Notes under the pieces: model-generated | What the model saw: only the letters and a program-made list of their open reading frames with translations | Databases searched by the model: none | Told to the model about the DNA's origin: nothing | Part shown: in pieces, positions 1-64,000 of the stretch | How positions within the stretch are numbered: the stretch's first letter is position 1 | How the letters are laid out: each line of letters opens with the position of its first letter | Source of the DNA: Nisaea sediminum | GTDB lineage: Bacteria; Pseudomonadota; Alphaproteobacteria; Thalassobaculales; Thalassobaculaceae | Length of the DNA: 64,000 bases | Direction: 5' to 3' | Assembly: GCF_014904705.1 (NCBI RefSeq) | Contig: NZ_JACZCQ010000006.1 | Coordinates: 868,001-932,000 of the forward strand | Program-made: the position numbers and the translations under genes

Positions 1-378
1 GCTGTCACCGATCACGGCGAGCATTTCCCGAAAGCCGGTTACGGCGGCGCGCATTACGAGCTCGGAGAACAATCGCGTTCCGACGCCTTTTCCCCTCATC
101 TCCGGCGCGAGATAGATCGAGTCCTCCGCCGTGAAGCGGTAGGCCGAGCGCGCCTTGTGCTGCGTCGCATAGGCATAGCCGACGACGATCCCCTCCAGTT
201 CGGCGCAGAGCCAGAAGTGACCGGAGTCGCGGACCGCTGCGAGACGTCGCGCCATCTCGTCTTCGTCCGGAGGCACCTCCTCGAAGGTCGCGGTGCCGGT
301 CAGAACATGAGGCCGGTAGATCCCCGCGATCCGTGGAATGTCTTCCGTCCGCGCATCGCGAACGAGGACGCTGTTCAT
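1..378 (-). CDS. GNAT N-acetyltransferase, partial
   Basis: This is the N-terminal 126 residues of a GNAT-fold acetyltransferase; the C-terminus lies beyond the left edge of the window. It begins MNSVLVRDART and has the acceptor-side motif YRPHVLTGTATFEE typical of the phosphinothricin acetyltransferase (Pat/Bar)-like branch. The acetyl-CoA loop is visible as APEMRGKGVGTRL (R/Q-x-x-G-x-G/A). The family transfers an acetyl group from acetyl-CoA to an amine, but the substrate cannot be read here. Its ATG overlaps the stop of the upstream permease gene (ATGA), so the two are very likely one transcript. The gene is real; the exact substrate is unknown. Confidence 0.85.
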   Translation of the reverse strand, partial: MNSVLVRDARTEDIPRIAGIYRPHVLTGTATFEEVPPDEDEMARRLAAVRDSGHFWLCAELEGIVVGYAYATQHKARSAYRFTAEDSIYLAPEMRGKGVGTRLFSELVMRAAVTGFREMLAVIGDS

Positions 379-1550
379 ATCAGTCCGCTCCATGTGAGTG
401 CGAGCAGGCAGAGAAACCCGACCGCGGCCTGAAGGACCGACCCTGCTGTCAGGATCGCGATGCTGCGGTCCCGCCCTTCCGCGAAGCACGTGGTCCGGAC
501 GATCCAGTAGAAGCTGTCGTTGGGAAGAATGGCGATGAAGGAGCCGAGGCAGATCGCGAAGACCGCTGCCACGCCCGGCAGGCCGAGTTCGACGACCGCG
601 GGGGCGGCGACCGGGGCGATCGCCGCGAATGTCGCCATGCTGGAGCCCTGCATCAGTTTGAACGCGGCGCTCAGCAGGAACAGGCCGAACAGCCCGACGG
701 CTCCGGTGGTTCCGGGGAGAAAGGCGGTAAAGGGCAGCACGTGGGTCAGCACCGTACCGAAGGCGGAAGCGCATCCGATCAGGAGCAGCAGTGCGCCGGT
801 CCGCCGGACCGCGCGGTCGAGACACGCCCGGCGGTTCGACGGCTCGAGCAGGACGAGCGCCAGGATTGCCGCAGCAAGCAGCGCGCCTTTTGGATGGCAG
901 AGGAAACCGGCGAGGGGCAGGGCGGATAGTCCGGGGAGCGCGCCGAGGATCAGCAGTATTGCAAGGAGGCCGAACGGAAGCATCGGGCGGAGCGCGGCGG
1001 CTCTGGCGGCCGGCCGGGTTTCCGGCGGCGAGCCAGGTATGTCCCTGTCCAGGAACCTCCGCCAGACCAGTCCGGTTAACCAGACGGGCAGGGCCAGGAG
1101 CATGCCGGCAAGGATGATGGCATCGCTCTCGACCCCGAGCCCGGTGGCGACGATCAGCGGACCCGCGGGGTAGAGCAGCTTGAAGCCAGTATAGGCGCCG
1201 AAAGCGACATCGAGCTTCCGCCGACCCGCGATCGGAGCGAGGGACGCGAATGCGGTGTCAGGACAGACCATTCCAGCGCCTGCAACCGGAGCGGCCATGA
1301 CCGCGAGACGGCCGTCCAGGGTGAGGGCGTGCTCTTCCATCGCCGCGGCGAGGGTGAAAGACGGCAGGAGGATCAGCGCGAACTCTCCGAGCGCCAGCCC
1401 GAAGCCGGTATTGAAATTGGCGATGAGCTCGGGAGTGCTCATGCCGCTGGCGAGGCCGAGCGCGATCGTGACCAGCGCCATCCAGACCGGAAGTGGAAGG
1501 TCCGGAGCCCCCCGGCGGATCCCGGAAGCGGCGGATTGGACATGTCCCAT
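375..1550 (-). CDS. GntP-like organic-acid permease
   Basis: A 391-residue, highly hydrophobic membrane protein with about ten or more predicted helices. The C-terminal stretch LMQGSSMATFAAIAPVAAP followed by GSFIAILPNDSFYW resembles the conserved substrate region of GntP/gluconate:H+ symporters, where a GSATVA-type motif sits in a re-entrant region. I therefore read it as a permease for a sugar acid or other organic acid in the inner membrane. The family call is by motif resemblance only; another ion-transporter-superfamily permease is possible. It is transcribed divergently from a LysR regulator about 80 bp away, which may control it, and is translationally coupled to the GNAT downstream. 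Confidence 0.6.
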   Translation of the reverse strand: MGHVQSAASGIRRGAPDLPLPVWMALVTIALGLASGMSTPELIANFNTGFGLALGEFALILLPSFTLAAAMEEHALTLDGRLAVMAAPVAGAGMVCPDTAFASLAPIAGRRKLDVAFGAYTGFKLLYPAGPLIVATGLGVESDAIILAGMLLALPVWLTGLVWRRFLDRDIPGSPPETRPAARAAALRPMLPFGLLAILLILGALPGLSALPLAGFLCHPKGALLAAAILALVLLEPSNRRACLDRAVRRTGALLLLIGCASAFGTVLTHVLPFTAFLPGTTGAVGLFGLFLLSAAFKLMQGSSMATFAAIAPVAAPAVVELGLPGVAAVFAICLGSFIAILPNDSFYWIVRTTCFAEGRDRSIAILTAGSVLQAAVGFLCLLALTWSGLI

Positions 1551-1627
1551 GGCAGTATCTCCAAAGCTGCATTAGGATCATGCTAGAGAGGGCATACGAC
1601 GCCAAAAAATGAGAAAGAGCGCGAGTC

Positions 1628-1648
1628 ATCATGAGATTTAGTCATGAT
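1628..1648. promoter_or_regulatory. Putative LysR-type operator overlapping lysR start
   Basis: Perfect 7-bp inverted repeat ATCATGA-N7-TCATGAT that contains a T-N11-A core (T1632 to A1644). This is the usual architecture of a LysR-family binding site. It overlaps the ATG of the LysR gene at 1631, which would suit autorepression. Confidence 0.4.
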
Positions 1649-2545
1649 ATTCTTCATCGCATACCGGTTCGCAGCCTGCAGGTCTTTGAGGCCGCGGCGC
1701 GCCATGGGAGCTTCACCCAGGCGGGGGACGCCCTCGGCATCACGCAAAGCGCGGTCAGCCGGCAGGTTGGCGAACTGGAGAAACGACTTGGCGTGCCGCT
1801 TTTCGCGCGCGCCGGACCGCAGGTCGCGCTCACGCGCGCCGGGGAGGCGCTGTTCGAGCGCGCCGCCCGGGCCTTCGCCGAGCTGCGGGCGGGTGTGGCG
1901 GCCTGCCGCGCGGTCGAGGGGCTCTCCAATGTCGTGACCCTCTCCATGCTGCCGTCGGTCGCCGCGCTCTGGCTGGCACCACGCCTTGAGGAATTCGCGA
2001 AAGCGCATCCGGAGATCGATCTGCGCGTCTCCGCCTCGCGCCATCTGGTGTCGTTCGAGGCGGAAGGGATCGATCTCGCAGTCCGTTACGGTCCGGGAAA
2101 CTGGTCCGGCCTCACGGCGGAATTCCTGGCTTCGGAGACGGTCCGGCCGGTCTGCACGCCGGATTATGCGGAGCGCATCGGCATCGAGCGGCCGTCCGAT
2201 CTCTTGAAGGCGACTCTCATACACCCGGATATCGACGAGGGATGGCCCGCCTGGTTCGCGGCGGCCGGAGTCGCGGTGGACGCGGTTCCGTCGGGACCCC
2301 GCTTCAGCGACGACACGGCAGCGCTCAATGCCGTGCTCGGTCACCAGGCCGTTTTCCTCGGGCGGTCCGTGCTGACGGCCCGGGAGCTCGAAGCCGGGCG
2401 GATCATTGCTCCCTTCGACATCGAAATACCGGCCAGCTTCAGCTACTGGCTGGTCCGCCCGAAGGGGCAGGAGCCGGGCGTGGCCCGCGATTCGGTGCGC
2501 AAATGGATTCTCCGGTCATTCGGACGGCCCGAACCGGGTGTCTGA
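1631..2545 (+). CDS. LysR family transcriptional regulator (GcvA-like)
   Basis: A 304-residue LysR-type regulator. The N-terminal winged helix-turn-helix begins RSLQVFEAAARHGSFTQAG and continues ITQSAVSRQVGELEKRLG at about residues 15-60. A periplasmic-binding-protein-like effector domain follows to the C-terminus. The HTH and the motif VTLSMLPSVAALWLAPRL are typical of the GcvA/AmpR subgroup. Its normal LTTR role is control of the divergently transcribed neighbour, here the GntP-like permease and GNAT pair. The inducer is not predictable. Start chosen at ATG 1631, which lies inside a palindrome suited to autoregulation. Confidence 0.9.
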   Translation: MRFSHDILHRIPVRSLQVFEAAARHGSFTQAGDALGITQSAVSRQVGELEKRLGVPLFARAGPQVALTRAGEALFERAARAFAELRAGVAACRAVEGLSNVVTLSMLPSVAALWLAPRLEEFAKAHPEIDLRVSASRHLVSFEAEGIDLAVRYGPGNWSGLTAEFLASETVRPVCTPDYAERIGIERPSDLLKATLIHPDIDEGWPAWFAAAGVAVDAVPSGPRFSDDTAALNAVLGHQAVFLGRSVLTARELEAGRIIAPFDIEIPASFSYWLVRPKGQEPGVARDSVRKWILRSFGRPEPGV

Positions 2546-2660
2546 AACTGTCTGAACGGAACGAGTTTCGGAGCGCGTCTCCGCCGGTTGCACGATTGTT
2601 GGCGCCGGGAGTGGCCGGGTTGCTTCCCTGTCCCCCGTCACTCCCCTATGATCCCGAACC

Positions 2661-4439
2661 ATGGATGATCTAACACCTCCCCAGACCCAACAGGCGCCGG
2701 GCGAGTATCGTGTGCTCGCGCGCAAGTACCGCCCGCAGACCCTGGATGATCTGAAGGGCCAGGACGCGCTGGTGCGCACGCTCCGGAACGCGCTCGCCTC
2801 CGGCCGCCTGGCGCATGCCTTCGTGCTGACCGGGGTGCGCGGAGTCGGCAAGACGACGACGGCGCGGATCATCGCCAAGGGACTCAATTGCATCGGTCCG
2901 GACGGCTCCGGCGGGCCGACTGTGACGCCGTGCGGCGTCTGCGATCCGTGCCGGGCGATCACCGAGGACCGCCATGTCGACGTGATGGAGATGGACGCCG
3001 CGTCCCGTACCGGCGTCGACGACATCCGCGAGATCATCGACGGCGTGCGCTACAAGCCGGTCTCGGCGCGCTACAAGGTCTACATCATCGACGAAGTGCA
3101 CATGCTCTCGCGCAACGCCTTCAACGCGTTGCTGAAAACGCTGGAAGAGCCGCCGGAGCATGTGAAGTTCATCTTCGCGACGACCGAGATCCGCAAGGTG
3201 CCGATCACCGTGCTGTCGCGCTGCCAGCGCTTCGATCTCCGCCGCTTCGACGTTTCCGAGCTGATGGAGCTGTTCGGCACGATCTGCGGCAAGGAAGGGG
3301 TCGAGGCGGACGAGGAAGCGCTTGCGCTGATCTCCCGCGCCGCCGACGGTTCGGCCCGTGACGGTCTCTCGATCCTCGACCAGGCGATGGCACTTTCTGA
3401 TGGCCGGATCGCCGCGGCGCAGGTGCAGGAGATGCTCGGCCTCGCCGACCGGGCGCTGATCTTCGACCTGTTCGAGAAGGTGATGGGCGGCAAGACCGCT
3501 GACGCGCTCGCCGACGTGCGCGCGATGTACGCGTCCGGCGCCGACCCGGTGGTGATGCTGCAGGATCTGCTAGATCTCACCCACCTGATCACCCGGCTGA
3601 AGACGGCGCGCGAATCCGCGCTCGAGGGCGCCTCGGAGCTGGAACGGACGCGGGGCGTCGCGTTCGCCGACAAGCTCTCCCTGCCGGTGCTGGCGCGGAC
3701 CTGGCAGATGTTGATGAAGGGCCTCGGCGAGGTCCAGAACGCGCCTTCGACGCTTGCCGCGCTCGAGATGGTACTGATCCGGCTCGCCTACACGGCGGAC
3801 CTGCCGCCGCCCGGCGAGCTGGTGAAGGCGATAAAATCGGGAAAGCCTGACGCGGCCCCGTCCCGCCAGCCGGCGGCCGCGGAAAACAGGGTGGCGGATC
3901 CCCGGCCGGAGCCGGTCGCAGAGATGCCTGCGCCCCGCGCCGAGCCTGAAGCACCTCCTCCCGCGCCTCCGCCTCCCGAGGAACCCGCCGCACCGCAGAT
4001 CCCGGAGAGTTTCGAAGCCGTCGTGGCGCTGTTCGAGGAAAAGCGCGAAGCCTTGCTGCATGCCCTGCTCAGCCGTTCGGTCCGTCCGGTTTCCGCGGGC
4101 GCGGGCCATCTTGAGCTGATCCTCGATCCGGGCGCGCCCGAGAGCCTGCCGGGACAGGTCGCCGCGAAGCTGAAGGAATGGACCGGGATCCACTGGATCG
4201 TCGAGGCGAGCGATGCTGCGCCGGGCGATGAGGAGATCCACACGCTGGCCGAGCGCAAGGCCAATGCGGAGGCGGCGAAACGCAAATCGATCGCCGAGCA
4301 CCCTGTGGTGGCCGCGGTGCTTGAAGCCTTCCCCGAAAGCACGATAGAAGCGATCCGTCCGCTGGTGCGCGAGACCGAAGACGCGGCGCCTGAAGCGGCG
4401 ACCTACCCGGACGAGGACAGCCAGGCAAACGAGGCATGA
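2661..4439 (+). CDS. dnaX: DNA polymerase III subunit gamma/tau
   Basis: The clamp-loader ATPase subunit of DNA polymerase III, 592 residues. An AAA+ domain shows the Walker A motif [12 protein letters not shown] at residues 58-69, a zinc-binding CGVCDPC cluster and the [22 protein letters not shown] segment (Walker B and sensor region). A Pro/Ala/Glu-rich linker near residues 395-445 leads to the tau C-terminal domain. I saw no A-rich slippery heptamer of the E. coli type, so programmed frameshifting to gamma is not evident. It is followed closely by ybaB and recR, the conserved bacterial order. The start ATG at 2661 gives the usual short N-terminal extension. Confidence 0.98.
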
Positions 4440-4440
4440 C

Positions 4441-4767
4441 GTGATGAAAAATCTCGGCAACATGATGAAACAGGTCCAGCAGATGCAGGACCGCATGCAG
4501 GAGATGCAGGCGCAGCTGCAGGAGCTGGAAGTCGAAGGCTCCAGCGGCGCGGGCATGGTCACGGTCCGGATGACCGGCAAGGGCGAGATGAAGGCGATCA
4601 AGATCGATCCGTCTCTCGTCGATCCGTCCGATACCGAGGTGCTGGAAGACCTGATCCTCGCGGCCGCCAACGACGCCAAGGCGAAGGCGGACGAGAAGAT
4701 GCAGGAGGAGATGCAGAAGCTGACCGGCGGCCTGCCGCTGCCTCCGGGCTTCAAACTGCCGTTCTGA
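4441..4767 (+). CDS. YbaB/EbfC family nucleoid-associated protein
   Basis: A 107-108 residue DNA-binding protein of the YbaB/EbfC family, which forms homodimers that bind duplex DNA. The N-terminal amphipathic Gln/Met-rich helix ([18 protein letters not shown]) and the core [20 protein letters not shown] are diagnostic. Two in-frame starts are adjacent, GTG 4441 and ATG 4444; the ATG gives the family-typical [10 protein letters not shown] start and is probably used. It sits one base after dnaX and 28 bp before recR, the classical dnaX-ybaB-recR replication and repair operon. Confidence 0.97.
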
Positions 4768-4795
4768 TCTCCGCGGCGGCAGACGGCGTTCCGGC

Positions 4796-5383
4796 ATGGA
4801 TGAACTCGACCGCGTGATGCATTACCTGGCGAAGTTGCCGGGGCTGGGCCCCCGCTCCGCGCGCCGGGCGGTGCTGCATCTCCTGCGCAAGCGCGAGACG
4901 CTGATGCGCCCGCTCGCCGACGCCCTCGGCCAGGCGGCAGAAGCGGTCACCGACTGCTCCGTCTGCGGCAATCTCGATGCCTCCGACCCCTGCCATATCT
5001 GCCGCGACGAGAAGCGTGACGGCTCGGTCATCTGCGTCGTCGAGGATGTCGGCGACGTCTGGGCGCTGGAACGGGCAGGCGCCTTCTCCGGCCGCTATCA
5101 CGTGCTCGGCGGCCTGCTTTCCGCGCTCGACGGGGTGGGGCCGGAGGATCTCAATATCGAGACCCTTGTGACCCGCGCGCATGCGCCGGAGGTGACGGAG
5201 ATCATCCTCGCTATGGACGCGACCGTCGACGGCCAGACCACGGCGCACTACATCTCGGACCGGCTTGCCGGAGGCGGGGTTTCGATCACGCGCCTGGCAC
5301 GGGGCGTCCCGGTCGGCGGCGAGCTCGACTATCTCGACGACGGGACCCTGACCCAGGCGCTCAAGGCGCGCCGGGAAGTCTGA
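4796..5383 (+). CDS. recR: Recombination mediator RecR
   Basis: A 195-residue RecR, which works with RecO (and RecF) to load RecA on SSB-coated DNA. The order is an N-terminal helix-hairpin-helix ([17 protein letters not shown]), a zinc finger with Cys54, Cys57, Cys66 and Cys69, and a Toprim domain ([14 protein letters not shown] and ATVDGQTTA). Length and architecture match the family. It is the third gene of the dnaX-ybaB-recR set, and the next gene starts two bases after its stop. Confidence 0.98.
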
Positions 5384-5385
5384 CG

Positions 5386-6306
5386 ATGGATGAGAGCAAG
5401 GCCCGTTTACGAGCGACCGCGATCGGCTTCTCCGCCGTCCTGATGTGGGCGACGCTGGCGCTCTTCACCGCGCTCTCCGGCAAGGTGCCACCGTTCCAGC
5501 TGCTCGCCATGTGCTTCTCCGTCGCGACTGTGATCGCCTGCATCTTCTGGCTGGCGCGGGGACAGAATCCGCTCTCCTACATGCGCCAGCCGCCCCTGGT
5601 CTGGCTGCTCGGGGTCGGCGGGCTGTTCGGCTACCATTTCTTCTACTTCCTCGCGCTCCGGAACGCGCCGGCGGTCGAGGCGGGTCTGATCGCCTATCTC
5701 TGGCCGCTGCTGATCGTTCTCTTCTCGGCGCTGCTGCCGGGCGAGCGGCTGCGATGGTTCCATATCGCCGGCGCCGTGCTCGGGCTCGGCGGGGCGGCCC
5801 TGCTGGTCACGCGCGGCGAAACGCTCGAGCTCGACCCGCGCTATTCCCTCGGCTACCTCGCGGCCTGCGTCTGCGCGCTCACATGGTCGAGCTATTCGGT
5901 GCTCTCGCGCCGTTTCGGCGCCGTACCGACCGAGGCGGTCGGCGGTTTCTGCGCCGTGGCGGCTGTGCTGGGCGCGCTCTGCCATCTCGCTTTCGAGCAG
6001 ACGGTCTGGCCCGAGGGCGCGCTTGAATGGGCATCGGTGCTGCTGCTTGGCCTCGGTCCGGTCGGCGGGGCCTTCTTCACTTGGGACTACGGCGTGAAGC
6101 GCGGCGATATCCAGGCGCTCGGCGCATCCTCCTACGCCGCGCCGCTGCTCTCGACGCTGCTGCTAATCCTGGTCGGACTGGCACCCTTCACCTTCGTGGT
6201 GGCGGCGGCCTGTCTTCTCATCGTCGGCGGTGCCGTGCTCGCCTCGAAAGACATGATCTTCAAACCGAAGCCCGTCCCGGTGACGATCGCGGAGGACCCG
6301 ACATGA
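5386..6306 (+). CDS. EamA/DMT-family exporter, YddG-like
   Basis: A 306-residue inner-membrane protein with two EamA repeats and about ten transmembrane segments. The opening ATAIGFSAVLMWATLALFT and the internal FGYHFFYFLALRNAPAVEAG resemble the YddG aromatic amino acid exporter branch of the drug/metabolite transporters. The second repeat carries GPVGGAFFTWDYGVKRGDIQ, also YddG-like. The substrate is inferred only from family resemblance. It is tightly packed after recR and overlaps the next gene by ATGA, so it may share that transcript. Confidence 0.85.
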   Translation: MDESKARLRATAIGFSAVLMWATLALFTALSGKVPPFQLLAMCFSVATVIACIFWLARGQNPLSYMRQPPLVWLLGVGGLFGYHFFYFLALRNAPAVEAGLIAYLWPLLIVLFSALLPGERLRWFHIAGAVLGLGGAALLVTRGETLELDPRYSLGYLAACVCALTWSSYSVLSRRFGAVPTEAVGGFCAVAAVLGALCHLAFEQTVWPEGALEWASVLLLGLGPVGGAFFTWDYGVKRGDIQALGASSYAAPLLSTLLLILVGLAPFTFVVAAACLLIVGGAVLASKDMIFKPKPVPVTIAEDPT

Positions 6307-7916
6307 ACGCACGCACAGCCCTCCATTTCGCTCCGGAGCCCGGTGACACCTCCCGGCTGGTCGGCCGCCAGGTCGCCAATGCCGGGTTCGTGAAAGCCTA
6401 TCTGGAGCACGGTGCGCCGGGCGAGGTGCCAATCCATGCCCTGCCCGCCGATTTCGAACAGTTCCGGGCGTCCTTCCCGTCCGGCCGGACGCTGCGCCAC
6501 CTCTCCGCCGCCCAGCCGCGCGCGCTCATGGAAGCCGGAGGCCTCTTCATGCCGGGGCCGGCGCTGGCGAAACGGGCTTGGCACCGCCAGCTCCTCGGGC
6601 GCGGACGCTACAGTCTCTCGGGCGTGACCCACGCCATGGCCTCGGTCCGGGCGCAGGATGCGGTACGCGAGATGGTGGTCGCACCGATGGCCTCCTGGGA
6701 CGCGCTGATCTGTACCTCGGAAGCAATCAAGACGCTGGTTCAGTCTCTTGCGACGGAATATATCGAGGCCCTCGGGCCGGTCACCGGCGGAAAGCCGCGT
6801 TTTCAGCCGCAGCTTCCGGTGATCCCGCTCGGCGTCGACACGGCCGCGCTCGCGGGCATCGGCGAGGCACCGGGTCTCGCCTTCCGGAACGCGCAGGGGA
6901 TCGCCGAGGACGGTTTCGTCGTGCTCTATCTCGGGCGTCTCAGCTATCACACCAAGGCGCATCCGATCCCGCTCTACCGGGCGCTCAGCCTGCTGGCGCG
7001 CCGGACCGGCCGTGCGGTGACGCTGATCGAGGCCGGCTGGTATTACAATGCCGAGACCGAGACGGCGTTCGACGCGGCGGTTAAGGCATTCGCGCCCGAA
7101 ATCTCCGTCGTGAAGGCCGACGCCCGCGACGAGGAAGTGAAGGCGGCGGTGCTTTCGGCGGCGGACGCCTTCATTTCGCTCGTGGACAATGCGCAGGAGA
7201 GTTTCGGGATCACGCCGGTCGAGGCGATGGCGGCGGGTCTGCCGGCAGTGGTCAGCGACTGGGACGGCTATCGCGACACTGTCGTCGACGGCGAAACCGG
7301 CATGTGCGTGCCGGCTCTGATGCCGCCGCCGGGTGCCGGCTACGAATATGCCTGGCGCCATGGATCGGGAGAACACGATTACGACGTCCATATGGGGCTG
7401 ATCGCCCAGCATGTGGCGGTCGATATTCCGAAGACCGTCGCGGCGCTGGCGGCGCTCGCGGAGGCTCCCGGCAAAGCCCGGGAGATGGGCGAGGCGGCCG
7501 CGAAGCGTGCCCGCGACACCTATGACTGGCGGGTGATCGTGAAGGCCTATGACGCGCTCTGGCAGGAATTGGCCGAGCGCCGGGCGTTCCATGCCGGGGA
7601 GGAGGGCCGCGACGTTCCGCAGATGGCAGATCCCTTCGCCACCTTCGCCGGTTTCGCCAGCGAAACGATCAAGCCGCCCTTCGGCGTCAGGCCGGCGGAG
7701 GACGCGGAAAAGCTGCTCGACCTGCTGGCGGCTTCCCCGATCGCGGCGATGGACCGGCGCAGTCTCGACGATGGGCGCGCTCTGGTCGCCGCGATGCGGC
7801 AGCAGGGTCCGATGGTCATGGAGCAGGAGCTGTCGGAAAAACAGATCGCGGAGGCGGCACGGACCTTCCGGGCGCTCGCCTGGCTCCTGAAAATGGGTGT
7901 GGTGGAAAAGGTTTAG
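6303..7916 (+). CDS. Glycosyltransferase family 4-type protein
   Basis: A 537-residue GT-B fold glycosyltransferase. The C-terminal group 1 transferase domain shows YLGRLSYHTKAHPIPLYRAL (nucleotide-sugar domain entry) and ESFGITPVEAMAAGLPAVVSD, the E-x7-E motif near residue 300. The N-terminal part (residues 1-190) looks like an acceptor domain. A further 100-residue C-terminal extension after the GT core has no family I recognise. The start is ATG 6303, overlapping the upstream stop by ATGA; the longer open frame upstream is a shadow of the exporter gene. Acceptor and sugar are unknown; a role in surface glycan synthesis is a reasonable guess. Confidence 0.85.
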   Translation: MNARTALHFAPEPGDTSRLVGRQVANAGFVKAYLEHGAPGEVPIHALPADFEQFRASFPSGRTLRHLSAAQPRALMEAGGLFMPGPALAKRAWHRQLLGRGRYSLSGVTHAMASVRAQDAVREMVVAPMASWDALICTSEAIKTLVQSLATEYIEALGPVTGGKPRFQPQLPVIPLGVDTAALAGIGEAPGLAFRNAQGIAEDGFVVLYLGRLSYHTKAHPIPLYRALSLLARRTGRAVTLIEAGWYYNAETETAFDAAVKAFAPEISVVKADARDEEVKAAVLSAADAFISLVDNAQESFGITPVEAMAAGLPAVVSDWDGYRDTVVDGETGMCVPALMPPPGAGYEYAWRHGSGEHDYDVHMGLIAQHVAVDIPKTVAALAALAEAPGKAREMGEAAAKRARDTYDWRVIVKAYDALWQELAERRAFHAGEEGRDVPQMADPFATFAGFASETIKPPFGVRPAEDAEKLLDLLAASPIAAMDRRSLDDGRALVAAMRQQGPMVMEQELSEKQIAEAARTFRALAWLLKMGVVEKV

Positions 7917-8359
7917 CCCGGTTTCCGCGGGGTCGGGCGCCAGTCCGGCGGGGCCATTTCGAAGCCGGAAAACTCGAAGGCCGGGGCCACGGTGCAGCCG
8001 ACCAGCGTCCATTCCCCGAGGCTTTCGGCCGTTTGCCACCAGCCTTCCGGAACCACGACATGCGGTTTCTCGCCCGCGAGAACGTCCGGGCCGAGTCGAT
8101 GCGCCTCGGCGTCGTGACCGTTGGGCGAGAGCGTCAGCGCGAGCGGCGCGCCGGCATAGTGATGCCAGATCTCCGTCGCGTCATTGACCCGGTGCCAGGC
8201 GGAAAACTCGCCGACGGGCAGCAGGTAGTAGATCTGTGTCACGGTCCCGCGGCCGCCGTCCGCGGGGCTGTGGCGATAGGTTTCGGCATAGTAGCCGCCC
8301 TCGGGATGCGGTTGCATCCCGAGATTCTCGACGATGGCTTTCCAGTCGGCGGAGCTCAT
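7913..8359 (-). CDS. Cupin, DUF985 family
   Basis: A 148-residue single-domain cupin. HPEGGYYAETYRHS near the N-terminus, then IYYLLPVGEFSAWHRVNDATEIWHHYAG and VVPEGWWQTAESLG, form the characteristic DUF985 signature. These proteins are small beta barrels of unproven function. The start ATG at 8359 (MSSADWKAIV) was chosen because it lies just past the upstream GST stop with a five-base gap; the longer open frame is overlap with that gene. Its 3' end overlaps the convergent glycosyltransferase stop by three bases. Confidence 0.88.
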   Translation of the reverse strand: MSSADWKAIVENLGMQPHPEGGYYAETYRHSPADGGRGTVTQIYYLLPVGEFSAWHRVNDATEIWHHYAGAPLALTLSPNGHDAEAHRLGPDVLAGEKPHVVVPEGWWQTAESLGEWTLVGCTVAPAFEFSGFEMAPPDWRPTPRKPG

Positions 8360-8364
8360 CGGGA

Positions 8365-8976
8365 TCAGGCCGGCGGCTGGGTTTCCTGCATGGATTTGCG
8401 CTCGGAGAACATCGCGTACCAGGCGGCGAGCGCCGGATAGGTGTTGCGCCAGCCCATGTCGCCATAGCGGAAGTCGAGATAGCCGCAGGCGCAGGCGGCG
8501 GCGATGATCCCGGCATTGATGCCGTCGCCGAAGGAGGCGGCTTCGCCGTCCAGCGCCTTCAGCGCGCCGTGGACCTTCTTCATCTGGCCGTCGACCCAGT
8601 CGTCCCACTGCTTCTCCGCCGGGCGCAGGCCGCGTTCGTAGCGGGCGTTGACGGCGGAATCCATCATGCCCTCGGCCGTCGCCTCGAGCCGCAGCACGTC
8701 CCAGCGCGCTTCGCCGCTCGCCGGATAATAACCGCAGGACGGGACGAGAGAGACGAGATACTGGGTGATGACGCGGGAGTCGTAGAGCGGCTTGCCGTTG
8801 TCCATCACCAGGGTCGGGATCCGGGTCAGCGGGTTGGCGGCCGCCAGGACGTCGCTCTGGTCGACCACGGAGGTCGTGACCTTGACGAACTCAACCTTGT
8901 CCTCGAGCCCGAGCTCTTTCAGCGTGACAAGAACCTTACGGACATAAGGAGAGGCCGGCGAGTAGATGAGTTTCAT
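8365..8976 (-). CDS. Glutathione S-transferase family protein
   Basis: A 203-residue GST with an N-terminal thioredoxin-like domain (MKLIYSPASPYVRKVLVTLKE), a cis-Pro/Ser region (NPLTRIPTLVMDNGKPLYDS) and an all-helical C-terminal domain (QWDDWVDGQMKKVHGALKAL). The SPYVRK motif supplies the likely active-site Ser at the start of the first helix. It probably conjugates or thiol-exchanges with glutathione. Glyoxalase II follows upstream on the same strand, so the two may form a small detoxification group together with the DUF985 cupin. Confidence 0.92.
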   Translation of the reverse strand: MKLIYSPASPYVRKVLVTLKELGLEDKVEFVKVTTSVVDQSDVLAAANPLTRIPTLVMDNGKPLYDSRVITQYLVSLVPSCGYYPASGEARWDVLRLEATAEGMMDSAVNARYERGLRPAEKQWDDWVDGQMKKVHGALKALDGEAASFGDGINAGIIAAACACGYLDFRYGDMGWRNTYPALAAWYAMFSERKSMQETQPPA

Positions 8977-9034
8977 GCGATTTCGCTCCCTTGCATGATC
9001 CGGTTCGGGGAACCGGGATTCTCGAGTCGGTATT

Positions 9035-9805
9035 TCAGAAATTGTCCTTGCGCTTGCGCACTTCGGTGAAGACGGCGACCGGGTCGGCGCCCGCCATGCC
9101 GATGGAGGCGGCGAGGTCGGGTTTGTCTGCGCGGAGGAACGGATTGGTCTCAAGCTCCTCGCCGATGGTGGACGGTACCGTCGGTTTGCCGTCGGCGCGC
9201 AGCCGGTCGATCTCGGAGACCTGGGCCTGTAGTTTGGCGTTCCCGCCGTCGACCGAAATCGCGAAACGGGCGTTCGACTGGGTATATTCGTGGCCGCAAT
9301 AGATTTTCGTCGAGGGCGGCAGGGCGCGCAGCTTCTTCAGCGAGGTCCACATCTGCTCCATCGTGCCCTCGAAGACCCGCCCGCAACCGAGCACGAACAG
9401 CGTGTCGCCCGAGAGCAGGATATCGGAGTCCGGGAAGAAGAAGGCGATATGACCGAGCGTGTGGCCCGGGGTCTCGAAGATCTCCGCCTCGTGCCCGGCG
9501 AAGTCGAAGCTGTCGCCCTCGGCCAGCGTGACGTCCATCCCCTTGATCCGTGCTGTCTCGGACTTCGGGCCGACGAGCGTGCAGCCGTATTTCGCGCGCA
9601 CCGCCTCGTTGCCCTCGGTATGGTCGCCATGATGGTGCGTGTTGATGATGTGGCTCGGTTTCCACCCTCGCGCGTCGAGCGCCGCGATCACCGGAGCGGC
9701 CTCGCCCGGGTCGACCACGGCGGTCGCGCCGCTGTCCGCATCGTGAAGCAGGTAGACGTAGTTGTCGGACCTGACGGGGACCAGCACGACTTCCAGCTTG
9801 GACAT
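9035..9805 (-). CDS. gloB: Hydroxyacylglutathione hydrolase (glyoxalase II)
   Basis: A 256-residue metallo-beta-lactamase fold enzyme that hydrolyses S-lactoylglutathione to lactate and glutathione. The binuclear metal motif THHHGDHTEG is at residues 56-65, with GHTLGHIAFF and the C-terminal HEYTQSNARFA and NPFLRAD motifs of the HAGH domain. Length is exactly that of the family. The start ATG at 9805 gives MSKLEVVLVPVRSDNYVYLL. It diverges from a methyltransferase gene, an arrangement common in alphaproteobacteria. Confidence 0.96.
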   Translation of the reverse strand: MSKLEVVLVPVRSDNYVYLLHDADSGATAVVDPGEAAPVIAALDARGWKPSHIINTHHHGDHTEGNEAVRAKYGCTLVGPKSETARIKGMDVTLAEGDSFDFAGHEAEIFETPGHTLGHIAFFFPDSDILLSGDTLFVLGCGRVFEGTMEQMWTSLKKLRALPPSTKIYCGHEYTQSNARFAISVDGGNAKLQAQVSEIDRLRADGKPTVPSTIGEELETNPFLRADKPDLAASIGMAGADPVAVFTEVRKRKDNF

Positions 9806-9857
9806 GACCTTCTCTCCTCTGCGGGGGGACAGGAGCGCGGACCGTAGCATCAACCTT

Positions 9858-9885
9858 TTGACGCGGCCAAGCTGCGCACTATGAT
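9858..9885 (+). promoter_or_regulatory. Sigma-70-type promoter for methyltransferase gene
   Basis: TTGACG (9858-9863) and TATGAT (9880-9885) with a 16-bp spacer, placed 33 bp before the methyltransferase ATG. Both hexamers are close to the housekeeping consensus. Confidence 0.55.
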
Positions 9886-9918
9886 CCCTTCGCGACAAGT
9901 GAACTGCCGGCTTGGAAC

Positions 9919-10701
9919 ATGTTCAACGACGCCGTCGATCTCTGGGATTTTTACGGTACGCGCGTGGGCCAGGTCGCCCGACGCATGATTCGCCGCCGTA
10001 TCCGCGAGCTCTGGCCCAACACGAAGGGCGAAACCGTGCTCGGTCTCGGCTACGCGACGCCGTTCCTGCGTCCGTTCCGGGACGAGGCCGAGCGGGTGAT
10101 CGCCATCATGCCGTCGCAGCAGGGCGTGCTGCACTGGCCGCGCGACGGCAAGGGCCTGGTCTGCCTTGCCGACGAGGCCGAACTGCCGCTGCAGGACGTG
10201 TCCGTCGACAGGGTGCTTCTGGTTCACGCGGTGGAATGCACCGAGCAGCTCCGCGCCATGCTGCAGGAGGTCTGGCGTGTGCTCGCCGGCAACGGCAAGG
10301 TCCTTGTCGTGGTGCCGAACCGGCGGGGTATCTGGGCCCGGCTCGACCGCACGCCGTTCGGGCACGGCCATCCCTATTCGCCGTCCCAGCTTTCCCGCCT
10401 CCTGAAGGACAACATGTTCGCGCCGTCGCTCACCGCGCACGCGCTCTACATGCCGCCCTCGAACTCACCTCTGCTGCTGCGCTCCGCGCCGGCCGTGGAA
10501 AAACTCGGCGAACGCTGGTTCAACCGCTTTTCCGGTGTGGTATTGATCGAGGCAACGAAGCAGATCTATGCCCGTCCGAAAGGACGGGCGGTGCGCATAC
10601 GCCAGCTTCTGCCGCTGCCGGGCCGTCGTGCCCCGGCGCTCAACGCGGCTGGAAGCCGCCGCAGCGTGGCGTTCGGACATCTAGGGAGGACAAAAAAATG
10701 A
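9919..10701 (+). CDS. Class I SAM-dependent methyltransferase-like protein
   Basis: A 260-residue protein with a methyltransferase type 11-like domain. The strand order is recognisable (TVLGLGYATPFL in place of motif I, then AELPLQDVSVDRVLLVHAVE, then VWRVLAGNGKVLVVVPNRRG), but the SAM-binding glycine loop GLGYATP is loose. The C-terminal tail is Arg-rich. Proteins of this type are regularly found divergent from gloB in alphaproteobacteria. The substrate is unknown. The stop overlaps the next ATG (ATGA). Confidence 0.8.
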   Translation: MFNDAVDLWDFYGTRVGQVARRMIRRRIRELWPNTKGETVLGLGYATPFLRPFRDEAERVIAIMPSQQGVLHWPRDGKGLVCLADEAELPLQDVSVDRVLLVHAVECTEQLRAMLQEVWRVLAGNGKVLVVVPNRRGIWARLDRTPFGHGHPYSPSQLSRLLKDNMFAPSLTAHALYMPPSNSPLLLRSAPAVEKLGERWFNRFSGVVLIEATKQIYARPKGRAVRIRQLLPLPGRRAPALNAAGSRRSVAFGHLGRTKK

Positions 10702-11015
10702 TCGTGATCGCCGTGAACCTGATCGTCGCCGAAGCGGATGCAGACGCGTTCGAGACCCGGCTGCGCAAGCATGCCGCCAACAGCCTGACCCAGCCGGGCT
10801 GCAAGGGCTTCCTCGTCGCCCGCGACCAGGAAAAACCGGGCAGCTTCCATCTCTGGGAGACCTACGACGATCTGGATGCGTTCGAGGAACACAAGAGCGC
10901 CGGCTTCATGGCCGATTTCCGGGAATACTCGACGCCGCTGGTGAAGGAGCGCCACCTCGCGATCTGCGATCTGGTGCCGGGCGGCGTCGCCGAGCACGAG
11001 GGGCTGGTCGTCTAG
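10698..11015 (+). CDS. Antibiotic biosynthesis monooxygenase (ABM) domain protein
   Basis: A 105-residue dimeric alpha/beta barrel (ABM/DABB-like) protein. The motif AANSLTQPGCKGFLVARDQEKPGSFHLWETYDDLDAFEEH is characteristic of quinol-type monooxygenases such as YgiN, although many members have no proven activity. A strong ribosome site GGGAGGA lies seven bases before ATG 10698, and the start overlaps the upstream methyltransferase stop, so expression is probably coupled. Confidence 0.88.
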   Translation: MIVIAVNLIVAEADADAFETRLRKHAANSLTQPGCKGFLVARDQEKPGSFHLWETYDDLDAFEEHKSAGFMADFREYSTPLVKERHLAICDLVPGGVAEHEGLVV

Positions 11016-11022
11016 GATCGGC

Positions 11023-11544
11023 ATGTATCTGGAACATGTCGCGCGGGCGGACTTCACCGACCTCTACAAGCTTTGCACTCAACCGCAGATCTATCGCTAT
11101 CTCTTCGATGGGGCGCCACCTGACTGGAGCTACCTCTCGGAGCGGATCGAAATGGCGCTGGCCGGCGCAAGCCGTCCCGGATTCGGGTTTTGGCTGCTGC
11201 GTCATCCGGACTTCCCGCTCGCGGGAGCGGTGGATCTCGCCGACGGCGAGATTCCGCGCAGTCGCACGTTGACATGGCTCCTGCATCCGGCGCTCTGGGG
11301 GCGGGGCATCGCGTTTCGCATGGCCTGGACCGCCCTTCTGACCGCCTTCGAGGATCCTGAGATCGATCTCGTGATCGCCGACGCGGACGGAGACAACCGG
11401 GCGTCGCGGGGCCTGATGGAGCGCCTCGGCATGAGCTTCCGGCGCGAAGTCAGTTTTCCCCTCGGGCCCGGCGTTGAATACGGTTTCCGGCGCGGCGACG
11501 AGGGCCCTGACCCGGCTCCGGCGCTGCTCGAGATGAGAGGCTAG
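11023..11544 (+). CDS. GNAT N-acetyltransferase
   Basis: A 173-residue GNAT protein of the RimJ/RimL-like type (Acetyltransf_3). It shows LLHPALWGRGIAFRMAWTAL (acetyl-CoA loop, GRGIAF) and ADGDNRASRGLMERLGMSFRRE (the N-x-x-S-x-x-x-x-E-x-x-G-F motif). The likely role is N-acetylation of an amino group on a protein or small molecule. It starts eight bases after the ABM protein and probably closes that operon. Confidence 0.88.
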   Translation: MYLEHVARADFTDLYKLCTQPQIYRYLFDGAPPDWSYLSERIEMALAGASRPGFGFWLLRHPDFPLAGAVDLADGEIPRSRTLTWLLHPALWGRGIAFRMAWTALLTAFEDPEIDLVIADADGDNRASRGLMERLGMSFRREVSFPLGPGVEYGFRRGDEGPDPAPALLEMRG

Positions 11545-11714
11545 CCATTCCGCATCTTGGCCGATTTCCGCCCGCCGGTGATCAGCTTGCTTGAATTCGC
11601 GGTCTGCCGCCGCTATTGCTGTCCGCCGCGCCGCAATCGGGAACAGTGCGGCGCAGGGTTTCTCTCGCCGGGCGCTTCGGGTCCGGCCGATGCTTCGATG
11701 GGAAGGCATATCCG

Positions 11715-12506
11715 GTGAGCACGCTCGATGACCTGAGGCGCGAGATCGACGGGATCGACGAGGCCCTGCACGATCTACTGATGCGCCGCGTCGAGATCGG
11801 CAAACGGGTGGCCGAGGCCAAGGGGGGCAATCGCGGACCCTATTTCCGTCCGGGACGGGAAGCGCAGATCATCCGCCGGCTGGTCGCGCGCAACGAATCC
11901 TATCTCAACGTCCCGACCCTGATCCGTTTCTGGCGCGAGATCCTGAGCGCGAACCTGAATATGCAGACCCATGTCCACGCCGCGGTCTTCATGGCCGAGG
12001 GCGCGGAGAAGGTCTACGATCTGGCGCGCGATCATTGCGGCATTTCCGCCTCTATCGAATGCATGAGCGATGCACAGCAGGTGCTGGATGCGGTGGCGTC
12101 CGGCGCGGCGACGCTCGGCGTGCTTCCGGGCTTTCCGATGACCGTCGCACGATGGTGGCCGCTGCTGCTTTCCGACAGGTCCGAAGGCACGGCGCCGCGC
12201 ATCATTGCGCGGCTTCCTTTTTGTGAGACCGGCCCCGAGGACGGGGTGAACGGTTTTACCGGCGATGCCTTCATCGTCGCGGCGCAGGAGCCTGAAGGCT
12301 CCGGCGAGGACCGGACGCTGTTCGCCGTGCCCGCGGATCACGCCGTCGAGGGCGTGATCGTGGACGAGGCCGGCGGCTTCAAGCTGGTCGAGCAGGCCGG
12401 TTTCCTCGAAGCTCCGCTGGGGCTGGAACGACATATGGGCGGCCGCGAAGGCGAGGTGCCCTATTACCGCATCGGCGCTTACGCGGTCCCGGTTCACGCC
12501 GGTTGA
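11715..12506 (+). CDS. Chorismate mutase domain protein
   Basis: A 263-residue protein whose N-terminal 90 residues are an AroQ-type chorismate mutase helix bundle (LDDLRREIDGIDEALHDLLMRR, then Arg-containing FRPGREAQIIRRL). The remainder (residues 95-263) resembles a degenerate prephenate-dehydratase-like or substrate-binding region. The enzyme would convert chorismate to prephenate for Phe and Tyr. The start is GTG 11715; the upstream extension has no homology-like pattern. It precedes hisC and a prephenate/arogenate dehydrogenase, which supports an aromatic amino acid role. Confidence 0.85.
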   Translation: MSTLDDLRREIDGIDEALHDLLMRRVEIGKRVAEAKGGNRGPYFRPGREAQIIRRLVARNESYLNVPTLIRFWREILSANLNMQTHVHAAVFMAEGAEKVYDLARDHCGISASIECMSDAQQVLDAVASGAATLGVLPGFPMTVARWWPLLLSDRSEGTAPRIIARLPFCETGPEDGVNGFTGDAFIVAAQEPEGSGEDRTLFAVPADHAVEGVIVDEAGGFKLVEQAGFLEAPLGLERHMGGREGEVPYYRIGAYAVPVHAG

Positions 12507-12567
12507 TCCTTCCGGCCCAAGGCCGGTCCTGCTTTTCCGTTCCAGTTTTCATACGAGCGACAGACCG

Positions 12568-13674
12568 ATGTCCACGATCAAACCGAAATCCTCCATCGCG
12601 ACGATGGTGAGCTACACGCCGAACCATGGCGGCGCCAAGAAACCCGGAAAGGTGATCCGCCTCTCCGCCAACGAGGGCGCGCTCGGCATGAGCCCGAAGG
12701 CCCTCGCGGCCATGCACAGTGTCGACCCGGACCTGCACCGCTATCCGGCGGTCGCCGCCAGCCGTCTCGCCGAGGCGGTCGGACGGCGCAACGGCATCGA
12801 TCCGGCGCGGATTGTCTTCGGCTGCGGCTCCGACGAGCTGATCCAGGTGCTCTGCCTCGCCTATCTCGAGCCGGGCGACGAGGCGATCTATACCCAGTAC
12901 GGCTTCCTGGTTTACCCGATGGCGACCCGGATCGCCGGCGGCGTGCCGGTGGTGGCGCCGGACGACGAGTACACGGTCAGCGTCGATGCCATCCTGAAGG
13001 CCGTGACGGAGCGGACCCGGATGGTTTTCCTCGCCAATCCGAACAATCCGACCGGGACCTACATCCCGCAGGAGGAGGTCAAGCGCCTGCGCGCCGGGCT
13101 GCGCGACGACATCCTGCTCGTGCTCGACGCGGCCTATTGCGAATACGTAACGAAAAACGACTATGACAGCGGCATCGAGATGGTCGAGAACCACGATAAC
13201 GTGGTCATGCTCCGCACCTTCTCGAAGCTCTACGGCATGGCGGGGCTGCGGCTCGGCTGGGCCTACGGTCCGAAGGATATCGCCGCGACGCTGGAAAGCA
13301 TCAAGCAGCCCTTCGGGGTGAATTCGCTCGCCATCGCGGCGGGGATCGCGGCGGTCGAGGATCTCGCCTTCCAGGAAGCGGTGATCGAGAGCAACAACAA
13401 ATGGCTGCCCTGGTCGGCCGGGAAATTCGCCGAGCTCGGGCTCGAGGCCCTGCCGACGGTGACCAACTTCCTGCTGCTCCGCTTCCCGGAGACGGACGGC
13501 AAGACCGCCGAGGCGGCGCGTCTCTTCCTCGCGGAACGGAACATTCTGGTGCGCGAGATGGGAGGCTATGGCGTCCCGGACACGGTGCGCCTGTCGATCG
13601 GCACCGGCGAGGAAATGCGTGAGGTCGTGGACGCGCTAGCGGACTTCCTCGGCAAGGAAAGGCCCGTATCATGA
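12568..13674 (+). CDS. hisC: Histidinol-phosphate/aromatic aminotransferase
   Basis: A 368-residue fold type I PLP enzyme. Key motifs are LSANEGALGMSPKA, FGCGSDELIQVLC, FLANPNNPTGTYI and the Schiff-base motif TFSKLYGMAGLRLGW with Lys220. HisC converts imidazole-acetol phosphate to histidinol phosphate. In alphaproteobacteria this copy, sitting between chorismate mutase and TyrA, often also transaminates prephenate or aromatic keto acids. The stop overlaps the next ATG (ATGA). Confidence 0.94.
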   Translation: MSTIKPKSSIATMVSYTPNHGGAKKPGKVIRLSANEGALGMSPKALAAMHSVDPDLHRYPAVAASRLAEAVGRRNGIDPARIVFGCGSDELIQVLCLAYLEPGDEAIYTQYGFLVYPMATRIAGGVPVVAPDDEYTVSVDAILKAVTERTRMVFLANPNNPTGTYIPQEEVKRLRAGLRDDILLVLDAAYCEYVTKNDYDSGIEMVENHDNVVMLRTFSKLYGMAGLRLGWAYGPKDIAATLESIKQPFGVNSLAIAAGIAAVEDLAFQEAVIESNNKWLPWSAGKFAELGLEALPTVTNFLLLRFPETDGKTAEAARLFLAERNILVREMGGYGVPDTVRLSIGTGEEMREVVDALADFLGKERPVS

Positions 13675-14645
13675 GCAAGGACGGCTTTCCGAAAGACAAG
13701 CCGGTCTTCCGGCGGCTCGCGGTTATCGGCTGCGGCAATATCGGCTCCTCCGTCGTCCGCGCGGTGCGTACGACCGGCAATGGCGCGGCCCATGTCGCGG
13801 TTTTCGATCCGAATCCGGCGGTGCGGGCGCGGGTGCGTGAGCTCGGCATCGCCGATTCCGTCCATGACGGCATTGCCGAAGCGGTCGAGGGGGCGGATTG
13901 CGTCGTGCTCTGCTCTCCGGTCATGACCTACGGAGCGATCGCGAAGGAGATCGCGCCTCATCTCGCCAGAGGAGCGGTGCTGACCGATGTCGGCTCTGTG
14001 AAGATGGCGGTGGTGAAGGATGTCGCGCCGGAGGTGCCGGAGGGCGTCCATTTCGTGCCGGGTCATCCGGTCGCCGGGACGGAGAAGTCCGGCCCCGACG
14101 CCGGTTTCGCGGAGCTCTTCCAGGGCCGCTACTGGCTGCTGACGCCCGAGGCGGGCACGGACGAGGGAGCGGTTTCCAGGCTGGTCGAGCTCTGGTCCCG
14201 CGTCGGTGCCATTGTCGAGGTGATGGACGCGGCCTATCACGACAAGGTGCTGGCCCTGACTTCGCATCTGCCGCACCTGATCGCCTACACGATCGTCGGC
14301 ACCGCCTTCGATGTGGAGGAACAGGAGCGCCAGGATGTGATCCGCTTCTCCGCGGGTGGTTTCCGGGATTTTACACGCATCGCCGGTTCCGATCCGACCA
14401 TGTGGCGGGACATTTTCCTGACCAACAAGGACGCGGTGCTGGAGATGCTGCAGCGCTTCAACGAGGACCTGACCGCGCTGCAGCGGCAGATCCGCTACGG
14501 CGAAGGCGACAAGCTGTTCGACTTCTTCACCCGCACGCGGGACGTCCGGCGCAGTGTCGTGGAAGCGCATCAGGCCGGCACCAACCCGTGGGGTCCGGGC
14601 GCCAACGGCGATCACCCGGCGTCAGAAACCGGGAAGCCGAAATAG
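13671..14645 (+). CDS. Prephenate/arogenate (cyclohexadienyl) dehydrogenase
   Basis: A 324-residue TyrA-family dehydrogenase that oxidatively decarboxylates prephenate or arogenate with NAD(P)+. The N-terminal Rossmann motif VIGCGNIGSS is at residues 18-27. The catalytic His region is FVPGHPVAGTEKSGPDAG, and the helical dimer domain contains LTSHLPHLIAY. It follows hisC with an overlapping start. The chorismate mutase-aminotransferase-dehydrogenase order gives a compact tyrosine route. Its 3' end overlaps the convergent DUF2125 gene by 24 bp. Confidence 0.94.
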   Translation: MSKDGFPKDKPVFRRLAVIGCGNIGSSVVRAVRTTGNGAAHVAVFDPNPAVRARVRELGIADSVHDGIAEAVEGADCVVLCSPVMTYGAIAKEIAPHLARGAVLTDVGSVKMAVVKDVAPEVPEGVHFVPGHPVAGTEKSGPDAGFAELFQGRYWLLTPEAGTDEGAVSRLVELWSRVGAIVEVMDAAYHDKVLALTSHLPHLIAYTIVGTAFDVEEQERQDVIRFSAGGFRDFTRIAGSDPTMWRDIFLTNKDAVLEMLQRFNEDLTALQRQIRYGEGDKLFDFFTRTRDVRRSVVEAHQAGTNPWGPGANGDHPASETGKPK

Positions 14646-15707
14646 CGTAAAGGGACCGGCGCTCACGCGCCCGTCCTGTGCGGCGACCGGGACGCTGACG
14701 ATCCGAGTCCCGTCGCTGGCGCTTGTCCGGCTGAAGGCGCCCAGCACGAGTTTGGCGATTTCGGCCGCGTCCTGCTTCAGGTGACCCGCCTCGACCAGAT
14801 CCCGGATCGCTTCGTCGAAACCTTTCACTTCCAGCGTTCCGGCGCCTTCCGGGCGCAGCAGCCGGTCCAGCGCCAGGGTGGCGCTGAGACGGAGGCCGAC
14901 CGGATCCATTGCGAGCGTGAAACGGTCGATCTCGAGCGTTCCGCCGCTGTCCCGCCAGAGCGCGAGATCCTCGCTGTCCGTGCCGGTCAGGACGCCGCGC
15001 AGCGTCGCTTCCATGGCGAGCGCCGCATGCTGGGCCTTGGTGCCCATCGCGGCGAGGGCCGGGCTTTCGACCCGCGTTGCGGTCAGGTTGACGACGGCGG
15101 AGGCTTCGGTGTGATCCTTGATCTCCTCCGCCTGATCGACCGTCAGCGAGGCCGCGACGAAGCGGGCGGCCTCGCGCGGGCCGCGCCCGTCGCCCATGCG
15201 CTCCGAGGTCAGCAGCCCGCCGAGCACGGTCAGGCGCGCATGCTCAAGCACGCCGGAGCCGTAGAATCTCGTTTCCAGTTGCGTGCGCGGGGCGGCTCCG
15301 AGGGTGACGACGGTGTCGGTGTCGATATTGCGCTGACGTGCGGTGACCGGTGTTTCCGCCGTGAAGGTATAATCGAGCGGTGCCCAGGGCTTGGCGACCG
15401 CTCTCAGCTTGCCGAGCTCCACGGTTTCCTCGATCTGGCCGCGCCGCCGCGCGTAGGACACATCGGTGGCCAGCACGGACATCTCGAAGGGAAAGCCTTC
15501 GAAGCGCAGCTCGCCATAGGCGACCTCATTGCCGCGCGCGCGCTCTTCCGCCGCCCAGTCCTCGATCTTGCCCTCCAGCCAGAAGGCGGCGGCGAACCAG
15601 TTCCCGACATAGGTCAGCACCGCGAGTGCGACGATGAAGGACAGAACGGTACCGATGCGCCTCTGGCGCTTGTGCGGCGGCGGGGAGGGGATTATCTCGG
15701 AGATCAT
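14622..15707 (-). CDS. DUF2125 domain protein
   Basis: A 361-residue protein with a single N-terminal membrane anchor (IGTVLSFIVALAVLTYVG, residues 18-35) and a long beta-rich periplasmic part. The segment AYGELRFEGFPFEMSVLATDV is typical of DUF2125, a family confined mainly to alphaproteobacteria and with no established function. It resembles AsmA-like or outer-membrane lipid-related proteins in style, but that is only inference. It is convergent with the prephenate dehydrogenase gene. Confidence 0.88.
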   Translation of the reverse strand: MISEIIPSPPPHKRQRRIGTVLSFIVALAVLTYVGNWFAAAFWLEGKIEDWAAEERARGNEVAYGELRFEGFPFEMSVLATDVSYARRRGQIEETVELGKLRAVAKPWAPLDYTFTAETPVTARQRNIDTDTVVTLGAAPRTQLETRFYGSGVLEHARLTVLGGLLTSERMGDGRGPREAARFVAASLTVDQAEEIKDHTEASAVVNLTATRVESPALAAMGTKAQHAALAMEATLRGVLTGTDSEDLALWRDSGGTLEIDRFTLAMDPVGLRLSATLALDRLLRPEGAGTLEVKGFDEAIRDLVEAGHLKQDAAEIAKLVLGAFSRTSASDGTRIVSVPVAAQDGRVSAGPFTLFRLPGF

Positions 15708-15741
15708 GTCAGTTCTTGCTTTCCGTGAAGTCCGCCAAGAT

Positions 15742-16368
15742 ATGAACTCCGATTGTGGCGATCTATGGGTCTTCGGTTACGGCTCGCTTATGTGGCGGCC
15801 GGGATTCGAGTATCTCGAACGGGTGCCGGCGCGCCTGCAGGGCTATCATCGCGATTTCTGCGTCTGGTCGCATCGTTATCGCGGGACTCCGGAACGCCCA
15901 GGGCTGGTGCTCGGGCTGGATCGCGGCGGTTCCTGCCGCGGTATCGCCTACCGCGTGGCGGAAAGCAAGCGGGAGCGGGTGCTCACCTATCTGCATGAAC
16001 GGGAAATGATCACCGGCGTCTACGCGCCGCGTGTGTTGCCCGTGAACGCCTGGGAGACCGGACGCCGTGTTGGCGCGCAGGCCTATGTCGTCGACCGCGG
16101 CCATGCGCAATATGCCGCCGGACTGACGCCGGAGGAGCGCGCGGCGCTGATCATCCAGGGGCACGGTACCGCGGGACCGGGCCGCGATTATCTCGCCAAT
16201 ACGGTCGGCCATCTCGCCGAACTGGGCATGCCGGACCGGCGCCTGATGCATCTGCTGTCGCTGGTCGAGAGAATGCTGGACGGCACGCTCGCCATGCCCG
16301 CAGCCCCGGCCGGGCCGCCGGCGCATCCGGCGAACCGTCCCGGGGTGCGGCCGGATAAACCGATCTGA
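15742..16368 (+). CDS. ChaC-like gamma-glutamylcyclotransferase
   Basis: A 208-residue protein of the ChaC family, which cleaves glutathione to 5-oxoproline and Cys-Gly. Visible hallmarks are the substrate loop VFGYGSLMWRPGF, then RFxVWSHRYRGTPERPGLVLGL and YLHEREMITGVY, where Glu in the HERE-like motif is the predicted catalytic residue. ATG 15742 is taken as the start; an in-frame ATG at 15706 with a better GGAG site would add 12 residues and overlap the divergent DUF2125 start. The C-terminal tail is Pro/Ala-rich. Confidence 0.88.
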   Translation: MNSDCGDLWVFGYGSLMWRPGFEYLERVPARLQGYHRDFCVWSHRYRGTPERPGLVLGLDRGGSCRGIAYRVAESKRERVLTYLHEREMITGVYAPRVLPVNAWETGRRVGAQAYVVDRGHAQYAAGLTPEERAALIIQGHGTAGPGRDYLANTVGHLAELGMPDRRLMHLLSLVERMLDGTLAMPAAPAGPPAHPANRPGVRPDKPI

Positions 16369-16460
16369 GCGATTCCTGTGCACGGCATGTGTGCTGCGCG
16401 GGAACGATTGTCATTCCTAGGGCCGCCCAAGCTTGAAACAGCGCATTAGCTTCCGATGTG

Positions 16461-16483
16461 CATCAATTGATGATTCAATTGAT
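16461..16483. promoter_or_regulatory. Double TCAATTGA palindrome upstream of SDR gene
   Basis: CATCAATTGATG (16461-16472) is a perfect 12-bp palindrome. The core TCAATTGA recurs at 16475-16482, 12 bp along. Two identical sites on nearly the same helix face just before the gene are consistent with an operator; the regulator is unknown. Confidence 0.4.
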
Positions 16484-16509
16484 CGATTTCAGGTCAAAGG
16501 AGAATGAAT

Positions 16510-17214
16510 ATGACGGACAAGAAGGTTGCATTGGTGACGGCTGGCGGCAGCGGCATGGGCGCCGATGCGGCGAAACGGCTTGCGGTGGACGGCTTCAGGG
16601 TCGGGATTCTCTCTTCTTCCGGCAAAGGCGAGGCGTTGGGGACAGAGCTCGGCGGTTTCGGTGTCACCGGCTCGAACCAGTCGATTGAGGATCTGAAGCG
16701 GCTGGTCGATGGTGCGGTCGAGCGCTGGGGACGGGTCGACGTTCTGGTGAATTCTGCCGGTCACGGCCCGAAGGGCCCGGTTCTCGAGCTGAGCGACGAG
16801 GACTGGCACGATGGGATGGAGGTCTATCTCCTCAATGTCGTCCGTCCGACGCGTCTCGTTACGCCGTTAATGCAGAAGCAGGGCGGCGGGGCGATCGTCA
16901 ATATCTCCACCTTCGCCGTCTTCGAGCCGGACCCTCTCTTTCCGACTTCGGGCGTGTTCCGGGCAGGGCTTGCCGCCTTCACCAAGCTCTTCGCGGACAA
17001 GTATGCGGTCGACAATATCCGCATGAACAATGTCCTGCCCGGCTTCATCGACAGTCTGCCGGAGAAGGAAGACCGCAAGGCGCGCATTCCGCTCGGCCGC
17101 TATGGGCGCGCGGAGGAAGTTTCCTCGCTCATTTCCTGGCTTGCGTCGGACGAGGGCGGTTACATGACCGGTCAGAATCTGAGGATCGACGGAGGTGTTA
17201 CCCGCTCCGTCTGA
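16510..17214 (+). CDS. SDR-family protein lacking the canonical Tyr/Lys
   Basis: A 234-residue short-chain dehydrogenase/reductase fold. The N-terminal nucleotide loop is TAGGSGMGADAAKRLA and the NSAG motif (VLVNSAGHGPKG) is intact, as is the Ser region VNISTFAVFEP. Where YxxxK is expected, the sequence reads SGVFRAGLAAFTKLF, so Tyr and Lys appear replaced by Ser and Arg. It ends with MTGQNLRIDGGVTRS, as in FabG-like enzymes. AAGGAG at 16497-16502 fits ATG 16510 with seven-base spacing better than ATG 16504. The substrate is unknown, and catalysis by the standard mechanism is doubtful. Confidence 0.85.
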   Translation: MTDKKVALVTAGGSGMGADAAKRLAVDGFRVGILSSSGKGEALGTELGGFGVTGSNQSIEDLKRLVDGAVERWGRVDVLVNSAGHGPKGPVLELSDEDWHDGMEVYLLNVVRPTRLVTPLMQKQGGGAIVNISTFAVFEPDPLFPTSGVFRAGLAAFTKLFADKYAVDNIRMNNVLPGFIDSLPEKEDRKARIPLGRYGRAEEVSSLISWLASDEGGYMTGQNLRIDGGVTRSV

Positions 17215-17227
17215 ACGGATTTGTATT

Positions 17228-18076
17228 TCAGTCGACCGGTCGTCGCAATCCGCTCGCGAGCTCGAAATAATCCGGATGATCCGGCGCGATGAAGCCGTGC
17301 CGGATCAGGAAGTCGATGATCGCGAGGTTGCAGTTGTACTTGAAGGCGTCAGGCTCGGTCTCGACGATCCGCATCACCTCGCCGATCGGAAGCAGTTCGA
17401 AGCTCTCGACCTCTCCGTCGACCGCCTGCGGCACGAAATCCGGATCGAGTTCCAGATCATAGATATACATAACGTGGCGCCTGAGACCTGCCGATGAGGC
17501 CATTCGGTAGCTCACGATGCCGGTCGGCCGGGCCGTCGCGGCGATCTCCGCCGGTATGCCCGCCTCCTCGGCGCATTCCTTCAGCAGATTGTCGAAAGCG
17601 GAGATGCCCGCCGGCTGTCCGCCGGCGACCATGTTGTCGAGCTTGCCGGGAAAGGTGGACTTGTCCTTGGCGCGCCGGGCGATCCACATGAAGGTTCCGT
17701 CGACCCGGCGAACAATGCCGTTCAGGTGGAAGCCCTTGTTTACGATGCCGAATTCGGTGGCCGCGCCCCGGTCGATAATGGCGAGCGGTTCCGCGTCGGG
17801 GCGGGTGAGAACCGGATAGAACTCACCGCGCGCTTTCGCGGCCAGCCCGGTATCACGGAGCACCTCGGACGCCTCGGCGAGTTTTTCGCTGAGCTCCTCG
17901 AAGGAGCCCGGGGGGAGCGCGAGGCCATTCCCGGACCGGGAAAAACCGCACTCCGGGAGTTTATCCGCGATGGCATGCGGGACCAGCCCGACCTCGGCCC
18001 CGCCAATCGACCAGGATTGGTAGTCGGCAGGATCGTGCGTGTTGCAGACCCGGAGATGGTGAAGGTATCCGCTCAT
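17228..18076 (-). CDS. Nudix hydrolase with N-terminal DUF4743
   Basis: A 282-residue protein combining an N-terminal DUF4743 region (residues 1-110) with a Nudix domain. The Nudix box is GGQPAGISAFDNLLKECAEEAGI at about residues 151-173, with the metal-binding K/R-E-x-x-E-E-x-G core intact but the first Glu replaced. This architecture is shared with eukaryotic TPK3/Nudt20-like thiamine diphosphate analogue hydrolases. By family, the likely substrate is a thiamine-diphosphate derivative or another NDP-X compound. Confidence 0.9.
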   Translation of the reverse strand: MSGYLHHLRVCNTHDPADYQSWSIGGAEVGLVPHAIADKLPECGFSRSGNGLALPPGSFEELSEKLAEASEVLRDTGLAAKARGEFYPVLTRPDAEPLAIIDRGAATEFGIVNKGFHLNGIVRRVDGTFMWIARRAKDKSTFPGKLDNMVAGGQPAGISAFDNLLKECAEEAGIPAEIAATARPTGIVSYRMASSAGLRRHVMYIYDLELDPDFVPQAVDGEVESFELLPIGEVMRIVETEPDAFKYNCNLAIIDFLIRHGFIAPDHPDYFELASGLRRPVD

Positions 18077-18104
18077 GCTCCGGGCCGCTTTCTTGATTCC
18101 GGCC

Positions 18105-18422
18105 TCAGGAGAAACGCTTTTCCGAGACCAGCACCGAGGTGACGGAGACCATGCTCCGCATCACGGCGGCGGCATGGTCGCGCTGCGCATCGGTCAGGCC
18201 CTGGACCTGCAGGTCGATGGTGAGCTCGTCGCGCCGCCGGCCGCCGAGATCGCTGTGCCAGCGCGTCGGGATCAGGCCGAGCTTGGCGAAGGTCTCGAGC
18301 ACGCGGGGCATCACAGACGGTTCGGCGCGGGCCTGCACGGAAAAGCAGGCGGTCACGTCCGCTTCGCTCTCTGGCTCGGAAAAAGCAGTGTGAAAAGAAG
18401 GGGATACAGCAACGTCTTGCAT
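18105..18422 (-). CDS. Small ACT-domain-like protein
   Basis: A 105-residue protein. ADVTACFSVQARAEPSVMPRVLETFAKLGLIPTRWHSDL has the beta-alpha-beta spacing of an ACT domain, and LTIDLQVQGLTDAQRDHAAAVMRSM gives the second repeat. It resembles stand-alone acetolactate synthase small-subunit-like ACT proteins. No catalytic domain is attached and no large subunit is adjacent. A regulatory, amino-acid-sensing role is inferred only. It lies 28 bp upstream of the Nudix gene on the same strand. Confidence 0.65.
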   Translation of the reverse strand: MQDVAVSPSFHTAFSEPESEADVTACFSVQARAEPSVMPRVLETFAKLGLIPTRWHSDLGGRRRDELTIDLQVQGLTDAQRDHAAAVMRSMVSVTSVLVSEKRFS

Positions 18423-18583
18423 GACAAAACCACTCCGGTCGAGGGGGTCGAATAAGGGAAAACAGCACTGGCCCGGCCCTAATCAGAGGACCGGGTTGCT
18501 AATTCGCCCGATAATTCGACCGGCCAGACGCCGGAGAGGTTGGCTGTTCATGAGCGAGACCCTATTGCCGCCGTCCCGCGCCG

Positions 18584-19294
18584 TCAAGCGCGGGTGAGCT
18601 TCTCCAGCGCCTCGTTGAGCTGGCTCATGCGCTGATGGTCGCCGAAGGGGGAGTCCGGATGGAAAACGAGGGCGAGCCGGCGGTAGCGTCCGCGGATCGC
18701 CTTCTGGTCCGGAACCGCGGTCGGGGCGAAGCCCATGACATGCAGCGCCTCACTCCGGCTGGTGATCCCGTTGCGCAGGGGTTCGAACGCGAGATCCCCG
18801 ATAATCCGTTGCAATTGCTCGATATCTTCCTCGAGGCGGGCCCGCGTCGCACCGTCGTTCTGGCGCCTCTGACGGTCCTCGGTGCTTTCAACGGCAAGCT
18901 GCCGTTCGCCCTCCGCCATCTTCAGCGAAAGCGCGAGGGCGCGGCGCAGGCGGGCAATGTCGTAGCCGATGGGCAGACGCAGCTGCAAACGCGGTTTTCG
19001 GCGCAGGGTGCGGCCTTTCGAGGGGCCGGACTGCAATTTCACCACTTCTCGATCGTCCGGCGCCGGTTCTCCGGGGTCTTCCGTCGACATGACGGTCTCA
19101 TTCGGGATCAGCATGAGGACGGCGCGCGCCAGATCGGCGACGCTGGCGCCCTGTGAATCCGCAAGTGCAGTTACGCGATCCCGAAAGGCACTCGAGCAGG
19201 GGACAATGTAGGATTGGCTCTTCTTGTAATTAATTGAAATGGCTTCGTTTTTCCGGTTTTGGGCGGTATAGGCGAGGACTGAATCGTCAGGCAT
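18584..19294 (-). CDS. J-domain (DnaJ-like) protein with RHH-like N-terminus
   Basis: A 236-residue protein ending in a J domain: FAPTAVPDQKAIRGRYRRLA followed by LVFHPDSPFGDHQRMSQLNEALEKL, with the HPD motif intact. A coiled coil (residues ~120-170, AEGERQLAVESTEDRQRRQN and ARLEEDIEQLQRIIGDL) precedes it. The first 60 residues (SQSYIVPCSSAFRDRVTALAD and VADLARAVLMLIP) look like a small ribbon-helix-helix-type or adaptor region. It would stimulate a DnaK/Hsp70 ATPase on a specific client. No GrpE or DnaK is nearby. The upstream 290 bp are AT-rich. Confidence 0.8.
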   Translation of the reverse strand: MPDDSVLAYTAQNRKNEAISINYKKSQSYIVPCSSAFRDRVTALADSQGASVADLARAVLMLIPNETVMSTEDPGEPAPDDREVVKLQSGPSKGRTLRRKPRLQLRLPIGYDIARLRRALALSLKMAEGERQLAVESTEDRQRRQNDGATRARLEEDIEQLQRIIGDLAFEPLRNGITSRSEALHVMGFAPTAVPDQKAIRGRYRRLALVFHPDSPFGDHQRMSQLNEALEKLTRA

Positions 19295-19581
19295 TTGGGA
19301 TCACGAATCCTACTACAATTTGCGGTTCAGGGGCCCCGCATACCAAATCTTAGGGGGCATCCGGAAGTCTATTTCGGATAAAAAGTCAGAATCAACTGAT
19401 AAATAAGTTACAATCAGTCGAATCTGTTTCGTTTTCGGTCCGATTTGTTAACGCGGGGTAAATTTTGGCCGGAAATTAAGGCGCATTTTTGTCAAATCGT
19501 TTCGTCCTTGGCGATGTGGCGGATTGACGCCCGTCACGCTTCCCACTGGTCTTCGCCGCCACGGCGTTCTATATCGGCGGC
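19295..19581. other. AT-rich intergenic region
   Basis: About 290 bp between the J-domain gene and the twin-TM gene. It is clearly richer in A and T than its surroundings and should hold divergent promoters. I found no convincing terminator or RNA gene, and no open frame with coding character. Confidence 0.5.
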
Positions 19582-19776
19582 ATGTCAGTTTTCGTCATCA
19601 TCCTCATGGCCATCGCTCTGCTGCTGGTGCTCGGCACCCTCTTCGGCGGTCTCGTGTCCATGGCGCGCGGCGGTCCCGACGGACCAAGGCGCTCAAATCG
19701 TTTCATGCGATATCGCGTGTTATTTCAATTCCTTGCGGTCGTGCTCTTCATGATCGCCCTGGCCTTGTCGCGGTAG
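19582..19776 (+). CDS. Twin transmembrane helix small protein
   Basis: A 64-residue protein consisting of two hydrophobic helices (VIILMAIALLLVLGTLFGGL and VLFQFLAVVLFMIALAL) joined by a short Gly/Arg-rich loop. This matches the HIG1-like twin-TM family of alphaproteobacteria, usually encoded directly upstream of the PduO-type adenosyltransferase, as here. In mitochondria, HIG1 proteins associate with respiratory complexes; a bacterial role is unproven. Confidence 0.88.
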   Translation: MSVFVIILMAIALLLVLGTLFGGLVSMARGGPDGPRRSNRFMRYRVLFQFLAVVLFMIALALSR

Positions 19777-19815
19777 CGTCCGGCGTCCGGCGCAAATAGT
19801 TTCGGAGGCGTTCAG

Positions 19816-20385
19816 ATGGTCCGGCTGACCAGGATCTATACCCGCGGCGGGGATGCCGGAGAGACGTCGCTCGGCGACGGGAGCCGGGTCAAGAAGCATT
19901 CGCTGCGCCCGGAAGCCTACGGGTCCGTGGACGAGGCGAACAGCGTGATCGGCCTTGCCCGGCTGCACACGACCGGCGCCGGCGACATCGACGAGATGTT
20001 GGCCCGCATCCAGAACGATCTGTTCGATCTCGGGGCCGATCTGGCGACGCCGGAGCAGGAAAATCCGAAATGGGAGCCTCTGCGGGTCGGCGCGGCCCAG
20101 GTCGAGCGCCTTGAGCGTGAGATCGACGCCATGAACGAGACGCTGAAGCCTCTGGATTCCTTTATTCTGCCCGGCGGAAAGCCCGCCGCGGCCTATCTTC
20201 ATCTGGCGCGGACCGTGATCCGCCGGGCGGAGCGGGCGATGACCGCGCTGGCCGAGCAGGAGCCGGTCGGGGCCAATGCCATCAAGTTCGCCAACCGTCT
20301 TTCCGATCATCTGTTCGTGCTCGCTCGGCACATCAATGATGACGGCGCGGCCGACGTTCTCTGGGTTCCGGGCAAAAACCGCTGA
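19816..20385 (+). CDS. Cob(I)alamin adenosyltransferase, PduO type
   Basis: A 189-residue ATP:corrinoid adenosyltransferase that makes adenosylcobalamin. TRIYTRGGDAGETSLGDGSR is the N-terminal ATP-binding signature, followed by GSVDEANSVIGLARLH and the helix-bundle motif RTVIRRAERAMTAL. GGAGG precedes ATG 19816. Its product is the cofactor of the class II ribonucleotide reductase encoded at 34.4 kb. Gene order (twin-TM, PduO, EtfB, EtfA) is conserved in alphaproteobacteria. Confidence 0.95.
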   Translation: MVRLTRIYTRGGDAGETSLGDGSRVKKHSLRPEAYGSVDEANSVIGLARLHTTGAGDIDEMLARIQNDLFDLGADLATPEQENPKWEPLRVGAAQVERLEREIDAMNETLKPLDSFILPGGKPAAAYLHLARTVIRRAERAMTALAEQEPVGANAIKFANRLSDHLFVLARHINDDGAADVLWVPGKNR

Positions 20386-20439
20386 AACAAGACGGCTTTC
20401 CCCGATGTCGCTTTGAGGTAAGAAGGCGGCGGGGTTAGC

Positions 20440-20468
20440 TTGACAGGCGAAAAACGCATCGCCTATGA
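20440..20468 (+). promoter_or_regulatory. Promoter for etfBA
   Basis: TTGACA (20440-20445) and CTATGA (20463-20468) with the optimal 17-bp spacer, 42 bp before the etfB ATG. The -35 is a perfect consensus match; the -10 is weaker. Confidence 0.55.
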
Positions 20469-20510
20469 CCAGCTACCGCATATGAAACTCAAATCTCTTT
20501 CGGGGTCGCC

Positions 20511-21260
20511 ATGAAGGTTCTCGTACCCGTCAAAAGGGTCATCGACTACAACGTCAAGGTTCGCGTGAAGGCGGACCAGACCGGAGTCGAACTCGCCAAC
20601 GTCAAGATGTCCATGAACCCCTTCGACGAAATCTCCGTCGAAGAGGCGATCCGTCTCAAGGAAGCCGGCACGGCGAGCGAAGTGATCGCTGTCTCGCTCG
20701 GCGTCCAGCAGTGCCAGGAAACCATCCGCACCGCCCTCGCCATGGGCGCCGACCGCGGCATCCACGTGCTGCATGACGGCGATTTGGAGCCGCTCGCGGT
20801 CGCCAAGATGCTGAAGGCCGTGGTCGAGAAGGAGCAGCCGCAGCTGGTCATCCTCGGCAAGCAGGCGATCGACGACGATGCCAACCAGACCGGCCAGATG
20901 CTGGCCGCGCTGCTCGGCTGGGGCCAGGCCACCTTCGCCTCCAAGATCGAAATGGGCTCCGGCGAAGCCAAGGTGACCCGCGAGATCGACGGCGGCCTCG
21001 AGACCATCACGGTAAAGCTTCCGGCGATCGTCACCACGGACCTGCGCCTGAACGAGCCGCGCTACGCCTCGCTGCCGAACATCATGAAGGCGAAGAAGAA
21101 GCCGATCGACCAGATGTCGCCGGCCGACCTCGGTGTCGATCCGGCGCCGCGCCTCGAAACCCTGAAGGTCGAGGAACCGGCCAAGCGCGAAGCGGGCGTG
21201 AAGGTCGCCGACGTCGCCGAGCTGGTGTCCAAACTTCGCAATGAAGCAAAGGTGATCTGA
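20511..21260 (+). CDS. etfB: Electron transfer flavoprotein subunit beta
   Basis: A 249-residue Etf[21 protein letters not shown] and [19 protein letters not shown] are the conserved N-terminal signature, with the AMP-binding region [20 protein letters not shown] and the recognition loop [17 protein letters not shown]. It forms a heterodimer with EtfA and passes electrons from acyl-CoA and related dehydrogenases to ETF:quinone oxidoreductase. The stop TGA overlaps the etfA ATG. Confidence 0.98.
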
Positions 21261-22195
21261 TGAGCGTTCTCGTCGTTGCCGAACACGATAATTCGGAAAT
21301 CGCCCCGGCTACCCTGAACGCCGTGACCGCCGCGAGCCAGATCGGTGGCGACGTCGCCGTGCTGGTGGGCGGCAGCGGATCCGCCGCCGCCGCCGAGGCC
21401 GCCGCGAAGATCGCGGGCGTCGCCAAGGTTCTGCACGCGGATGCCGCGGAATATGCCAACGGCCTTGCCGAGAATGTCGCTCCGCTGGTCGTGGCGCTTG
21501 CGTCCGGCTACAGCCACGTCCTCGCCCCGGCGACCAGCTACGGCAAGAACGTGATGCCGCGCGTGGCCGCGCTGCTCGACGTGCAGCAGATCTCCGAGAT
21601 CTCCGCCGTCGTCGACGCGGACACCTTCGTGCGTCCGATCTATGCCGGCAACGCCATGGCGACCGTGAAATCCTCCGACGCGGTGAAGGTCATCACCGTC
21701 CGCACCACCGCGTTCGACGCCGCCGCCGCCGAGGGCGGTTCGGCCGCCGTCGAAGCGGCAGACGCCAAGGGCGATGCGGGCCTGACCTCCTATGTCGGGG
21801 CCGAGCTCAGCAGCTCCGAGCGCCCGGAACTGACCTCCGCCAAGATCGTCATCTCCGGCGGCCGCGGCATGCAGAACGGCGACAACTTCAAGATGCTGGA
21901 AGAAGTCGCGGACAAGCTCGGTGCCGCCGTCGGTGCGTCCCGCGCCGCCGTCGATGCGGGCTTCGTGCCGAACGACTACCAGGTCGGCCAGACCGGCAAG
22001 GTCGTGGCTCCGGAGCTCTATGTCGCCGTCGGCATTTCCGGTGCGATCCAGCATCTCGCCGGGATGAAGGACAGCAAGGTCATCGTCGCGATCAACAAGG
22101 ACGAGGAAGCGCCGATCTTTCAGGTCGCCGATTACGGCCTCGTCGCCGATCTTTTCGAGGCGGTGCCGGAACTCAGCAAGGCGCTGGACGACTAA
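21260..22195 (+). CDS. etfA: Electron transfer flavoprotein subunit alpha
   Basis: A 311-residue EtfA carrying the FAD site. The C-terminal motifs [26 protein letters not shown] and [12 protein letters not shown] are diagnostic. It starts on the etfB stop (TGATG), ensuring stoichiometric synthesis. Together with the nearby 3-hydroxybutyryl-CoA dehydrogenase it points to fatty or hydroxy acid oxidation. Confidence 0.98.
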
Positions 22196-22220
22196 CGGCC
22201 GCAAACACTTGACAGCAAAC

Positions 22221-22252
22221 CGGTGCCGGGCGTCCCATGCGTCCCGGCACCG
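22221..22252 (+). other. Hairpin between etfA and hbd
   Basis: CGGTGCCGGG and CCCGGCACCG form a perfect 10-bp stem with a 12-nt loop, 26 bp after the etfA stop. No U-tract follows, so it is more likely an RNA-stabilising or processing element than a simple terminator. Confidence 0.5.
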
Positions 22253-22296
22253 GCCGGCTGCCCGGCCGATGCCCCGATGAAACGGGGGGAGCGGAT

Positions 22297-23172
22297 ATGG
22301 ACGTGCGCACTATCGGCGTGATCGGAGCCGGGCAAATGGGAAGCGGCATTGCCCATGTGAGCGCGCTTGCCGGGATTGACGTCCGCCTGCTCGATATCGA
22401 AGAAACACGGCTCTCCGAGGCGGTCGAAAAGATCGACCGGGAGATGCGCCGTCAGGTCGCCCGCGGCAAGATCGCCGATAGCGATGTCGATGCCGCGATG
22501 AAGCGGATTTCCACCGGTACCGACTACGGAATTTTCGGCGCCTGCGACATTGTCGTCGAGGCGGCGACCGAGGACGAGTCGATCAAGCGCGAAATCCTGA
22601 AGACCCTGGTTCCGCATCTTTCCAAGGACGCGATCATCGCGACCAACACGTCCTCGATCTCGATCACCCGCCTCGCCGCGGTGACGGACCGGCCGGGTCG
22701 GTTCATGGGCATGCATTTCATGAACCCGGTGCCGGCCATGCAGCTGGTCGAGCTCATCCGCGGCATCGCGACGGAGCAGGACACCTTCGAGACCGTCCGC
22801 GCACTCGCCGAAGCGCTCGGCAAGACGGTGTCGGTCGCCGAGGATTTCCCGGCCTTCATCGTGAACCGGATCCTGCTGCCGATGATCAACGAGGCGATCT
22901 ACACGCTCTACGAGGGGGTCGGTTCGGTGCACTCCATCGACACCGCGCTCCGGCTCGGCGCCAATCATCCGATGGGGCCGCTGCAGCTCGCCGACTTCAT
23001 CGGCCTCGATACCTGCCTTGCGGTCATGCATGTGCTCTATGACGGTCTTGCGGACAGCAAGTACCGTCCGTGTCCGCTGCTGGTTAAATATGTCGAGGCG
23101 GGCTGGCTCGGCCGCAAGACCGGCCGCGGTTTTTACGATTATTCCGGCGACGAACCGGTACCGACGCGCTGA
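22297..23172 (+). CDS. 3-hydroxybutyryl-CoA dehydrogenase
   Basis: A 291-residue 3-hydroxyacyl-CoA dehydrogenase. The Rossmann motif is IGAGQMGSGIAHVSALAG, the signature is TNTSSISITRLAAVTDRPGR and the catalytic region is FMGMHFMNPVPAMQLVELI. The C-terminal domain includes GRKTGRGFYDYSG. It oxidises (S)-3-hydroxybutyryl-CoA with NAD(P)+. GGGGGGAG lies upstream of ATG 22297. It follows etfBA on the same strand; a role in short-chain fatty acid or polyhydroxybutyrate metabolism is likely. Confidence 0.95.
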   Translation: MDVRTIGVIGAGQMGSGIAHVSALAGIDVRLLDIEETRLSEAVEKIDREMRRQVARGKIADSDVDAAMKRISTGTDYGIFGACDIVVEAATEDESIKREILKTLVPHLSKDAIIATNTSSISITRLAAVTDRPGRFMGMHFMNPVPAMQLVELIRGIATEQDTFETVRALAEALGKTVSVAEDFPAFIVNRILLPMINEAIYTLYEGVGSVHSIDTALRLGANHPMGPLQLADFIGLDTCLAVMHVLYDGLADSKYRPCPLLVKYVEAGWLGRKTGRGFYDYSGDEPVPTR

Positions 23173-23306
23173 CTTTCCGCCTGTCGCCGGGAAATATTTG
23201 CCGGGTAGGCAGTAATTTCCTTGCATTTCGATATAATTTTAGATAATTCTTGTGAACCTGCCAAAAAGGCGGGTCGAAAAGTCCTTTAGAAGGAAGGATA
23301 TGTCCA

Positions 23307-23534
23307 ATGACCGACTCGGTTGCCGAGCAGGCTTTACGCCTACTCCAGATATCCGTTGCAGATATCGAAGGGAGAGAGAGCCAGGTGGCCCTCGCTCTCA
23401 GCACTGCCGTCCACACCGGCAATGTGATCGACAGGATCTTCGCGCGGCAGCGCTTCGATAGTCTCGATCTCTACACAAGAAAAAGAATCAAGGGGCGCGC
23501 CATCCAAGAAGCCCAGACGTTCTCGGTGCACTGA
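23307..23534 (+). CDS. Small hypothetical protein, 75 aa
   Basis: A 75-residue polar, helical protein (MTDSVAEQALRLLQISVADI start) with no family I recognise. AAGGAAGG lies about ten bases before ATG 23307, and the upstream 130 bp are AT-rich with a perfect TATAAT at 23232. There is no signal peptide or membrane helix. It is probably a real small gene, but evidence is limited to the start context and composition. Confidence 0.45.
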   Translation: MTDSVAEQALRLLQISVADIEGRESQVALALSTAVHTGNVIDRIFARQRFDSLDLYTRKRIKGRAIQEAQTFSVH

Positions 23535-23620
23535 CAGAGAGAGGTCAGCAGCGCTGTTGTCGGGGGTCTGGCAGCCGGCAAAGACAGTACATTGCCGCCG
23601 GTTTCTCGGATCAGATGCGC

Positions 23621-24655
23621 CTAGCGCAGGAGTCCGAGATCGCGATAACAGCGCTCTGCCCCGCTGTGCAACGGGATGGCGATCCCGTCGAGCGCGGAGT
23701 TCAGCTTGACGTTCCGGCCTTGGGGATGGCCTGCGGCGAGCGCCTTTAGCGTGTTCTCCTTCCAGAGTGCGCGGCAAATGTCGTAGACGAGCTGCTCAGG
23801 GAGCGTCTCCGGGACGATCCATTGGCTGCCGACGGACAGTGTCGCGACTTCGCCGACTCCCGGATAGGTTCCGTCGGGGATCGTGTAGCGGGTGAGGAAC
23901 CGGTGCGTGTCGAGCAGCTTGTCGACAGCCGGTCCGTCGAGTGTCAGAACGTCGACATCATGGTCTTCGGCAGTGCTCGCGACCAGTTCGCTCGGCATGC
24001 CGGAAATCTGGAACAGGGCGTCTAACTCGTTTTTCACCAGCAGATCCACCGCCGGTCCCGATTTGAGATAGGACGCGATCATCTGGTTTTCGTCGATGCC
24101 ATAGGCGTCGAAAATATTCCGCGCCATCACCAGCAGCCCCGATCCCGGCTCGTCGATCGAGACGCGCTTGCCGATCATGCCCTTCACGGACGCGATCTTG
24201 GCGTCGCGCCGCACCAGCACGTGCAGCACTTCCGGATAGAGATGGGCGAGGGCCCTCAGGTTCTTCATCGGCGGCTGGCCTTTGAACGGGCCGGTCCCGT
24301 TGTAAGCTGCGAAGACAATGTCGGCCTGCGCGAAGGCGGAGGTCACCCGGCCGTTTTCGACCGCGGTCACATTATCCACCGAACCACTGGAACTTTGCGC
24401 TGCGGCCACCAGGTTCTCGACCCCGCAGACGGCGTCCTCTGCACAGGGCGGGGAGCCGGGAGGGCGGGAAATCGCATTCGCGATCTCCGCGCCGAGCGGA
24501 TAATAGGTGCCGTCGACGCCGCCGGTCGCGATCTGGAAGAAGATCATCTTCTGCTGCGCGGTGGCCGGCCGGGTTCCGATCGCGCTGTTTCCCGCCAGCA
24601 CCGCAGCCTGAACCAACATGAAGAGGAACAGGGTCGGGCGGGTGAGGTGCGGCAT
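23621..24655 (-). CDS. TAXI-family TRAP transporter solute-binding protein
   Basis: A 344-residue periplasmic protein with a signal peptide (FLFMLVQAAVLAGNSAIG, cleavage near ATAQ). The motifs FQIATGGVDGTYYPLGAEIANAIS and the SSSGSVDNVTAVENG region are typical of the TAXI subgroup of TRAP receptors. No TRAP membrane component (DctM/DctQ or fused) is adjacent, so it is an orphan receptor or works with distant permeases. The start is ATG 24655; the longer frame would begin with TTG. The ligand is unknown, usually a carboxylate or amino acid. Confidence 0.88.
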   Translation of the reverse strand: MPHLTRPTLFLFMLVQAAVLAGNSAIGTRPATAQQKMIFFQIATGGVDGTYYPLGAEIANAISRPPGSPPCAEDAVCGVENLVAAAQSSSGSVDNVTAVENGRVTSAFAQADIVFAAYNGTGPFKGQPPMKNLRALAHLYPEVLHVLVRRDAKIASVKGMIGKRVSIDEPGSGLLVMARNIFDAYGIDENQMIASYLKSGPAVDLLVKNELDALFQISGMPSELVASTAEDHDVDVLTLDGPAVDKLLDTHRFLTRYTIPDGTYPGVGEVATLSVGSQWIVPETLPEQLVYDICRALWKENTLKALAAGHPQGRNVKLNSALDGIAIPLHSGAERCYRDLGLLR

Positions 24656-24705
24656 CGTTGTCCGGTCTCGGTGCAAAAGGCGTCGGATGTTCCCGACTAT
24701 ACCGA

Positions 24706-25275
24706 CTATGAGCTTGAGGCGTAATACTTAATCAGATCTTTCGCGGCTGCGGAATCCCATTCCGCATCGCCCACCAGCCGTCCCCGAATGGATCCGTCCG
24801 GCCCGATGAGGTAGGTCGTCGGCAATCCGGGGGCCTTGAAGGCGCGCAACAGGTCTGCCTTGCTGTCCGCGGCGGAGCGCAGATTGACGATGCCGAGTTT
24901 CTCGAGGAACGGCTCGTAGATCCGGGCGCCGCCGCGGTCGATCGAGATCAGGACGACTTCGAAATCGGGACCGCCTATTTCTGCGTTGAGCCGCTCAAGC
25001 GAGGGCAGTTCCTTGACACAGGGCGGGCACCAGGTGGCCCAGAAATTCACCAGAACCGTCTTCCCGCGATAAGAGTCCAGCTTGATGGGTTGGCCCGCGG
25101 CGCTTATGAAGGGGATGTCCGGCGCTGGGCGGTCTTCGGCGCTGGGTACGAACTTGACCATGTCGCCCTGTTGCGGCGGCTCGGCTCCGGCCAATCCGGC
25201 CTGTGACGCGAGCACGGCGGCGAGCATAGCGGCAAGCGCGATCTTCCTGACCGTCACTGATGCAATCCAAGACAC
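24706..25275 (-). CDS. TlpA-like periplasmic thiol-disulfide protein
   Basis: A 189-residue membrane-anchored or exported thioredoxin-like protein. An N-terminal hydrophobic segment ([21 protein letters not shown]) is followed by a thioredoxin fold with active site [18 protein letters not shown]. It probably acts as a periplasmic thiol reductase, for example in cytochrome c or cuproprotein maturation. The start is taken as GTG 25275, preceded by GGAGGGAAG; an upstream ATG at 25305 would overlap the divergent argH start. Only about 15 bp separate the two divergent start codons. Confidence 0.85.
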
Positions 25276-25290
25276 GGGGCACTTCCCTCC

Positions 25291-26706
25291 ATGAGTAAAC
25301 GGCATAACGACCCCCAGCACGAAGGCGCCAGCACGATCTGGGGCGGCCGCTTCGCGTCCGGCCCGGCTGCGATCATGGAGGAGATCAACGCCTCCATCGG
25401 TTTCGACCGCCGCCTTTCGGCCCAGGACATCCAGGGCTCCATCGCCCATGCCGAGATGCTGGTCGCCCAGGGCGTGCTTAGCGCAGAAGATGGTAAGGCG
25501 ATCCGCCTGGGTCTAGAGCAAATCGACTCCGAGATCCGCAACGGCGACTTCAAATTCTCGCGTTCGCTGGAAGATATCCACATGAACGTGGAATCCCGCC
25601 TCTCCGAGCTGATCGGCGACGCGGCGGGCCGTCTGCACACCGCGCGGTCCCGCAACGACCAGGTGGCGACCGATTTCAAGCTCTGGGTCCGCGGCGCACT
25701 CGACTCCGTCGACGAGAGCCTGACCCAGCTCATCAAGGCGCTGATCGAGCAGGCGGACAGGAACGCCGATGTCGTGATGCCCGGCTTCACCCATCTGCAG
25801 ACCGCGCAGCCGGTGACCTTCGGACACCATCTGCTGGCCTATGTCGAGATGTTCGGCCGCGATCTCGGCCGCTTCCGGGATTGCCGCGCACGGATGAACG
25901 AATGCCCGCTCGGCGCCGCCGCGCTGGCCGGCACCTCCTTCCCGATCGACCGGCACAAGACCGCCGTGTCGCTCGGGTTCGACCGGCCGTCGGCAAACTC
26001 GCTCGATGCCGTCTCCGACCGCGACTTCGCGCTCGAGTTCCTCTCCGCGATGTCGATCTGTGCGACCCACTTCTCGCGCCTCGCCGAGGAAATCGTGATC
26101 TGGACCAGCGCCCAGTTCAACTACATCACCCTCTCCGACGCCTTCACCACCGGCAGCTCGATCATGCCGCAGAAGCGCAATCCGGATGCGGCCGAGCTGG
26201 TTCGCGCCAAGGCCGGCCGGATCATCGGCGACATGAACGCGCTGCTGATCGTCATGAAGGGCCTGCCGCTCGCCTACGGCAAGGACATGCAGGAGGACAA
26301 GGAGCCGGTCTTCGACGCGGTCGATTCCCTCGGTCTCTGTATCGCCGCGACGGCCGGCATGATCCGCGACATGAAGGCCAATCCGGAAGAAATGCGCGCC
26401 TCGCTGAAGGACGGTTTCCCGACGGCGACGGACCTTGCCGACTGGCTGGTGCGGGCGATCGGCATGCCGTTCCGCCGCGCCCACCACGTCACCGGCACCA
26501 TCGTGAAGCTGGCCGAGGACAAGGACTGCGGGATCGAGGAGCTGAGCCTCGCCGACATGCAGGCGGTCGAACCGAAGATCAATGCAGGCGTGTTCGACGT
26601 GCTGACGGTCGAGGCCTCGGTCTCCAGCCGGACCAGCTACGGCGGCACCGCGCCGGCGAATGTGCGCGACCAGGTCGCGAAGGCGCGGGAGCGGTTCCTC
26701 GCCTGA
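25291..26706 (+). CDS. argH: Argininosuccinate lyase
   Basis: A 471-residue enzyme of the fumarase/aspartase superfamily that cleaves argininosuccinate to arginine and fumarate. The signature [20 protein letters not shown], the N-terminal [20 protein letters not shown] and the catalytic His region [15 protein letters not shown] are all present, with no breaks. Followed closely by an LptM-like lipoprotein and lysA, the standard alphaproteobacterial order. Confidence 0.98.
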
Positions 26707-26728
26707 GGAGCCGAACGGGAGAAGTGCG

Positions 26729-26875
26729 ATGCTGAAACGGATGACACGGTTTGGACTGCTTGTTCTGCTGCTCGCCGGCCTCGCCTTGAGCCAGGCGGCG
26801 TGCGGCAAGAAGGGCAATCTCAAACCGCCGCAGGGCTCGTCCTCCGATTTCCCGCGCACCTACCCGACGCAATAA
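26729..26875 (+). CDS. LptM-like small lipoprotein
   Basis: A 48-residue lipoprotein. The signal peptide FGLLVLLLAGLALSQAAC ends at the lipidated Cys, followed by CGKKGNLKPP, which matches the CGxKGxL motif of LptM (YifL), a helper of LptD disulfide maturation. The lipobox (SQAAC) is slightly atypical. Its position between argH and lysA is conserved. The start is ATG 26729 behind a GGGAG site. Confidence 0.85.
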   Translation: MLKRMTRFGLLVLLLAGLALSQAACGKKGNLKPPQGSSSDFPRTYPTQ

Positions 26876-26895
26876 GACACCAGGGTTCCAGTCAA

Positions 26896-28152
26896 ATGAG
26901 TGAGCAAGTCTCCTATCAGGACGGCGCGCTGCATGTCGAACGGGTCCCGTTCGCGCGCATCGCCGAAGAGGTCGGCACGCCGGTCTATGTCTATTCCGCG
27001 AGCGGAATGACCGCGCGCTACCGTGCGCTCGAAGCCGCCCTCGAAGGGCTGCCGGTCTCGATCTATTACGCCATCAAGGCCAACTCCAACCTCGCGGTGA
27101 TCAAGCTGTTCGCCGGTCTTGGGGCGGGGATGGACGTGGTCTCCGGCGGCGAGCTTGCGCGCAGCCTGCGGGCGGGCGTTCCGGGCTCGAAGGTGGTCTT
27201 CGCGGGCGTCGGGAAAACGGCGGAGGAGATGGCCTTCGCGATCGACTCCGGAATCCACCAGTTCAACGTCGAGTCCGAACCCGAGCTGCGTCTGCTGAAC
27301 GAGGTCGCGGCCTCGAAGGGCGTGGTGGCGCCGGCGGCGATCCGGGTCAATCCGGATGTCGACGCCAAGACCCACGCCAAGATCACGACGGGGCGCAAGG
27401 AGAACAAGTTCGGCATCGATATCGCCCGGGCGACGGAGATGTTCGAGCTGGCGGCAACGCTGAAGAACGTCTCTCTCAGAAGCATGTCGGTCCATATCGG
27501 CTCGCAGCTGATGGACGTCGCGCCGTACCGCGCGGCCTACGAGCGGCTGCGCGGCGCGACGCTCTCTCTGCGCCAGGCGGGACATGTCGTCGACCATCTT
27601 GATCTCGGCGGCGGCATCGGCGTGTCCTATGACGGCAGCACGCCGCCGGACATTGCCGACTACGCGGAGATCGTGAAGGACACGGTCGCCGACCTCGATT
27701 GCCGCCTCTCGATCGAGCCGGGCCGCTATCTGGTGGGCAACGAAGGTTACTTCCTGACCCGCGTGCTGTTCGTGAAGCACGGTGCGGAACGCCGGTTCGT
27801 GATCGTCGACGGGGCGATGAACGATCTCATCCGCCCGACCCTCTACGAGGCGCATCACGAGATTGTCACCGTGGAGGAAAGTCCGGCAGGCGAAGAGGCA
27901 GGGCTTGTCGACATTGTCGGCCCGATCTGCGAGAGCGGCGATTATCTGGCACGCGGCCGGAAGTTCGGCGCGGTTGCCGAGGGGTCTCTGGTTGTCCTGA
28001 AATCGGCCGGTGCCTATGGGGCGGTCATGAGCTCGAACTACAATTCGCGTCCGCTTTGCCCCGAAGTTCTGGTCGAAGGCGACAGCTTCCGGGTGGTGCG
28101 CCGCCGGCAGAGTTTCGACGAAATGCTGGCCCTTGAAGAGGGGCTCTCCTGA
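26896..28152 (+). CDS. lysA: Diaminopimelate decarboxylase
   Basis: A 418-residue PLP-dependent fold type III decarboxylase producing lysine from meso-diaminopimelate. The PLP lysine lies in ISIYYAIKANSNLAVIKL near residue 57. Other motifs are HIGSQLMDVAPY, GGGIGVSYDG, EPGRYLVGNEGYFLTRV and the catalytic Cys region GPICESGDYLA. The start is ATG 26896; the upstream open frame is the shadow of the lipoprotein gene. Confidence 0.97.
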   Translation: MSEQVSYQDGALHVERVPFARIAEEVGTPVYVYSASGMTARYRALEAALEGLPVSIYYAIKANSNLAVIKLFAGLGAGMDVVSGGELARSLRAGVPGSKVVFAGVGKTAEEMAFAIDSGIHQFNVESEPELRLLNEVAASKGVVAPAAIRVNPDVDAKTHAKITTGRKENKFGIDIARATEMFELAATLKNVSLRSMSVHIGSQLMDVAPYRAAYERLRGATLSLRQAGHVVDHLDLGGGIGVSYDGSTPPDIADYAEIVKDTVADLDCRLSIEPGRYLVGNEGYFLTRVLFVKHGAERRFVIVDGAMNDLIRPTLYEAHHEIVTVEESPAGEEAGLVDIVGPICESGDYLARGRKFGAVAEGSLVVLKSAGAYGAVMSSNYNSRPLCPEVLVEGDSFRVVRRRQSFDEMLALEEGLS

Positions 28153-28223
28153 CCCATTTTCGTACCTGAATACCTTGACCCTCCCGGCCGCTCCGGGGGA
28201 AGATCAAGGATCGACAGGTTCCC

Positions 28224-30965
28224 GTGCCGCCGCGGGTGGTCACGCCAGCGGGGGAGGCGGTCGGGATCCGTCCCTCACGACACGGCGAAGCGCCGGGGAT
28301 GGGTCTTTGCATGCATGACGGTGCCCGGACGTTTCTTCCCTACCGCCCCAAGCTTTGGGTGACCGGTATCGTTTTGGCTTGGGAACGGTTCTTCCCGGCC
28401 TTCAGATGGCCGCTCGCCCTGATCGGGCTGTTCCTCGCCTTCGCGCTGCTCGAAGTTCCCCAGTCCATCGCCGAAGCGACGGACGGGATCCTGCATGCGG
28501 CGCTCCTGATCCTTGCGCTGGCGGTGTTTCTGGTCGCGCTGAGAAAGAGCATTCAGGATTTCAGCTGGCCGGACGAGGACCACATCCTGCGCAGGCTCGA
28601 GAGCTGGTCCGGGCTCCGGCACCGGCCGCTTTCCGCCCTGAGCGACCATGTCGCCGGCGGCGGCCGCACGGAAGCGGCGCTCTGGCAGGCCCATCTGAAG
28701 CGGCTCGGCGATGTTCGGGCCCGGGTCCGGGTCGGCAGCCCCGTGCCGCAGGCCGCCGAAGCCGATCCGGTCGGCCTGCGCACTGTGGTCGGCCTGCTGC
28801 TTATCGTCGGGCTGGTCGCGGGCTGGCAGAATCCGGGTGAGCGTCTGCGTGCCGCAATGCTGCCCGACCTGAGCGGGAGCGGCGGCGCGCCTGTGTCTCT
28901 GGCCGATGTCTGGATCAGCCCGCCCGACTATACCGGAAAGCCGCCGATCCTGTTGACCCGGCCGGTTGCCGAGAAAGCCGGGGCCGTCCAGGAGACGGAA
29001 CCCGAAACCGTTGCGATCCCGGTCGGCAGCCGCTTCCTTGCGACCGTCAATGGCGGCGAGGAAACCCCGGTCCTGGTGATCGAGGACGGGGGGGAGGCTG
29101 GTGCCGCGGACAAGAGCGCGGACGGGACTTCCGAAGGCCGGTCCGAGCGGATCGCCTTCGAAACGATCGCACCTGAAAGCCATCAGATCGAGGCGCCGAT
29201 CTCGCGCGGGACCCGGCTCGCCGTGATCCAGGACGGGGAGCCGCTCGCCTCCTGGCAGATCAACGTGCTTCCGGATCTCGCTCCGACAGTGTCCTTTCCC
29301 GAGGCACCGTCCGCATCCGAGCGGCAGGCTCTCGTTCTGCGCTACGAGGCGGGGGACGATTACGGTGTGGCCAGGGTCCGCGCCCGCATTCACCGTCTGG
29401 TCGATGGCGCGGTGACGGACGAGGCTCCGATCGAGATTGCGATGCCGGCCGTCGCCGGCGACCGCAAGGATATCTCGGGCCGCAGCTTCAGCGATCTGAC
29501 GCCGCATCCCTGGGCCGGCCATCAGGTCCGGATCACGCTCGAGGCCGAGGATGATATCGGCCAGAAGGGCGTCAGCGATCCGGTCGACATGCCGCTGCCG
29601 GAGCGGGTCTTCACCCACCCGGTCGCCCGTGCGGTGATCGAGCAGCGCAAGCGTCTGGTGACGGAGCCGGAGGAGCGGATCGACATTTCCGAAATCCTTC
29701 TGACCCTCGCCGCGCGGCCGCACCACTATTTCCACGACACAGTCGTCTTTCTCGGCCTGAAATCCGCCGCCAGCCGGCTTTATTTCAACGCGCCCGACGC
29801 GGAGGGAATCGCGGCTTTGCAGAAGCTGCTCTGGGACGTCGCGCTGCGCATCGAGGACGGGGACGTCTCCACCGCGTTGCGCGATCTCCGCGAGATCGAG
29901 CGTAAGCTGCAGGAAGCACTTGCGGGAGATGCGAGCGACGAGGAGATCGAGCGCCTGATGGAAGAGATGCGCCAGGCGATCGACAAATATCTGCAGGCGA
30001 TGGCCGAGCAGATGATGAAGCAGGCACAGCGCGGCGACCAGATGGAACGCCAGCAGGTCGACCCGAACCAGATGCTCCGGCGCGAGGATCTGATGAAGAT
30101 GCTCGATCAGATGCGCGACATGGCGAAAACCGGCGCCCGCGACGCGGCGCGGCAGATGCTCTCGCAGCTCCAGCAGATGATGGAGAATCTGCGCATGGGC
30201 ATGCAGCAGCAACAGCAGATGTCGCCGCAGCAGCAGGCGCTGCAGGAAATGATGCGGCAGCTGAACGAGCTGTCCCAGCAGCAGCGCGACCTGATGGACC
30301 GGACCTTTCAGGAAGGCCAGCGTCAGCGCGGCCAGCGGCCGGGAGAGCAGGCGCAGCGCGGTCAACGGCCGGGCCAGCAACCGGGTCAGCGGCCAGGGCA
30401 GCGCGGCCAGCAGCCGATGCCGGGCCAGTCACCGGGCGGCGGTGAGGGCGAGATGACAGCCGAGGAACTGGCCGCCGAACTGGCCGAGATGCAGGAGCGT
30501 CTGCGCAAGCAGCTCGGCGAATTCATGCGCAAGGTCGGCGAGGGGCTGGGGCAGATTCCGGAAGGCTTCGGGCAGGCCGAACAGTCCATGCGCGATGCGA
30601 CCGAGGCGCTCGGCGAGAATGCGCCCGGCCAGGCAGTCGGTCCGCAGGGCGATGCCTTGAGCCAGATGCGTCAGGGGGCGGACGCCCTGAACGAGGCGCT
30701 GCAGGAGATGGCCAACGGCGAGGGACAGGAAAACCCGAACGCGCAGGCGAGCGAGAGCGACGATGTCGATTACGATGACGGCGATCCGCTGAACCGCCGG
30801 CGCACCGGCTATGGCTTCAACGACAACAGCGATGTCGAGATCCCGGCGGAAAGCGATATCCAGCGCGCGCGCCGGATCTTCGACGAATTGCGCGAACGCT
30901 CCGGCGACCGGTCCCGGCCGACGCTGGAGCTGGATTACATCGAGCGGCTGCTGAAGCGGTTCTGA
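28224..30965 (+). CDS. TIGR02302 / DUF4175 family membrane protein
   Basis: A protein of up to 913 residues with three N-terminal membrane segments (WPLALIGLFLAFALLEV, HAALLILALAVFLVAL and VVGLLLIVGLVAG). A beta-rich periplasmic region (residues ~220-460) leads to a long Gln/Met-rich helical region with QQQQQM and repeated RPGQ units near residues 600-750. This layout is characteristic of the low-complexity TIGR02302 family of alphaproteobacteria, whose function is unknown. The start is uncertain: GTG 28224, ATG 28299 or ATG 28311 are all possible. It is next to ftsE/X, as in related genomes. Confidence 0.85.
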   Translation: MPPRVVTPAGEAVGIRPSRHGEAPGMGLCMHDGARTFLPYRPKLWVTGIVLAWERFFPAFRWPLALIGLFLAFALLEVPQSIAEATDGILHAALLILALAVFLVALRKSIQDFSWPDEDHILRRLESWSGLRHRPLSALSDHVAGGGRTEAALWQAHLKRLGDVRARVRVGSPVPQAAEADPVGLRTVVGLLLIVGLVAGWQNPGERLRAAMLPDLSGSGGAPVSLADVWISPPDYTGKPPILLTRPVAEKAGAVQETEPETVAIPVGSRFLATVNGGEETPVLVIEDGGEAGAADKSADGTSEGRSERIAFETIAPESHQIEAPISRGTRLAVIQDGEPLASWQINVLPDLAPTVSFPEAPSASERQALVLRYEAGDDYGVARVRARIHRLVDGAVTDEAPIEIAMPAVAGDRKDISGRSFSDLTPHPWAGHQVRITLEAEDDIGQKGVSDPVDMPLPERVFTHPVARAVIEQRKRLVTEPEERIDISEILLTLAARPHHYFHDTVVFLGLKSAASRLYFNAPDAEGIAALQKLLWDVALRIEDGDVSTALRDLREIERKLQEALAGDASDEEIERLMEEMRQAIDKYLQAMAEQMMKQAQRGDQMERQQVDPNQMLRREDLMKMLDQMRDMAKTGARDAARQMLSQLQQMMENLRMGMQQQQQMSPQQQALQEMMRQLNELSQQQRDLMDRTFQEGQRQRGQRPGEQAQRGQRPGQQPGQRPGQRGQQPMPGQSPGGGEGEMTAEELAAELAEMQERLRKQLGEFMRKVGEGLGQIPEGFGQAEQSMRDATEALGENAPGQAVGPQGDALSQMRQGADALNEALQEMANGEGQENPNAQASESDDVDYDDGDPLNRRRTGYGFNDNSDVEIPAESDIQRARRIFDELRERSGDRSRPTLELDYIERLLKRF

Positions 30966-31787
30966 TCAGTAGCCGAGCCCGCCGCCGAGCGCGCGTTCGG
31001 AAAAGGTGACGGTGACGTCGGCCGCATCGGCTCCGGGCTGCGGAAGCTCATATTGGAACGTCGTTTTCTCGCCCGGCAGGATGACCTGGTTCTCCGCCTG
31101 GAAGAGCCATTCCTGCATGATATCGCCTTGCCGGCCGGTCAGCTTTCCGGCAAGCGTCGGCACGGTCTGCAGCTGCTCGGTCGGATTGCGGATCTCGCCC
31201 TTCACAAGCAGCAGTTCGATGGAGTCCTCCGCCTTCCGCCAGGCGGCGACATTCTGGATCACGAGACCCTCGCCGATCACCGGAACGCCGAGCCCGACCG
31301 ACTGATAGAGCCGGTCGATCGGCGGCCATGTGCCGACCAGGGCCGCGCGGGCGCCGAACAGCGTGCCGAGCCCAGCGAGGAGAACCACTGCGGCTGCAGC
31401 TGCCATGAGGCCCTTGCGCTTGCGTTTAGGCTTGCCGGAGAGCGGCATCCGCCCGCGCGGGATCGGGGGAGCGCTGAATACGCCCTCATGTTCCTCCCCG
31501 TCGTCTTCCTCGAAGGCCGGCGGTGCGTCCGGGTCGGCCTCGCCGCTGCCGAAGCGGGCGAAGGGGACGACCTCCTCTTCTTCCGGCGGATCTTCCTCAA
31601 CCTCCGCCGCAGCCGGCTCCTTCGCTGCCTTCTTGGGTGCCGCCTTTTTCTTTTTCGGCGCCTCCTCCTCGAGCATCTGGTGCCAATGATGGCCGCACTT
31701 GCTGCACCGGAGCTTCCGGCCCTTGGGGCCGATCGCCTTGTCCGGCACGCTGAAGTGCTGGGAGCATTTGGGGCAGTTGACTTTCAT
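30966..31787 (-). CDS. MJ0042-type zinc-ribbon membrane protein (DUF3426-like)
   Basis: A 273-residue protein. The N-terminal zinc ribbon (CPKCSQHFSVP then LRCSKCGHHWHQ) has the two CxxC pairs of the MJ0042 family. A Lys/Glu/Pro-rich linker leads to one membrane helix (GLMAAAAAVVLLAGLGTLFG, residues ~130-150) and a C-terminal DUF3426-like domain. It is divergent from ftsE with about 175 bp between them. A role near cell division is only guilt by association. Confidence 0.9.
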   Translation of the reverse strand: MKVNCPKCSQHFSVPDKAIGPKGRKLRCSKCGHHWHQMLEEEAPKKKKAAPKKAAKEPAAAEVEEDPPEEEEVVPFARFGSGEADPDAPPAFEEDDGEEHEGVFSAPPIPRGRMPLSGKPKRKRKGLMAAAAAVVLLAGLGTLFGARAALVGTWPPIDRLYQSVGLGVPVIGEGLVIQNVAAWRKAEDSIELLLVKGEIRNPTEQLQTVPTLAGKLTGRQGDIMQEWLFQAENQVILPGEKTTFQYELPQPGADAADVTVTFSERALGGGLGY

Positions 31788-31961
31788 GGCTTTCCGAAAT
31801 CCGAGACCGAGCGGCAACAGTATATGACAAAGCCGTTCGCGTCGCCTACCTGCTGCCTCCGCGCACCTTTCCATGACGGCCCCGATCTGAAATCATGGGC
31901 CGGAGCGAAACCGGATGTGGTGACGGCATCCGGGAACCGGGAGAGGGAGGCGCGCCGCGCC

Positions 31962-32699
31962 GTGATCCAGTTCGAAAATGTGGAACTCCGCTATCCCGGG
32001 AGTCCGGCCATCCTGCGCGACGTGAATTTCGACGTCGAGGAAGGCACCTTCCAGTTCATCACCGGGGCGAGCGGAGCCGGAAAATCCAGTCTTCTCAAGC
32101 TCATGTATCTTGGGCTCAAGCCGTCGCGCGGGCGGCTCACGCTGTTCGGCGAGAGTGCCGCCTCGATCTCCCGCGAGGGCATTCCGGCGCTGCGCCGGCG
32201 GATCGGCATCGTCTTCCAGGACTTCCGGCTGATCCCGCATCTGAGCGCGCTCGACAATGTCGCCCTGCCGCTCCGCATCGCCGGCGCCCGCGAATCGGCG
32301 ATTCGCGAATATGTTCCCGAGCTCCTCGAATGGGTCGGGCTCTCCGGCCATCTCGATGCCTTGCCGCACACGCTCTCCGGCGGACAGCAGCAGCGCGTGG
32401 CGATCGCCCGCGCGGTGATCGGCCGGCCGCAGTTGCTGCTTGCCGACGAGCCGACCGGCAATGTCGATGACGGGGTCGCCGTGCGCCTGCTCTATCTCTT
32501 CGAGGAGTTGCACAAGATGGGCACCACGGTGCTGATCGCGACCCACAACCGGGCCCTGGTCGAGCGCTTTTCCCATCCCTGCATCAAAGTCGAGGAAGGA
32601 CGGGTCGCACTGGTGCGCGGACCCGGCGTCCGGCGTCCGCCGCCGCGCCCGGTCGGCGGCAGCGGCGACAGTCGCGCCGAGCGACGGCGCGGAGGGTGA
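31962..32699 (+). CDS. ftsE: Cell division ATP-binding protein FtsE
   Basis: A 245-residue ABC ATPase that works with FtsX to activate septal peptidoglycan hydrolases. Walker A is GASGAGKSSLLKL, the signature is LSGGQQQRVAIARA and Walker B is LLLADEPTGNVDD. The start is GTG 31962 with GAGGGAGG upstream; the long upstream frame is antisense to the zinc-ribbon gene. The C-terminal Pro/Arg-rich tail (after residue 220) extends beyond the usual FtsE length. The ftsX gene follows four bases later. Confidence 0.95.
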   Translation: MIQFENVELRYPGSPAILRDVNFDVEEGTFQFITGASGAGKSSLLKLMYLGLKPSRGRLTLFGESAASISREGIPALRRRIGIVFQDFRLIPHLSALDNVALPLRIAGARESAIREYVPELLEWVGLSGHLDALPHTLSGGQQQRVAIARAVIGRPQLLLADEPTGNVDDGVAVRLLYLFEELHKMGTTVLIATHNRALVERFSHPCIKVEEGRVALVRGPGVRRPPPRPVGGSGDSRAERRRGG

Positions 32700-32703
32700 G
32701 GCG

Positions 32704-33609
32704 ATGGCGCTGATCACCCGCGGCGACATTCCGCTGAACCAGGATCCGTCGGCCCGCTACCTGCCGTGGCTGCTCGGCATCATGTGCTATTTCGCGGTGC
32801 TCGCCACGGTCGGCGCCGTGACCTCGCACCGGCTCGCCGCGCGCTGGGATTTCGCCCTCGGCAGCGTCGTTACGGTGCAGCTTCCGGCGGCCGAACCCGG
32901 GGTCGACGATACGCTGGAGATGGAGCAGGCGATCCGCATGATGCGCGCCCTGCCGGGGCTGGTGCGGCTGCAACGCGTGGACCCTTCGGAAAGCGCGCAT
33001 CTTCTGGCTCCGTGGCTCGGCGCCGATCTGGTCCGCGACCTGCCGCTGCCGCGCCTGTTCGATCTGCATTTCGAGCATGAGCCAACGACCGAACTCACGT
33101 CTTTCGAGAGCCGGCTTGCGGAGCTTTACCCGGGCGTCTCGGTCGATGCGCACAGCCGCTGGATGGGGCATGTCGCCAAACTAACACGGGCGGTGGAGGC
33201 AATGGGGCTGACGGTGCTCGCGCTGGTCATGAGCGCGTCGGTGATCGCGGTCGTCTTCGCGGTCAGGACCTCGGTCTCGATCCATCGCGAGGTGATCTCC
33301 ATCCTGCATCTGATCGGCGCCCGCGACGGCTACATCGCGTCGGAATTCCAGGCCCATGTGCTGAAGATGGCCCTGCGCGGCGGCATCGTCGGCGGTCTGC
33401 TCGCGGTCGGGACGCTGGCCGCGATGGCGGCGCTCCTCGACCCGGACGCGGCGCGCAGCCCCGGTCTGCTCGGGACCGCGATCGGCGGCCTGCCGGACGA
33501 TCTCCTCGATTGGGTCTTCATCGTCGCGGCGCCGCTTCTGGTCGCCTTCGTTGCCTGGATCGCCGCCCGCTTCTCTGTCATGGGGGCGCTCAGGAGGCTG
33601 AATCCGTGA
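32704..33609 (+). CDS. ftsX: Cell division membrane protein FtsX
   Basis: A 301-residue FtsX with four transmembrane segments. An N-terminal helix (PWLLGIMCYFAVLATVGAV) is followed by the periplasmic loop that contacts hydrolase activators, then a three-helix C-terminal block including MGLTVLALVMSASVIAVVFA and ISILHLIGARDGYIASEFQ. It overlaps the downstream gene start by GTGA. Together with FtsE it forms a non-transport ABC complex at the divisome. Confidence 0.93.
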   Translation: MALITRGDIPLNQDPSARYLPWLLGIMCYFAVLATVGAVTSHRLAARWDFALGSVVTVQLPAAEPGVDDTLEMEQAIRMMRALPGLVRLQRVDPSESAHLLAPWLGADLVRDLPLPRLFDLHFEHEPTTELTSFESRLAELYPGVSVDAHSRWMGHVAKLTRAVEAMGLTVLALVMSASVIAVVFAVRTSVSIHREVISILHLIGARDGYIASEFQAHVLKMALRGGIVGGLLAVGTLAAMAALLDPDAARSPGLLGTAIGGLPDDLLDWVFIVAAPLLVAFVAWIAARFSVMGALRRLNP

Positions 33610-34265
33610 CCGCACAACCGCAGGAGGGGCGGCGGGGAACCCTGACCCTGTCCGCGCGGACCTGGCTGTTGCGGGCGGCCATCGGCGCGCTGGCGGTGCT
33701 GCTGCTCTGGCTCGGCGGGTTTCTCTGGTTTCTGGCGGCGATGCCCGTGGAAGCTCCGGATGCGAGCCCCGAGGCGGACGCCATCGTGGTGCTGACAGGC
33801 GGCAGCCGGCGGGTGCCGGTCGCGGTCTCGCTGCTGCTCCACGGCCGCGCCCGCGCGCTGCTGGTGACCGGCGTGAACGATATCGTCGGTCCGCCGGCCT
33901 TCCGCGCGGCGATGGCGGAAAGCGGGCTGACGGTCGATCCGCAGACGATGGCCTGCTGCATCGCGCTCGGCTACGGCGCGCATGACACGATCGGCAATGC
34001 GGAGGAGGCGGCCGCCTGGATGAAGGCGGGGGGGTACCGCTCGATGATCCTCGTCACCTCGACCTATCACATGGCGCGCTCGGCCATGGAGTTCCACGCG
34101 GCGATGCCGGGGGTCGAGATCCGTCAGCACCCGGTCCGTCCGGCACCGCCGGGCCTCGACGATTGGTGGACCTCGCCCGACTCGCGGCTGCTGATGTTCT
34201 CGGAGTTCGTGAAATACCAGGCCGCCTGGCTCCGGGTAACGGCGCGGTCGATGATGCCGGGCTAG
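33606..34265 (+). CDS. YdcF family protein (DUF218)
   Basis: A 219-residue inner-membrane protein with one N-terminal helix (LLRAAIGALAVLLLWLGGFL) and a DUF218 domain. Conserved features are DAIVVLTGGSRRVPVAVSLL, NTIGNAEEAAAWM-like TIGNAEEAAAW and LVTSTYHMARSAMEF. The GTG start at 33606 overlaps the ftsX stop. In many alphaproteobacteria this gene follows ftsEX and precedes plsC; here nrdJ follows instead. Some DUF218 proteins (SanA, ElyC) affect envelope integrity. Confidence 0.9.
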   Translation: MTAQPQEGRRGTLTLSARTWLLRAAIGALAVLLLWLGGFLWFLAAMPVEAPDASPEADAIVVLTGGSRRVPVAVSLLLHGRARALLVTGVNDIVGPPAFRAAMAESGLTVDPQTMACCIALGYGAHDTIGNAEEAAAWMKAGGYRSMILVTSTYHMARSAMEFHAAMPGVEIRQHPVRPAPPGLDDWWTSPDSRLLMFSEFVKYQAAWLRVTARSMMPG

Positions 34266-34328
34266 ATTTCCCCGAGTCGCTTGCGGAGTCGCATGACGGC
34301 GTATCAGGTGATAGACTTTCAAGTTGGA

Positions 34329-34375
34329 TGCATATATGTTGTGCGTCCCCTGTGATGGTTCACAAGATATAGTGT
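34329..34375 (+). promoter_or_regulatory. Tandem NrdR boxes upstream of nrdJ
   Basis: Box 2 (34360-34375, TCACAAGATATAGTGT) matches the NrdR consensus ACACWATATATWGTGT at 14 of 16 positions. Box 1 (34329-34344, TGCATATATGTTGTGC) is weaker, about 10 of 16. The two starts are exactly 31 bp apart, the usual NrdR tandem spacing, so NrdR repression of nrdJ is predicted. Confidence 0.72.
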
Positions 34376-34403
34376 TTCAAGAAACGAGACGGACACGCCC
34401 GGA

Positions 34404-36740
34404 ATGACGTCCATTGCGCCGATTTCCCAGCAGATCTGGGACATGAAATACCGCTTGAAGAAGCCCGACGGCGAGCCGGTCGACCGCACCATCGAGGAGA
34501 GCTGGCAGCGTGTCGCGCGCTCCCTCGCCGTGGTCGAGAGCGATTCCGAAGCCTGGGCGGAGAAGTTCTATTCCGCGCTGGAGGATTTCCGCTACCTTCC
34601 GGCCGGCCGCATCTTCGCCGGTGCCGGTACCGGGCGCCAGGTCACCCTCTTCAACTGTTTCGTCATGGGAACGATCCCGGACGACATGGCCGGGATCTTC
34701 GAGGCACTGAAGGAAGCGGCCCTGACCATGCAGCAGGGCGGCGGCATCGGCTACGATTTCTCCACAATCCGGCCGCGCGGCGCGCGGGTGCACGGCGTTG
34801 GCGCGGACGCTTCCGGCCCGCTCTCCTTCATGGATGTCTGGGACGCGATGTGCCGCACGATCATGAGCGCGGGCTCGCGCCGCGGCGCGATGATGGCGAC
34901 CCTGCGCTGCGACCATCCGGACGTCGAGGCCTTCATCGAGGCGAAGCGCGATCCGGCACGGCTGCGGATGTTCAATCTCTCGGTCCTCGCGACCGATCCC
35001 TTCATGCAGGCGGTGAAGGAGGACGAGCCCTGGGATCTCGTCTTCGACGGCACGGTCTACAAGACCATTCAGGCGCGCGAGCTCTGGGACAAGATCATGG
35101 CCGCGACCTATGCTTATGCAGAGCCGGGCGTGATCTTCATCGACCGCATCAACAAGCGGAACAACCTCTATTACTGCGAGACCATCGCCGCGACCAATCC
35201 GTGCGGCGAGCAGCCGCTGCCGCCCTACGGCGCCTGCCTGCTCGGCTCCATCAACCTCGCGCGCTTCGTGAAGAACCCGTTCGAGGAGAACGCGGAGCTG
35301 GATCTGGAGGAGCTCGCACGGGTGGTGCCGCTTGCCGTCCGCATGATGGACAATGTGGTCGATGCCTCGAAATTCCCGCTGCCGGAGCAGAAGCACGAAG
35401 CGGAGACCAAGCGCCGCATCGGCCTCGGCGTCACCGGCCTTGCCGACGCGCTGATCTTCTGCGGGCTGCGCTACGGCTCGCCGGAAGCAGTGGCGGCGAC
35501 GGAGAAATGGATGGCCGCGCTGCGCCGTCATGCCTATCTCGCCTCGGTGGATCTGGCGAAGGAGAAGGGACCGTTCCCGCTCTTCGACAAGGAAAAGTAT
35601 CTCGAGAGCGAATCGGTGAAGGAGCTGGACCCGGACGTGCAGGACGCGATCCGTGAGCACGGCATCCGCAATGCGCTGCTGACCTCGATCGCGCCGACCG
35701 GCACCATTTCGCTCGTCGCCGACAATGTCTCCTCGGGCCTCGAGCCGGTCTTCAGCTTCTCCTACGACCGCACGGTCCTGATGCCCGACGGCAGCCGCAA
35801 GACCGAGGAGGTCTCGGATTATGCCTACCGGCTCTACAAGCACATCAAGGGTGAGGACGCGGAGCTGACCGACGCCTTCGTCAACGCCCAGACGCTGGAG
35901 CCGAAGGACCATGTCGCCATGCAGGCGGCGGTGCAGAAATATATCGACAGCTCGATCTCCAAGACCATCAACGTGCCGGTCGACATCTCCTTCGAGGATT
36001 TCAAGGACGTCTATCTCTCGGCCTACGAGCAGGGCTGCAAGGGCTGCACGACCTACCGTCCGAACGAGATCACCGGCTCGGTGCTGAGCGTCTCCGACGA
36101 CAAGAAGAAAACCGACGCGAAGGCGCCGGCGAACACGAACGAGTCCGCTCCTGCCGCCGTTGCGAAGACGGACCCGGCGCTCGATCCGCACGTGGTTTAC
36201 ATGTCCGAGCCGCTGGACCGGCCGGAGGAACTGCCGGGCAAGACCTACAAGATCAAGTGGCCGGAGAGCGACCACGCGATCTACATCACCATCAACGACG
36301 TCATCCAGGCCGGCCGCCGCCGTCCGTTCGAGGTCTTCATCAATTCCAAGAACATGGAGCATTACGCCTGGACCGTGGCGCTGACCCGCATGGTCAGCGC
36401 GGTGTTCCGGCGCGGCGGCGACGTCTCCTTCGTGGTCGAGGAGTTGAAGGCGGTGTTCGACCCGCGCGGCGGCTGCTGGATGGGCGGCAAATACGTGCCT
36501 TCCCTGCTCGCGGCCATCGGCGGCGTGATCGAGCAGCATCTGCACGATATCGGCTTCCTGAAGGATCCGGATACGCTGGAGATGGATTTCGGCGACAAGA
36601 AGAAGGCAATCGCGATCAATGACGGCCCGCGCGCCGGCGGCCCGATCCCGAACCAGTGCCCGAGCTGCGCCTCGGTCTCGCTGATGAAGCAGGAAGGGTG
36701 CGATCTCTGCACCTCCTGCGGCTATTCGAAATGCGGGTGA
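34404..36740 (+). CDS. nrdJ: Adenosylcobalamin-dependent class II ribonucleotide reductase
   Basis: A 778-residue B12-dependent reductase making deoxyribonucleotides. The catalytic barrel shows RFLPAG-like FRYLPAGRIFAGAG, the substrate/radical segment NPCGEQPLPPYGACLLGSINLA and ITSIAPTGTISLVADNVSSGLE-like ALLTSIAPTGTISLVA. The C-terminus carries the redox Cys tail (CPSCASVSLMKQEGC and CTSCGYSKCG). It needs no oxygen and depends on adenosylcobalamin, matching the PduO, CobU and CobD genes in this window. No separate small subunit is present, as expected for class II. Tandem NrdR boxes lie just upstream. Confidence 0.96.
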   Translation: MTSIAPISQQIWDMKYRLKKPDGEPVDRTIEESWQRVARSLAVVESDSEAWAEKFYSALEDFRYLPAGRIFAGAGTGRQVTLFNCFVMGTIPDDMAGIFEALKEAALTMQQGGGIGYDFSTIRPRGARVHGVGADASGPLSFMDVWDAMCRTIMSAGSRRGAMMATLRCDHPDVEAFIEAKRDPARLRMFNLSVLATDPFMQAVKEDEPWDLVFDGTVYKTIQARELWDKIMAATYAYAEPGVIFIDRINKRNNLYYCETIAATNPCGEQPLPPYGACLLGSINLARFVKNPFEENAELDLEELARVVPLAVRMMDNVVDASKFPLPEQKHEAETKRRIGLGVTGLADALIFCGLRYGSPEAVAATEKWMAALRRHAYLASVDLAKEKGPFPLFDKEKYLESESVKELDPDVQDAIREHGIRNALLTSIAPTGTISLVADNVSSGLEPVFSFSYDRTVLMPDGSRKTEEVSDYAYRLYKHIKGEDAELTDAFVNAQTLEPKDHVAMQAAVQKYIDSSISKTINVPVDISFEDFKDVYLSAYEQGCKGCTTYRPNEITGSVLSVSDDKKKTDAKAPANTNESAPAAVAKTDPALDPHVVYMSEPLDRPEELPGKTYKIKWPESDHAIYITINDVIQAGRRRPFEVFINSKNMEHYAWTVALTRMVSAVFRRGGDVSFVVEELKAVFDPRGGCWMGGKYVPSLLAAIGGVIEQHLHDIGFLKDPDTLEMDFGDKKKAIAINDGPRAGGPIPNQCPSCASVSLMKQEGCDLCTSCGYSKCG

Positions 36741-36747
36741 GGGGAAA

Positions 36748-37329
36748 CTAGGCGTTCATACGTGGTTGGAGCTGAACAGCGGTCCCCGATGCAACGATCA
36801 TGATCATGCCGGATTTCCCAGCGCCGCCGGAAATCTCCTGATAATCCAGATCAATCGCTATCACAGCATGAGCGCCTACTTGCAAAGCTTCGCGACGAAG
36901 TTCCGTCAATGCAACTTTTCGAGCATCGCGTAGCGTTTGTTGGGTTGTACGGCTGCGTCCGCCGAAAAAATCGCGTGCTACATTAAAAAAATCCTTGAAT
37001 ACGTTCATGCCAAACACGCATTCGGCGGTCACGATCTCAATTTCTTTTTCGATTTCGGCACCGGCTACGAAAGGTGACGTAGTCAGGATGATATTTTCTG
37101 AGGCCTTACGAATTGTGGTGAGAGGGACATCTGACCAGTCGTTTTTTGATCTTGCCCGCTTGATCGCTTCCAATTCCTCTGTCTTCAAAGGTCCGTCTTC
37201 GTCCGGTGGGACTGAGAGAACACCGTCAGAGATGGTCAAATATGTCTCGCAATACTTGCACGTGATGAATGTGTCTTTATCGCCGACGAAAATCTCTTTT
37301 TGGCATTTGGGGCATCGTTTGAATGACAT
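36748..37329 (-). CDS. YbjQ-like heavy-metal-binding domain protein with zinc ribbon
   Basis: A 193-residue protein. An N-terminal zinc ribbon (CPKCQKEIFVGDK then CKYCETYL) leads to a C-terminal YbjQ/UPF0145-type domain with IVTAECVFGMNVFKDFF, RREALQVGAHAVIAIDLDYQEI and a Gly/Ser-rich strand. YbjQ domains form pentameric rings of unknown function. The gene is visibly richer in A and T than its neighbours, suggesting acquisition or relaxed composition. It is convergent with nrdJ. Confidence 0.82.
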   Translation of the reverse strand: MSFKRCPKCQKEIFVGDKDTFITCKYCETYLTISDGVLSVPPDEDGPLKTEELEAIKRARSKNDWSDVPLTTIRKASENIILTTSPFVAGAEIEKEIEIVTAECVFGMNVFKDFFNVARDFFGGRSRTTQQTLRDARKVALTELRREALQVGAHAVIAIDLDYQEISGGAGKSGMIMIVASGTAVQLQPRMNA

Positions 37330-37460
37330 GGGTGCTCTCGCGAAAAATCTACCAAACTATTGATAGCGAAAGCTGGAAGACCTTTTAAGATGCAAAATAT
37401 GATATAAACGCGCCCTATGGTCGCGTCCGAAGTTCTCGTTGGTTGCTCAATCCAACCGCC

Positions 37461-37537
37461 ATCCCAGGCTTGATCCCGGACTTCCGGCAGGATCGATCCG
37501 ATGTTCGACAAGGTCCCGGCTCTGCGGCCGGGATGAC
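37461..37537. repeat. Palindromic repeat, degenerate
   Basis: Element of about 77 bp opening ATCCCAGGCTTGATCCCGG and closing GGCCGGGATGAC. It belongs to the family of GTCATCCCG...CGGGATGAC intergenic palindromes found at several places in the window. Confidence 0.6.
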
Positions 37538-37581
37538 GTCCAGAATCGGGAGAGGGCTCGGCCTGCCATCGCACCTTCACC

Positions 37582-37656
37582 GTCATCCCGACGGAAGTCG
37601 GGATCCACTCTCTGCCCGCCGGATCGACCGTGGATCCCGATTTTCATCGGGATGAC
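37582..37656. repeat. GTCATCCCG...CGGGATGAC palindrome, GGATCCACTCT subtype
   Basis: A 75-bp imperfect palindrome with terminal arms GTCATCCCGA and TCGGGATGAC and internal GGATCCACTCT and GTGGATCCCG. It is the same subtype as the two copies around the hxlR locus at 62.8 and 63.8 kb. Confidence 0.75.
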
Positions 37657-37687
37657 GACCGGTTTCTTTGTGATTTGGCGGCAGAGG

Positions 37688-39295
37688 CTAGATCCGACCG
37701 TCGTAGCTCTGCCGGTCGATGCGGCAGGCACAGAGCGTGAACGTATCTGCTTCGAGGCCGGCCTTCACCGCTTCCGCCAGCGTCTCCCGGTCCTCGCACC
37801 AGACCCCGCGTCCGCCAAGCGCCTCGGAGATGGCGACGAAGTCGGTCTCCGCCATGTCGACCCCCGCATTGCCGTAGCGCATTTCGCGCTGCTTCTTCTC
37901 GATCAGGGCGAGCGAGGCGTCGACGAAGACGACGACGATGACCGGCAGCTTCAGGTCCCGCAGCGTCACCAGTTCGCCCAGCACCATCTCCAGCCCTCCG
38001 TCGCCGGTGAAGGCGACGACCGCACGGCCGGGCGCGGCGAGTGCGGCGCCGGTGGCGAGCGGCAGGGCGCAGCCCATGGTGCAGAGGCCGGTCGATTGCA
38101 GCACCGCGTGCGGTACCTGCGCCTCCCAGACCTGGCTGGCGAGAATGCGGTGGGCGCCGCTGTCGATGGTGAGCACGGCATCGCGCGGGGTATTGGCGCG
38201 CACCGTCGTGGTGATCGCCGCCGGGCCCCAGGCCTCGTTCTGGCCGAAGGCCCCGGCCAGCGCCGAGCGGGTCTCGGCGATCAGGCTTCCCGGCCAGGTC
38301 GCGCGCGGTTCCACGCCGTCTCCGAGCGCCTTCAGGCTTTCGCCGACATGGGCGTGGAAGGTCATGGAGGCATTGTGCATGTAGGAATATTCGGGCGCGG
38401 CCAGCAGCTCGACGACTGTCTGCGTCTCCGGATCCCAGAGATTGCGCCAGCCGGTGCGCATCTCGATCGGATCGTAACCCGCGAGCAGGATGAAGTCGGC
38501 CTGTTCGATCACCGGTTTCAGGTGTTTGTCGGCGAGCGGCGAGAGGCCGGCGCCGCCGAGGGCGAGCGGATCGTCCTCCGGCAAAACGCCCTTCGCCTTG
38601 TAGCTGGCGATCACCGGTGCCCCGAAATTCCGCGCGAAGGCCGCCAGCGTTTCGGAGGCGTTCTGGTTCACCACATCGAGCCCGGCGACGATCAGCGGGC
38701 GTTCCGCCTTTGCCAGCGCGGCGCGGGCGGCCTCGAGCTCCGGGCCCGGCGCGGGCGCGGCGGGCAGCGGGGCCGGGCGGCGCACCGGTTTCGCCTCCGG
38801 CACTTCGGCGGCGGCGACGGCGATCGGCAGGTCGAGATGCACCGGGCCCGGCCGGTCTGCCAGCGCGAGGCGCACCATCTTATCGATCAGCGTGTCGGCA
38901 TTCTCCTTCGGCACCGTAACGCTCGCCTTGGTGACGGGCCCGAAGACGCGTGTGTGGTCGAAGATCTGGTGGTTGTAGGTGACCGCCTCGCCCGCATCGA
39001 CGCAGCCGGTGAGCACGATCAGCGGCACCCGGTCCTGCTCGGCATTGGCGGTGACGTTGACCGCATTGGCCGCGCCCGGCCCGACAGTGCAGACCAGCAC
39101 GCCCGGCGCGCCGGTCATGTGCCAGACACCCTCGGCCATGAAGCCCGCCGCGTTCTCGTGCTTCGCCAAGAGGAAGCGGATCCCGGCCTGCTCGAGCGCA
39201 TCCACCAGGGTGAGTACCTCGCCCCCCGGCACGCCAAAGGCATAGCGGACCCCCGCCTCGTAAAGGCGGCGGGCAATCACGTCGGCAACACGCAT
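37688..39295 (-). CDS. Acetolactate synthase-like TPP enzyme
   Basis: A 535-residue thiamine diphosphate enzyme of the IlvB superfamily. The N-terminal domain has the proton-relay Glu in LAKHENAAGFMAEG and VCTVGPGAANAVN. The central domain is Rossmann-like. The C-terminal TPP motif is FTGDGGLEMVLGELVTL, ending in VVVFVDASLAL rather than the usual NN. It is shorter than biosynthetic AHAS and has no IlvN small subunit nearby. It lies beside an acyl-CoA dehydrogenase and opposite a LysR gene, so a catabolic carboligase or decarboxylase is more likely than branched-chain synthesis. The true substrate is unknown. Confidence 0.85.
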   Translation of the reverse strand: MRVADVIARRLYEAGVRYAFGVPGGEVLTLVDALEQAGIRFLLAKHENAAGFMAEGVWHMTGAPGVLVCTVGPGAANAVNVTANAEQDRVPLIVLTGCVDAGEAVTYNHQIFDHTRVFGPVTKASVTVPKENADTLIDKMVRLALADRPGPVHLDLPIAVAAAEVPEAKPVRRPAPLPAAPAPGPELEAARAALAKAERPLIVAGLDVVNQNASETLAAFARNFGAPVIASYKAKGVLPEDDPLALGGAGLSPLADKHLKPVIEQADFILLAGYDPIEMRTGWRNLWDPETQTVVELLAAPEYSYMHNASMTFHAHVGESLKALGDGVEPRATWPGSLIAETRSALAGAFGQNEAWGPAAITTTVRANTPRDAVLTIDSGAHRILASQVWEAQVPHAVLQSTGLCTMGCALPLATGAALAAPGRAVVAFTGDGGLEMVLGELVTLRDLKLPVIVVVFVDASLALIEKKQREMRYGNAGVDMAETDFVAISEALGGRGVWCEDRETLAEAVKAGLEADTFTLCACRIDRQSYDGRI

Positions 39296-39336
39296 GAAAC
39301 TGTTCCTGTCTTTCGGCCCGCCCGGCCTTGAGGTCC

Positions 39337-40572
39337 TTATTCGGCGGCGATCCGGCTTGCGTTTTCCTTTTCGGCCAGCCGCAGATGGCCCTCGCGGGTC
39401 TGCGGCAGCTTGCGCTCGAGGATGCGGGAGGCGACCACGGTGCGCAAGATCTGCGCCGTACCTCCGCCGATCGTGAACATGCGTGCGTCCCGCTGCATCC
39501 GTTCCATCGGATAGTTGCGGGAATAACCGCGCGCGCCGAAGACCTGCAGCGCGTCGGTGGTCACCTTGATCGCCATTTCCGAGGCCATGATCTTGGCCTG
39601 CGCGGCGAGCGTCACATCGGGGAAGGGGCCGTTCGGGCCTTCCGCGCTGGCGGCGGCGCGGTAAATCAGAGAGCGGGCGGCCTCGAGCTGCACCGACATG
39701 TCGGCGAGCATCCATTGCAGGCCCTGGAATTCGGCGATCGGGCGGCCGAACTGCTCTCGCTCGCCGGCGAAGGCGAGGGCATGCCGGTAGGCGCCGGCGG
39801 CGACCCCCATCGCGACGGTCCCGGCGCCGACGCGCTGGGCGTTATAGGCGCTCATCAGGTCGGCGAAGCCGCGTTTGTAGCCGCTCGGCGGCAGCAGCGC
39901 CATGGAGGCGGGGACTTCCAGGTCCTGGAAGATCACCTCGGTCTCCGGAATGCCGCGCAGCCCCATGGTCGGCTCGCGGGTGCCGATGATCAGGCCGTCC
40001 GAGGTGTCCTTGTCGGCGAGGAAGCCGCCGATGCCGAGCTCGGTGCCGTCCTCGTCGAAGACGCGGGCGAAGATCAGGTGCAGGCGTGAGACGCCGCCGC
40101 CGGTGATCCAGTGTTTCTTGCCGTTGAGGATGAAGGTGTCGCCGCGCTTGTCGGCCCGCGTCGTCATCTGTGTCGCGGCGCTGCCGGCATCCGGTTCGGT
40201 GATGCAGATGGCGAGCTTGTCGCCGGAAAGCACATGTTCGGCGCCGAGCTTCTTTTGCGCGTCCGAGCCGTAGGTCATGATCGCGGAGATCGCGCCCATG
40301 TTGCCCTCGACGACGATGCGCCCGGTGACGCCGCAGGCCGCCGCCATCTCCTCGATCACCAGCACGGTGTCGAGATAGGAGCGGCCGGGGCCGCCATATT
40401 CCTTCGGCACCGTCATACCCATGAAGCCGGCCTCGGTCAGGTCCTTCACGTTGTGCCAGGGATATTGCTCGCTGCGGTCCGCTTCGGCGGCGCGCGGGGC
40501 GATGACCTCCGCCGCCAATTCGCGGGCGCGGGCCTGGAGATCCTTCTGGTCGGCGGACAGATCGAACAGCAT
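39337..40572 (-). CDS. Acyl-CoA dehydrogenase family protein
   Basis: A 411-residue flavoenzyme with the ACAD N-terminal helical domain, the middle domain (CITEPDAGSAATQMTTRA and KHWITGGG) and the C-terminal domain (GEREQFGRPIAEFQGLQWML and ARGYSRNYPMERMQRDARMF). At the usual catalytic Glu of short/medium-chain members the sequence is IGGGTAQILR, with Gly. At the alternative IVD/LCAD site it reads SAYNAQRVGAG, without Glu. The substrate is unknown. It is probably co-transcribed with the downstream TPP enzyme and controlled by the divergent LysR. Confidence 0.9.
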   Translation of the reverse strand: MLFDLSADQKDLQARARELAAEVIAPRAAEADRSEQYPWHNVKDLTEAGFMGMTVPKEYGGPGRSYLDTVLVIEEMAAACGVTGRIVVEGNMGAISAIMTYGSDAQKKLGAEHVLSGDKLAICITEPDAGSAATQMTTRADKRGDTFILNGKKHWITGGGVSRLHLIFARVFDEDGTELGIGGFLADKDTSDGLIIGTREPTMGLRGIPETEVIFQDLEVPASMALLPPSGYKRGFADLMSAYNAQRVGAGTVAMGVAAGAYRHALAFAGEREQFGRPIAEFQGLQWMLADMSVQLEAARSLIYRAAASAEGPNGPFPDVTLAAQAKIMASEMAIKVTTDALQVFGARGYSRNYPMERMQRDARMFTIGGGTAQILRTVVASRILERKLPQTREGHLRLAEKENASRIAAE

Positions 40573-40665
40573 GGGGCGTTTCCTCGGTTTCCGGCGCGGA
40601 GGCTCACGCGCCTCTCACGGTTCCGTGAAGTCTGGGCGCCGGAATAACTTCAGGCAAGTGCATTG

Positions 40666-40686
40666 TTCTGATATTTAAAGTCAGAA
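40666..40686. promoter_or_regulatory. Putative LysR operator in divergent promoter
   Basis: Perfect 6-bp inverted repeat TTCTGA-N9-TCAGAA between the acyl-CoA dehydrogenase (start 40572) and lysR (start 40706) genes. Its 21-bp length and T-rich centre suit an LTTR box. Confidence 0.5.
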
Positions 40687-40705
40687 AAATTGAAGAAGTT
40701 GACCG

Positions 40706-41590
40706 ATGTCGCTGCGCCGCCTGCAGATCTTTCTCGAAGTCGCCGCCCGCGGGAGTTTCGCCGCCGCGGCGGACCGGCTCGGCCTCGCCCAGTCGGCGGT
40801 CAGCATGCAGATGCGCAATCTGGAGCAAGAGTTCGGGGCGGATCTGTTCGACCGCTCGCGCCGGCCGCCGGTGCTGAACGACCGCGGCCTCGCACTGGTG
40901 CCGGAAGCCCGCGAGATTCTTCGCAAGTACGAGGACCTGAAACGGATCGTGCGCGGCGGCGGGGCGACCGCCGGAACCCTGCGTCTGGGCGTGATCCAGA
41001 CCGCCAGCACGGGGATCCTGCCGTCGGCGCTGGCCCGCCTGCACCGGGACCATCCGGACTTGCGGGTCCGGATCGAGAGCGGGCTCTCGGCCGGCCTGCT
41101 CGGACGGGTTACGCACGGAGAGCTGGACGCGGCGATCCTCACGGCGCCCGAGCGCCTGCCGCCGGACCTCAGAGGCCATGTGATCTTCGAGGAGCCGCTC
41201 TGCGTGATCGCGCCAAAGGATTTCCCGGGCACAAGCGACGCTGAGCTCCTGACCCGCCACCCCTTCATCCGCTTCAACCGGCGGACCGGCGTCGGACGGA
41301 TCATCGAGCACGCCCTGCGCGACCGGGCGTTTCAGGTGGACGAGGCGATGGAACTCGACGCGATCGAACCCATCATCGAGATGGTCACCCGGGCGCTCGG
41401 TGTGGCGGTGGTGCCCGCCTATGCGCTCGACGAGGAGGCCCGGGGGCAGATCCGGGTCCTGCCCTTCGGCGATCCCGCCGTCACCCGGCGGGTCATCGTG
41501 GTTGAGCGCCATGCCTCGCCGAGGGCCGACCTGACCAAAGTCCTCGTCGGCGCGCTAAGCGGCTTGCCAAACAGAAATGTTATAATATAA
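40706..41590 (+). CDS. LysR family transcriptional regulator
   Basis: A 294-residue LTTR. The N-terminal HTH RRLQIFLEVAARGSFAAAAD and LAQSAVSMQMRNLEQEFG covers residues 3-50, followed by an effector-binding domain (TLRLGVIQTASTGILPSAL). The CbbR/NAC-like layout and the divergent orientation toward the acyl-CoA dehydrogenase and TPP enzyme operon make it the probable activator of that operon. The inducer is unknown. The stop lies in a very AT-rich tract that leads into the porin promoter region. Confidence 0.92.
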   Translation: MSLRRLQIFLEVAARGSFAAAADRLGLAQSAVSMQMRNLEQEFGADLFDRSRRPPVLNDRGLALVPEAREILRKYEDLKRIVRGGGATAGTLRLGVIQTASTGILPSALARLHRDHPDLRVRIESGLSAGLLGRVTHGELDAAILTAPERLPPDLRGHVIFEEPLCVIAPKDFPGTSDAELLTRHPFIRFNRRTGVGRIIEHALRDRAFQVDEAMELDAIEPIIEMVTRALGVAVVPAYALDEEARGQIRVLPFGDPAVTRRVIVVERHASPRADLTKVLVGALSGLPNRNVII

Positions 41591-41613
41591 CATATATTCA
41601 TATATACAGCACT

Positions 41614-41628
41614 TGCGAATCATTCGCA
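41614..41628. promoter_or_regulatory. Fur/Mur-like box upstream of porin gene
   Basis: TGCGAATCATTCGCA is a perfect 7-1-7 palindrome closely resembling the Fur/Mur boxes described for alphaproteobacteria (TGCAAATnATTTGCA-like). It lies 86 bp before the porin start, next to an AT-rich promoter-like tract. Metal-responsive control is inferred. Confidence 0.5.
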
Positions 41629-41699
41629 TTTGCATGTATGGATTCCTTATCGGCGGCCTGGGGGTCGCCTCTCACCTGTTTTCTCGGGGGAATATCCAC

Positions 41700-42800
41700 G
41701 TGAACTCGATTATGACGCGCAGCTCTGTGCTGTTCGCTGCGGGCGCGCTCGCCGTCGCCCTTGTCCCGTCGGCGGAAGCCGCGGAAAAGCTTTCTGTCGG
41801 TGTCGAAGGGTACATGACCCAGTATTTCGGCTATGCGAACAATGATGACAACGGTGCCGCGACCGACACCACCGGGTTCGACGTCAAGTCGGACACGGAA
41901 ATCGGCTTCGCCGGCGATCTCACGCTCGATTCCGGCCTGCAGGTCGGCGTCGAAGTGGTCATGAACGGCAATTCGGACAATGGCGAGCAGATCAAGGACA
42001 GCTACGCCTGGACGGAGGCGAAGTTCGGCCGTCTGGAACTCGGCAAGCGGGACAATGCCGCCGCCCAGATGCATTACGCGGCGCCGGATGTCGGGCTCGG
42101 CATCAACGACGCCGATATCGACGACTGGATCGACAATCCGACCGGCGGCGATTCCGACTCGGCCTTCAAGTCCACCTACCTCTTCCTCGGCGAGGACAAG
42201 GGGACGAAGCTCAGCTATTACACGCCGCGCTTCATGGACCTGCAGCTCGGCATCTCCTACACGCCGGAATTCGAGCGCGACAACAACGCCCAGCCGGGCG
42301 AGGACATCTATCACGACGGCATCGCGCTCGGCGTGAACTATGTCCGCGACTTCGGCGAGGATACGTCGGTCGCGCTCGCCGCCGGGTTCATGACCGCCTC
42401 CGCGCCGAACTCCAGCGCCAGCGACGCCGAGGGCTACAGCCTCGGTTTCGAGGTCAGCCATGCCGGCTTCACCCTCGGCGGGTCCTATGCGAAGACCGAC
42501 GGCAACGGCGCGCAGGGGACCGATACGGCGACCTCACTCGACGGCGAGGGCTTCGATATCGGCGTCTCCTATGCCCTCGATCCGGTGACCGTCAGTCTTT
42601 CCTATTACAAGGGCGAGTTCGAGGACCAGGTCGCGGTCGCGGGCGAGAGCAAGAACGACACGGTGATGCTGTCGGCGAATTACGAGGTCGGCCCGGGCGT
42701 CAGCCTGATCGGCACGCTGTTCCACAGCAAGTTCAAGGACGAGACCGGCACCGAGAACAAAGGCACTGCCGCGCTCGTCGGCATGACCATCGAATTCTGA
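41700..42800 (+). CDS. Outer-membrane porin
   Basis: A 366-residue Gram-negative porin. A signal peptide (SSVLFAAGALAVALVPSAEA, cleavage before AEKLSVGVEG) leads to a beta-barrel of alternating strands (VGVEGYMTQYFGYA, YAWTEAKFGRLELGKRDNAA) and the C-terminal aromatic residue of ...ALVGMTIEF. It resembles the Porin_4 family of alphaproteobacteria and should allow diffusion of small solutes. The start is GTG 41700 with GGGGGA eight bases upstream. A Fur-like palindrome is upstream and a strong terminator downstream. Confidence 0.9.
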   Translation: MNSIMTRSSVLFAAGALAVALVPSAEAAEKLSVGVEGYMTQYFGYANNDDNGAATDTTGFDVKSDTEIGFAGDLTLDSGLQVGVEVVMNGNSDNGEQIKDSYAWTEAKFGRLELGKRDNAAAQMHYAAPDVGLGINDADIDDWIDNPTGGDSDSAFKSTYLFLGEDKGTKLSYYTPRFMDLQLGISYTPEFERDNNAQPGEDIYHDGIALGVNYVRDFGEDTSVALAAGFMTASAPNSSASDAEGYSLGFEVSHAGFTLGGSYAKTDGNGAQGTDTATSLDGEGFDIGVSYALDPVTVSLSYYKGEFEDQVAVAGESKNDTVMLSANYEVGPGVSLIGTLFHSKFKDETGTENKGTAALVGMTIEF

Positions 42801-42830
42801 GCGGAGACCCCTGCCTCCGCCGAAGCGATC

Positions 42831-42858
42831 CGGCCGGGCCCCTGTGCCCGGCCGTTTT
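42831..42858 (+). terminator. Rho-independent terminator of the porin gene
   Basis: CGGCCGGGC and GCCCGGCCG form a perfect 9-bp GC-rich stem with a six-base loop, followed by TTTT. It begins 30 bp past the porin stop. Confidence 0.78.
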
Positions 42859-42897
42859 GCGTTCGGGGGTGCGGATACGTGCAACCCTCCCTCAACC

Positions 42898-42969
42898 GTC
42901 ATCCCGGCGGAGGCCGGGACCCAGGGAGGCCACGCGACACCCTTCGATCCTCTGGGCCCCGGCCTGCGC
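42898..42969. repeat. GTCATCCCGG palindrome, CAGGGAGGCC subtype, 3' truncated
   Basis: A 72-bp element with the internal block CCCTTCGATCCTCTGGG. It nearly matches the copy at 44017-44097 but lacks the closing CGGGATGAC. Together they bracket the 308-residue gene between them. Confidence 0.75.
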
Positions 42970-42990
42970 GAAAATAGATATCAAAAGCAC

Positions 42991-43917
42991 CTAGAGCGCC
43001 GACAGTGCATTAAACACCTTTTCTGTCTCTGTCTTCTCGTCTTGGCATGCGCCGCTCCACCCGTGTACGGGGCGCATTTTAATTGGGGTGGAGGCTGTCT
43101 TCAGGATGGCTTTGCCGGAGCAATTGAAAACGAAGTGCTGCTGGCGAGTGCGGCCATAAATATCGCGAAAAATAGCGTGCAGAGAAACATGCACGGTATA
43201 CCTAACGGCAGTATCCCACTTGTTGCTTGGGATGAGGTTATCGGAGAAGTTGAACTTCCAGCCTTGTTCGTCCGGGGCGCCGGCGAAGTAGTAGGCGGGA
43301 GTACAGTTTTCTGCGGATCTGATGGTTTCATCATTCGGACACGAGACTTCACCGCTAAAATATATCCAAGCAAGGTGACGGGTTTCGAGCGTGCCGGTGT
43401 TTCTGGTGTTGAGCATCCTCAGATTCATATGCGGGCGCTTGCTCTTGAAGGTGAATTGGACGTCTTTGGGGGCAAGGCTAGCGCTGGTTTGCTCCCTCAT
43501 GGTTTCCAACCCATCTTCAGCAGCCTGGGCGGCTCTGAGCGCGGACTTGTTAGCGTCGCGGTTTAATTTCAGGGCATAGAGCAGGCCAATGGTGCCTATG
43601 AGAGCAAAGAACGCTTGGAGGTATGCAGGTACTATCTGCCGGTTAGTGGCTACAGCAGATATCTCGGCTGCAGCAGCCGAACGCTCTTGGGCCCTCAGGC
43701 CTGCGGCCTCGTGCTCCGCTTCTTCCTCGCTCTGAATGATCCTAACGGGGAGAGAAGAGGACTCGGCTGGGGGCTGATGCCCATCAGCTTTTCCGCTGGG
43801 CTGCTCTTCTACCTGTGAGCCTGGACCGGCGGACAGATCTTTCTCTTGGGCGCATAGTGTCCCAGAGATCAGGCATACCCCAAGTGCAAGTGCGTAAAGC
43901 CAACTGCGGATAGACAT
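42991..43917 (-). CDS. Hypothetical secreted/membrane protein, 308 aa
   Basis: A 308-residue protein with an N-terminal signal peptide (SWLYALALGVCLISGTLCAQ), a Ser/Glu/Pro-rich stretch and one internal membrane helix (YLQAFFALIGTIGLLYAL, residues ~100-117). A coiled-coil-prone segment (KSALRAAQAAEDGLETMREQ) leads to a C-terminal beta-rich region with Cys residues. I recognise no family. Its base composition is lower in GC than the flanks, and near-identical palindromic repeats bracket it, which suggests acquisition as a unit. Confidence 0.6.
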   Translation of the reverse strand: MSIRSWLYALALGVCLISGTLCAQEKDLSAGPGSQVEEQPSGKADGHQPPAESSSLPVRIIQSEEEAEHEAAGLRAQERSAAAAEISAVATNRQIVPAYLQAFFALIGTIGLLYALKLNRDANKSALRAAQAAEDGLETMREQTSASLAPKDVQFTFKSKRPHMNLRMLNTRNTGTLETRHLAWIYFSGEVSCPNDETIRSAENCTPAYYFAGAPDEQGWKFNFSDNLIPSNKWDTAVRYTVHVSLHAIFRDIYGRTRQQHFVFNCSGKAILKTASTPIKMRPVHGWSGACQDEKTETEKVFNALSAL

Positions 43918-44016
43918 CGCAGGAAGAATGAGGCGGTAAACTTCCCGCGTGCAACCTTGTTTCGAGGATTGAGCCCAACTTTCTCCTCGAAAATTGCGAT
44001 TAGCCTTTCCTCAGCT

Positions 44017-44097
44017 GTCATCCCGGCGCAGGCCGGGACACAGGGAGGCCGCGCGAGACCCTTCGATCCTCTGGGTCCCGGCCTGCGCCGGGATGAC
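44017..44097. repeat. GTCATCCCGG palindrome, CAGGGAGGCC subtype, full
   Basis: An 81-bp imperfect palindrome (arms GTCATCCCGGCGCAGGCCGG and CCGGCCTGCGCCGGGATGAC) with the internal block CCCTTCGATCCTCTGGG. Same orientation as the copy at 42898. Confidence 0.82.
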
Positions 44098-44129
44098 AAC
44101 CTTTTTCGGGATTGGAAAGCCGGATCGGT

Positions 44130-45128
44130 TCACCCTTGCCGGGTGCCCTCGAAGCAGAAATTCTCCAGCTCCTCGCCGCGCGCGAAGCGGTCGAGATTGG
44201 CGGCGACGAAAGCCCAGCGGCGGTCGCTCATCTCGTTGCTCCAGGCGGAGTTGTGCGGCGACATGATGATGTTGTCGAGCTTCTGGAACGGGAACTTGGA
44301 CGGCCAGGGGTTCGGATCCTTCTTGGAGGGATAGACGTACCAGACGTCGATGATCCCGCCGCGGATCCGCTTGGTCGAAAGCGCCTCGTAGAGCGCTGCC
44401 TCGTCGATAACCGGGCCGCGGCCGACATTGCAGATCACCGCGTCGGGCTTCATCCGGTTGAAGGCATCGCGGTCGATCATGCCGCGCGTCTCCTCGGAGA
44501 GCGGCGCGGTGACGACGACGAAATCGCTTTCCTGCAGCAGCGCGTCGAGCTCGTCCGTAGTGCCGTACCAGTCGACCAGGCCCGGCTCTTCCCGTTTGGT
44601 GCGGGAGAGTGCCATGACCTTCATGTCGAAGGCCTTGCAGCGCTTCGCGACCTCGCGGCCGATATGGCCGTAGCCGACGATCCCGACGGTATGGCCGCGC
44701 ATTTCGCGATGCATCGGGCCCTTGGAGATGTCGCGCCCGTTGTAGGACTGGGACTGCATCATCGGATGGGTCTCGCGCATCAGGCCGAGCTGGAATTCCA
44801 GCATGCCCGCCAGCACATGCTCGGCGATCGTGGTCTCGTGCTCGAAGGTGTTGCAGAAGACGGCCCCGCTCGGGACCTCTTCCGGCGTGATCCAGTCGTA
44901 GCCGGTGAAGGGGATCTGGAACAGTTTCAGCGGAATGCCCTTGGGCAGCTCCGGCACGCCGCCGCCGACGATGACCTCGGCATCCTTGACCCGCTCGCGG
45001 AACGCCTCCTCGCCGTCATCCTTCGCCCAGGTGACGATGTCCCAGTCGGTCGTCAGATGTTTCTTCAGCAGATTGTAGCGCGGGCTGTCTTTCGGCTGGG
45101 TCAGGAGCAGTTTCAGCGGCTTCGTCAC
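44130..45128 (-). CDS. D-2-hydroxyacid dehydrogenase family protein
   Basis: A 332-residue NAD(P)-dependent dehydrogenase. The Rossmann loop is GIVGYGHIGREVAKRC, the catalytic Arg region is VICNVGRGPVIDEAALYEAL and the His region is IIMSPHNSAWSNEM. It would reduce a 2-keto acid to a D-2-hydroxy acid; the exact substrate is unclear. The start is taken as GTG 45128 (MTKPLKLLLTQ) with AAAGAGAC upstream; an ATG at 45188 would add 20 residues. It is divergent from the GGT gene. Confidence 0.9.
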   Translation of the reverse strand: MTKPLKLLLTQPKDSPRYNLLKKHLTTDWDIVTWAKDDGEEAFRERVKDAEVIVGGGVPELPKGIPLKLFQIPFTGYDWITPEEVPSGAVFCNTFEHETTIAEHVLAGMLEFQLGLMRETHPMMQSQSYNGRDISKGPMHREMRGHTVGIVGYGHIGREVAKRCKAFDMKVMALSRTKREEPGLVDWYGTTDELDALLQESDFVVVTAPLSEETRGMIDRDAFNRMKPDAVICNVGRGPVIDEAALYEALSTKRIRGGIIDVWYVYPSKKDPNPWPSKFPFQKLDNIIMSPHNSAWSNEMSDRRWAFVAANLDRFARGEELENFCFEGTRQG

Positions 45129-45333
45129 GGATTGTCTCTTTCGGGTTCCGGAAGGCGAGAGGCCGCCTCGGGCGACCGTGTCCGACATAGCCCGGTCGAG
45201 GGCGCCGGACAAGGCTCCCTGTGGGCACGACTGGCGGGACCCCACGGGAACAATCCTTCCCGGATTGCGTATGTACATCGCGGTTTCGAGGCGCCAAACT
45301 CCCGCCTTCGCCCAATTCAGGAAAGACAGTCCC

Positions 45334-46854
45334 ATGGCCGAGCCGGAACCGATTCTCTCCACCTGGCAGCAGGGTAAACCGGAGGTCGGCGCGGCCGCCA
45401 CCGGCAATGCGGACGCGACCCGCGCGGCGCTCGATACCCTCGAGGCGGGCGGCAACGCCATCGATGCCGCGGTCGCGGCGGCCTATGTGATGGGCACGGT
45501 GGAACCGCTCGACAGCGGGATCGGAGCGGGCGGCTTCATGATCCTGCATGACGCGGCGAGCGGGCGGACGGAAAGCATCGACTTCCTCGGCACCTGCCCC
45601 GCAGCGGCGAAATACGAACTCTACGCCTCGATGGATGCCGCCATGCAATACGTGATCCGGGTGAAGGGGCGCGAGAACGAGCGCGGCCACCGCTCGGTCG
45701 CGGTGCCGGGCTCGGTGCGCGGCCTCGGCGCGGCGCAGGCGAAATTCGGAAAGCTGGCGATGCAGGACGTTCTGGCGCCGGCCATCGCGCTTGCGGAGGG
45801 CGGCTTCCGGGTCGGTCACAAGGCGGCGCTGCGCATGGCGCGCACGGAGAAGCTGCTCAATCTGACCGAGGCGACGCGCAAGCTGCTGCTGAAGGCCGAC
45901 GGCAGCCTCTACCGCGCCGGCGACGAGATGGCGAACCCGGAATACGGGGCCTCTCTGCGCCTGATCGCGAAAGAGGGACCCGAGGTCTTCTACGAGGGCG
46001 AACTCGGCGACCGGCTGATCGCGGAGATGGAGGCGCATGACGGCTTCCTCTCGAAAGCAGACCTGAGGGGGTATGAAGCGATCTGGCGCGCGCCCGCGAC
46101 GGCCCGCTTCAAGGGATATGACGTCGCGACCATGCCGCCGCCGTCCTCCGGCAGCCTAGTCTTCGCGGGCCTGGCCGCGCTCGAGGGCGAGACGGTTGTC
46201 GACGGCGCGCATTACGGACAACTCGCCGACGCGATGCTGGCAATGTTCCGGAAGCGGGCGGCGAGCTTCGGCGACCCGGCCTTCCTGAAGGCGGCGCCGG
46301 GCGAGTCCAGCGAGACCACGAGCCTTGCGGTGGTGGACAGGGACGGCAACGCGGCCTGCATCACCTATTCGAACAACAACCATTCCGGTGTCGTGCTTCC
46401 GGGCACCGGCATCCTGCTGAACAACCAGATGATGCTGTTCAGCCCCTGGCCGGGCAATCCGAACGAGGTGGTCCCCGGCAAGCGCCCGGTCTCCAGCATG
46501 ATGCCGAGCCTGATGTTCCGGGACGGGAAGATCCGCATGGCGATCGGCGCTTCGGGAGCGACCCGCATTCCGACCTCGATCATGCAGGTGCTGTTCAACC
46601 GGCTGGTGCTGGGCGATGCGCTGCCGGAGGCGGTGGGCCGGGCCCGGGTCCATGCCGAGACCGAGTCCATGCTGGCGGATGCGGAGCTCGAGGAGACGGT
46701 GCGCCCGCTCGCAGATGCGCGCGGTCTTGGTCTGACGCTCAGCCCTGGCCGCGATCCGATGCTGGCCTCGGTGCAGGCCGTCGGCGTCAATGACGACGGG
46801 ACGATGGCCGCCGTCGGCGATCCCAGGGCACGGGCCGCCGGGATGGTGCGCTAG
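45334..46854 (+). CDS. Gamma-glutamyltransferase family protein
   Basis: A 506-residue Ntn hydrolase of the GGT family. The N-terminal substrate-binding region ATRAALDTLEAGGNAIDAAV and SGIGAGGFMIL are typical. The expected autocleavage site is at Thr328 in ETTSLAVVDRDGNA (TTS in place of the usual TTH). It continues with CITYSNNNHSGVV and ends without a lid-loop extension. No signal peptide was seen, so it may be cytoplasmic, acting on glutathione or another gamma-glutamyl compound. The start is ATG 45334. Confidence 0.88.
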   Translation: MAEPEPILSTWQQGKPEVGAAATGNADATRAALDTLEAGGNAIDAAVAAAYVMGTVEPLDSGIGAGGFMILHDAASGRTESIDFLGTCPAAAKYELYASMDAAMQYVIRVKGRENERGHRSVAVPGSVRGLGAAQAKFGKLAMQDVLAPAIALAEGGFRVGHKAALRMARTEKLLNLTEATRKLLLKADGSLYRAGDEMANPEYGASLRLIAKEGPEVFYEGELGDRLIAEMEAHDGFLSKADLRGYEAIWRAPATARFKGYDVATMPPPSSGSLVFAGLAALEGETVVDGAHYGQLADAMLAMFRKRAASFGDPAFLKAAPGESSETTSLAVVDRDGNAACITYSNNNHSGVVLPGTGILLNNQMMLFSPWPGNPNEVVPGKRPVSSMMPSLMFRDGKIRMAIGASGATRIPTSIMQVLFNRLVLGDALPEAVGRARVHAETESMLADAELEETVRPLADARGLGLTLSPGRDPMLASVQAVGVNDDGTMAAVGDPRARAAGMVR

Positions 46855-46860
46855 CGCGCC

Positions 46861-47064
46861 TCAGCTCTCGGGATTGCCGGCCGCGAAATCCGCCTGCATC
46901 CGCTCCTCGAGTTTCAGGAGGTCTTCCGGCGGCTGCAGGCCCTCGGCCCGCATGGTGTTGAGGATGCGCTGAAGCTGCTCCCAGGCCTCGTGCAGGTCGG
47001 TGTTCTCCTCTTCGACCGACTCCAGGAGCAGTTGCGCGCTCATGGTCAGATCGTCTTGTGGCAT
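46861..47064 (-). CDS. Small hypothetical helical protein
   Basis: A 67-residue acidic, amphipathic helical protein (HEAWEQLQRILNTMRAEGL then LLKLEERMQADFAAG). No family was recognised. A GGGAG site precedes ATG 47064. It overlaps nothing and sits between the GGT and cobU genes on the opposite strand. Coding character is good for its length, but its role is unknown. Confidence 0.55.
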   Translation of the reverse strand: MPQDDLTMSAQLLLESVEEENTDLHEAWEQLQRILNTMRAEGLQPPEDLLKLEERMQADFAAGNPES

Positions 47065-47165
47065 CTCGTGCTCCCGTTCGCATTGCCGGCCGCTTGGGCT
47101 TCAGGTTCGGCTGAGTGTACCCTGCCGGCCGTGATCGGGAACAGGCGATTGATCGTGGAGCGGAA

Positions 47166-47696
47166 ATGACGCAGGACGGAGCCGGGGTGACGCTGGTGCT
47201 CGGCGGAGCGAGATCGGGCAAGAGCCGCTATGCCGAAGCGCTTTGCCGCGCCGAATCCGGCGAGCGGATCTATATCGCGACCGCCGAGGCGCGGGATGCG
47301 GAAATGCGCGCGCGCGTCGCGCAGCACAAGGCGGAGCGCGCCGGGGACGGCTGGCGTACGATCGAGGAGACCATGGATCTTGCGGGCGTGCTCGTGCGCG
47401 AGGGGGCGCCCGACAGGGTGCTGCTGGTCGATTGCCTGACGCTCTGGCTGACCAACCACCTGCTCGCGGGCTCGGACGTCGAGACGGAGATCTCGAGGCT
47501 GGCGGACACTGTCTCGGCCCGGCCCGGAAGGCTGGTACTGGTGGCGAATGAGGTCGGCTTCGGGATCGTTCCGGAGAACAGGCTGGCGCGGCAGTTCCGC
47601 GACCATGCGGGGCGGCTGAACCAGCGCATCGCCGCCGCGGCGGACGAGGTTACGCTCGTCGTCGCCGGATTGCCTGTATCGGTAAAGGGGGGATGA
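47166..47696 (+). CDS. cobU: Bifunctional adenosylcobinamide kinase/guanylyltransferase
   Basis: A 176-residue CobU/CobP that phosphorylates adenosylcobinamide and attaches GMP in the late nucleotide-loop assembly of B12. The P-loop is LVLGGARSGKSRYAEAL at residues ~9-25; the guanylylation His region is VAQHKAERAGDGWRTIEE and the C-terminus is NEVGFGIVPENRLARQFRD. The start is ATG 47166. cobD follows about 580 bp downstream on the same strand, with a small opposite-strand gene between. Confidence 0.94.
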   Translation: MTQDGAGVTLVLGGARSGKSRYAEALCRAESGERIYIATAEARDAEMRARVAQHKAERAGDGWRTIEETMDLAGVLVREGAPDRVLLVDCLTLWLTNHLLAGSDVETEISRLADTVSARPGRLVLVANEVGFGIVPENRLARQFRDHAGRLNQRIAAAADEVTLVVAGLPVSVKGG

Positions 47697-47708
47697 GGCG
47701 CGCGGGCC

Positions 47709-47942
47709 TCAGAAGAAGGTCCACTCGCCCGAGAGACCTCGGACGCGAAGCACGGAAACGAGGTAGATGGCGGCCAGGACCGCGATGATTGCAACCGCGA
47801 TCACGTCCAGGGTTCCTTGCGAAACCACTCTGTAGCCAAGCCACATCGCGAGACACGGTGCCGCGATCCAGCTCGTGGTTCTGATCCAGAGAAGGTTCGC
47901 CTTGATGGCGTGCCTCCTGCGGGTGAAATATCGCCGTTTCAT
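47709..47942 (-). CDS. Small membrane protein, hypothetical
   Basis: About 77 residues (82 with an upstream ATG at 47957). A basic N-terminus (MKRRYFTRRRHAIKANLL) is followed by two hydrophobic segments (WIAAPCLAMWLGYRVV and DVIAVAIIAVLAAIYLVSV). It looks like a small two-helix inner-membrane protein. No family was recognised. It is opposite in strand to cobU and cobD. Confidence 0.5.
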   Translation of the reverse strand: MKRRYFTRRRHAIKANLLWIRTTSWIAAPCLAMWLGYRVVSQGTLDVIAVAIIAVLAAIYLVSVLRVRGLSGEWTFF

Positions 47943-48006
47943 CTTCAGCCCTTTCAAACGTAAATGAATAGGCGGTCCAACTAACTAAACGAAATGTGTT
48001 TACGTA

Positions 48007-48043
48007 TTGTAAATTAAAATCGAAAAGTGCATACTATTTGACG
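48007..48043 (+). promoter_or_regulatory. Promoter-like elements before candidate sRNA
   Basis: TTGTAA (48007-48012) and TACTAT (48032-48037) with a 19-bp spacer in an AT-rich tract. It would start transcription near 48044. The match is modest. Confidence 0.35.
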
Positions 48044-48124
48044 GTGAGTCCCTTAGCCGATTCTCCTTGTGAGAACTCACTTCAAAATTCAACGGCCCGG
48101 TCGCCCTGACCGGGCCGCTTTTTT
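48044..48124 (+). ncRNA. Candidate small regulatory RNA, about 80 nt
   Basis: There is a 320-bp gap with no gene between the small membrane protein and cobD. Within it, GTGAGT (48044-48049) and ACTCAC (48075-48080) pair to form a hairpin whose loop exposes CTCCTT (48063-48068), complementary to the Shine-Dalgarno sequence AAGGAG. An A-rich single strand follows, then a perfect terminator. Exposed CUCCU loops are typical of alphaproteobacterial trans-acting sRNAs. No family was recognised. Confidence 0.5.
48093..48124 (+). terminator. Strong Rho-independent terminator
   Basis: CGGCCCGGTC and GACCGGGCCG make a perfect 10-bp stem with a five-base loop, followed by C and six T. No protein-coding gene on the plus strand ends here, which points to an RNA transcript. 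Confidence 0.88.
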
Positions 48125-48277
48125 GTCATCAGCAAGTATGTGGAATCGTTGGTCATTTGTCAAGAAGGCCTCATTTTTGCTGTGGATTTATATAAATTGC
48201 TATGTATCTGGTGCTCCGAGTCGTGGCAGTGAACGGCACGCCCGCGGCCCTGCGAGGCGATCGGCAAAGGCGGAAAA

Positions 48278-49258
48278 ATGGCTGAGGATTTCTTCACCGG
48301 GACGAGTGGCATTCTCTGCATTGCGCTGCTCATCGATGCGCTCGTCGGCGATCCGCCGGGCCTCTGGAACCGGCTGCCGCACCCGGTGGTTCTGTTCGGC
48401 CGGGCCATCGCGTGGGGGGAGGCGCGGCTTAACGATCCCGCTCTGCCTGGCGCCGAGCGGCGCCGCCGCGGCATCCTTCTGCTCGCGGCTCTCCTGACCG
48501 GCGCGGCGGCGACGGGATGGCTGCTGCACCGCGCGGTCGCGGGTCTTCCCTATGGATGGCTTCTGGAAGCGGCGATCGCATCGGTCTTTCTCGCCCAGCG
48601 CAGTCTCTACGATCACGTCCGCGCCGTCGCCATCGGGTTCGGAGAGGACGGGCTCGACGGAGCGCGCAGGGCCGTGTCGATGATCGTCGGGCGCGACCCG
48701 GAGCGGCTCGACGAGGCCGGGATCTGCCGGGCGGCGATCGAGACGGCGGCGGAAAATTTCTCCGACGGCGTGGTGGCGCCCGCCTTCTGGTACCTGCTGG
48801 CGGGGCTCCCCGGCCTGCTCGCCTACAAGGCGCTGAACACGGCCGACAGCATGATCGGGCACCGGAGCGCGCGCTATCTCGATTTCGGCCGGGCCGCGGC
48901 GCGGCTCGACGATTTCGCGAATTATCTCCCGGCGCGGCTCTCGGCGGTGCTGTTCTGGGCGGCGGCCCTCGCGCTCCCGGACGCCGATCCGGCCACCTCC
49001 TACAGGGCGACCCTGAGGGATGCCGGGAAGCACCGCTCTCCCAATGCCGGCTGGCCGGAGGCGGCGACGGCCGGCGCGCTCGGGCTGCGCCTCGCCGGGC
49101 CGCGGGTCTATGGCGGAGAGACGGTCGAGGATGCCTGGATGGGTCACGGCCGGGCGGAGGCCGCTCCGGGCGACATCCTCCGTACCCTGTCGCTCTTTCG
49201 TCTGGCCTGCCTCGCGCTGATGCTCGCCGTTGCCATGATCGGGCTGCTTTCCTTCTGA
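48278..49258 (+). CDS. cobD: Adenosylcobinamide-phosphate synthase
   Basis: A 326-residue membrane enzyme (CobD/CbiB) that joins adenosylcobyric acid to (R)-1-amino-2-propanol O-phosphate. It is hydrophobic, with the motifs IALLIDALVGDPPGLWNRLPHP, MIVGRDPERLDEAGICRAAI, ETAAENFSDGVVAPAFWY and SMIGHRSARYLDFGRAAARLDD. These are diagnostic of the family. It acts just before CobU in the pathway. No cobalamin riboswitch was found upstream. Confidence 0.95.
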   Translation: MAEDFFTGTSGILCIALLIDALVGDPPGLWNRLPHPVVLFGRAIAWGEARLNDPALPGAERRRRGILLLAALLTGAAATGWLLHRAVAGLPYGWLLEAAIASVFLAQRSLYDHVRAVAIGFGEDGLDGARRAVSMIVGRDPERLDEAGICRAAIETAAENFSDGVVAPAFWYLLAGLPGLLAYKALNTADSMIGHRSARYLDFGRAAARLDDFANYLPARLSAVLFWAAALALPDADPATSYRATLRDAGKHRSPNAGWPEAATAGALGLRLAGPRVYGGETVEDAWMGHGRAEAAPGDILRTLSLFRLACLALMLAVAMIGLLSF

Positions 49259-49403
49259 GGGCGGCCGGGGCTCCACATCGCTGTCGCTCCGGAGTTCGAT
49301 TTTTTACCGACCGGACGGGGCCGGTTGCCTCTAAGGTCCGGGCGGTCTACATCGCGCCATCGCCTTTCCGGGAAAGCTCCGAGATTTGCCCAGCGAACCG
49401 ACA

Positions 49404-50702
49404 ATGAACCGAAGGGTCTGGCGCTTGGCCTGGCCGGTCGTGCTCTCGAACCTGACCATCCCGCTGGTCGGCGCCGTCGACACGGCGGTGGTCGGGCATC
49501 TCGACGCCGCCTTCTATATCGGCGGCGTGGCCCTCGGCACGCTGCTCTTCAACTATATCTACTGGGGCTTCGGCTTCCTGCGTATGGGAACCACCGGCTT
49601 CGTTGCACAGGCAAGGGGCGCGGGCGACGGCACGGAAATCATCGCGACGCTCGGCCGGGCTCTGATCCTCGCGCTGCTCTTCGGCGCCGCCTGCATTCTG
49701 CTCTCCGTGCCGATCGAGGAGACGGCGTTCGTCCTGTTGGAGGGCAGCGCCGATGTGGAGGAGGCGGCACGCAGCTATTTTGCCATCCGGGTCTGGGCGG
49801 CGCCGGCCGCGCTCTGCAATTCCTCCATCCTCGGCTGGCTCTTCGGTATGCAGGCCATGCGCGCCGGGCTGGTGCAGCAGCTGCTGATCAATTCCGCCAA
49901 TGTGGTGCTCAATCTCTATTTCGTGCTGGTTCTGGACTGGGGCATCGAGGGCGTCGCGCTGGCGACGGTGATCGCTCAATATGCGGGTCTCGCGGTTGGG
50001 GCCGTGATCGTCTGGCGCCTGATTCCGAAGGACGCCCGGCGTCCGACGCTGCGAGAGCTGGCAGATGCCGGGCGCCTGAAGGCGATGATGGCGGTCAACC
50101 GCGACATCTTTCTGCGCACCCTGGCGGTGCTGACCGCCAGCGCCTTCTTCATGAACGAGAGCGCGAAGCTCGGCGATACGGTGCTGGCGGCAAATGCGGT
50201 TTTCGGCGTCTTCAGGAGTTTTGCCGACTATGGGCTTGACGGTTACGCCCATGCGGCTGAAGCGCTGGTCGGCGAGGCGATCGGCCGCCGCTCGAAGAGC
50301 CGGCTGAGAGGCGCTGTGATCGCCACCACCAGGGGCGCGGTGGTTCTCGCCCTGCTGATCGCGGCGGTTTTCTGGTTTGCCGGCGGGCCGATAATCGATC
50401 TGATCACCAGCATCGAGGGCGTGCGAGAGACCGCGCGGATCTACCTCCCCTGGGTGGCGGCCTTCCCGATCATGGCTGTCTGGTCCTTCCAGCTCGACGG
50501 AATCTTCATAGGCGCGACCCGCGGCCCGGAAATGCGGAACAGCATGATCTTCTGCCTGATCCTGTTTGTCGCCGCCGCGACGCCGCTCGTCGCCGCCTTC
50601 GGCAATCACGGACTTTGGGCCGGCTACAGCCTGTTTCTGCTGATCCGCGCCGTCACACTGACGCTCTACTACCCCCGGATCGAGCGGGGGCTCGGCGATT
50701 GA
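49404..50702 (+). CDS. MATE family efflux transporter, DinF-like
   Basis: A 432-residue membrane protein with 12 predicted helices in two MATE repeats. The opening RLAWPVVLSNLTIPLVGAVDTAVVGHL and the repeat-spanning GFLRMGTTGFVAQARGAGDG place it in the DinF-like branch, which exports cationic drugs or metabolites against Na+ or H+. The start is ATG 49404; the TTG 18 bases upstream is less likely. It is convergent with the GST gene. Confidence 0.92.
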   Translation: MNRRVWRLAWPVVLSNLTIPLVGAVDTAVVGHLDAAFYIGGVALGTLLFNYIYWGFGFLRMGTTGFVAQARGAGDGTEIIATLGRALILALLFGAACILLSVPIEETAFVLLEGSADVEEAARSYFAIRVWAAPAALCNSSILGWLFGMQAMRAGLVQQLLINSANVVLNLYFVLVLDWGIEGVALATVIAQYAGLAVGAVIVWRLIPKDARRPTLRELADAGRLKAMMAVNRDIFLRTLAVLTASAFFMNESAKLGDTVLAANAVFGVFRSFADYGLDGYAHAAEALVGEAIGRRSKSRLRGAVIATTRGAVVLALLIAAVFWFAGGPIIDLITSIEGVRETARIYLPWVAAFPIMAVWSFQLDGIFIGATRGPEMRNSMIFCLILFVAAATPLVAAFGNHGLWAGYSLFLLIRAVTLTLYYPRIERGLGD

Positions 50703-51362
50703 TCAGAATTCGTGCCGATCGATCACCATCGGCTCTTTCTTGGCGTCGTCTACCCAGGCCTTGACCGCTGCGTTCTCCCAGATCGCATCGGCATAGGCCG
50801 CCGCCTCGTCGGCGAGCTCCACCGCATAGGTGCGGAAGCGCGAGACCACCGGCGCGAACATCGCGTCGGCGATGGTGAAACGACCGAAAAGGTAGGGGCC
50901 GTCTGCCGGATCGGTCACCCGGCGCCGGTGATTGCGCCAGATCGCGGTGATCCGGTTGATGTCTTCCTGCACGCCGGGGCCGCGGCCCAGGCCGGGAAAG
51001 CTGGAGCGGACGTTCATCGGCATGTTCTGGCGCAGCGCCGTGAAGCCCGAATGCATCTCCGCCGAGACCGAGCGCGCGCGGGCGCGGGCGATCGGGTCGT
51101 CCGGCCAGAGGCCCGCTTCCGGGTGCTTCTCGTTCAGATACTCGCCGATCGAGAGGCTGTCCCAGACCGTCAGCTCGCCGTCCTTCAGAACGGGAACCTT
51201 GCCCGTCGGCGAATGGCGCAGGATCTCCTGCCGCGTGTTGGACGTGTCGAGCGCGATCACGGTTTCCTCGAACTCGATGCCGGTCGCCTTCATCATCAGC
51301 CACGGCCGCATAGACCAGGACGAATAGTTCTTGTTCCCGATAATAAGGCTGTATGGCGCCAT
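50703..51362 (-). CDS. Glutathione S-transferase family protein
   Basis: A 219-residue GST. The N-terminal thioredoxin-like domain has YSLIIGNKNYSSWSMRPWLMM (the likely catalytic Ser in SSWS), then HSPTGKVPVLKDGELTVWDS (cis-Pro, glutathione gamma-Glu site). The helical C-terminal domain follows. This resembles the short-chain YfcF/maleylacetoacetate-isomerase-like or omega-type bacterial GSTs. The start is ATG 51362; the longer frame is noise upstream. Confidence 0.93.
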   Translation of the reverse strand: MAPYSLIIGNKNYSSWSMRPWLMMKATGIEFEETVIALDTSNTRQEILRHSPTGKVPVLKDGELTVWDSLSIGEYLNEKHPEAGLWPDDPIARARARSVSAEMHSGFTALRQNMPMNVRSSFPGLGRGPGVQEDINRITAIWRNHRRRVTDPADGPYLFGRFTIADAMFAPVVSRFRTYAVELADEAAAYADAIWENAAVKAWVDDAKKEPMVIDRHEF

Positions 51363-51541
51363 TTTCTTTGTTCCCTCTGAGCCCTGCCGGGGCCATTTGA
51401 ACCGCCAGCGGCGTGGTGCGCAACCTCTGTCATTCCGGTCCGGTCGGCAGAATGCCGGAGCCGCCCGCTCTGCCGCGCTTGAAGCGGGCCCGGAGCGCGG
51501 GCTAGAACGGATGGCGATTGATCCTCTCTGGAGCTCCTCCG

Positions 51542-52930
51542 ATGCCATTCCGATTCGTTGCCAAGGCCACGCCGAAATCCGTCCCGCTGACCCCGGTCAG
51601 CGCCGCCACCTTGCCGGGTTGGCTGAAAGGCGCGGAGACACGGGCGGCGCGCTGGGTGCGCGATTCGGGCTTCAAGGCGGATGCGGGCGCGGTCTGCTTC
51701 GTGCCCGGCGACGATGGCGGCCTCGAACGTGTGCTCTTCGGCGTTGCCGAGAGCGCGGCGCCGGGCGGCGGGCTCTGGGACCTCGCGCCGCTCCCGGCAC
51801 TGCTGCCGAAGGGACGCTACTATCTCGACGCTGCGCTCGCGCCCGAGGCCGCGACCCGGGCGGCGACGGGCTGGGCCCTCGCCCATTACAGCTTCGACAA
51901 GTTCAAGGAGAAGACCGTTTTCAAGGCGGAACTGGTCTGGCCGGAAGGGGCCGATCAGGACGAGGTGAAGCGGCTGGCCGAGGCGACCGCGCTCGCCCGC
52001 GACCTGATCAACCGCCCGGCTAACGATCTCGGCCCGGCGGAACTGGCATCGGCGGCCGAGGATCTGGCGAAGAGTTACAAGGCGAAATGCTCCGTCATCG
52101 AGGGCGAGGCGCTGCTTGCCGAGAACTTCCCGATGATCCACGCGGTCGGCCGCGCCGCCGACCGGGCGCCGCGACTGATCGATCTCCGCTGGGGCAAGAA
52201 GAGCCATCCGAAGGTGACCATCGTCGGCAAGGGCGTGATCTTCGACAGCGGCGGGCTCGACCTGAAGCCGGCCTCGGCGATGCTGATGATGAAGAAGGAC
52301 ATGGGCGGCTCGGCCCAGGCGCTGGCGCTGGCCAAGCTGGTGATGGACGCGAAACTGCCCGTGCGGCTCCGCGTGCTCGTGCCGGCGGTGGAGAACGCCG
52401 TTTCCGGCAACGCCTTCCGCCCGATGGACATTCTCTCCTCGCGCAAGGGTCTGACCGTCGAGGTCGGCAATACCGATGCCGAGGGCCGGCTGGTGCTCGC
52501 GGACGCGCTGACCGAGGCGGACAGCGAGGCGCCGGAGATGATCCTGGACTTCTCGACGCTCACCGGTGCCGCGCGGGTCGCGCTCGGCACCGATCTGCCG
52601 GCGCTCTTCAGCAACGACGATAAACTTGCGGAAGATCTGCTCGAGGCCGGGCTTGCCGAGGACGATCCGCTCTGGCGCCTGCCGCTGCACAAGCCCTACA
52701 AATCGATGCTGATTTCTCCGAACGCGGATCTCTCCAGCACCGGCTCCGGCCCCTATGCCGGCGCGATCACCGCGGCCCTGTTCCTCGAGCATTTCATTTC
52801 GGCCGAGACGCACTGGGCGCATGTCGACCTGATGGCCTGGAATCTCAAATCGAAACCGGGACGACCGGAAGGCGGCGAGGCTATGGGTGTCCGTGCATTT
52901 TATAGAATGTTGCGTAAACGTTATAGTTAA
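51542..52930 (+). CDS. Leucyl aminopeptidase family (M17) metallopeptidase
   Basis: A 462-residue M17 peptidase removing N-terminal amino acids. The metal and catalytic motifs are GKGVIFDSGGLDLKPASAM, KKDMGGSAQALALA and the signature NTDAEGRLVLADALTEAD with downstream DFSTLTGAARVALG. The N-terminal macro-like domain (residues 1-150) is present. The start ATG 51542 lies behind GGAG. It is on the opposite strand to the GST gene, diverging from it. Confidence 0.94.
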   Translation: MPFRFVAKATPKSVPLTPVSAATLPGWLKGAETRAARWVRDSGFKADAGAVCFVPGDDGGLERVLFGVAESAAPGGGLWDLAPLPALLPKGRYYLDAALAPEAATRAATGWALAHYSFDKFKEKTVFKAELVWPEGADQDEVKRLAEATALARDLINRPANDLGPAELASAAEDLAKSYKAKCSVIEGEALLAENFPMIHAVGRAADRAPRLIDLRWGKKSHPKVTIVGKGVIFDSGGLDLKPASAMLMMKKDMGGSAQALALAKLVMDAKLPVRLRVLVPAVENAVSGNAFRPMDILSSRKGLTVEVGNTDAEGRLVLADALTEADSEAPEMILDFSTLTGAARVALGTDLPALFSNDDKLAEDLLEAGLAEDDPLWRLPLHKPYKSMLISPNADLSSTGSGPYAGAITAALFLEHFISAETHWAHVDLMAWNLKSKPGRPEGGEAMGVRAFYRMLRKRYS

Positions 52931-52967
52931 TGCGCACGATAAACGAACGATCCGTCAGGATCGAACA

Positions 52968-52996
52968 TTGCGCGATACGGAAACGACCTGTATAGT
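52968..52996 (+). promoter_or_regulatory. Promoter for marR gene
   Basis: TTGCGC (52968-52973) and TATAGT (52991-52996) with the optimal 17-bp spacer, 41 bp before ATG 53038. Confidence 0.5.
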
Positions 52997-53037
52997 CAAA
53001 TCGACTTCGAAACAAATACAGCGTTGCCGGAAGCGAA

Positions 53038-53403
53038 ATGGCCGTCGATTCGATCCAAGCTCTCAGCATTTGGCGCAAGGCCCTGGTTGAAAGCGTCCGG
53101 CGCGACACGCCGGACCTGACCGCGCGTCAGCTCGCCGTGCTGCTGACGGTCTATATCGAGAACCCGCCGCACACGGTGCGCGGTCTCGCGGCGACGCTGA
53201 ACGTCTCCAAGCCGGCCATCACCCGCGCCCTCGACCGGCTCGGCGAATACGGCTTCGTGCGCCGCAAGGCGGACGAGAGCGACCGCCGCAGCGTGCTGGT
53301 CCAGCGCACCGTGAAGGGCTCCGTCTTCCTGACCGAGTTCGGCGATCTCGTGGTCGGTGCTTCCAGGGGCACCCGCTTCGAGCAGTCCGACGCCGCCGAC
53401 TGA
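53038..53403 (+). CDS. MarR-like winged-helix transcriptional regulator
   Basis: A 121-residue winged-helix protein. LTARQLAVLLTVYIENPPHTVRGLAATLNVSKPAITRALDRLGEYG is the MarR HTH and recognition helix, and the wing is RRKADESDRRSVLVQRT. It is shorter than classical MarR (about 140-150), so the C-terminal dimer helix is reduced. The target is unknown; an AT-rich promoter region of about 107 bp separates it from the peptidase gene upstream. Confidence 0.85.
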   Translation: MAVDSIQALSIWRKALVESVRRDTPDLTARQLAVLLTVYIENPPHTVRGLAATLNVSKPAITRALDRLGEYGFVRRKADESDRRSVLVQRTVKGSVFLTEFGDLVVGASRGTRFEQSDAAD

Positions 53404-53421
53404 CCGCGCCGGACTCTTTTC

Positions 53422-54354
53422 TCAATACTTCTGTTTCGGATCGACCATGTTGTTCGGCGCCTCGCCGCGGAACACTTTCCGGATCGCATCCGCGACCTGG
53501 TCGGCGCCGCTGAGCGGGTTGGTCTGGGCCGAGACATGGGGCCAGAGATCGACCTTCGGATGCTCCCAGAACGGGCTGTCCTGAGGCAGCGGCTCCCGGC
53601 GGAAGACGTCGAGCGCGGCATGGGCGATATGGCCGCTGTCGAGCGCCGCCAGCAGGTCTTCCTCGACCACATGGCCGCCGCGGCCGGAATTGATCACGAA
53701 GCTGCCCTCCGGCATCGCCGCTAGGGTCTCGGCGTTGATCACACCCTCGGTCTCCGGCGTCAGCGGCAGCAGGCAGCAGAGAATCTCGGTCCGTTGCATG
53801 AACGGAATGAGCTGGTCGGCGCCGAAATAACTCGTCACGCCCGGAATGATCTTCTCGCTGCGGCTCCAGCCGGCAGTCTCGAAACCGAGCGCTGCGATCT
53901 TCGCCGCCGCGTCCGCGCCGAGCGCGCCGAGCCCGAGAATGCCGACCCTGCGGCTTGCCGTGTCCGGCGCCGGCAGGGCGGTCCAGGTCTTGGTCTTGCG
54001 CAGTTCCTCGTATTCCGGCGCCTGACGGTGATAGCGCAGCACGTGCAGCAGAACCCACTCGCTCATCGCCTGCGCCATCCAGGGATCGACCAGCCGCATG
54101 ATCTTGATGCCCTCCGGCAGTTCCGGATCGGCGAAGATGTGGTCGACGCCCTGGCCGAGGGAGCAGACGCATTTGAGGTTCGGGAACTGCTTCAGCGCGC
54201 CCGGAGGCATCTTCCAGGCCAGCACGAACTCGACGTCCTCCGGGTTCCCCACGTCCGGCCAGGCGCGGAAATCGAGATCGGGGATCCGCTCCTTCAGGGA
54301 CTTCTCCCAGCCGGTGGCGGTGTCGGAGGTGGAGCGGAAAAGGATGGCGGGCAT
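53422..54354 (-). CDS. ghrA: Glyoxylate/hydroxypyruvate reductase A
   Basis: A 310-residue D-2-hydroxyacid dehydrogenase. It has the Rossmann motif VGILGLGALGADAAAKIAAL, catalytic NSGRGGHVVEEDLLAAL, the Glu-containing ALDVFRREPLP and the His motif LWPHVSAQTNP. FRSTSDTATGWEKSLKERIP at the N-terminus is typical of GhrA, which reduces glyoxylate and hydroxypyruvate with NADPH. The start is ATG 54354. Confidence 0.9.
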   Translation of the reverse strand: MPAILFRSTSDTATGWEKSLKERIPDLDFRAWPDVGNPEDVEFVLAWKMPPGALKQFPNLKCVCSLGQGVDHIFADPELPEGIKIMRLVDPWMAQAMSEWVLLHVLRYHRQAPEYEELRKTKTWTALPAPDTASRRVGILGLGALGADAAAKIAALGFETAGWSRSEKIIPGVTSYFGADQLIPFMQRTEILCCLLPLTPETEGVINAETLAAMPEGSFVINSGRGGHVVEEDLLAALDSGHIAHAALDVFRREPLPQDSPFWEHPKVDLWPHVSAQTNPLSGADQVADAIRKVFRGEAPNNMVDPKQKY

Positions 54355-54436
54355 GGGGGCTCCGGGAATGTGTTCGAGGCGGGAGTTTGGTCGTAACACG
54401 AGGGCACGGGACGGGACCAGCCCTCACCTGAAGGTC

Positions 54437-54468
54437 GTCATCCCGGCCGATAGGCCGGGGGGGATGTC
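54437..54468. repeat. Short degenerate GTCATCCCGG palindrome
   Basis: A 32-bp remnant (GTCATCCCGGCC...GGGATGTC) upstream of the SET-domain gene. It lacks the long internal block of the full copies. Confidence 0.5.
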
Positions 54469-54533
54469 TCAATCCGCAATAAAAACGTCACGATTTTCGT
54501 CTAACGTTCCGCCCCTTCCGAAGGCAGGTCAGC

Positions 54534-55040
54534 ATGTTCGTGTGGTTCTCAGACAGTGTCGAAAAGTATGCAAGCGAGATTGAGGGCACCGGTTTGCGCG
54601 CGGTCCGGCCGATCGCTGTGGGCGATCTCCTGATCGTCAAAGGCGGGCATGTCTTCAACCGGGAGCGGCGTGACGACCTGGCGAAAACTCTCGGACCCGC
54701 GGAGATCCAGATCGACGATCATCTGTTCATCGGACCGGACAGGCCCGAAGATCGGGATTCGGGCATGATGTATCTGAACCATTCCTGCGATCCCAATGTC
54801 GGCATGGTCGGTCAGATCGCGTTTCATGCCATGCGCGATATCGCCGCCGGAGAGGAGCTGGCTTTCGACTACGCCACCGGCGACGACGACGACTGGAAGA
54901 TGGAGTGCAGATGCGGTGCGGAAAACTGCCGCAGGACAGTGACCGGTCGGGACTGGAGGATGCCGGAGCTCCAGGCGCGCTATGCCGGCTGGTTCTCGGC
55001 TTATCTGCAGCGCAAGATCGCGGCGCTGCAGGGGGCCTGA
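54534..55040 (+). CDS. SET-domain protein-lysine methyltransferase-like
   Basis: A 168-residue stand-alone SET domain. Key features are GTGLRAVRPIAVGDLLIVKGG (N-SET), YLNHSCDPNVGMVGQ (SET motif III, N-H-S-C-x-P-N) and GEELAFDYATGDDDDW (motif IV, with the catalytic Tyr). A post-SET cysteine cluster CRCGAENCR follows. These features define a SAM-dependent lysine methyltransferase, a fold mainly known from eukaryotes and scattered in bacteria. The target protein is unknown. A degenerate palindromic repeat lies just upstream. Confidence 0.88.
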   Translation: MFVWFSDSVEKYASEIEGTGLRAVRPIAVGDLLIVKGGHVFNRERRDDLAKTLGPAEIQIDDHLFIGPDRPEDRDSGMMYLNHSCDPNVGMVGQIAFHAMRDIAAGEELAFDYATGDDDDWKMECRCGAENCRRTVTGRDWRMPELQARYAGWFSAYLQRKIAALQGA

Positions 55041-55064
55041 CGACCGCGATGGAGCGGAGCGGGG

Positions 55065-55844
55065 TCAGGCCTTCGAGAGGATCTCGAGTGCGGCCTCGTG
55101 CACGCGCTTGTCGCCGGAGGCGAGAATCCGGTTGGTCGAGCCGGGCGCCGGGCGCTCGCCCTTCCAGTCGGTGATGATCCCGCCGGCGGCCTCGATTACC
55201 GGGACCACGGCGAGGAAATCGTAATCCTGCAGCCCGGCCTCGACGCAGAGATCGACATGGCCGCTCGCGAGCGTCGCGAAATTGTGACAGTCGCCGCCGA
55301 ACACCTGGTAGCGGGTCGCGGCGCGCATCTCGGCATAGATCTCCTCGACCCCGTCGAACATGCTGGGAGAAGTGGCGGCGAGGATGGCACCGGAGAGGCT
55401 CTCGCACGGACGTACCGTCACCGGTGAGCCGTTCATCCGGGTGATGTAGCCCTTGCCGCCGATCCAGCGTTCGTTCAGCACCGGCATGTCGATCACGCCG
55501 AGCGCCGGCGAGCCATTCTCGACGAGCCCGATCAGGGTGCCGAAGCGCGGGCTGCCGGTGATGAAGGCCTTGGTGCCGTCGATCGGGTCGAGCGACCAGA
55601 CGAATTCCGCGTCCTCCCGGACCTTGCCGAACTCCTCGCCGGCGATACCGTGCTCCGGATAGCGCTCCTCGATCAGGGCGCGCATCACCTTCTCGGCCGT
55701 CCGGTCGGCGATGGTCACCGGACTCTCGTCCGCCTTCGCCTCGATATTGACGCCGAAATTGTGATAGCGGCGGATTACGCCGCGTGCGGCATCGGCGAGA
55801 GATGCGGCGAAGGCCGCGAGCTCGGTGGTGGAAGGCCGGGACAT
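55065..55844 (-). CDS. hisN: Histidinol-phosphatase (inositol monophosphatase-like)
   Basis: A 259-residue lithium-sensitive phosphatase family member. The metal and catalytic motifs are GIAGEEFG, WSLDPIDGTKAFITG and LQDYDFLAVVPVIEAAGG (D-x-x-A/V metal site). The FITGSPRFG segment is typical of HisN-type enzymes removing phosphate from histidinol phosphate; plain inositol monophosphatase is possible. The start is ATG 55844. Confidence 0.88.
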   Translation of the reverse strand: MSRPSTTELAAFAASLADAARGVIRRYHNFGVNIEAKADESPVTIADRTAEKVMRALIEERYPEHGIAGEEFGKVREDAEFVWSLDPIDGTKAFITGSPRFGTLIGLVENGSPALGVIDMPVLNERWIGGKGYITRMNGSPVTVRPCESLSGAILAATSPSMFDGVEEIYAEMRAATRYQVFGGDCHNFATLASGHVDLCVEAGLQDYDFLAVVPVIEAAGGIITDWKGERPAPGSTNRILASGDKRVHEAALEILSKA

Positions 55845-55860
55845 GAGGATCAAACTCCGC

Positions 55861-55892
55861 AAAAGAAAAAGCCGGGCAACGCGGTGCCCGGC
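55861..55892 (-). terminator. Rho-independent terminator of cycM-like gene
   Basis: Read on the minus strand, GCCGGGC and GCCCGGC form a perfect 7-bp stem followed by TTTTTCTTTT. It lies between the cytochrome stop (55918) and the hisN start (55844). Confidence 0.75.
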
Positions 55893-55917
55893 TTCTCGTC
55901 AAAAGTCTCGAATAGGA

Positions 55918-56520
55918 TCAGCCGCCGGTGGCCGCTTTGTAGGCATCCTCGACCGCCTGCACTTCATCCGCGGTCGGCAGCGGCGCCGGGCTGTCGGCGA
56001 GGGAACGGAGATAGGCGACGAGGTCGGCCCGGTCTTCCGCTTTCTTGATGCCGGCGAAGTTCATCTTCGTGCCCGGCGCATAGTCCTTCGGCTTCTTCAG
56101 GAACTTGTTGAGCGACGTGTAGGTCCAGTTCGGGGTCTCGCCCGAGGACTTGATCGCGTCGGAATAGGCGAAATCGGCAAGGTGGCCCTTGTCGGCGTTC
56201 ACGACGTTCCAAAGGTTCGGGCCGACCTTGTTCGGGCCGCCCTTGTCGAAGCTGTGGCACGCGGCGCACTTTTTCGCGGTCTTTTCGCCAGCGGCCGGGT
56301 CGGCGCTGGCGAGCATGCCGAGGATCGGCTCGATCGGTGCCGGGCCCGCCGGCTCGGCGGAAGCGGTGGCTTCGCCGCCGGTCACTTCGATCGGATAGGC
56401 ATTCTCTTCGAGATCGTGCGGATGGACCAGCACGCCCGCGAGCTTGCCGACGCCCATCAGAAGCAGGCCGCCGCAGAGAACGCCCGCGGCGATCTTGTTG
56501 AATTCCAGAGAAGATGACAT
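55918..56520 (-). CDS. Membrane-anchored cytochrome c (CycM-type)
   Basis: A 200-residue class I cytochrome c with an uncleaved N-terminal anchor (KIAAGVLCGGLLLMGVGKLAG). The heme motif is CAACHSFDKGGPNKVGPNLW and the axial Met lies in PGTKMNFAGIKKAEDR. A Pro/Ala-rich spacer separates anchor and heme domain. This matches the alphaproteobacterial CycM/cytochrome c552 type that carries electrons from the bc1 complex to oxidases. The start is ATG 56520. Confidence 0.93.
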   Translation of the reverse strand: MSSSLEFNKIAAGVLCGGLLLMGVGKLAGVLVHPHDLEENAYPIEVTGGEATASAEPAGPAPIEPILGMLASADPAAGEKTAKKCAACHSFDKGGPNKVGPNLWNVVNADKGHLADFAYSDAIKSSGETPNWTYTSLNKFLKKPKDYAPGTKMNFAGIKKAEDRADLVAYLRSLADSPAPLPTADEVQAVEDAYKAATGG

Positions 56521-56770
56521 GCCGAACCCTCGTCCCGCCTTTGTTTCCCGCCGTCGCGCCGCCTCTTCGGGCAACGCGCGGACCAGCTTATCTCACACTC
56601 CGGCCGCGCCGCAAAATCGGAGGCGACAGGCACGGAACAGTTTCCTATAAGGTTCCGCCCCTTAAGACGCAAGTCCGGACATGGGCTTGCCCTATCGAGC
56701 AGGGGGAGCGATGCGCGACATTTCGCCGCGCCGCGCGCATGAATTCCAGGGTCCGGGAGGGCTGACCGCG

Positions 56771-57526
56771 ATGGCGGCGAGTGCGAAACCCAGCAATCCG
56801 ATCGTGCTGATTCCGGCACGCATGAAGTCGGAGCGGCTGCCGAACAAGCCGCTGGCACTGATCGCCGGCGAGCCGATGATTGTCCATGTGATCCGCCGCG
56901 CCGAGGAGGCGAAGCTCGGCCGCGTCGCCGTCGCCTGCGCCGAGCAGGAGATCGCCGACGCGGTGATCGCGGCCGGCGGAGAGGCGGTGCTGACGGACCC
57001 GAACCATCCCTCCGGCTCCGACCGGATCTGGGAGGCTCTGCTGAAGCTCGATCCCGGGGGACAGCACGACGCCATCGTCAATATCCAGGGCGACCTGCCG
57101 GTGCTCGACCCGGCGGTGCCGCAGGCGGCCCTCGCGATGCTCGATCGGGCCGAGGTCGATATCGGCGCGCCGGCGGCGCCAATCGTCGACGAGGACGACG
57201 TCACCAATCCGAGCGTGACCAAACCCGTCGTCGCCTGGGAGGCGGACGGCAGCCGCGGCCGCGCGCTCTATTTCAGCCGCGCGACGGTACCTTATGGGCC
57301 GGGCGAGCTGTTCCATTTCATCGGCCTCTATGCCTATCGCCGCGCGGCGCTGGAGCGTTTCGTCGCCCTGCCGCCCTCGGCGCTGGAGAAGCGCGAGAAG
57401 CTGGAGCAGCTTCGCCCGCTCGAAGCCGGCATGCGCATCGACGTCGCCCGCGTTGACACGGTTCCGCTCGGTGTCGATACTCCGGCGGACCTTGAGAAGG
57501 CCCGGAAAATCCTCGAAAAACCCTGA
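56771..57526 (+). CDS. kdsB: 3-deoxy-manno-octulosonate cytidylyltransferase
   Basis: A 251-residue CMP-KDO synthetase activating KDO for lipopolysaccharide. Motifs: [20 protein letters not shown] (CTP loop), [27 protein letters not shown]-like [12 protein letters not shown] and [20 protein letters not shown]. The start ATG 56771 ([10 protein letters not shown]) behind GGGAGGG gives the usual length; an ATG at 56711 with a stronger AGGGGGAG site would add 20 residues. It confirms a Gram-negative host. The pheA gene begins 16 bases after its stop. Confidence 0.95.
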
Positions 57527-57542
57527 GTTTGAAAGCAGTCCC

Positions 57543-58403
57543 GTGACCGAGCAGAAACAGAAGATCGCCTTCCAGGGCGAACCCGGCGCAAATTCCCACA
57601 TGGCCTGCCAGGCCGTCCGCCCCGACTTGGAGCCGATGCCCTGCCAGAGCTTTGAGGACATGCTGGAGGCGGTGAAGGCCGGCGAGGCACTCTGCGCCAT
57701 GGTGCCGGTGGAGAATTCCGTCGCCGGACGGGTCGCCGACATCCATCATCTGCTGCCGGAATCGGGACTCCATATCATCGGCGAGCATTTCCAGCGCATC
57801 AACGCGATGCTGCTGGGCGTTCCGGGCACGAAGCTCGAGGACATCCGGGAGATCCGCTCCCATGTCCATGCGCTTGCCCAGTCGCGCAAGCTGATGGCCG
57901 AACTCGGCGCCAAGCCGGTGCAGCATTCCGACACCGCCGGTGCCGCCCGCTATATCTCGGAAAAGGGCGACAAGTCGGTCGCCGCAATCGGGCCGCGGCT
58001 CGCCGCCGAACTGTATGGGCTCGACATCCTGCGCGAGGGCGTCGAGGACGCGGAGCACAATACCACCCGCTTCCTCATCATGGCTCGCGAGGGTGTGGTG
58101 CCGCCGGCCAATAACGGCCGCTGCGTAACCACCATTATCTTCCGAGTGCGCAGCGTGCCGGCTTCGCTCTACAAGGCGCTCGGCGGCTTTGCCACCAACG
58201 GCGTCAACCTGACCAAGCTCGAATCCTACCTGATCGACGGCAAGTTCACGGCCGCCCAGTTTTATGTCGATGCCGAGGGCCATCCGGAGGAGACGCCGCT
58301 GAAGCTGGCGCTCGAGGAACTGCGCTTCTTCTGTCCGCAAGGCGCGGTGAAGATCATGGGCACCTATCCCGCCCACCCGTTCCGCATCGAGAACATCAAC
58401 TGA
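57543..58403 (+). CDS. pheA: Prephenate dehydratase
   Basis: A 286-residue PDT with catalytic domain (IAFQGEPGANSHMACQAV, MVPVENSVAGRVADIHHLL, SDTAGAARYISEKGDKSVAA and NTTRFLIMAREG) and a C-terminal ACT domain (ALGGFATNGVNLTKLESYLIDG, Phe-sensing ESRP-like). It converts prephenate to phenylpyruvate for phenylalanine and is normally feedback-inhibited. The GTG start is at 57543. It directly follows kdsB and precedes the first yciI copy. Confidence 0.96.
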   Translation: MTEQKQKIAFQGEPGANSHMACQAVRPDLEPMPCQSFEDMLEAVKAGEALCAMVPVENSVAGRVADIHHLLPESGLHIIGEHFQRINAMLLGVPGTKLEDIREIRSHVHALAQSRKLMAELGAKPVQHSDTAGAARYISEKGDKSVAAIGPRLAAELYGLDILREGVEDAEHNTTRFLIMAREGVVPPANNGRCVTTIIFRVRSVPASLYKALGGFATNGVNLTKLESYLIDGKFTAAQFYVDAEGHPEETPLKLALEELRFFCPQGAVKIMGTYPAHPFRIENIN

Positions 58404-58458
58404 AACGGAAACGGAAACGGCGCGCCGCGGGCCGCCGGCACAACCAGCACTTAGAGGA

Positions 58459-58760
58459 GCTTCGAATGCCTTACGCCATCATTGCCCGCGACAAGCCCGG
58501 CGCTCTGGACAAGCGGATGGAACACCGTCCGGCCCATGTCGAGTATCTGAAGTCGAAGATGGACCTGATCCTCTGCGGCGGCGCCACCCTCGGCGGCGCG
58601 GACGAGAGCATGGACGGCAGCCTGCTGATCCTCGATACCGAGGACCGCGCGGTGGCCGAGGATTTCGCGAAGAACGATCCCTTCGCCCTCAACGGCGTGT
58701 TCGAGACCGTGACCGTCATGCCGTGGCGCAAGACCATCTGGGACAAGGCCCTGCAGGGCT
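58459..58760 (+). repeat. 302-bp direct repeat, left copy (contains yciI)
   Basis: It runs from GCTTCGAATG to CTGCAGGGCT and repeats at 60710-61011. Only three base substitutions separate the two copies, all within codons 13-16 of the gene. Confidence 0.95.
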
Positions 58761-58762
58761 AA
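58466..58762 (+). CDS. YciI family protein, copy 1
   Basis: A 98-residue YciI-like protein: IIARDKPGALDKRMEHRPAHVEYLKSKM, then GSLLILDTEDRAVAEDFAKNDPF. The YciI/dimeric alpha-beta barrel fold is suggested; the function is unknown, and some members are proposed hydrolases with catalytic His/Asp. GAGGAG lies seven bases before ATG 58466. It follows pheA, and an almost identical gene recurs at 60717. This copy has its stop in TAA rather than TGA. Confidence 0.92.
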   Translation: MPYAIIARDKPGALDKRMEHRPAHVEYLKSKMDLILCGGATLGGADESMDGSLLILDTEDRAVAEDFAKNDPFALNGVFETVTVMPWRKTIWDKALQG

Positions 58763-58795
58763 CGAAGCCCTTCAATCCCATCTCCCGTTCAGGTC

Positions 58796-58825
58796 GTCAT
58801 CCCAGCAAATTTCGGCGGGATGGCG
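58796..58825. repeat. Short degenerate GTCATCCC palindrome
   Basis: GTCATCCCAGCAAATTTCGGCGGGATGGC-like remnant directly after yciI copy 1; the closing arm is imperfect. Confidence 0.4.
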
Positions 58826-59119
58826 GCTGGGAGGTAAAATCCGCGCGAATTGCCCTTTCTTTTTCCGTTTCCGGATTGTGCCGGGCCGTCCGCTTGCGCG
58901 TTCTGCATATGTCGGTATTTCAACCGGCGCGGTGCCCGCACGCGACCCTGGGTGGGGGCAGCGCGTTGGTTCGCCTCTATTCACGATACATTTTAAAATA
59001 GAAAAACGTTCCGGTTCGTGGCGCGTGGTTGCATCGGCGTCGTCGTATTAAAGTATCCCCCTGCTCGGGACACGCGCCCGAAGGGCTTTTTCAAAGTCAT
59101 GGATTGGGGTGATCGGAAA

Positions 59120-60667
59120 ATGAGAAGGGTATTATTGAACGTGATTGCAGGGGCGCTGATGGCAGCGCCGTCTGTCGTCTCGGCACAGGTCACGACCGCT
59201 GGATGCAGCGCTGCACTGAACCCGGGCGAGGTCAGGAAATCGAGCAGCGCGGTTCACTTCGTTCCGGCGATCGAATTGAACTGCAATGGTACCTCGGAGC
59301 AGTGTCTGCCGGGAAACAAGATCCTGGGGACCGGCTACAACGCGGTTTACTCGACGCCTGTTGACGTCATCAACAATCAGGGCACCGGAAGACCGCCCCT
59401 TCCGTCACTCGTTACCCTGACCTGGCCAAGCTCGACGACATGTCCCGGCTGTTCGTTCTCGACAAGCTACAACACTTATCTGGTCCCGGAGGGGGTGACG
59501 GTGACCGACACGGCCCCGGGAGACCAGGCCGATATCCTCACCTCGAGCAGCTATACGTCGTATGGCGAATATTATGCCGCCAAACAGCTGTCCACATATG
59601 TCGGGGTTGAGTCCCCGTGGGTCAGCGGCTCTGTCGCGCTGAACGACGTTCGCACGTCTCTCGATTGCGAAGGAAAAACGGTGACCAGCACGCTGGAGCG
59701 GGTCACCGTCTACAATCTGACGCTGGAGGACAATCCGACGCTCGACCCGGAATTTCTCGAGGATATGCAGGCCTTACCGGCGGTCTACGAAGGCAACGAG
59801 AGCGATTACATCGACTTCATCGAAGATTACGGAACGCATTTCTACAAGTCGCTATGGCTCGGCGGCGTCCTCGCGGCGGAACTGGATATCGAGGCCAGCT
59901 ACGCGAAAGGGAAAAGCTCCTCCCAGATCGAGGCCCAGGCGCAGGCTCAGTATTTCTCCGTCAGCGGTTCGAGCCAGGTGGACAGTTCGGAACGCACCAT
60001 GTCCCAGCAATTCCAGGAGAGCGTCTCGCATCGGTATATGACGCTGGGCGGATCGCAGGCACTTCCCTTTCCGGGCGATCAGACCGAGCACGAGGCGGAA
60101 TACGCGGCCTGGAAAACGGAAGTCCGCACGAACCCGGTTATCGCCAGGACCAGTGTGGAGCCGATCTGGGACCTCATCCCCGACTCCGTCGCGACGGCCA
60201 ATCCGAATCTGGAGGCGAACCTGCAGAGCGGCGTTCAGGCATATCTGGTTCAGGAAATCGCCCGGCTCGGGATACTTCCGAACGCGCCGACGGCCGGCCC
60301 GATATGGGCCGGTGCAGGACATTACTGGTACTGCGGAAGAGAGGGGAACGCGCACACCTATGCTTACAGCTGCGTCGCCCAGCTGAATGGTGGGGCCGAG
60401 ATCGAAAGTCCCTTGAGCCCGAGCACCCATGTTGAAAGTCCTCCGAACGACAGGGACTGCTGGGGGAACAGCATGGAGCTGCCGGTCTGTCCGGCGACGA
60501 CCGTCTTCGGCCAGGAGATGACGGTGACGGGAATGCGGCTCTATCGGATGGACACGGGGGCGCCGCAATATGTCCGGCGAGGACCGGACACCGCCGCGGA
60601 GGTAACGGCATGCCTCACGACCTATGGCGGAGAGGTATGCTGGGTCGGCGATACGCTCGGCCCGTAA
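59120..60667 (+). CDS. Secreted MACPF-domain protein
   Basis: A 515-residue exported protein. Signal peptide VLLNVIAGALMAAPSVVSAQ. The MACPF/CDC signature YGTHFYKSLWLGG is at residues 237-249, inside YIDFIEDYGTHFYKS. Flanking segments are Ser/Thr-rich (SSSQIEAQAQAQYFSV), as in amphipathic TMH hairpins of perforin-like proteins. The C-terminal 120 residues are Cys-rich (YWYCGREGNAHTY, CPATT, CLTTYGGEVCW). MACPF proteins form oligomeric pores or act in attachment; bacterial members are mostly uncharacterised. The start is ATG 59120 (ATG 59099 possible). GC looks lower than the flanks. It lies between two near-identical yciI genes. Confidence 0.82.
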   Translation: MRRVLLNVIAGALMAAPSVVSAQVTTAGCSAALNPGEVRKSSSAVHFVPAIELNCNGTSEQCLPGNKILGTGYNAVYSTPVDVINNQGTGRPPLPSLVTLTWPSSTTCPGCSFSTSYNTYLVPEGVTVTDTAPGDQADILTSSSYTSYGEYYAAKQLSTYVGVESPWVSGSVALNDVRTSLDCEGKTVTSTLERVTVYNLTLEDNPTLDPEFLEDMQALPAVYEGNESDYIDFIEDYGTHFYKSLWLGGVLAAELDIEASYAKGKSSSQIEAQAQAQYFSVSGSSQVDSSERTMSQQFQESVSHRYMTLGGSQALPFPGDQTEHEAEYAAWKTEVRTNPVIARTSVEPIWDLIPDSVATANPNLEANLQSGVQAYLVQEIARLGILPNAPTAGPIWAGAGHYWYCGREGNAHTYAYSCVAQLNGGAEIESPLSPSTHVESPPNDRDCWGNSMELPVCPATTVFGQEMTVTGMRLYRMDTGAPQYVRRGPDTAAEVTACLTTYGGEVCWVGDTLGP

Positions 60668-60709
60668 ACGACGGGGGCCGGCCGTTTGTTCCGGGACCGG
60701 GAGGGAGGC

Positions 60710-61011
60710 GCTTCGAATGCCTTACGCCATCATTGCCCGCGACAAGCCCGGCGCCCTCGAGAAGCGGATGGAACACCGTCCGGCCCATGTCGAGTATCTG
60801 AAGTCGAAGATGGACCTGATCCTCTGCGGCGGCGCCACCCTCGGCGGCGCGGACGAGAGCATGGACGGCAGCCTGCTGATCCTCGATACCGAGGACCGCG
60901 CGGTGGCCGAGGATTTCGCGAAGAACGATCCCTTCGCCCTCAACGGCGTGTTCGAGACCGTGACCGTCATGCCGTGGCGCAAGACCATCTGGGACAAGGC
61001 CCTGCAGGGCT
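60710..61011 (+). repeat. 302-bp direct repeat, right copy (contains yciI)
   Basis: Same orientation as 58459-58760 with three substitutions. It begins 43 bp after the MACPF stop. Confidence 0.95.
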
Positions 61012-61013
61012 GA
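60717..61013 (+). CDS. YciI family protein, copy 2
   Basis: A 98-residue protein identical to the copy at 58466 except Asp16 to Glu. Two of the three base changes are silent and clustered next to that codon, so the copy is very recent or maintained by gene conversion. The upstream context differs (GGGAGGGAGGCG site instead of GAGGAG), showing that this copy received a new ribosome site and probably reads through from the MACPF gene. A hairpin follows at 61022. Confidence 0.92.
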   Translation: MPYAIIARDKPGALEKRMEHRPAHVEYLKSKMDLILCGGATLGGADESMDGSLLILDTEDRAVAEDFAKNDPFALNGVFETVTVMPWRKTIWDKALQG

Positions 61014-61021
61014 CACACGAT

Positions 61022-61057
61022 CGGGAAAGGGTGAGCAGGATAGCTCACCTTTTCCCG
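61022..61057 (+). terminator. Hairpin, possible terminator after yciI copy 2
   Basis: CGGGAAAGGGTGAGC (61022-61036) pairs with GCTCACCTTTTCCCG (61043-61057) through a six-base loop, with one G-U pair. It starts nine bases past the yciI stop; a TTTTT tract appears only about seven bases later, so termination efficiency is uncertain. Confidence 0.6.
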
Positions 61058-61151
61058 GCCAGGTTTTTGCTCCCTCGCTACCACCGCCTCGAGGCGGTGC
61101 CTGCGAAGCGCGGAACCGCTTTCTCCGAGAGTTATCTCCCGCATTCCGGTC

Positions 61152-61232
61152 GTCACCCCGGCGCAGGCCGGGGCCCAGAAGATCGAAGGGCCGTGCGCGT
61201 CGTCCCTGGGGCCCGTCCTTCGACGGGATGAC
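61152..61232. repeat. 81-bp palindrome with inverted internal block
   Basis: Arms GTCACCCCGGCG and CGACGGGATGAC as in the family, but the internal AGAAGATCGAAGGGCC block reads as the reverse complement of CCCTTCGATCCTCT in the copies at 42898 and 44017. Confidence 0.7.
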
Positions 61233-61761
61233 GACAGGGATATGGATTGCGGGCTTACGCTTTTCGGCTGCCGGACCTGCCGCTTGGTCCCGTTCTGTCA
61301 CCACAGTGTAGGACCGGCCGGGGCGATTCTTTCCGGAATATGTATCGCAACAGATCAACGGACGTCGCCAGAGGACGGATTCTCGGCCGCGCACCACTCA
61401 CATTTTCTTTATTTTTCAATATATTAATGGCTGCCTAACGGGTCTGTAACGCGCAAATAACGCTCCTCGCCTCTAATGTCCCTCGCCAGCTGGATTTGGC
61501 GGCGCCGACAGAAGGAACGGCTTGTATTTGAGAGGAGCAGCGCGAATTTGCTGCGAACACATTCTCAGAAGCAAATTTTCACGAGAGTCATATTTTCGGG
61601 CCATGCGTCGTCCGCGCGTCGCATGGCCCTTTTACTATTCTGAAGATCCCGGTCACGCCCTCACGCCTCCCCTCATCGGGGGACGGGCATGGACGGCGGT
61701 CCTCTAATCCCCCACTCTCTTGGCGAAGCGGCCGGAACAAGGCCATGCGGGGGAGGATGAA
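61233..61761. other. Gene-poor stretch with an orphan hairpin
   Basis: About 530 bp with no credible gene. It contains AT-rich tracts around 61400-61440 and a terminator-like hairpin at 61598-61633. Short open frames here lack ribosome sites and coding character. Confidence 0.5.
61598..61633 (+). terminator. Orphan terminator-like hairpin
   Basis: GGGCCATGCG and CGCATGGCCC form a perfect 10-bp stem with a 12-base loop followed by TTTTA. No protein-coding gene ends here, so it may close a small RNA transcribed from the AT-rich region to the left. Confidence 0.55.
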
Positions 61762-62817
61762 ATGGCGAAATACAGGATCGCGGTTGCGGGAGCCGGCGTC
61801 ATCGGGCGGGAGCACTGCAAGCTGATCGCGGCCCATCCGGACGTCGCACTGGCGGGCATCGCCGACCCGGACCCGGCGGCGCCGGCCTATGCGGCAAGCC
61901 TCGGCACTCCGCATTTCCCCGATCTGGAGACCATGCTGGATGCGACCGGGCCGGACGGTGCAATCGTCGCCCTGCCAACCGGCCTGCACAAATCCGCCGG
62001 CCTCGCCTGTATCGAGCGCGGTATCCCGAGCCTGATGGAGAAGCCGGTCGCGGCGACGCTCGCGGACGCGTTCGAACTGGCGCGGGCGAGCAAGGCCGCC
62101 GGCATTCCCGTTCTCGTCGGCCATCACCGGCGCCACAGCCCCGATATCGGGCTGGCCCGCGAGACCGTGGCGAGCGGCAGGCTCGGCCGCATCGTGACGG
62201 TGAGCGGCATGTGGTGGGTCGACAAGCCGGAGAGCTATTTCGACGTCGCCTGGCGGCGCCAGGAGGGCGGCGGCACGCTGCTCATCAACCTGATCCATGA
62301 TATCGACTGCATGCGCTTCATTCTCGGCGAGATAAGCCGGGTCAGCGCCTTCACCTCTAACGCGGTGCGCGGCCTCGCCGTGGAGGATACGGCGAGCGTT
62401 TCCTTCGAGTTCGAGAGCGGCGTGCTCGGCGGCTTCACCATCAGCGACGCCGTCGCCTCGCCCTACAGCTGGGAGCGCGCCTCGGGCCAGGCGCTCTACT
62501 TCCCGCACCAGCCGGAAAACTACCTCTTCATCGGCGGCCGCGACGGAGCGCTCGAGGTGCCGACGATGGAACACTGGCACCACGGGCCCGGCGGCGGCGA
62601 CTGGCAGAACGACCTCGTCCGCGAGACCCTGCCGCTCGACGGCAGCCGGACCTACGAGAACCAGCTCGCGCATTTCCTGAAGGTGATCGATGGCGCCGAG
62701 CCGCCGGTCATCGACGCCGAGGACGGCGCCCGGACGCTCGCCGTGCTGCTCGCGGTGAAGACGGCGGCAAAGGAGGGCCGGGTGGTCGACGTCGCGGAGA
62801 TGCTGGAGGGACTGTAG
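61762..62817 (+). CDS. Gfo/Idh/MocA family oxidoreductase
   Basis: A 351-residue NAD(P)-dependent oxidoreductase. The N-terminal Rossmann domain begins IAVAGAGVIGREHCKLIAAH, and the EKP motif is in SLMEKPVAATLADAFELA. The C-terminal domain carries GHHRRHSPDIGLARETVASG and GGGTLLINLIHDIDCMRF (catalytic Asp/His helix). The substrate is a sugar, inositol or similar compound; it is not predictable. Strong GGGGAGGA site five bases before ATG 61762. Confidence 0.9.
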   Translation: MAKYRIAVAGAGVIGREHCKLIAAHPDVALAGIADPDPAAPAYAASLGTPHFPDLETMLDATGPDGAIVALPTGLHKSAGLACIERGIPSLMEKPVAATLADAFELARASKAAGIPVLVGHHRRHSPDIGLARETVASGRLGRIVTVSGMWWVDKPESYFDVAWRRQEGGGTLLINLIHDIDCMRFILGEISRVSAFTSNAVRGLAVEDTASVSFEFESGVLGGFTISDAVASPYSWERASGQALYFPHQPENYLFIGGRDGALEVPTMEHWHHGPGGGDWQNDLVRETLPLDGSRTYENQLAHFLKVIDGAEPPVIDAEDGARTLAVLLAVKTAAKEGRVVDVAEMLEGL

Positions 62818-62847
62818 GGGACGGCTGAGCTCACGCTCTCTACAATC

Positions 62848-62929
62848 GTCATCCCGGACCCCGATCCGGGATCCACTCTCCGGCGTGTCACTCCCGTAGC
62901 CAGTGGATCCTGACGTCCGTCGGGATGAC
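62848..62929. repeat. 82-bp palindrome, GGATCCACTCT subtype, left of hxlR locus
   Basis: Arms GTCATCCCGGACCCCGATCC and CGTCGGGATGAC, with internal GGATCCACTCTCCGG and CAGTGGATCC. It is the same size, subtype and orientation as the copy at 63781-63862. Confidence 0.82.
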
Positions 62930-62932
62930 GGG

Positions 62933-63130
62933 TTATAAACCGTGTCTCTTCAAATCCTTTCCCATCGGGTCCCGCCACCCGTCGACATGGTCGGGGGACA
63001 GCGCTGCCGGAGGCCGGGAGCGGAGGGACCGGAGCATGTCGAGCGCCCCTGCCGCCGACGCGCCCCGGACCCTGAGGCGCTGTTCGAACGTCGTCTCGAT
63101 ATGTTCCGGACTGGATGATCGGTCGTCCAT
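62933..63130 (-). CDS. Small hypothetical protein divergent from hxlR
   Basis: A 65-residue polar protein (IETTFEQRLRVRGASAAGAL, then SPDHVDGWRDPMGKDLKR). No family recognised. ATG 63130 is preceded by GGGAG at a nine-base spacing; GTG 63139 is an alternative. The upstream intergenic region carries the putative HxlR operators, so it is a candidate target of that regulator. Length and context make it plausible but unproven. Confidence 0.5.
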   Translation of the reverse strand: MDDRSSSPEHIETTFEQRLRVRGASAAGALDMLRSLRSRPPAALSPDHVDGWRDPMGKDLKRHGL

Positions 63131-63164
63131 GTCGGGCACTCCCGTTGCTGCGGCGAAGAAAATA

Positions 63165-63221
63165 ACTTGTCTTTTGCAAGTGAAATTCAGATAGGCAGAT
63201 AACTTGTTTTTTGCAAGTTAT
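63165..63221. promoter_or_regulatory. Paired inverted repeats, putative HxlR operators
   Basis: Site A (63165-63181) is ACTTG-N7-CAAGT. Site B (63199-63221) is ATAACTTG-N7-CAAGTTAT, with the same 17-bp core at 63202-63218. The two cores are 37 bp apart in the divergent promoter of the HxlR gene, typical of autoregulation by a winged-helix dimer. Confidence 0.65.
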
Positions 63222-63238
63222 TTTCCTAGATTGGACCC

Positions 63239-63688
63239 ATGGAAAACACGAACAAGCTCCGCACGAGCGGATGTCCGGTCGCCTTCGGTCTCGATATTTT
63301 CGGGGATCGCTGGAGCCTGCTGATCATCCGCGACATGATGCTGCACGGAAAGAAGACCTACGGGGACTTCCTCGAAGGAGGCGAGGGGATCTCGACCAAC
63401 ATCCTCGCCGCCCGCCTGAAGCAGCTCGAGGCCCAGGGGATCGTCGAGAAGTCACGCGACCCGGACAGCGGCCGCAGCTATCTCTATCACCTGACGGACA
63501 AGGGCCGCGATCTGGCCCCGGTCCTGTTCGACATCATTCTCTGGAGCGGCAAATACGACGCGCGGCCGTTCGCCCGCAAGGGCGTGCTGAAGAGACTGAA
63601 GGACGACCGGCCGGGTATGGAGGCGAAGGTGCTCTCCGGTGAGCTCGATCCGATGCCGCGCACGCCGGTGAAAGCCGTGCAGGACTGA
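63239..63688 (+). CDS. HxlR family transcriptional regulator
   Basis: A 149-residue winged-helix protein. The HxlR core CPVAFGLDIFGDRWSLLIIRDMML leads to the recognition helix GISTNILAARLKQLEAQGIVE and the wing SGRSYLYHLTDKGRDLAPVL. Cys12 (in TSGCPVA) could act as a redox or thiol sensor, as in some HxlR members. The divergent operators and a small gene suggest local control. The whole locus is bracketed by two 82-bp repeats. Confidence 0.93.
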   Translation: MENTNKLRTSGCPVAFGLDIFGDRWSLLIIRDMMLHGKKTYGDFLEGGEGISTNILAARLKQLEAQGIVEKSRDPDSGRSYLYHLTDKGRDLAPVLFDIILWSGKYDARPFARKGVLKRLKDDRPGMEAKVLSGELDPMPRTPVKAVQD

Positions 63689-63780
63689 GCCGCGACTGAG
63701 CGAAGCTTCGCCGGACCCGCGAAAGCCGGAAGGGTGCAGCGGACGCTTTCCGCTCCCGTTTCTCAATGCTCCTCAACATC

Positions 63781-63862
63781 GTCATCCCGGACTCCGATCC
63801 GGGATCCACTCTTCGATGCGTCCCACCCGTCGCCAGTGGATCCCGACTTGCGTCGGGATGAC
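63781..63862. repeat. 82-bp palindrome, GGATCCACTCT subtype, right of hxlR locus
   Basis: Near-identical to the element at 62848, in the same orientation. Together they form direct repeats 933 bp apart around the hxlR locus. Confidence 0.82.
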
Positions 63863-63913
63863 GGTTGCGGGGCGTGTTCCGCATTGAGAGACGTGTTCCC
63901 GTAACTCGCTGTG

Positions 63914-64000
63914 TCAGACGCCGCTTGCGGCGCTCCGGAGCAGGCAGGCAAGGGCGCCGAGGGTGAGCAGCACGGTCGGGTAGAAGGTGAGCGCGAAGCC
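63914..64000 (-). CDS. Partial C-terminus of a membrane protein
   Basis: The last 28 codons and a TGA stop of a minus-strand gene that continues beyond the right edge. Read in frame: FALTFYPTVLLTLGALACLL then RSAASGV. This is a strongly hydrophobic segment typical of a final transmembrane helix. No family can be assigned from so little. Confidence 0.45.
   Translation of the reverse strand, partial: GFALTFYPTVLLTLGALACLLRSAASGV

Follow-up and report, generated by a model that had tools for sequence, protein, structure and literature searches.

The window, which is the whole stretch of 64,000 nucleotides analysed here, was taken from Nisaea sediminum (contig NZ_JACZCQ010000006.1, positions 868,001 to 932,000). 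It contains a direct repeat of 310 nt, the two copies of which are 98.4% identical, lie in the same orientation 2,251 nt apart (start to start) and enclose an intact MACPF gene (Table 1). Each copy consists of a ribosome-binding region and a complete yciI ORF of 98 codons. A yciI repeat in this arrangement had been described in an earlier, sequence-only reading of the same DNA; it was recovered by sequence comparison and is a real observation. Three clustered differences had been counted between the copies; the full 310-nt repeat has five. Three of them are at yciI ORF positions 39, 42 and 45 (codons 13-15), a fourth is in the ribosome-binding region, and the fifth affects the stop codon, which is TAA in copy 1 and TGA in copy 2. 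Three differences within seven bases have a probability of about 0.001 if placed at random. The amino acid change, given earlier as Asp16, is Asp15 in copy 1 and Glu15 in copy 2 when Met is counted as 1. Flanking sequences of the two copies are unlike on the upstream side, as had been noted, and also downstream.

Both yciI copies matched the YciI family PF03795 (72 and 72.9 bits, curated cut-off 24). Eight NCBIfam YciI equivalog models were matched as well, each with a score under its cut-off. The base rate of local repeats (at least 120 bp) was taken from 1.0 Mb of the window's contig, out of a genome of 5.02 Mb in 22 contigs. The yciI repeat was the only one above 93% identity; the remainder ranged from 80 to 92.4% and were mostly found in clusters of repetitive sequence. 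At C6:360509-367599 and C6:441487-467303 there are a repeat of about 1.1 kb in three copies (85-91% identity) and long stretches with internal direct repeats, probably very large repetitive genes.

Table 1. Features at the yciI-MACPF locus (window coordinates).
Feature	Position	Strand	Remarks
pheA-type prephenate dehydratase gene	57543..58403	+	PF00800, E 2e-56; conserved left neighbour in 5/5 Nisaea genomes
Repeat copy 1	58454..58763	+	yciI ORF 58466-58762, stop TAA; PF03795, E 5.7e-20; native left flank
Spacer after copy 1	58763..59119		GC 0.569; unlike the post-yciI sequence of relatives
MACPF gene	59120..60667	+	515 aa; PF01823, 91 bits
Spacer from MACPF gene to copy 2	60668..60704		GC 0.757
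Repeat copy 2	60705..61014	+	yciI ORF 60717-61013, stop TGA; native right flank; downstream sequence like that of MAG HXMU1428-11
Terminator-like hairpin after copy 2	61021..61058	+	similar sequence in MAG HXMU1428-11
Gfo/Idh/MocA-type oxidoreductase gene	61762..62817	+	resident slot gene, common to G001 and MAG HXMU1428-11

The MACPF ORF is intact and matched PF01823 with an E-value of 1.5e-25 (91.1 bits, curated cut-off 21.5). The MACPF signature motif was matched as YGTHFYKSLWLGG at residue 237 of the 515-aa protein, and the N-terminus was judged by eye to be signal-peptide-like. The best matches by sequence among solved structures were Toxoplasma perforin-like protein 1 (PLP1; E 5e-9), complement C9 and perforin-1, and none of the 27 solved chains matched at E up to 1 carried the name of a bacterial MACPF protein. 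A single-sequence structure model had a mean pLDDT of 35 and was too poor for use. From the domain, the product is predicted to be a secreted pore-forming protein. The composition of the inserted DNA is mildly unusual. Its lower GC, which had been noticed earlier, is real (0.608 against a mean of 0.651 in equal-sized windows) but mild, 10.4% of windows being as low; GC3 was 0.748, where 42 ORFs chosen mechanically averaged 0.810.

MACPF was not found in the 60 relatives searched, the PF01823 profile had no match in 35 other genomes of the family, and a search with the MACPF protein found none in 397 other genomes of the phylum (these three sets overlap). In 384 other genomes sampled from the class, PF01823 was found in three, and those loci matched the cargo weakly (best E 2.6e-6 over 106 residues). 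On this sample the cargo, a perforin-like exported protein of a marine bacterium, is rare in its class (Alphaproteobacteria). Compared with the other four Nisaea genomes described below, the cargo DNA gave only a 43-bp stretch in N. nitritireducens (E 1.9e-4), and the spacer after copy 1 gave no DNA match. Searches for a source of the cargo had no match in plasmids (tblastn and blastn) or phages, nor in viral contigs or a GTDB contig scan, the last two of which reach close relatives only. The cargo could have a part in contacts between the bacterium and protists or other cells.

The same site was compared in five Nisaea genomes: the window genome (G000), a second Nisaea genome (G001), Nisaea denitrificans DSM 18348 (G002), Nisaea nitritireducens DSM 19540 (G003) and the MAG Nisaea sp. 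HXMU1428-11 (G004). In all five, pheA is followed by yciI. Sites with one yciI and no MACPF, which the sequence-only reading had suggested looking for among relatives, were found in G001 and the MAG. The single yciI of the MAG continues into the sequence found after copy 2 of the window, and that of G001 is followed by about 190 bp and then by the same oxidoreductase as in the window. That the MACPF stretch is an insertion relative to the relatives, as had been proposed, is well supported by comparison with these single-yciI sites and with the 60 relatives in which MACPF was not found.

A different gene, encoding a P-type ATPase and unrelated to MACPF, lies directly after yciI in N. denitrificans and N. 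nitritireducens. The two ATPase proteins are 99.4% identical, and their best matches in the other three genomes reach 42%. Divergence at fourfold sites between the two species was about equal for the ATPase (22/567) and pheA (7/160), so the ATPase gene probably predates their split. Beyond the ATPase of N. denitrificans lie 83 bp that repeat the 3' end of yciI (95% identical), and then a HIT-like gene (under the Pfam cut-off) seen in one of the five genomes. No yciI remnant was found in the 625 bp between the ATPase and the contig end of N. nitritireducens, and no other yciI match at E 1e-3 in that genome. A second yciI segment thus lies past the cargo in two of the three cargo-bearing genomes, the third (N. 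nitritireducens) being cut off by the contig end. A bare tandem yciI pair was found in none of the five.

Stretches of 25-34 kb from G001, N. denitrificans and the MAG were compared with the window genome. Similarity on the left side runs up to the yciI stop codon, and in all three genomes it returns at the stop codon of ttdB, a gene named by eye from its sequence and lying beside an alpha-subunit gene (PF05681). The two genes are convergent, and the space from stop to stop is a variable slot of about 6.9 kb in the window genome, 3.2 kb in G001, 6.9 kb in N. denitrificans and 2.1 kb in the MAG, the four genomes in which both ends are present. The window genome has the oxidoreductase and HxlR genes of the slot in common with G001, and the oxidoreductase and its upstream region in common with the MAG. 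N. denitrificans has no match of at least 150 bp to the window genome from stop to stop, and it has none of the tested genes in common with the other three of these genomes. The 120 nt after the yciI stop fall into five groups (window copy 1; window copy 2 and the MAG; G001; N. denitrificans and N. nitritireducens; the N. denitrificans remnant) with no similarity between groups above that of shuffled sequences, except for one borderline pair, window copy 1 and G001, which equalled the best of 100 shuffles. This borderline similarity probably comes from a short palindromic repeat. Since the contents differ among genomes, the space between yciI and ttdB is, on this comparison, an accessory-gene hotspot with borders at two stop codons and with unrelated content flanked by the same conserved genes. 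The two borders are alike in sharpness, and this argues for a tolerated space between converging genes more than for one attachment site. The position between two converging stop codons may be what allows the slot to accept foreign genes.

Several other features of the slot and its surroundings were recorded. A noncoding segment at 61441-61640 (+) is almost identical between the window genome and the MAG (two overlapping windows differ at 1/120 and 0/120 positions) while its flanks have diverged far more, ends with a strong hairpin and T run, and has a fold z-score of -2.94; it is present in two of the five Nisaea genomes, has no Rfam match and looks like a small RNA gene. An Rfam scan of the window gave nothing at gathering score. 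In a hairpin scan, four sites were found against 3.5 expected, and the one after copy 2 has the longest stem (16 pairs). Direct repeats of 87 nt (62845-62931 and 63778-63864, 87% identical) flank the HxlR regulator gene and belong to a palindromic family of the GGGATGAC type; the corresponding region of G001 holds a direct repeat of 233 bp (86%). Just past the window and in the same slot, a GNAT acetyltransferase gene adjoins a TacA1-like antitoxin gene (L143:12553-13435, -), likely a toxin-antitoxin pair. In the N. denitrificans slot, an M78-peptidase protein (L032:4590-5843, -) matches the PADLOC RmrA models (best E 1e-20) and was the only one of six proteins scanned with PADLOC to match. 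Two further insertion points lie near the slot: at C6:935358-935375, where N. denitrificans has an extra 6.4 kb and G001 an extra 0.7 kb, and at C6:947847-949033, where the window genome has about 1.2 kb extra.

Of the two yciI copies in the window, copy 1 has the native left flank and copy 2 the native right flank. Copy 2 is the same as the MAG at codons 13-15 and at the stop codon, and copy 1 is the same as the relatives in the ribosome-binding region. Five positions are common to both copies and found in none of the four relatives (the alignment is less certain around the leftmost of them), so both copies would derive from the yciI of this lineage or have been made alike since. Fourfold differences numbered 2/50 between the copies and 2/48 between copy 2 and the MAG, against 37/151 in pheA between the window genome and the MAG. 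Over all bases, the copies are 99.0% identical to each other and 95.2-96.3% to the MAG. Low divergence of yciI from the MAG was considered as a sign of recent transfer and dropped, the centre of yciI being conserved in G001 too. By these counts, silent differences do not date the copies.

No PF00589 integrase was found within 100 kb of the slot as far as the contigs of the five genomes reach; the N. nitritireducens contig is only 5.1 kb long. Where the contig allows, PF00589 matches come no closer to the slot than about 110 kb. No tRNA or tmRNA gene was found in the six stretches searched at the slot. With neither an integrase of this family nor such a gene at the slot, the reading of yciI as an attachment site was set aside. 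By eye, a palindrome of 12 bp was noticed at the 3' end of yciI; being imperfect in G001 and N. denitrificans, it was given no weight. A displaced end of a target gene would fit the 83-bp segment of N. denitrificans; it would not fit the window, where the whole gene is present, and in N. nitritireducens no displaced end was seen. The sequence-only reading had proposed a mobile cassette using yciI as its attachment or homology site. Of this, the insertion stands, and N. denitrificans adds a case in which another cargo lies between yciI and a second 3' end of that gene. Active mobility and an attachment site are not well supported, as no PF00589 integrase lies near the slot, no attachment site was recognised and the composition is only mildly unusual. 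Because the variable slot spans yciI stop to ttdB stop, calling the MACPF stretch a 'mobile cassette' claims more than counting it among the several cargos of a hotspot.

Our main reading is that slot content 'yciI-MACPF' was added beside another by homology, with yciI as the seam, and we give this a probability of roughly 0.45. The MACPF stretch sits at the yciI edge of the slot with yciI on both sides, and yciI would have been the homology arm. DNA of the variant 'yciI-MACPF' would have entered a cell carrying the variant 'yciI-resident genes' and paired at yciI by ordinary homologous recombination. A plain double exchange would leave one yciI; two copies would result from adding the incoming content beside the resident content and not in its place. 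The incoming DNA could have been a circle, taken in by a single crossover in yciI, or it could have bridged two sister chromosomes with one end joined imprecisely. Two slot variants would then have met in one population and been joined by RecA-type recombination, and recombination between the copies could later free a circle carrying MACPF and one yciI.

Addition by homology is consistent with the single-yciI sites, the five unrelated post-stop sequences, the ATPase cargo, the N. denitrificans remnant, the variable slot length and the lack of a PF00589 match within 100 kb of the slot as far as the contigs reach. The flank pattern and the MAG-like codons 13-15 of copy 2 fit one crossover near the yciI start, a pattern of little power as it has one informative internal block of differences. 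Against it, the donor with a single yciI and MACPF is hypothetical, no such genome having been found, and the ATPase of N. nitritireducens has no yciI remnant in the 625 bp beyond it. No clear homology was seen at the right joint. Because of the five positions that set both copies apart from the four relatives, the donor would have come from the same lineage, or the copies would have been homogenised.

The main rival, which we consider rather unlikely, is break repair or template switching, in which a foreign MACPF fragment without yciI homology would have been joined between staggered or re-copied ends, with duplication of about 310 bp of host DNA; a like event in N. denitrificans would have duplicated 83 bp. 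The lineage-specific bases in both copies are as expected if the host yciI was copied, and the unequal repeat lengths in the two cases also fit. Random breaks would not predict that the duplicated stretch corresponds closely to ribosome-binding region to stop, nor that similarity of the yciI segments stops at the stop codon in both cases, though selection for an intact gene would favour gene-shaped borders. Another possibility is two separate events, an ordinary tandem duplication of yciI and a later, unrelated MACPF insertion between the copies. In its favour, what was duplicated is precisely a single gene together with its ribosome-binding region, and both copies come from the yciI of this lineage. 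Two events would then be needed at the same junction in each of two lineages, and no bare tandem pair was found among the five genomes; we regard this course as improbable.

Little probability is likewise given to site-specific integration by a recombinase whose gene lies elsewhere, which would act at the 3' end of yciI and regenerate the gene end, as for islands at tRNA genes. N. denitrificans resembles a gene 3' end displaced past the cargo, and five unrelated sequences start at the yciI stop, but the window duplicates a whole gene and not an end, the ttdB border is just as sharp, and the distance to the nearest PF00589 match and the lack of a nearby tRNA gene are also against it. Misassembly is very improbable: a repeat near 300 bp can confuse short-read assembly, but the copies have five differences, all flanks pass into separate unique sequences, the MAG shows the same continuation after yciI as copy 2, and the contig is 1.0 Mb long.

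The yciI remnant of N. denitrificans suggests that an addition of the kind preferred here has also occurred with another cargo. A more general reading, which is possible but doubtful, is that yciI acts as a homology handle for tandem stacking of alternative slot contents. Each addition would leave the border gene behind as a seam, whole or as a remnant, and the cargo could later leave as a small circle with one yciI. If true, it would be the equivalent, without a recombinase, of the tandem accretion of islands at attachment sites, exemplified by two lineages of one genus that carry different cargo (MACPF and a P-type ATPase).

Parts of the arrangement have counterparts in published accounts. 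Bacterial MACPF proteins, such as the secreted Bth-MACPF of Bacteroides, are described as sporadic in bacteria, and the authors hold them to be of eukaryotic origin (PMC2954219). The Nisaea protein is alike in its MACPF domain, export-type start and bacterial host; it differs in that the solved chains nearest to it by sequence are those listed above (PLP1, C9 and perforin-1). A small genomic island of E. coli has no recombinase and is excised between short direct repeats, excision having been demonstrated (PMC5426353). The Nisaea cargo is also framed by direct repeats and has no recombinase of its own, but its excision is a prediction and its repeat is a whole gene. In pneumococcal transformation, merodiploids are formed by interchromatid integration, a route that was proposed and supported (Johnston et al., 2013, PMC3784515). 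There too, incoming DNA with partial homology duplicates host sequence without replacement; those duplications are about 100-900 kb and bordered by repeats, whereas that of Nisaea is 0.3 kb with foreign DNA between the copies. Half of the accessory-gene hotspots described by Oliveira et al. (2017, PMC5635113) are without mobile elements and are turned over by recombination at flanking core genes. The Nisaea slot likewise holds different accessory genes between the same two core genes, with no integrase seen at the site. It differs from the hotspots as described there in that the border gene itself is duplicated around single cargos in two lineages, where a plain double exchange leaves one copy. 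The slot is an ordinary kind of hotspot with an unusual trace, the duplicated border gene. Hotspots without mobile elements are common (PMC5635113), but the addition of a single foreign gene to one is rarely observed directly. Copies of a border gene left among the cargos would record such additions in readable form and could be searched for at other hotspots.
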